This document shows positions 1-19,391 of a stretch of DNA of 19,391 nt, in pieces; positions within the stretch are counted from its first letter, which is position 1, and every line of letters starts with the position of its first letter. The notes under the pieces were generated by a model. The model searched no databases. It had not been told where the DNA came from and saw nothing but the letters and a program-made list of their open reading frames with translations. The translations under genes were made by a program, and so were the position numbers. Source of the stretch: Syntrophobacterales bacterium (GTDB lineage: Bacteria; Desulfobacterota; Desulfobaccia; Desulfobaccales; 0-14-0-80-60-11); assembly GCA_020052215.1 (NCBI GenBank), contig JAGVPN010000507.1, forward strand, positions 1 through 19,391, given 5' to 3'.

Positions 1-413
1 ACCGCCTCCACGTCCTGGATGCGCCCCCGGATGTGTTTGTCCCCGATGCGCTGGAACACTTCCTTGATCTTCAGAAAAGCCTGGTACAGGGCCCGCTCGG
101 CGTTGAAGTTCTGTTCCTTGATGAGCTTCTGGGTCTCCAGGAGCAGCATCCGGTCCCGGAGGATGAGCAGGTGCAGTTCCAGGATATGGGCATGCTCCTT
201 TAAATCCTCGGCGATTTCCCTCCGGAGGCGGGTGAGTTCCTCTTCCGTCTGGTCCACCGCCCGGTTGAAGCGCTTCAACTCCTGGGCAACCTCCTGGTCG
301 TTGTAAAGCAGGCGCGTCGACACCTGGCCTTCCTGGGTCAGGACGTGGGCCGGCCCCATAACAATACCCGGGGAGGCGGCAATACCTTCGAGCAGGCGAT
401 TCTTGCGGGTCAT
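1..413 (-). CDS. ptsI: PTS enzyme I (phosphoenolpyruvate-protein phosphotransferase), N-terminal part; runs off left edge
   Basis: Enzyme I takes phosphate from PEP and passes it to HPr, the first step of the cytoplasmic phosphotransferase system. About 137 codons are visible. The N-terminus has the family hallmark GIAASPGIVMGPA (residues 10-22), followed by the long charged helical region (EEELTRLRREIAEDLKEHAHILELH) of the HPr-binding subdomain. The catalytic His, the PEP-binding barrel and the C-terminus lie outside the window. The start is the ATG at 413-411. It overlaps the HPr stop in an ATGA and is preceded by a strong GAGGAG ribosome binding site inside the end of the HPr gene, so the two genes are translationally coupled. 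Nothing looks broken in the visible part. A DhaM- or PtsP-type paralogue cannot be excluded without the rest, but the direct coupling to HPr favours PtsI. Confidence 0.92.
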   Translation of the reverse strand, partial: MTRKNRLLEGIAASPGIVMGPAHVLTQEGQVSTRLLYNDQEVAQELKRFNRAVDQTEEELTRLRREIAEDLKEHAHILELHLLILRDRMLLLETQKLIKEQNFNAERALYQAFLKIKEVFQRIGDKHIRGRIQDVEA

Positions 414-703
414 GTCTCCTCAAACTTGCGGGCGAACAGGGAGGTGATCAAGGTGGCTGCCTCCCGGGCCTGGGGACCCCGGGTGCGCAGCACCAGCCTG
501 GTTCCCTGGGGGCAGTCCATAGCCAGAACGTCCAGCAAATCCCGGGCGTTGACTACCAGACCGTCTTTCTCCAGGGTGATGTCCGCGTCAAATTGCTGCG
601 CGGCAGTGGCGATTTTCGCCACCGGCCGGGCGTGCAGTCCCAGCCGGTTTTCCACCCAGAGTTCTTTTTCTATCGTCCAGAGATCGTTTTCTTTGGTTGC
701 CAT
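410..703 (-). CDS. ptsH: HPr phosphocarrier protein with Asp at the Ser46 position
   Basis: HPr accepts phosphate from enzyme I on a histidine and hands it to EIIA-type proteins. The product is 97 residues, slightly longer than the usual 85-90 because of about nine extra residues at the N-terminus. The active-site motif GLHARP places the phospho-histidine at residue 24. The regulatory serine normally lies 31 residues later (Ser46 in Bacillus and E. coli numbering). Here that position is Asp55, in VNARDLLDVL. I chose the ATG at 703. The frame stays open to 829, but that stretch is encoded by palindromic repeats (it reads GRALPAVPG) and is not HPr-like. No strong ribosome binding site is seen before the ATG. 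The gene overlaps ptsI by ATGA and lies downstream of rsmI across a repeat-filled gap. No sugar permease gene is in view, which fits the regulatory or incomplete PTS common in this phylum. Confidence 0.93.
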   Translation of the reverse strand: MATKENDLWTIEKELWVENRLGLHARPVAKIATAAQQFDADITLEKDGLVVNARDLLDVLAMDCPQGTRLVLRTRGPQAREAATLITSLFARKFEET

Positions 704-984
704 TGTATCATGAAATCCGGTTTGGAATAAGGTCGTCCGGTGTTCCGAAAAGTCTTTCGTAGGGTGCGTCCTACGCACCAATTGAAGACCGGGAACGGCG
801 GGCAGTGCCCGCCCTACAAATCTTTTCATGCTTTACGAGTGGGCCAAAGGCCCATGAGGAACTGCTTCGGGGAGTTCAGGGTTCGAGCAACTTCTCTGAG
901 AAGTTTTCTGTCTTCCGTCTTCCGTAGAGAATCCGCCCCGATTGTTGTGCTCCACGTAGGGCGGGCACTGCCCGCCATAAGTAC
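704..984. repeat. Non-coding gap filled with dispersed palindromic repeats
   Basis: No gene is seen between ptsH and rsmI. The gap holds several short inverted repeats. GGTGCGT-CCT-ACGCACC is at 763-779. GGCGGGCA-G-TGCCCGCC at 797-813 is followed by CTAC. TGGGCC-AAA-GGCCCA is at 840-854, in a longer 36-bp unit at 822-857. A second GGCGGGCA-C-TGCCCGCC at 960-976 is preceded by GTA. The copies at 797 and 960 are the same repeat in opposite orientation, a pairing typical of REP/BIME arrays. A short direct repeat (tcttccg twice) lies near 910-923. Any promoter for ptsH-ptsI would have to lie here, but I could not identify a convincing one. Confidence 0.8.
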
Positions 985-1833
985 TCAATCCAACCGGCCC
1001 TGTTCCTTCAGGGCCAGGTAGGCTTGGTAGACCTGGCGCCGGGAAATCTTCAGATCCCCGGCCACCTGGTCCGCCAGGCGCCGCCCCTTTAAACCGCTCT
1101 CTTGGGCGGCTTTAACCAGGCAGCCCTCCAAATCCGCCGGCGGGAGCATCAATGCGGCCGCCGGGCAGGAGAGCACCAGGGCGCATTCACCCCTGATCTC
1201 AATATGTTGCAGCTTCAGGGCGATATCCGCCACCGGCCCCCGCCAGGTTTCCTCGAACTTCTTGGTGAGTTCCCGGACCACCAGGACCTCCCGGTGGGGC
1301 ATACTCCCGGCGATTTCCGCCAGCGTCCGGGCCAGCCGCCGGGGTGACTCATACATGATAATCACCCGGGGCTCCAGCGCCAGGGCCTGGAGCATTTTCA
1401 GCCGCCGGCCTTCGCCCCGGGGCAGGAAACCCACGAAAAGTATATCGCCTTTGAACCCGGAAAGCGAGAGCGCCGCCACTCCCGCGGCCGGGCCGGGTAT
1501 CGCCTCCACCCTCACCCCCGCTTCCCAGGCCCGGGCCACCAGGTCGGCCCCGGGGTCCGAAAACCCCGGAGTACCGGCGTCGCTCACCAGGGCCACGTTT
1601 TCCCCCGCCTGAAGCCGCCGGATCAACTCCGGCCCCCGGGAGGCCTGGTTGTGAGCATGGTAGCTGATGAGCGGCGTCTTAATCCCGAAGTGGCTCAGGA
1701 GCTGCCGGGTGTGGCGGGTATCTTCCGCGGCGATGAGGTCCGCCTCTTTCAACACCCTAAGGGCCCGGAGGGTGATGTCCTCCAGGTTGCCGATGGGCGT
1801 GGCGACGATGAAGAGCGTGCCGATGGCGCTCAC
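985..1833 (-). CDS. rsmI: 16S rRNA (cytidine1402-2'-O)-methyltransferase RsmI
   Basis: RsmI methylates the 2'-OH of C1402 in the decoding centre of 16S rRNA using SAM. The protein has the tetrapyrrole-methylase-like fold. The N-terminal block GTLFIVATPIGNLEDITLRA and AAEDTRHTRQLL are RsmI signatures. They are followed by the SAM-binding SDAGTPGFSDPG and the EAIPGPAA segment, and by YESPRRLARTL. A helical C-terminal tail (LKISRRQVYQAYLALKEQ) matches the HTH-like extension of the family. I chose GTG at 1833, giving 282 residues, because homologues begin only a few residues before GTLFIVATPIG. It starts one base after the upstream yraN stop. An ATG at 1872 would add 13 residues and overlap yraN. 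The gene is the last clear member of the run that includes rnhB and yraN. Confidence 0.93.
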   Translation of the reverse strand: MSAIGTLFIVATPIGNLEDITLRALRVLKEADLIAAEDTRHTRQLLSHFGIKTPLISYHAHNQASRGPELIRRLQAGENVALVSDAGTPGFSDPGADLVARAWEAGVRVEAIPGPAAGVAALSLSGFKGDILFVGFLPRGEGRRLKMLQALALEPRVIIMYESPRRLARTLAEIAGSMPHREVLVVRELTKKFEETWRGPVADIALKLQHIEIRGECALVLSCPAAALMLPPADLEGCLVKAAQESGLKGRRLADQVAGDLKISRRQVYQAYLALKEQGRLD

Positions 1834-1834
1834 C

Positions 1835-2791
1835 TTAAAATGCGTTGGGAATAATCTCCACCTGGGGAACATTGTCCTCCAGGGTGACAGCCACCACGTC
1901 GAAGCGTACCGGCGTCCCGGTGAGGCGTTTGGCCTTGAGGTAATAATCCGCCAGCCGCCGCAACCGGCCCTGCTTGCCGGGATTCACCGCCTCTTGAGGG
2001 GTCCCGAAGCTTGACCCCCGCCGGGTCTTGACCTCCACCACCACCAGAACCTTGCCCTGCCGAGCGATGAGGTCGATCTCCCCTAAGGGCGTCACATAAT
2101 TGCGCTCCAGGATTTTATAGCCCTGTTGCTTCAAAGCCGCAGCGGCCAGGTCTTCGCCTTGATCCCCCAGTTGCCGCCGTGGGTCCGAGGGCGGACACGC
2201 AGGTCCGCCCCTACGGGTTTCCTTGATTGGCCTGGTTCTGCATGTGGTCAGCCAGCGGTCAAATTCATCGCTACCTCTCGATCGTGGGTTTTCTCGATCC
2301 AAATCCCATCGCAGAGGATTACTCGCAATATATTCCCTGATGCGGTTTAAAGATGCCTCATCCCGGATCACATGGTCATAAAAACTGCGTTGCCACAGAC
2401 TTCCCTTAAACTGAGGCCATCCATGCTCCTTAACCCCATGGATATATTCATTGGTGGTCATGGTTTTAAACCATTGCACGATCCTCTGTAGGGGCGGACC
2501 TGTGTGTCCGCCCTCAGTCGTGGGCGCCGACAGCTCCGGAATAAAAACAATCCCATGAAAATGGTTTGGCATGACCACATAATATTCATCGATTTTGATT
2601 GGGGGAAACTTGCGTTCTAATTCCTTCCACCATCTCTCCACCATAGACCCGGCCTGATTAAGCTGCATCTCTCCGTGAAGAATTTCCCCCCATAAATCTT
2701 GCCGACCCTGAACACATACCGTGACGAAACAGGCCCCTTCCTGGGAATAATCGTAACCGGATAGACGAGGGGATTTGCGATGCCACATCAT
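1835..2791 (-). CDS. yraN: RAYT transposase fused in frame to YraN (UPF0102) family protein
   Basis: One unbroken frame encodes two proteins. Residues here are counted from an upstream ATG at 2809. Residues ~8-190 are a Y1/REP-associated tyrosine transposase: the YDYSQEGACFVTVCVQGR strand, the metal-binding HUH motif PNHFHGIV (His83, His85) and the catalytic Tyr144 in WQRSFYDHVIRDE. All key residues are intact. Residues ~211-324 are a complete YraN domain (predicted endonuclease-like fold) with GEIDLIA, VVVEVKTRRG and RFDVVAV. The linker at ~198-207 (TRRGGPACPP) is encoded by a palindromic repeat, and a second copy encodes GGHTGPPL inside the transposase. I chose the ATG at 2791, which overlaps the rnhB stop and follows GGGGAA. 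No ATG, GTG or TTG start is visible just before the YraN part, so YraN may exist only as the fusion, or through internal initiation or cleavage. Elsewhere rnhB-yraN are commonly adjacent, so I infer the RAYT was inserted between them. Confidence 0.88.
   Translation of the reverse strand: MMWHRKSPRLSGYDYSQEGACFVTVCVQGRQDLWGEILHGEMQLNQAGSMVERWWKELERKFPPIKIDEYYVVMPNHFHGIVFIPELSAPTTEGGHTGPPLQRIVQWFKTMTTNEYIHGVKEHGWPQFKGSLWQRSFYDHVIRDEASLNRIREYIASNPLRWDLDRENPRSRGSDEFDRWLTTCRTRPIKETRRGGPACPPSDPRRQLGDQGEDLAAAALKQQGYKILERNYVTPLGEIDLIARQGKVLVVVEVKTRRGSSFGTPQEAVNPGKQGRLRRLADYYLKAKRLTGTPVRFDVVAVTLEDNVPQVEIIPNAF
2189..2214. repeat. REP-like palindrome encoding the RAYT-YraN linker
   Basis: Inverted repeat GGGCGGAC-acgcag-GTCCGCCC followed by CTAC. 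Read on the minus strand it is GTAGGGGCGGAC..., the same family as copies at 2488, 5905, 7298 and 7327. It is inside an open frame and is translated as RRGGPACPP, which joins the transposase to the YraN domain. Confidence 0.85.
2488..2513. repeat. REP-like palindrome inside the RAYT coding region
   Basis: GTAG followed by GGGCGGAC-ctgtgt-GTCCGCCC. It lies between the HUH motif and the following helix of the transposase and is translated on the minus strand as EGGHTGPPL. It is the same family as the linker palindrome at 2189 but in the opposite orientation, so the C-terminal half of the transposase coding sequence is bracketed by an inverted pair. Confidence 0.85.
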
Positions 2792-3426
2792 TCCCCGCCC
2801 CCCAGCCACTCCTTGACGCCCCGGAAAGTCCGGCGGTGGAGGACGCAGGGGCCCCAGCCGCGCAGGGCCTCCAGGTGTTCAGCGGTGGCGTAGCCCTTGT
2901 GCCGGGCGAAGTTGTATTGGGGGTAGCGTTGGTGCAGCGCCTCCATCAGCCGGTCCCGATAGACCTTGGCCACCACGGAGGCCGCGGCGATGGAGGGACA
3001 GCGGTCGTCCCCCTTGATCACCGGTTGCTGGGGGTAAGGCAGGGGCAGGGGCAGGTGGCCGTCCACCAGGACCATTTCCGGGACCGGGGCCAGGTCTTTT
3101 ACCGCCCGGGCCATGGCCTTAAGCGAGGCGGCCAGGATGCCCTGGCGCTCGATCTGGCGGGGTCCTATGGCATGGATGGCCAGGGCCAGGGCCTGGCGCC
3201 GGATTTGGCCATCCAGTTCCAGCCTGATTTCCGGAGAGAGGCGCTTGGAATCCCTGAGCCCGGGAAAAGCGACACCGGCGGGGAGGATGACAGCCGCGGC
3301 CACCACCGGCCCCGCCAGGGGGCCCCGACCCACTTCATCCACGCCGGCAATGAGGGTCAATCCCTGAAAACGCCAAAATCCTTCCGGGTCAGCAAGTACG
3401 TCATCGCTGCCCGGAAGACGGCTCAT
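2788..3426 (-). CDS. rnhB: Ribonuclease HII
   Basis: RNase HII cleaves RNA in RNA-DNA hybrids and removes single ribonucleotides from DNA. The 212-residue product has all family blocks: [19 protein letters not shown] with acidic Asp30 and Glu31, [15 protein letters not shown] with Asp122, and the [19 protein letters not shown] block with Asp158. The C-terminal [19 protein letters not shown] segment is also typical. The four carboxylates of the two-metal active site are therefore present. The ATG at 3426 overlaps the rplS stop in ATGA, and the stop at 2788-2790 lies within the ATGATG start of the downstream RAYT-YraN gene. This argues for tight translational coupling. The rplS-rnhB-yraN order is a common bacterial arrangement. 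Confidence 0.97.
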
Positions 3427-3776
3427 TGCACCGGAGACCGCTTTTCCTTGATCCGGGCCGCCTTGCCCTTCCGGTCTCTCAGGTAATAGAGGCGGCTCTG
3501 CCGGACTTTGCCCCGGAACAGGACCACCACCTGGTCGATGTTGGGGGAATGAACGGGGAAGATGCGCTCCACCCCCACGCCATACGAGACCTTGCGCACC
3601 GTAAAGCTGGCCCCGGTGAGGCCGCCCCGTTTCCGGATGACCACTCCCTTGAAGACCTGGATGCGCTCCTTGTCCCCTTCCACAATGCGTACATGCACTT
3701 CCACGGTATCCCCGGGGCGAAACGACGGCAGATCGCCGCGCATCTGCTCCCGGGCCAATTGGTCTACACGTTCCAT
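3423..3776 (-). CDS. rplS: 50S ribosomal protein L19
   Basis: L19 sits at the interface between the 30S and 50S subunits. The 117-residue product has the usual length and motifs: [29 protein letters not shown] at residues ~19-47, then [20 protein letters not shown] and the basic tail [22 protein letters not shown]. The start ATG at 3776 is preceded by AGGTGAGG. The stop overlaps the rnhB start (ATGA). It follows trmD by about 24 bases, the near-universal trmD-rplS pair. A 16-bp palindrome (CCTGGCTCAAGCCAGG, 3795-3810) spans the trmD stop and lies just upstream of the rplS leader. It could modulate rplS translation, but that is speculation. Confidence 0.98.
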
Positions 3777-3794
3777 ATCCTCACCTATCTTCCG

Positions 3795-3810
3795 CCTGGC
3801 TCAAGCCAGG
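3795..3810. promoter_or_regulatory. Short palindrome across the trmD stop codon
   Basis: CCTGGCT-CA-AGCCAGG is a 7-bp stem with a 2-base centre. It overlaps the last codons and stop of trmD and ends about 18 bases before the rplS start. It has no T-run, so it is not a classical terminator. A role in trmD/rplS differential expression is only an inference. Confidence 0.35.
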
Positions 3811-4520
3811 GATTTGATGAATTCACGATCTTCCTTGCTCAGGACAGCCCGGGCCAGCAAATCCGGCCGGCGCGTCACCGTCCGGGCCAGGGCCTGGCAA
3901 CGCCGCCACCGGGCAATGCGCCGGTGGTCGCCCTCCAGCAGCACCTGGGGAACCTCATGCCCTTCGAAAACCCGGGGGCGGGTGTAATGGGGGTACTCCA
4001 GGAGGCCCTCCTGGAATGACTCTTCCTCGGTGGCCCCCTCTCCCCCCAACACCCCGGGAAGCAGCCGGGTCACCGCGTCCGCTACGATCAGGGCCGGGAT
4101 TTCTCCTCCGGTAAGAATATAATCGCCTATTGACAGCTCTTCATCAATATAAAAATGAATGCGGTCGTCCACCCCTTCATAGTGCCCGCAGATGAGCAAG
4201 AGGTGGCTCTTACCCGCCAACTCCAGGGCCTTGGCCTGATTGAACCCCGCCCCCCCGGGGCCCAGCAGGATCACCCGGGTCTCGGGATCCTGCTCTTTCG
4301 CCATCCGGATGGCCGCCACCAGCGGCTCAATCTTCATGACCATCCCGGGACCGCCGCCGAAGGGCCGGTCGTCCGTCACCTGATGGCGGTCATTAGTAAA
4401 ATCCCTCAGGTTGATCACCCGATAGGTGACCGCCCCCTGGACCTGGGCCCGGTAGAGCATGCTCTGGCTGAGGGGAGAGGCGAAAAACTCGGGGAACAGG
4501 GTCAGCAGGTCAATCTGCAT
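3801..4520 (-). CDS. trmD: tRNA (guanine37-N1)-methyltransferase
   Basis: TrmD makes m1G37 in tRNAs reading CNN codons, which prevents +1 frameshifting. It is an essential SPOUT-class, knotted SAM enzyme. The 239-residue product starts MQIDLLTLFPEFF as expected. It has DDRPFGGGPGMVMK (residues ~50-63), the knot region with GHYEGVDDR (~112-120), SIGDYILTGGE (~130-140) and the C-terminal YPHYTRP and GDHRRIARWRR. All catalytic regions appear intact. The start ATG at 4520 has GGAAG close upstream. The gene is separated from rimM by 267 bases that hold a 174-bp MITE-like element; in most genomes rimM and trmD are nearly contiguous. It is followed closely by rplS. Confidence 0.98.
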   Translation of the reverse strand: MQIDLLTLFPEFFASPLSQSMLYRAQVQGAVTYRVINLRDFTNDRHQVTDDRPFGGGPGMVMKIEPLVAAIRMAKEQDPETRVILLGPGGAGFNQAKALELAGKSHLLLICGHYEGVDDRIHFYIDEELSIGDYILTGGEIPALIVADAVTRLLPGVLGGEGATEEESFQEGLLEYPHYTRPRVFEGHEVPQVLLEGDHRRIARWRRCQALARTVTRRPDLLARAVLSKEDREFIKSLA

Positions 4521-4560
4521 AAGCTTCCAAGAGTCCTTCGGGAGGCGAGGCCCGCATCAC

Positions 4561-4734
4561 TATAGCGTTTGCCAAAAATTCCTTCCTTTTGGAGGTTCCC
4601 AAATCCCCCTAAATCCCCCTTTAAAAAAGGGGGACTTTCAAAGCAATACCCTGTAGTTCCCCCCTTTTCTAAAGGGGGGTTAGGGGGGATTATAAGGCTT
4701 CCCATAACCGAAAAAACTTTTGGCAATTGCTATA
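4561..4734. mobile_element. MITE-like element, copy A, between rimM and trmD
   Basis: A 174-bp element bounded by imperfect terminal inverted repeats. The left end is TATAGCGTTTGCCAAAAATT. The right end, reverse-complemented, is TATAGCAATTGCCAAAAGTT, so 17 of 20 positions match. The interior has two G-run hairpins: AATCCCCC..TTTaaaaAAAGGGGGA near 4602-4636, and TTCCCCCCTTTTctAAAGGGGGG near 4657-4680. A closely similar element lies in the opposite orientation at 15253-15425. It has no coding capacity. TA at both termini would fit a Tc1/mariner or IS630-type target preference, but no matching transposase is in the window. Confidence 0.8.
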
Positions 4735-4787
4735 AATTCGGCGCATCGGTCCTGACCAGTTGCTCTCCTCTTACAAAAAAACAAAAA

Positions 4788-5315
4788 TTACAAAAGTCCC
4801 TCCGGAGGCGAAACCCTGATCACCCCCGCCTCCAGGTTGATCTCCACGATCACGTCCTCCACCGCGGGCAACAGGACCTCCCGCTCGCCCTCAACCACCA
4901 CATAGACGTCGTGGCCCGGGGTGGGGATGATGTGGTCCAGATACCCCAACCGGGCCCCATCGGCTACGTTGACCACCGGCAAACCCAGCACCTGGAACCA
5001 GTAGTATTCCCCGGGCGGCAGCGGCGGGAACCGCCGGCGATCCCCCAAAACTTGCAGCCCCGCCAGCTCTTCCGCCCGGCTCCGGGTGTGGACGCCGTCC
5101 AGCCACAGCAGAACCTGGTTTTTATGGCGCGCCGCCTCCAGGACCTGGTAGCCCTGGCCGCCGATCCAGACCTGCCCCAAGGCGGCGAACACCTCGTGGT
5201 CGGTAGTGGCGGCCTCGGCATCGGCCCGGACCTTGACGGCCCCTTTGAGGCCCTGGGCCCCGGAAACCTGCCCCAGGCCGATCAACGCCCCGGCATCCGG
5301 CGGTTGGCTACTCAA
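4788..5315 (-). CDS. rimM: Ribosome maturation factor RimM (16S rRNA processing)
   Basis: RimM binds S19 and helps assemble the head of the 30S subunit. The 175-residue product is of usual length. The N-terminal barrel has [21 protein letters not shown] (residues ~11-31). The second PRC-barrel domain contains [17 protein letters not shown] and the [33 protein letters not shown] block. The start ATG at 5315 overlaps the end of khpA by 8 bases, so translation is probably coupled. Downstream, the usual tight link to trmD is interrupted by a MITE-like element, so trmD and rplS transcription depends on read-through of it or on a promoter within it. Confidence 0.97.
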
Positions 5316-5538
5316 GGATCTCCAGGACCGCCCGTTTGCGAATTTTGGTGGACGCGGCGCTGAGAATGGTGCGCATAGCCCGGGCGGTACGCCCCTGCTT
5401 GCCGATCACCTTCCCCAGATCTTCTTTGGCCACCTTCAGTTCAATGACCGAGGTCTGTTCCCCTTCGATTTCGTTGACCTGGACCTGTTCAGGGTTATCT
5501 ACCAGTGACTGCGCGATGAACTTCACCAATTCCTTCAT
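5308..5538 (-). CDS. khpA: KH-domain RNA-binding protein KhpA (YlqC family)
   Basis: A small single-KH RNA-binding protein of the type encoded between rpsP and rimM in many bacteria. In Gram-positives KhpA forms a complex with KhpB/Jag. The 76-residue product has the canonical KH loop GKVIGKQGR, with GxxG (GKQG) at residues 46-49. I chose ATG at 5538, giving [16 protein letters not shown] as in homologues, because AGAGGTGG lies five bases upstream. An in-frame GTG at 5547 would place the ribosome binding site inside the gene. The end overlaps rimM by 8 bases. No unusual residues are seen. Confidence 0.95.
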
Positions 5539-5597
5539 AGTAGCCACCTCTGTCAGGGGATCGGGCGATCAACCTCCCTGCTGCTCTGTGGCCGCGC

Positions 5598-5855
5598 TCA
5601 GGCCTCCGGTGCGGCTGCTCCTCGGGGCCGCTTCAGAAGACTGGCCACCGTATCGGTACAGGTGGCACCCTTGCTCACCCACTCCTGGAGCAGGTCTTCT
5701 TTCACCGAGACCGCCGCCGGCTCCTGGCGCGGGTCATACGTGCCGATAATATCCAGAAATCTCCCATCGCGGGGCGACTCACTGTTGCTCACCACGATGC
5801 GATAGAATGGGCGCTTTTTAGCGCCGTAACGGGCCAAACGGATTCGTAATGCCAT
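5598..5855 (-). CDS. rpsP: 30S ribosomal protein S16
   Basis: S16 is an early-binding 30S assembly protein. The 85-residue product starts [22 protein letters not shown] and continues with [19 protein letters not shown], both characteristic. The C-terminus is a short alanine-rich tail ([10 protein letters not shown]). The ATG at 5855 is preceded by a strong AAGGAGGAG about 12 bases upstream. It lies between ffh and khpA, the standard order. The 95-base gap to ffh contains a perfect 28-bp palindrome. Confidence 0.98.
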
Positions 5856-5904
5856 GCCGCTGCTTTCTCCTCCTTAGGTTTGATGGGTCATGGGTAGGCC
5901 GGAT

Positions 5905-5932
5905 GTAGGGGCGGTTCGCGAACCGCCCCTAC
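5905..5932. repeat. Perfect 28-bp REP-like palindrome between ffh and rpsP
   Basis: The half-site GTAGGGGCGGTTCG is followed immediately by its exact reverse complement, with no loop. It belongs to the GTAGGGGCG family seen at 2189, 2488, 7298 and 7327. It sits inside the operon 18 bases after the ffh stop and could form a strong RNA hairpin that affects mRNA stability. Confidence 0.88.
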
Positions 5933-5950
5933 GGCTCCCATCACATTTCT

Positions 5951-7288
5951 TCACATAAAATTCATGGGGAAGCGGCCCTTGCCCTTCTTGCCGCCCCTGG
6001 CCACCTGCTTGATCATCTTTTGGGTCATGGTGAAATTCTTCAGCAGCCGGTTGACGTCCTGGACCGTGGTGCCGCTGCCCAGGGCGATGCGCCGCCGGCG
6101 GCTGCCGTTGATCAGGTTGTGGTCGTTGCGCTCCCCGGGGGTCATGGAACTGATGATGGCTTCCACCCGTTTCAACTCCCCTTCGTCCGGCTGCATGCCT
6201 TTCATCGCCTTGAGCTTGCCGCCCAACCCCGGAATCATGCCCATGAGCTGTTCCATGCTGCCCATCTTCTTGATCTGCTTGAGCTGCTCCCGGAAATCAT
6301 CCAGGGTAAAGGCCTCCTGGCGCAGCTTCTTTTCCAGGGCCTGAACTTCGTCGGCGTCGAAGGCCTCCTGGGCTTTTTCTATCAGGGTGAGCACATCGCC
6401 CATCCCTAAAATCCGCGACGCCAGGCGCTCCGGGTGAAAGACTTCTAAAGCGTCCAGCTTTTCCCCCACCCCCAAAAACTTGATGGGCTGGCCCACCACC
6501 TCCCGCATAGACAACGCCGCCCCGCCCCGGGCGTCGCCTTCCACCTTGGTGAGGATCACCCCGGTGAGCTTCAAGAGGTCGTGGAAGCTCTGGCCCACCG
6601 CCACCGCGTCCTGGCCGGTCATGGCGTCCGCCACCAGGAGAATTTCATTGGGCGTCACCGCGGCCCGGATGGCCTTAAGCTCTGCCATCAGGGGGGCGTC
6701 AATATGGAGCCGCCCGGCGGTGTCCAGGATCACCGTGTCAAAACCCTGGGCGTAGGCCGCTTCCATAGCCGCGGCGGCGATGGCCACCGGGTTTTGGGTC
6801 GCATCAGAGGGGTGCACTGCCACCCCGATATCGGCCCCCAGGCGCTTGAGCTGCTCGATGGCTGCGGGTCTTTGTACGTCCGCGGGCACGAGATAAGGCT
6901 GCTTCCCCTGCCCCTTGAGGCGCTTCGCCAGCTTGGCCGCGGTGGTGGTCTTGCCGGAGCCTTGCAGGCCCACCAGCATCAGGGCCACCGGCGGTTTGCC
7001 GCTCAAATCCAGCCGGGGCGTCTCCCCGCCCAACAGGGCCGTGAGTTCCTCGTGGACGATCTTGATGACCTGCTGGGCCGGGGTCAGAGACCGCATGACC
7101 TCTTCCCCCACCGCCCGCTCCCGGATGCGCTCGATAAAGACCTTGGTAACCTTGTAGTTGACGTCGGCTTCCAGCAGCGCCAGGCGCACCTCGCGCAGTC
7201 CCTCCCCCACCTGGGCCTCGGAGAGCTTGCCCCGGCCTTTCAGCTTCTTGAAGACCGCGTTTAACTTGTCGGAGAGTCGATCAAACAT
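5951..7288 (-). CDS. ffh: Signal recognition particle protein Ffh (SRP54)
   Basis: Ffh binds signal peptides and SRP RNA and targets ribosomes to the membrane with FtsY. The 445-residue product has the N domain (MFDRLSDKLNAVFKKLKGRG), then the GTPase domain: P-loop GLQGSGKTTT (~107-116), DTAGR (~189-193), DAMTGQDAV and a G4 motif written TKVEGDARGG (~247-256). The C-terminal M domain is methionine-rich with the RNA-binding SRRRRIALGSGTTVQDVNR. The G4 aspartate, normally TKxD, is Glu here. I chose ATG at 7288, giving the standard N-terminus. An in-frame GTG at 7309 would add seven residues encoded by a repeat. No clear ribosome binding site is seen; a palindrome begins 10 bases upstream. It heads the ribosomal cluster. 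Confidence 0.97.
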   Translation of the reverse strand: MFDRLSDKLNAVFKKLKGRGKLSEAQVGEGLREVRLALLEADVNYKVTKVFIERIRERAVGEEVMRSLTPAQQVIKIVHEELTALLGGETPRLDLSGKPPVALMLVGLQGSGKTTTAAKLAKRLKGQGKQPYLVPADVQRPAAIEQLKRLGADIGVAVHPSDATQNPVAIAAAAMEAAYAQGFDTVILDTAGRLHIDAPLMAELKAIRAAVTPNEILLVADAMTGQDAVAVGQSFHDLLKLTGVILTKVEGDARGGAALSMREVVGQPIKFLGVGEKLDALEVFHPERLASRILGMGDVLTLIEKAQEAFDADEVQALEKKLRQEAFTLDDFREQLKQIKKMGSMEQLMGMIPGLGGKLKAMKGMQPDEGELKRVEAIISSMTPGERNDHNLINGSRRRRIALGSGTTVQDVNRLLKNFTMTQKMIKQVARGGKKGKGRFPMNFM

Positions 7289-7297
7289 ATTCTTTTT

Positions 7298-7353
7298 GTA
7301 GGGGCGCACTTATGTGCGCGCCCAAGGGGGCGGACACGCAGGTCCGCCCCTAC
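7298..7353. repeat. Tandem pair of REP-like palindromes just upstream of ffh
   Basis: The first unit (7298-7323) is GTAG GGGCGCAC-ttat-GTGCGCGCCC. The second unit (7327-7353) is GGGGCGGAC-acgcag-GTCCGCCCC-TAC. The outer ends are GTAGGGG and CCCCTAC, so the pair is head-to-head, like a BIME. It lies immediately before the ffh start codon, where a ribosome binding site would normally be. Confidence 0.82.
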
Positions 7354-7362
7354 AGTTCCCCT

Positions 7363-7415
7363 CGTTCCCAAGCTCCTGCTTGGGAACGGCATTTTTCCGT
7401 CCAAGCCCTGCTTGG
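7363..7415. repeat. Inverted repeats of a second type (CGTTCCCAAGC family)
   Basis: CGTTCCCAAGC-tcct-GCTTGGGAACG at 7363-7388 forms an 11-bp perfect stem. A shorter related unit, CCAAGC-cct-GCTTGG, follows at 7401-7415. Further on, GGCGGG-tcggc-CCCGCC lies at 7443-7459. The whole stretch 7289-7474 is non-coding and made mostly of such units. Confidence 0.75.
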
Positions 7416-7474
7416 GCACCGCCCACATCGGTAAAGGATAATGGCGGGTCGGCCCCGCCCTGCATCATAAAATG

Positions 7475-7747
7475 CTACTTTTTGACTTCTTGATAGACCC
7501 GGCTACGGTGCTGAATGGTTACGACCAGTAACGCACCTGAATCTCCCGCAATTTCATAGACGATGCGCCAATCACCCACCCGGGAATAGCGTTTCCCTGC
7601 CACTGTCTCTAACTTGTTTGAAATGCGGGGGTCGGACGGATCAGTTGCCAACTCCTCAAGTCTTCCCTGAATACGTTTTTCGATTTTCCGGTCCAACCGA
7701 TCCAGAATTTTTATGGCCTTGGCAGAAAGAACCGTGCGGTATTTCAC
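7475..7747 (-). CDS. RelE/ParE-family toxin
   Basis: The 90-residue product resembles type II mRNA-interferase toxins of the RelE/ParE superfamily. It has an N-terminal VLSAKAIKILDRLDRKIEKRI helix pair. The C-terminal half, with GKRYSRVGDWRIVYEI and HRSRVYQE, has the basic residues of the RelE active-site region. I chose GTG at 7747. It overlaps the antitoxin stop in GTGA and gives VKYRTVLSAKA, the expected N-terminus. An upstream GTG at 7786 would add 13 residues that overlap the antitoxin. The antitoxin gene precedes it, as is usual. Activity and target are inferred from family only; a gyrase-targeting ParE is the alternative. Confidence 0.87.
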   Translation of the reverse strand: MKYRTVLSAKAIKILDRLDRKIEKRIQGRLEELATDPSDPRISNKLETVAGKRYSRVGDWRIVYEIAGDSGALLVVTIQHRSRVYQEVKK

Positions 7748-8001
7748 AGTCGCTTGCCACTCCGGTACTCCTCCAGGGTAAGGCACCTGCCTTCCCGGAT
7801 ATCCGCCAGGCCTTCTTCAATATCCGCCAGGTCTTCCGGAGAAAAATATTCCGGCTCACTCAGTTCAAAGAAGCTGTCCACTACCTTGCCGAAAAGAGCG
7901 CCGTGAGAACCTTGAACGATAACCTTCACCTTTTCGACTATCTGGTCCAAGGGAACAATTTCTTCAGCAGATTTCAGCTCTTTTTCCCTCGCCTGGTCCA
8001 T
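7744..8001 (-). CDS. Antitoxin of the RelE-type module
   Basis: An 85-residue acidic protein encoded directly upstream of the toxin and overlapping it by four bases. The C-terminus FSPEDLADIEEGLADIREGRCLTLEEY resembles the toxin-neutralising tails of Phd/RelB-like antitoxins. The N-terminal half (EEIVPLDQIVEKVKVIVQGSHGALFGK) does not show an obvious ribbon-helix-helix or Phd motif to me, so the DNA-binding class is unassigned. The start ATG at 8001 is preceded by GAGAGGG. Such modules are usually autoregulated, but I could not identify an operator. Confidence 0.8.
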   Translation of the reverse strand: MDQAREKELKSAEEIVPLDQIVEKVKVIVQGSHGALFGKVVDSFFELSEPEYFSPEDLADIEEGLADIREGRCLTLEEYRSGKRL

Positions 8002-8059
8002 TTTGATTCCCTCTCAAGGGCGGGATGATCATCGACCAATTTGTACCCTTGTTATACCA

Positions 8060-8153
8060 GAAAACCGAAAACTGGAAACCGAAAACTATCCTTAAAAACC
8101 ATAGGGCGTGCCGTGCATGCCGATGCCCCAGGCGGCGGGCACGTGCCGCCCTA
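8060..8153. repeat. Repeat-filled gap between the toxin-antitoxin pair and rtcB
   Basis: GAAAACCGAAAAC and a variant copy at 8060-8086 match, on the other strand, the GGTTTTC tandem at 11145-11172. Next to it, TAGGGCG at 8102-8108 and CGCCCTA at 8147-8153 bracket further GC-rich inverted sequence, including GGCGGGCACGTGCCGCC. The right end overlaps the rtcB stop codon, so the repeat supplies the TAG. Confidence 0.65.
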
Positions 8154-9590
8154 TCCCTTAATGACCCCCAAGGGCTTCAGCCTGGCCACCTTCCTGGCAA
8201 TCCCGGCCCCATGGACCACGTCCACCACGCCGGAAACATCCTTGTAGGCCTCGGAAATCTCTTCGTCGATGGTGCCCCGCCCGGCGCCCCGGACGACGAT
8301 GCCTTTGGCCGCCAACTCCTGGATGATGGACCGGCCCCGGGCCACCTTCTTGGCCTGGTGGCGGCTCATCAGGCGCCCCGCCCCGTGGCAGGTGCTGCCG
8401 AAGGTTTCGGCAAGGGCTTTTTCGGTCCCCACCAAGACGAAAGAGTAACGGCCCATGTCCCCGGGGATGAGCACCGGCTGCCCGGTCTCCCGGTAGGCCT
8501 CCGGCACCTCCGGGTGATGGGGCGGAAAGGCCCGGGTCGCGCCCTTGCGGTGGACGCACAGCTTCCGGGGTTTCCCCTCCACCGTGTGAGTCTCGATCTT
8601 GGCGATGTTGTGGCATACGTCGTACACCAGTTCCATCCCCAAAACCCGGGGGCCGATCTCCAAGACCTTTTCGAAACTCTCCCGCACCCAATGGGTGATC
8701 AGTTGCCGGTTGGCAAAAGCGAAGTTGGCGGCCCCTGCCATAGCGGCCAGGTACCGTTGTCCTTCCGGGGAGGTGATGGGAGCGCAGCAGAGCTGCCGGT
8801 CCGGCAGTTCAATGCCGTACTTGGCGCTGGCCTTGAGCATCACCTTGATGTAGTCCTCGCACACCTGGTGCCCCAGCCCCCGGGAGCCGGTGTGGACGAT
8901 GGCCGTCACCTGATCCTGAAAAAGCCCCAACTGCGCGGCCAGCGCCGCATCGTAAATTTCCTGGACATACCCCACTTCCACGAAGTGGTTGCCCGAACCC
9001 AGGGTGCCCAACTGGTCTTTGCCCCGGTTAAGGGCGAAATCCGAGACCGCCTCGGGGTCGGCGCCGGCGATGGCGCCCCCGGCCTCGATGTGGGCCAAAT
9101 CGGACGCCTCGCCAAAGCCTTCGCCCACCGCCCAGCGGCAGCCGTCCTTGAGCACCTTCTTAAAAGCCGCGCCGGTGAGCTTGAAATCCTGCCGCCGGGA
9201 CCCCACCCCCGAGGGGATGTTGGTGAACAACGCGTCCACCAGGGTGGTCATCAGGGGCGCCACTTGCTCCCGGCTCAGTCGCGTGCGGAGCAGGCGCACC
9301 CCGCAGTTGATGTCATAGCCCACCCCGCCGGGGGAGACCACGCCTTCGGCCAGGTCGAAGGCCGCCACGCCCCCGATGGCGAAGCCGTAACCCCAGTGGA
9401 TGTCGGGCATGGCCAGGGAGGGACCCACGATGCCCGGCAGGGTGGCCACGTTGGCCACCTGCTGGAGGCTCTGGTCTTCCTGGATGGCGGGGAGCATCTC
9501 CTTGGAGCTAAAGATCAGCCCCCGGGTGCGCATCTTACCCTCCCGGGGAATCTCCCAGCGATATGCGTCGATTTGTCGCAGCTTAATCAT
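8151..9590 (-). CDS. rtcB: RNA-splicing ligase RtcB
   Basis: RtcB joins 2',3'-cyclic-phosphate or 3'-phosphate RNA ends to 5'-OH ends using GTP and Mn2+. In bacteria it works in RNA repair. The 479-residue product has all signature blocks: PDIHWGYGFAIGG (~62-74), GGVGYDINCGVRL with the metal-binding Asp93 and Cys96, GSGNHFVEV with His201, HTGSRGLGH with His232, VHRKGATRAF (~345-354), and CHGAGR with His401 as the likely GMP-accepting nucleophile. The start ATG at 9590 gives the standard MIKLRQIDAYRWEIP. No ribosome binding site is visible because repeat sequence abuts the start. The archease gene lies upstream in the same orientation. No RtcA or RtcR is seen. Confidence 0.97.
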   Translation of the reverse strand: MIKLRQIDAYRWEIPREGKMRTRGLIFSSKEMLPAIQEDQSLQQVANVATLPGIVGPSLAMPDIHWGYGFAIGGVAAFDLAEGVVSPGGVGYDINCGVRLLRTRLSREQVAPLMTTLVDALFTNIPSGVGSRRQDFKLTGAAFKKVLKDGCRWAVGEGFGEASDLAHIEAGGAIAGADPEAVSDFALNRGKDQLGTLGSGNHFVEVGYVQEIYDAALAAQLGLFQDQVTAIVHTGSRGLGHQVCEDYIKVMLKASAKYGIELPDRQLCCAPITSPEGQRYLAAMAGAANFAFANRQLITHWVRESFEKVLEIGPRVLGMELVYDVCHNIAKIETHTVEGKPRKLCVHRKGATRAFPPHHPEVPEAYRETGQPVLIPGDMGRYSFVLVGTEKALAETFGSTCHGAGRLMSRHQAKKVARGRSIIQELAAKGIVVRGAGRGTIDEEISEAYKDVSGVVDVVHGAGIARKVARLKPLGVIKG

Positions 9591-9664
9591 AAGTTAGTGG
9601 CCAGTTGTCAGTAGCCAGTAGTCAGTACTCCGACTCAAGCCACCTGAAAATTTGGCACAGTTAT

Positions 9665-9700
9665 TCATGGGCCTTTGGCCCACCCGTAAATTATGAAAAG
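9665..9700 (-). repeat. GTGGGCCAAAGGCCCA-type repeat, second copy
   Basis: On the minus strand this 36-bp unit matches the plus-strand unit at 822-857 at 33 of 36 positions. It includes the shared CTTTTCAT left flank, TTTACG and the palindrome TGGGCC-AAA-GGCCCA. It lies between archease and rtcB. Confidence 0.75.
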
Positions 9701-9707
9701 ATTATAT

Positions 9708-9786
9708 TGGCTGGTGGCGCAGCCTTTCCAGGCTGCGCCCGACTAGCCTGCTTCCTTGACACAGACTGGAAAGCCTGTGCCACCAA
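9708..9786. repeat. Inverted pair of AGGCTTTCC-type repeats between archease and rtcB
   Basis: TGGTGGC GCAGCCTTTCCAGGCTGC at 9712-9737 and its inverted relative ACTGGAAAGCCTGTGCCACCA at about 9765-9785 frame this stretch, with TTGG..CCAA outer ends. Related sequence (GCAGGC-taaa-GCCTGC) occurs near 18212-18227. The rest of the 9591-9810 gap holds short CAGTAGCCAGTAGTCAGTA direct repeats close to the rtcB start. No gene is seen. Confidence 0.7.
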
Positions 9787-9810
9787 TTTAAAGAACTTTT
9801 CGGACAGTGA

Positions 9811-10257
9811 TTACAGGTCCAGCACCACCGTGGCCTCCCACCCATCTTTAACCGCCACTATGCTTAGCTGATGGAAGGTCGCGGCCTTGACCGCGGTCAG
9901 CGAAGGGTGGCGGGCGGGATCGAAACTCTCCCCGGTCACCCTGGCTTCCAGGCGCTCGCCGGTCAACGACACCACCTGAAAGTCCCGGCCCAAAAACCCA
10001 TCCACATCAAAAAGATAGAGCAGGTGGTTGAGCCAGTCAACCAGGAGGGCTTCCCGGTCGACCGAAGTCAGGCTCACCTCCCGGGTCGCCCGGCGCCTGA
10101 GATACCGCCGGTCGGTCAGGGTGGCGCTCAGGGCGCGGCCGGCGTTTTCAAAGAGCTCCGGGATACTTGCCCCCCACAGGCGCCAGGCCAAATCTGCGGT
10201 GTGGGGCAACTGGCGGTAAGGGCGGCGCCGGGGAGAAGTTGCCGGTTGTTTTCCCAT
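9811..10257 (-). CDS. Archease
   Basis: Archease is the cofactor that speeds RtcB guanylylation and allows multiple turnovers. The 148-residue product has the family features: HTADL near the N-terminus (His19, Asp22), the LLVDWLNHLLYLFD block with Asp74, a KAATFHQL strand with His129, and the C-terminal VVLDL with the invariant Asp. The pairing with rtcB directly downstream in the same orientation supports the call, despite a 220-base repeat-rich gap. The start is ATG at 10257 or the adjacent ATG at 10260; no strong ribosome binding site is seen. An arginine-rich N-terminal leader (residues ~10-15) is slightly longer than usual. Confidence 0.93.
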   Translation of the reverse strand: MGKQPATSPRRRPYRQLPHTADLAWRLWGASIPELFENAGRALSATLTDRRYLRRRATREVSLTSVDREALLVDWLNHLLYLFDVDGFLGRDFQVVSLTGERLEARVTGESFDPARHPSLTAVKAATFHQLSIVAVKDGWEATVVLDL

Positions 10258-10333
10258 CATGAACCAAGCTAACCAAGTTTACCGGATAGGTGATGCTTCA
10301 TAATCGCTATAACCTTAAAACCGTGGTTTCTTA

Positions 10334-10420
10334 TCCCCCCCTTTTCTAAAGGGGGGTTCGGGGGGATTTTAAGTAACCTCCTGAAATCCCCCTAAATCCC
10401 CCTTTTTCAAAGGGGGACTT
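10334..10420. repeat. G-run hairpin core related to the MITE-like elements
   Basis: Two hairpin modules, TCCCCCCCTTTTctAAAGGGGGG and AATCCCCC..CTTTttcAAAGGGGGAC, match the two interior modules of the elements at 4561 and 15253, but in swapped order. The TATAGC..TTGCCAAAA termini are not found at its edges. It is therefore either a degraded copy or a separate element built from the same modules. It lies in the iorB-archease gap (10258-10533), which has no gene. Confidence 0.65.
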
Positions 10421-10533
10421 CACTACCTTTAGTGCTTAGTTTTTGGCTTGATTTAATGCCAACCTATTAACGAAGCGCTATCCTATGGCCGGGCTTTTAC
10501 GAAAATCTCCCCGCCGACCCTGGCCTCAGATTA

Positions 10534-11190
10534 CTACCACTCCCAGTTGCGGGGGTCCCGGGCCGCGGCCGCGCCCAAGTCAAAGGCCTGAAGATTCGAG
10601 GCCAAAAACTTTTCCTTGGTGCGGGTGCGGATCACCGCCAGGAGGTCCTGGGCCGGAATTGGCAGAGAATCGGTGGCGGCCAGGGCCCCCAACAGGACCA
10701 TGTTGACCGCCAGGGGGCTGCCGGACTTATGGGCCAGAGCGCCGGCGTCGAAGGCCAGAAGCGCCCCCACCTGCTCAGCCAAACAGTGGAACATCTGCGC
10801 CACCGCTGGATACCGGGCCTGGCCGATGGCCACCGGATACGGCACCATGGTAGCGGTGTTGGCAATCACCAGGGTCTGGGCCTGGCAGCGGTCCAAGGCC
10901 CGGAAGGCCTCCAGGGCCTCAAACCCCAGGACGATGTCGGCTTCTCCCGGGGAAATCAGGGGGCTTTGCAGATCCCCCAGCACCACGGTGGAGACCACGA
11001 TGCCGCCCCGCTGGGCCATGCCGTGGGTCTCGCTCACCATGGGGTTATAGCCGGCCGCCAGGGCCGCCTCCCCTAAGAGGCGGCTGGCCAACAGCGTCCC
11101 CTGGCCTCCTACTCCTGTGAGGAAAATGCGCAGGTTTTTTTTGGGGTTTTCGGTTTTCGGTTTTCGGTTTTCAGTAAATGCTAAAGCCAT
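10534..11190 (-). CDS. iorB: Indolepyruvate:ferredoxin oxidoreductase, beta subunit
   Basis: IorB is the gamma-type subunit of the thiamine-diphosphate enzyme that oxidatively decarboxylates aryl-pyruvates to aryl-acetyl-CoA with ferredoxin. The 218-residue product has the POR-gamma nucleotide-fold start RIFLTGVGGQGTLLASRLL (residues ~21-39), ETHGMAQRGGIVVSTV (~54-69) and the DIVLGFEALEAFRAL strand. The first ~19 residues (FTENRKPKTENP) are not family sequence. They are encoded by a GGTTTTC tandem repeat. No standard start codon is visible between the repeat and RIFLTG, so ATG at 11190 is the best start, though no clear ribosome binding site precedes it. Its partner iorA lies upstream, beyond a DUF2971 gene. 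Confidence 0.93.
   Translation of the reverse strand: MALAFTENRKPKTENPKKNLRIFLTGVGGQGTLLASRLLGEAALAAGYNPMVSETHGMAQRGGIVVSTVVLGDLQSPLISPGEADIVLGFEALEAFRALDRCQAQTLVIANTATMVPYPVAIGQARYPAVAQMFHCLAEQVGALLAFDAGALAHKSGSPLAVNMVLLGALAATDSLPIPAQDLLAVIRTRTKEKFLASNLQAFDLGAAAARDPRNWEW
11145..11172. repeat. Four tandem GGTTTTC heptamers at the iorB start
   Basis: Four perfect 7-bp units run end to end and are translated on the minus strand as part of the ENRKPKTENP peptide of IorB. The same motif occurs on the other strand at 8060-8086. Such short tandem units can change in number; since 7 is not a multiple of 3, gain or loss of a unit would shift the iorB frame. Confidence 0.8.
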
Positions 11191-11330
11191 GTTAACAGCC
11201 AGCCATTATTAAAATTTGTGAGTTGTGCACTGCACATCCTGATATGGTTGAAAATTATCAAGCAGGCGTAAGGTTCCTTATTTTTGAGTTAAGCCGCAAG
11301 GTGATTGGACCATTCATCGGTGCAATTTTA

Positions 11331-12143
11331 TTATTCCTTATTTAAATAGCCTCTTGTTTGTGAAATAAGACCATATAATTGAGATATCCTACAGAAATAT
11401 TTTCCATTCTTTTTGTTTGTGTCTCGTTCAGGACTGTTAAATCTATCAATACCGATATTATAAAGAGTTCTGCTAATCCATTTATTTGCTTTTATAGCTG
11501 GAGCAACCATTATTTCATCAATTAAATCGAACAAGTCATCTATTTCAACATATATTAATTTTACATTTTCTAATTTATTTGGAATTAAGATATATCTATA
11601 TTCAGATTCATGTCGAAATGATATCCTTTTTGTAAAGAAAGTAGAAGTCAAGTCTTCCGACTCTACAGTCCAAGTACCTTCAGGCTCATAAAGTACTTTT
11701 CCTCTTTTTATTAGCTTAGAATCAGAGAATTTTTTTAAAAATAATTTATTGAGTTTGCCAAGCGTTGTCTTTATTCGTACGCCCCCATTTTTACAGTAAG
11801 TTTCCCACATTGACGCAGAACCGCTTTCTCTCATTTCTTGCAATGCAGCTTGATATTCTCGGTCGTTCCTAAATAAGCAAGTATCTTCAGTCTGAAGGCT
11901 CCAACAGCTTCCATAAAAATCATCTTTGGTGTGATCCTTTAATAACTGGTCATTTGTAAACTGGTTAAAAAATTTAAAGAGAAATCCCTCATAAGAGTCA
12001 GGCCAGGACGTTATTTTGCTAAAAATCAACAGCTCAAATTCTATTAAATGAAGAAATTCTTCGATTTTCATGTAGTTATATAAGGGAGTTTCGTCTGGTA
12101 AATCTTCACCACCCTTCAAAAGATAAGGTTCGATCTCTGTCAT
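11331..12143 (-). CDS. DUF2971-type protein, AT-rich, lying between iorA and iorB
   Basis: The function is unknown. The 270-residue product resembles DUF2971 proteins: an N-terminal LYNYMKIEEFLHLIEFELLIFSKITSWPD segment, a central CWSLQTEDTCLFRNDREY strand, and SMWETYCKNGGVRIKTTLGKL, a W..Y...GGV pattern typical of the family. Base composition is strikingly AT-rich, with many A/T-ending codons, unlike every neighbour. This suggests horizontal acquisition. I chose ATG at 12143, about 10 bases after GGAG. The frame extends to 12200 through a palindromic repeat (encoding GGQCPPY), which I exclude. It separates iorA from iorB, genes normally adjacent. Some DUF2971 genes occur in defence islands, but nothing else here points to defence. 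Confidence 0.75.
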   Translation of the reverse strand: MTEIEPYLLKGGEDLPDETPLYNYMKIEEFLHLIEFELLIFSKITSWPDSYEGFLFKFFNQFTNDQLLKDHTKDDFYGSCWSLQTEDTCLFRNDREYQAALQEMRESGSASMWETYCKNGGVRIKTTLGKLNKLFLKKFSDSKLIKRGKVLYEPEGTWTVESEDLTSTFFTKRISFRHESEYRYILIPNKLENVKLIYVEIDDLFDLIDEIMVAPAIKANKWISRTLYNIGIDRFNSPERDTNKKNGKYFCRISQLYGLISQTRGYLNKE

Positions 12144-12170
12144 CACAATCATTCTCCGTCTATAAGTCAT

Positions 12171-12217
12171 GTAGGGCGGGCACTGTCCGCCTTTAAGCAC
12201 AGGCGGGTCGCCTGTGC
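12171..12217. repeat. Two palindromes upstream of the DUF2971 gene
   Basis: GTAGGGCGGGCACTGTCCGC at 12171-12190 is a copy of the family seen at 797, 960 and 18290. It is followed by GCACAGGCG-ggt-CGCCTGTGC at 12197-12217, a 9-bp perfect stem. They mark the boundary between the AT-rich DUF2971 region and the GC-rich end of iorA. The remaining bases to 12301 hold no gene and no convincing terminator. Confidence 0.78.
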
Positions 12218-12301
12218 CGCCATCTTAAGGGGTTGGGGGAAAGAGTCTGAGGGAAGGGGCAAGCCGCTTGGGAAAAAGCCCCTGGCCCCATTTCCCCGAA
12301 A

Positions 12302-14182
12302 TTATTCTTTTCCCTTCCCCGCCCCCACCGGCCGGATATTCTCGCACCACTGGACGCAAAAGGCGCATCCGGAGCACAGTTCCGGGTCGATCTGCAACTG
12401 GCCCTTTTCTCCCGACTCCAGGTACATGGCCGGGCAGCCGAAATTATCCAGGCAGTCCCGGCACTCGCCGCACCCTTTGGTCACCTGAAAACGGGCCGTA
12501 CGCTTCTTGCCGGACAACCGCTGGGCGTAGAGGTGACAGGGGGCCTGGGAGATCAGCACCCGGATGCCGGAGGCTGTCAGGGCCTCCTTGGTGGCCGCCA
12601 GGCTTTCTTTATACTTGAAAGGATTGACCACCCAGAGTTGCTCCACCCCCAGGGCCTTCACCGCCCGCTGGATAGGCACGTGCTCCCCGGGATATCCCGG
12701 AGGCATCAGGCTAACCCCGGGGTGGGGTTGGTGTCCGGTCATGGCCGTGGTGCCGTTGTCCAGGATGACCAGCAGGAAATCGTGTTTCTGGTGGACGGCG
12801 TTGGCCAGGGCCGGCAGCCCGGAGTGGAAAAAGGTGGAATCCCCGATAAAGGCCACCACCTTCTGCCCCGTGGCCCGGGAAATGCCCGCGGCGGTGCTGA
12901 TCGACGACCCCATGCAGATGAGAAAATCCGCCATGGACAGAGGCGGCAACAACCCCAGGGTGTAGCAGCCGATGTCCGTGGGAAAAACTCCTTCCACCCC
13001 CAGGTCTTTGAGGGCGATCTTCACCGCATAATACATGGCCCGGTGGGGACACCCGGCGCAGAGATTGGGGGGGCGGTCCGGCAAGGGCTGCCCTAAAATT
13101 TTCTCAGGCGCCAGGGGAGACGCCGCTTCCGAAGCCACCTGGAAAAACCGGGCGACCACCTCCCGCACCAGGCCCGGGTGGTACTCATAGAGGCGGGAAA
13201 AGAGGTCCGGGCCTTTGCCCCGGATGGTCACCGTGAGCCCTCGATCCTGGGCTATGGCCTTGAGACCCTCTTCCAGGTACGGCTCCAGTTCCTCCACCAC
13301 CAGCACCTTGGTAAGGGGCGCCAGGAAATCCCCCAGCAAAGCCTCGGGCAGGGGGTGGGTGAATCCCAGCTTCAGCAGCCTGACTTTATCGGCCAGGCCC
13401 AGTTCCTTGAGGGCGTCCGCCACATAGGCGCCGGCCACCCCGCTGGTGACGATGCCCCAGGCGCCGCGGCCACTGATCTCGTTGAAGGCAGAAGTCTCGG
13501 CCAGGGCCCGGGCCTGGTCCTGAGCGGCCAGGAGGCGCACGTGGGCCTGGCGGGCCACCGCCGGTACCATCACCTGGCGGAAGGGGTCCTTATCAAACCT
13601 GCCCGGCCCCGGCCGGGCCGCCAAATCCCCCAGGGTCACGGGCCCCCGGGTATGGTTCACCCGGGTGGTGGTACGCAGCAGCACCGGGACCTTGAGGTCC
13701 TCGGAGAGGGCGAAGGCCGCCCGGGTCATGGCTTTGGCTTCCTCGGGGGTGGCCGGCTCCAGCATGGGCAGTCCCGCCAGCTTGGCGTAATAGCGATTGT
13801 CCTGCTCGTTCTGACTGGAGAAGAGAGAGGGATCGTCGGCGCTGACAATCACCATACCCCCCTTGACCCCCACATAGGCCAGGGTCATGAGGGCGTCGGC
13901 GGCCACGTTCAGCCCCACGTGTTTCATGGCGCACAGCACCCGCCAGCCGCAGGCCGCGGCCCCCGCCGCTACCTCCAGGGCCACCTTTTCGTTGGTGGAA
14001 AATTCGAACCGGAGGTCGGTCTGCCGGGAAATCTCATAGCACCGGTCGCCGATTTCCGAGGCGGGAGTCCCGGGGTAGGTGGTCACCAGGGCCACCCCGG
14101 CTTCCAGGGCGCCCCGGACAATGGCTTCATTCCCCAGGAAGAGCCGCCGCTCCCCTGCGGCTCCGGTCAAAAGCTCTGACAT
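12302..14182 (-). CDS. iorA: Indolepyruvate:ferredoxin oxidoreductase, alpha subunit
   Basis: IorA is the catalytic subunit carrying thiamine diphosphate and two [4Fe-4S] clusters. The 626-residue product starts MSELLTGAAGERRLFLGNEA. It then shows TTYPGTPASEIGD (~34-46), the FEFSTNEKVALEVAAGAA substrate-binding block, and the TPP-binding GDSTFFHSGLPALANAV with LVILDNGTTAMTGHQPHPG. The C-terminal ferredoxin domain has C571/574/577/583 (ending CP) and C603/606/609/613. The second set ends CENIRP rather than the usual CP. I chose ATG at 14182. The frame stays open to 14485, but that part is not family-like. A candidate promoter lies upstream. The enzyme serves aromatic amino acid fermentation or, in reverse, synthesis from aryl acids. 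Confidence 0.96.
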   Translation of the reverse strand: MSELLTGAAGERRLFLGNEAIVRGALEAGVALVTTYPGTPASEIGDRCYEISRQTDLRFEFSTNEKVALEVAAGAAACGWRVLCAMKHVGLNVAADALMTLAYVGVKGGMVIVSADDPSLFSSQNEQDNRYYAKLAGLPMLEPATPEEAKAMTRAAFALSEDLKVPVLLRTTTRVNHTRGPVTLGDLAARPGPGRFDKDPFRQVMVPAVARQAHVRLLAAQDQARALAETSAFNEISGRGAWGIVTSGVAGAYVADALKELGLADKVRLLKLGFTHPLPEALLGDFLAPLTKVLVVEELEPYLEEGLKAIAQDRGLTVTIRGKGPDLFSRLYEYHPGLVREVVARFFQVASEAASPLAPEKILGQPLPDRPPNLCAGCPHRAMYYAVKIALKDLGVEGVFPTDIGCYTLGLLPPLSMADFLICMGSSISTAAGISRATGQKVVAFIGDSTFFHSGLPALANAVHQKHDFLLVILDNGTTAMTGHQPHPGVSLMPPGYPGEHVPIQRAVKALGVEQLWVVNPFKYKESLAATKEALTASGIRVLISQAPCHLYAQRLSGKKRTARFQVTKGCGECRDCLDNFGCPAMYLESGEKGQLQIDPELCSGCAFCVQWCENIRPVGAGKGKE

Positions 14183-14627
14183 AAGGTGTTTACCCGAACC
14201 GTTCTCTCCGCCCGGCGCCCTCTCAAGGTGGCCCCTGCCGACCCTCGCCCCAGGCGTAATAAATTTGCGTGAATTATAATAATTAACATATTTGGAGCGA
14301 AATACGAGGAAAAAATCGGTCAGCAGCGGTTGGGGGAAAAGGGCAGGCGGTCCACCGCCAGTCGTGCGGGACCGGGGCGGGGGCATTCGGAGGGGCAGGG
14401 GCGGTCCCCACAAGCCACTCAGACTGAAACGGGTACGTCGCCTCCCGGCTCCGGACCCAGACTTTCCCCGGCCTTTCCCGGCCAATCTCCTAACTTGACC
14501 GCCGGGGGAACCCGAAGGAGGGTTCTATCGGTAATATTACTTTATGGCCAGTTAAATGTTGTTTAGATAATGAGTGACGACCATAATAATTACTACTCAA
14601 CCGGCAAGTTATCTTAAGTAATCGCGA
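14183..14627. other. 445-base gap between the response regulator and iorA
   Basis: No gene is supported. A minus-strand frame continues from iorA to 14485, but its proline/arginine-rich product has no family resemblance and lies upstream of the recognisable start. The segment 14260-14300 is locally AT-rich within GC-rich surroundings and holds a candidate promoter. The segment 14540-14627 is also AT-rich, with AGTAGTAATTATTATGG-like sequence but no clear terminator. Confidence 0.6.
14273..14301 (-). promoter_or_regulatory. Candidate sigma70-type promoter for iorA
   Basis: On the minus strand, TTCGCT (14301-14296), a 17-base spacer and TATAAT (14278-14273) form a plausible promoter. The -10 hexamer is perfect; the -35 matches only about 3 of 6. 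The expected transcript start is near 14266, giving a leader of about 84 bases before the iorA ATG. Confidence 0.45.
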
Positions 14628-15029
14628 TCATTTCTCCAGGAGGGGCGACACGAAGGTCTGGCCCTGGCGCACCGTTTCGATGGCGGCAAAGAGAGCCAGA
14701 TCCGCATCTTCTTTCAGGAGATAGCCGTTCACTCCGGTCGCCAGCGCCCGGCGCAGATATTCTTTACTCCGGTGCATACTCAGAATCAACACTTTGATAT
14801 TAGGATAGAGTTGCTTAATCTTCGCCGCCGCCGCAAATCCCCTGAGGCGGGGCATGGAAATATCCAGGATGACCAAATCCGGGGTTAGGTTCTCCAAGAT
14901 TTCCAAAAGTTCGATCCCGTCTCCCGCCTCGCCCACCACCCGCATATCGGCGTCTTCCAGGATGATTTTTTTTATGCCCTGGCGAACTAAAATATGATCA
15001 TCCGCTAACACGATATCATATGGAGTCAT
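14628..15029 (-). CDS. Stand-alone NarL/FixJ-type receiver domain protein
   Basis: A response-regulator receiver of 133 residues. The acidic pocket is Asp10-Asp11 (LADDH), the phosphorylation site is Asp56 (VILDISMP), and the switch residues are Ser84 (ILSMHR) and Lys106 (YLLKEDA). The sequence style (DDHILVRQGIKKIL, GYLLKEDADLALFAAIETVRQGQTFVSP) is that of NarL/FixJ regulators, which normally continue into a LuxR-type HTH. Here translation stops right after SPLLEK. The downstream sequence in that frame shows no HTH, so the output domain is absent. It may act as a phosphate sink or protein-interaction module, or be a decayed regulator. No histidine kinase is in the window. The start ATG at 15029 has AAAAGG about 10 bases upstream. 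Confidence 0.9.
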   Translation of the reverse strand: MTPYDIVLADDHILVRQGIKKIILEDADMRVVGEAGDGIELLEILENLTPDLVILDISMPRLRGFAAAAKIKQLYPNIKVLILSMHRSKEYLRRALATGVNGYLLKEDADLALFAAIETVRQGQTFVSPLLEK

Positions 15030-15252
15030 GGTTGAGCGCCTTTTGACCGGAAACTTCTTTGGCGGTTCAGCGCCATTGAGGTGACGTTGCCCGCATCCGT
15101 GGCAGTTGCAGGGGGGATGTTATTTAATTAAGCATCCCGGTTGCGCCTGTCAATGGCGCTCCCCAAAGAATTATGGTCCGTTTTACCTGAAGAGTTCTGG
15201 TAAAAAATCCTGGGGTGACCTTTCCCTGCGACCCAAAAAAATCGCCGCCGCT

Positions 15253-15425
15253 TATAGCAATTGCCAAAAGTTTTTTCCGTTATGGGAAGCTTTATAATCA
15301 CCCCTGCCCCCCTTTAGAAAAGGGGGGAACTACAAGTAATTGTTGTTAAAGTCCCCCTTTGAAAAAGGGGGACTTAGGGGGATTTAAGAACCTCCAAACG
15401 GAAGGAATTTATGGCAAACGCTATA
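15253..15425. mobile_element. MITE-like element, copy C, inverted relative to copy A
   Basis: A 173-bp element starting TATAGCAATTGCCAAAAG and ending GGCAAACGCTATA. It closely matches the reverse complement of 4561-4734 along its whole length, including the TTTTTTC..GTTATGGGAAGC sub-terminal block, both G-run hairpins and the AACCTCCAAA..GGAAGGAATTT block. Differences are scattered base changes and small indels in the middle. It occupies much of the 15030-15442 gap, which has no gene; the remaining sequence shows no clear signal. Confidence 0.8.
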
Positions 15426-15442
15426 AGTGAACGCCACTGCTT

Positions 15443-15649
15443 TTATACCACCTTTTTAGCGATTTTTGGCAGACCGAGGGCAAACCAAAGAATACCCAAG
15501 AACCTGGCCTTGCAACTGGTACATTTATAATATTTGGTCTGAGGCAGGCGCCGCATCCAAGCTTGGCGTTTGGCCCGCTGCATGGTCCCCTGCCAACATG
15601 AGGGGCAGGAGTCGCCGGTTCTTAACCGCACAAGCACGATTTTCCCCAT
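15443..15649 (-). CDS. Small zinc-ribbon protein, function unknown
   Basis: A 68-residue basic protein with two CxxC knuckles (CPSC at residues ~15-18 and CTSC at ~43-46), spaced as in a zinc ribbon. The central segment is RAKRQAWMRRLPQTKYYKC. The C-terminus (FLGILWFALGLPKIAKKV) is hydrophobic then basic. The start ATG at 15649 is preceded closely by GAGGAG. I do not recognise a named family. The pattern of paired cysteines with conserved aromatic spacing supports a real gene. Nucleic-acid or protein binding is only an inference. It lies divergently from the plus-strand regulator at 15909. Confidence 0.72.
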   Translation of the reverse strand: MGKIVLVRLRTGDSCPSCWQGTMQRAKRQAWMRRLPQTKYYKCTSCKARFLGILWFALGLPKIAKKVV

Positions 15650-15793
15650 ATCTCCTCAAGCCTCTTGGAATTCAACCGAGGGTTTAGGTTTTAAAAAACG
15701 TACCAATCGGCTGACCGCGTCATGGTTGCAAGAGTCCGCCGAAGACCGATCCCAGGGCCCCGGCGCCTATCACCGGATAACGCCTCAGGACAG

Positions 15794-15823
15794 TTGTGGT
15801 GTTTCAGTCTGTTGGGTTACAAT
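15794..15823 (+). promoter_or_regulatory. Candidate promoter for the HTH/zinc-ribbon gene
   Basis: TTGTGG (15794-15799), an 18-base spacer and TACAAT (15818-15823). The -10 matches 5 of 6 and the -35 about 3 of 6. It is followed by a GC-rich repeat-like stretch (CCCTCTCCCCAGAGGGGG, 15863-15880) before the start at 15909. The rest of 15650-15908 holds no gene. Confidence 0.35.
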
Positions 15824-15908
15824 TATTACCCAGAGCGGAAAAGAAATTTCCTTCCCCCCAGCCCTCTCCCCAGAGGGGGAAAAGGAAAAAACTCCCAGAG
15901 ATTCTCCT

Positions 15909-16193
15909 ATGAGCACCTTGCGCCAGGCCATGAAAGAACTTCTGGCGGAGCAGCCGCGCTCCAGCCTGGAGTTGTCGCAACTGCTGTCGCAGTCGGAAAG
16001 AGAGGTGCTGGACCACCTGTCCCACCTCGCCCGGGCCCCCGGACCCGGGTGGCGTTTTCAGATCATCCCCGCAGTGTGCAAACACTGCGGCTTTATTTTT
16101 CGAAAACGGGACCGCCTCACTCGCCCCAGCCGCTGCCCCCTGTGTCAGCACCAATCCATCAGCCGCCCGCGCTTCGCGTTGGAGAAAAAATAA
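15909..16193 (+). CDS. Small regulator: HTH fused to zinc ribbon (COG3357-like)
   Basis: The only confident plus-strand gene. The 94-residue product has an N-terminal winged-helix-like half (LRQAMKELLAEQPRSSLELSQLL..SEREVLDHLSHLAR, residues ~4-45) and a C-terminal zinc ribbon. The ribbon has CKHC and CPLC knuckles separated by GFIFRKRDRLTRPSR, and ends in the SRPRFAL tail. This architecture matches predicted transcriptional regulators of the COG3357 type. I chose ATG at 15909 because homologous sequence begins there, although the frame is open further upstream. The ribosome binding site is weak. The gene converges on glmS, with an inverted repeat between the two stops. Its target is unknown. 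Confidence 0.88.
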   Translation: MSTLRQAMKELLAEQPRSSLELSQLLSQSEREVLDHLSHLARAPGPGWRFQIIPAVCKHCGFIFRKRDRLTRPSRCPLCQHQSISRPRFALEKK

Positions 16194-16196
16194 TTC

Positions 16197-16257
16197 CTTG
16201 GCGTTCTTGGCGCCTTGGCGTGAAAAACATCTCTCACCAAGACGCCAAGTCGCCAAG
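16197..16257. repeat. Inverted CTTGGCG repeats between convergent genes; possible terminator
   Basis: The left arm has three CTTGGCG units (CTTGGCGTTCTTGGCG and CTTGGCGTGA). The right arm, TCACCAAGACGCCAAGTCGCC, is their imperfect inverse, with a short AT-rich loop at ~16224-16233. It fills the 65-base gap between the two convergent stop codons and could act as a bidirectional terminator, though no T-run follows. It looks like another dispersed repeat family. Confidence 0.7.
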
Positions 16258-16258
16258 A

Positions 16259-18088
<1,830 letters not shown>

Positions 18089-18103
18089 AGAGTCGCCTCT
18101 TTT

Positions 18104-18334
18104 AGCTGCCAGCTGTCAGCAGTTAGCAGTTAGCTGTAATAACAGTTAAGGTTAGCATACTTTATACAGGCAACTCGACTGCGGGCGGCGGCTTCCAAGC
18201 CTGTGCCAGCGCAGGCTAAAGCCTGCGGCTACCTTTTCGCTATGTATGTTAATCTCTCTTGTCATTACAGTTAGCAATTGTAAAAAAATGTAGGGCGGGC
18301 ACCGCCCGCCGTGTTGAGTGCGCACCGCCCGCCG
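18104..18334. repeat. Cluster of four kinds of short repeats between glmU and glmS
   Basis: From left to right: AGCTGCCAGCTGTCAGCAG and GTTAGCAGTTAGCTG direct units (18104-18136, with more GTTA-type units to ~18156). Then CCAAGCCTGTGCC near 18196 and GCAGGC-taaa-GCCTGC at ~18212-18227, related to the 9712-9785 units. Then GTA followed by GGGCGGGCACCGCCCGCC (18290-18310), of the family seen at 960 and 12171, and a partial CACCGCCCGCC copy at 18323. No gene is seen. Any glmS promoter would be near the AT-rich 18138-18175, but I could not define one. Confidence 0.75.
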
Positions 18335-18341
18335 ACGGGAG

Positions 18342-19391
18342 CTACTTTCCCTTCTTCTTCACGACCAACCGCCGCTCCAGGTTCACCTGGCGGGCCCGGG
18401 AGATGGCCAGTTTGCCCGGCGGCACGTCCTTGGTGATGGTGGAGCCGGCCCCGACGTAAGCCCCGGCGCCCACGGTCACCGGCGCCACCAGCGCGGTGTT
18501 GCTGCCGATGAAGGCGCCCTCGCCGATGACGGTGGCGTGTTTCTTCTCGCCGTCGTAGTTGCAGGTGATGGTCCCGGCCCCCACATTGGTGCCGGCCCCG
18601 ATATCGGCGTCTCCAAGGTAGGTGAGATGCCCGGCCTTAACCCCTTCATGCAAAACGGATTTTTTCACTTCCACGAAGTTGCCCACGTGCACCCCAGCCC
18701 TGAGGTCGCTTAAAGGCCGGAGATGGGCAAAGGGGCCGATATCCACCCCGGCCCCGATCCGGCTTTGGGTGATGACGCAGCCCATCTTGATATGCACGTC
18801 ATTTTCCAGGATAGAGTCCACAATCTTGACCGACGCCTCGATGAGGCAGTTTTCCCCGATGACGGTTTTGCCCTGGAGAAAGACGTTGGGGTAGATGACG
18901 GTATCTTTGCCGATGCTGACGAAAGACTCGATATAGGTGGCCTCCGGGTCAATCAGGGTGACTCCCTGGTCCATATGCCGGGCATTGATCCGGCGCTTGA
19001 CGGTCTGGGTGGCCCCGGCCAGCTCGGCCCGGCTGTTGATCCCCAGGAGCGCCTCCCAGTCCGGGTCGATGAGGGCTTCCACCCCCCTCCCCTGCTCCCG
19101 GGCGATGTGAATCAGGTCGGTGAGATAGATTTCGCCGGTGACCGGGCTCTTGGGGATTTTTGTCAGGCCCTCCCTCAGAAACGCTGCGTCAAAGCAATAG
19201 GCCCCGGTGTTGATCTCCCGGATGGCCAACAGATCTGGCCGGTCTCGGGAATCCTTGGCCTGGACCACCGCCGCCACCTGTCCCGCCTCGTCCCTTACCA
19301 CCCGGCCGTAATGGGCCCCGTCCGGCAACTCGATGGTCTGGACGGTGACCGCGGCCCCGGTCGTTCCGTGCAGTTGCCGAAGCGCCGCCAT
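18342..19391 (-). CDS. glmU: Bifunctional GlmU (N-acetyltransferase / uridylyltransferase), C-terminal 349 residues
   Basis: GlmU acetylates glucosamine-1-phosphate and couples it to UTP to give UDP-GlcNAc. The right window edge cuts the gene, and about 100 N-terminal residues with the nucleotide-binding motif are missing. The visible part has the end of the uridylyltransferase domain: GRVVRDEAGQVAAVVQAKD, INTGAYCFDAAFL, TGEIYLTDLI and GINSRAEL. A left-handed beta-helix of hexapeptide repeats starts at GVTLIDPEATYIE. It carries the acetyltransferase residues: HLTYLGDADIGAG with the catalytic His, TITCNYDGEKKHAT, and FIGSNTALVAPVTVG. The stop at 18342 follows a basic tail (RLVVKKKGK). It is very probably co-oriented and co-regulated with glmS. 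The Met at the edge is internal, not the start. Confidence 0.97.
   Translation of the reverse strand: MAALRQLHGTTGAAVTVQTIELPDGAHYGRVVRDEAGQVAAVVQAKDSRDRPDLLAIREINTGAYCFDAAFLREGLTKIPKSPVTGEIYLTDLIHIAREQGRGVEALIDPDWEALLGINSRAELAGATQTVKRRINARHMDQGVTLIDPEATYIESFVSIGKDTVIYPNVFLQGKTVIGENCLIEASVKIVDSILENDVHIKMGCVITQSRIGAGVDIGPFAHLRPLSDLRAGVHVGNFVEVKKSVLHEGVKAGHLTYLGDADIGAGTNVGAGTITCNYDGEKKHATVIGEGAFIGSNTALVAPVTVGAGAYVGAGSTITKDVPPGKLAISRARQVNLERRLVVKKKGK

Follow-up and report, generated by a model that had tools for sequence, protein, structure and literature searches.

The fused gene and its locus

The locus described here raises the question of how a REP-associated tyrosine transposase (RAYT) came to be read in one frame with YraN, and whether the two halves form a single working protein or are neighbours that share an open frame. 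The window, that is, the whole stretch of 19,391 nucleotides that was analysed (contig JAGVPN010000507.1 of assembly GCA_020052215.1), carries the fused gene between rnhB and rsmI (Table 1). According to the initial annotation, a complete RAYT with its HUH motif and catalytic Tyr runs in frame into a complete YraN, exactly between rnhB and the usual start of yraN, so that a gene of the operon has taken up a transposase as its N-terminal half. This description is borne out: the frame is free of stops and frameshifts, both sets of motifs are intact, the position is as described and the fused form is kept in many sequences. The fusion is the sole copy of YraN detected in the window's genome (G000), and yraN yields a single match per genome in 56 of 59 genomes, G000 included.

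Table 1. Features of the fused gene, its neighbours and the associated REP palindromes (positions in the window).
Feature	Position	Strand	Remarks
rsmI, downstream of the fusion	985..1872	-	TIGR00096, 232 bits
Fused RAYT-YraN gene, 318 aa	1835..2791	-	stop codon 1835-1837; 119 other listed sequences with the same architecture or pieces of it
YraN (UPF0102, PD-(D/E)XK) half, residues 206-318	1838..2176	-	
Linker, residues 187-205	2177..2233	-	pLDDT <50 at 187-205
REP palindrome GTAGGGGCGGAC-N6-GTCCGCCC forming the linker	2189..2214	-	read as RRGGPACPP; hairpin -11.7 kcal/mol, z -2.7
RAYT (HUH/Y1 transposase) half, residues 1-186	2234..2791	-	
Y154-I-A-S-N158, catalytic Tyr and metal-binding Asn, class-2 context Y---NP	2318..2332	-	both residues in 120/120
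REP palindrome forming the loop between HUH and Tyr	2488..2513	+	product GGHTGPPL (coding strand); hairpin -10.7 kcal/mol, z -4.2
HUH motif NHFH, residues 76-79	2555..2566	-	NHxHG in 117/117 sequences covering the motif
rnhB, upstream of the fusion	2788..3426	-	RNase_HII, 123.8 bits; stop overlaps the fusion start
Third member of this REP family, immediately upstream of the ffh ORF	7328..7353	-	

The same protein is found elsewhere. All of the 120 sequences listed among 2146 protein matches, the window's own included, represent the fusion architecture or pieces of it, and 110 of them measure at least 290 residues, with identities down to 58% and contigs of up to 2.6 Mb; these listed matches are biased to full length, and split forms are under-sampled. 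Their source names include 'putative transposase', 'REP-associated tyrosine transposase', 'putative endonuclease', 'uncharacterized protein (TIGR00252 family)' and 'YraN family protein [Desulfobaccales bacterium]'. With 514 contigs and 72.8% completeness, the window's genome is a fragmented one, and an artefact of assembly or annotation might be suspected, but the identical join in four genomes and in at least 110 long sequences leaves that reading with virtually no credibility, and an assembly artefact or a chance open frame was discarded on these grounds.

Identity of the two halves

The N-terminal half appears to be a RAYT resembling TnpA-REP subclass 2.4 (group 4), an assignment made from motifs, fold and REPs and separate from the profiles of the authors who defined the subclass. 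That subclass is described as having the HUH motif NH[IFV]H, together with the class 2 tyrosine context Y---NP (PMC6006769), and the window protein has both, NHFH being its HUH motif, as well as the conserved WQ; the Y---Q context of IS200/IS605 is absent, with Y---NP in its place. The variable residue of NHxHG is F in 105 of the 117 sequences covering it (L in 7, I in 2, V in 2 and C in 1), and among the 120 sequences Y154 and N158 are invariant, P159 is retained in 116, W133 in 118 and Q134 in 119. Two further traits of the subclass concern the repeats themselves. An in-frame REP between HUH and Tyr, a described feature of subclass 2.4 (PMC6006769), is present at 2488-2513, with a REP-like loop in three other genomes carrying the fusion (G003, G018 and G014), and the flanking of the gene by GT[AG]G-tagged genomic REPs is represented by the linker REP and, in G018 and G014, by upstream REPs. 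A patchy distribution is likewise shared with subclass 2.4 (PMC6006769). The curated RAYT models score the window protein below their cut-offs (NF047646, 57.8 bits against 80; PF01797, 21.3 against 23), and a precomputed PF01797 match accompanies 15 of the 120 listed sequences; because of these low scores, the half is labelled here as RAYT-like by motifs, fold and REPs.

Tyr138 was also considered as the catalytic residue and dropped, since class 2 enzymes use the Tyr of Y---NP, which is Y154; position 138 is Tyr in 112 of the 120 sequences, Phe in five, His in two and Cys in one. The five sequences with Phe (P0114, P0115, P0116, P0118 and P0119) form a single fused clade with Y154 intact, and in four of them the linker is no longer a clean REP.

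The C-terminal half is a full YraN domain (103.9 bits against a cut-off of 23.6; NF009154, 133.2 against 109). The ID-EVK type of PD-(D/E)XK active site known from YraN (PMC1189080) is represented by E238, D240, E253 and K255, all four present in 120 of 120 sequences. In its active site, operon position and 3fov fold this half resembles YraN/UPF0102 proteins, from which it differs in having no start of its own and an HUH transposase at its N-terminus. YraN has been described, with reference to a preprint, as a helicase-associated nuclease that may assist natural transformation together with ComM (PMC12455585); no activity was detected for a recombinant UPF0102 protein (PMC10140301), which makes the nuclease role a tentative one. 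Of the 29 genomes of the order, 27 have a match to the ComM model above the cut-off, including G000, G014 and G018; the fused G003 has none.

An initial structure model was weak (pLDDT 65.8), and a second, built with 146 sequences, was used instead. It predicts two folded domains, with low-confidence stretches at residues 1-17, 88-98 and 187-205, and the modelled domains match 4er8 (RAYT core) and 3fov (YraN). The E. coli TnpA-REP in 4er8, a chain of 165 residues, shares the core fold, HUH and Y---NP; it belongs to subclass 2.2 (group 2) and is not known to have a fused partner.

Both halves appear to evolve under constraint. In the two close genome pairs, G000-G003 and G018-G014, dN/dS (NG86) is 0.13 and 0.07 for the RAYT core, 0.23 and 0.18 for YraN and 0.67 and 0.34 for linker plus loop; in the four cross-genus pairs, dS exceeds 1.1 or is undefined for RAYT and YraN, with 0.47-0.82 for linker plus loop. 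The values for the close pairs indicate that purifying selection is acting on both halves.

A repeat that is read as protein

The initial annotation recognized the fusion correctly and overlooked that its linker and loop are translated REPs, that these belong to a family dispersed in the genome and that the fusion is patchily distributed within genera. The linker REP holds GTAGGGGCGGACCTGCGTGTCCGCCC on the coding strand; the loop REP, an element of the same kind in the opposite orientation, coincides in part with residues 88-98, where confidence in the model is low. The two are of different type, and the loop of G014 contains several REPs, all in frame. The arms of both palindromes can be followed in the protein: among the 120 sequences, those of the loop read GGHxGPPL in 74, GAHxGAPL in 33 and otherwise in 13 (three unpaired, namely V/A, V/P and G/S, and ten off-pattern, some truncated), whereas those of the linker read GGPxxPP in 103, an A/A form in six and otherwise in 11. 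The arms thus seem mostly to co-vary, related sequences not being independent events. At the nucleotide level, every pairwise comparison among the four fused genomes, six in total, shows the same six codons in the stem of the linker; elsewhere, 43-61% of codons for identical residues match between the two genera, and six-codon runs that are all identical account for 9 of 132. A palindromic repeat doubles as a protein linker, its arms mostly changing together.

What sets the present gene apart from known members of subclass 2.4 is the translation of its 3' REP, through which the RAYT is connected with an entire YraN. The passages of PMC6006769 consulted make no mention of a translated 3' REP fusing a RAYT to another protein, and the term YraN is absent from the paper; its authors do state that they set aside a few proteins of unexpected length, which they regarded as fusions of genes or errors of annotation. 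Within the open literature, a domain that leaves preprints and most subscription papers outside, no paper names both a REP-associated tyrosine transposase and YraN, and of two papers in which transposases, YraN and fusions are all mentioned (PMC1189080 and PMC9276795), neither has a title that deals with a fusion of this sort.

In the unfused genome G010, the gap between rnhB and yraN (locus L009) holds an inverted pair of another repeat, GTAGGGGCGGGG, so this gap acquires REP-like elements in an unfused genome too. In two other unfused genomes, G017 and G021 (loci L017 and L018), the gap is filled by an extra ORF of another kind, of roughly 220 aa.

Distribution of the fusion and of the REP family

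Among 29 genomes of the order, the fusion occurs in four, G000 and G003 of genus g1 and G014 and G018 of genus g7, always between rnhB and rsmI. A separate RAYT beside a yraN with its own start, the arrangement that would have spoken against the initial annotation, was not detected at any of the 23 genomes with a free yraN; in the remaining two (G002 and G012) yraN was not found. Fusion is evidently dispensable, since G001, a member of the window's own genus, lacks a RAYT at the locus, its YraN sharing 94.8% identity with that of the window. In a scan of contigs of named genomes, the best 80 of 563 relatives had a fused ORF at none of the 80 loci, and in a scan of 395 genomes of the phylum (E 1e-30), a sample to which G018 does not belong, both halves were spanned, among the matches listed, only in G000, G003 and G014.

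REP abundance and the fused state go together. Exact matches to the pattern GTAGGGGSSSACN6GTSSSCCC number 41 in G000, 165 in G003, 129 in G018 and 84 in G014, against 0-39 in the 23 unfused genomes (39 in G020, 32 in G001, 25 in G010, 21 in G009 and 0-2 in the others), and the reversed control pattern is absent from all 29. All four fused genomes rank above all 23 unfused ones (exact rank probability 5.7e-5; Mann-Whitney 4.0e-4), in a comparison that omits G002 and G012, where yraN was not found, and in which two genes' worth of REPs lie inside the fusion itself; permutation within the two mixed genera gives 0.016, relatedness being otherwise uncorrected. This is a correlation over four fused genomes of two genera: the 41 copies of G000, an incomplete genome, are close to those of the unfused G020 and G001, and G002 has 83. 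Further RAYTs occur in some genomes of the order, and G017 combines two free-standing RAYTs with one REP copy, which argues against those RAYTs as the explanation of the REP family.

Of the 41 G000 places, 35 are listed, and these include nine REPIN-like inverted pairs with members about 30 bases apart; the members of each pair differ in stem type (CGG, CGC, GGG, GGC, CCG). Many inverted REP pairs with a cognate RAYT are also a feature of REPIN-RAYT systems, from which the present case differs in that the RAYT that would be the cognate one makes up half of a core gene. Fused and unfused relatives within one genus, with differing REP numbers, are available in nature.

History of the join

The two halves give different trees. 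In a quick tree of 75 free-standing RAYTs and 90 fused RAYT halves, the fused ones form one side of a single branch (SH-aLRT 94). A second tree, of 47 fused halves, the 50 nearest proteins of another search and 6 free-standing RAYTs, places the free-standing P0122-P0126 inside a set (support 96/92) with 46 fused halves; at its unresolved base lie the fused P0109 and the free-standing RAYTs of G003 and G017, and the fused/free label changes six times, five of them forced. Two of these free-standing RAYTs, P0125 and P0126, terminate within the linker REP and P0123 just short of it; P0122 lies on a contig of only 1,033 bases; five RAYTs so near to fused ones and without YraN suggest that the halves can separate again.

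In the YraN tree, by contrast with the RAYT halves, the fused YraN of G000, G014 and G018 adjoin unfused YraN of their own genera, and the fused label changes ten times, at least five of them forced by starred branches. A single vertical origin of the whole fused protein was rejected, a tree with one fused-YraN clade being 145.5 log units worse (AU p 2.8e-51), with 113 columns only and a group tested after the tree had been inspected. Distances in the two halves are nevertheless correlated across 110 sequences (Mantel r 0.68, none of 999 permutations as high). Since the RAYT halves form approximately one clade and the YraN halves do not, fused and unfused alleles were probably exchanged or sorted among lineages. 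On a recent spread of the module by recombination the flanks give a mixed picture: in genus g1, most subsegments of rnhB and yraN adjoining the RAYT show the fused G000 to be more similar to the fused G003 than to the unfused G001 (0.983 versus 0.825, 0.907 versus 0.805 and 0.941 versus 0.873) and one is contrary (0.925 versus 0.950), the two pairs being nearly equal over the whole segments, and in genus g7 the flanks of the fused G014 are nearer to the unfused G020 than to the fused G018. Synonymous divergence of the two halves in g7 is alike (0.94 and 0.80).

The start of yraN bears on the possibility of repeated loss. The unfused start motif was located in 15 of the 23 genomes (not in the other eight), and upstream of these 15 no clear RAYT remnant was found (best tblastn E 0.011). 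The start MKDPRR[QL]LGD is common to G001, G010, G009, G017, G019 and G021, of three genera, and the window protein retains DPRRQLGD immediately after the REP. Such a common start would be hard to recreate by separate losses and counts against repeated loss of the fusion. We infer that the join was formed once, with the REP replacing the first codons of yraN.

One chain or two

Taken together, these data make it probable that a REP-mediated fusion has been kept as one bifunctional protein, with a RAYT half that still handles REPs. A subclass-2.4-like RAYT with its flanking REP hairpin would have landed ahead of yraN, and the stop-free REP would have replaced the first codons (MK of MKDPRRQLGD) and become the in-frame linker. 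Translated as a single chain, the protein would cut and rejoin single-stranded REP hairpins through its RAYT half, spreading REPs, while the YraN half would carry on its normal nuclease work; the RAYT would thus ride on a core gene. Given that both the join and the crucial residues on either side of it are retained in more than 100 related sequences, the association has the look of a durable partnership that did not persist by accident.

The main competing explanation is that the RAYT is a tolerated passenger, inserted in an open frame before yraN and kept for its own sake, the link having no function of its own; YraN would then arise by internal initiation, often at an ATG or GTG in the linker REP, or work despite the fusion. 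The initial annotation had noted that no usual start codon precedes the YraN part, which holds for the window's gene and is not general. The codon at the linker REP site is GCG in G000 and AGG in G014, and ATG in G003 and G018, where it is in frame and AGGGG stands seven bases before it. Met, Val or Leu occurs in the linker of 98 of the 120 sequences, and Met or Val, often within the REP, in 93, which favours the passenger explanation, as do the patchiness of the fused state within genera and the five RAYTs close to fused ones that have no YraN. On the other hand, 22 of the 120 sequences, the window's included, have no Met, Val or Leu at residues 189-207, and thus no usual start codon there, and the REP-loop residue is Met in 44, Val in 31, Ala in 17, Thr in 7 and another in the rest, a variability not expected of a start that is needed. 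Internal initiation is therefore possible in some or many sequences without being a conserved feature of the linker, and starts farther upstream in the RAYT half are possible. The open linker frame in at least 110 long sequences is a weak argument against a passenger, the search favouring full-length matches, and this bias shifts some weight slightly from the bifunctional reading to the passenger. On balance, we regard a mere passenger as unlikely, if a serious contender.

Conversion of the RAYT half to a non-transposing role, such as binding of REP hairpins or control of its own operon by way of the REPs that the transcript contains, would agree with the conservation of the RAYT core, with its low dN/dS in both close pairs and with hairpins lying within the coding region. 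Such a conversion is, however, difficult to reconcile with a catalytic Tyr and a metal-binding Asn that never vary, and with many REP copies, often in inverted pairs, whose types differ by genome and between loop and linker in a manner suggestive of turnover; we therefore consider it very improbable.

Returning to the bifunctional protein, RAYTs act on single-stranded REP (PMC8266576), and action on the same single-stranded DNA could plausibly account for the pairing, our favoured guess being that the RAYT is brought to single-stranded DNA where YraN works. More speculatively, and with doubtful prospects as a whole, the fusion might be a single working machine: YraN, with ComM on recombination intermediates, would carry the RAYT to single-stranded DNA, REPs would spread via recombination or transformation, the fused 5' module would pass between the yraN alleles of different species at the rnhB-yraN locus, and the RAYT would persist on a core gene. 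RAYTs are said to behave like housekeeping genes (PMC8266576), and both this behaviour and their use to the host call for an explanation; the present RAYT, which has a nuclease of core DNA processing as its partner and in which the catalytic sites of both halves are kept, supplies a specific pathway in which to look for one.

In-frame joining of RAYTs is not confined to yraN. In G273, from another family of the phylum, a 689-aa ORF (L182, 1341-3410, plus strand) combines an HsdM-like methyltransferase with a RAYT (N6_Mtase, 237.8 bits; Y1_Tnp, 26.8 bits); this second fusion shows that such joins arise, which is a point in favour of a passenger. In G025, a 429-aa open frame (L045) contains two tandem RAYT N-terminal halves followed by one C-terminal half.
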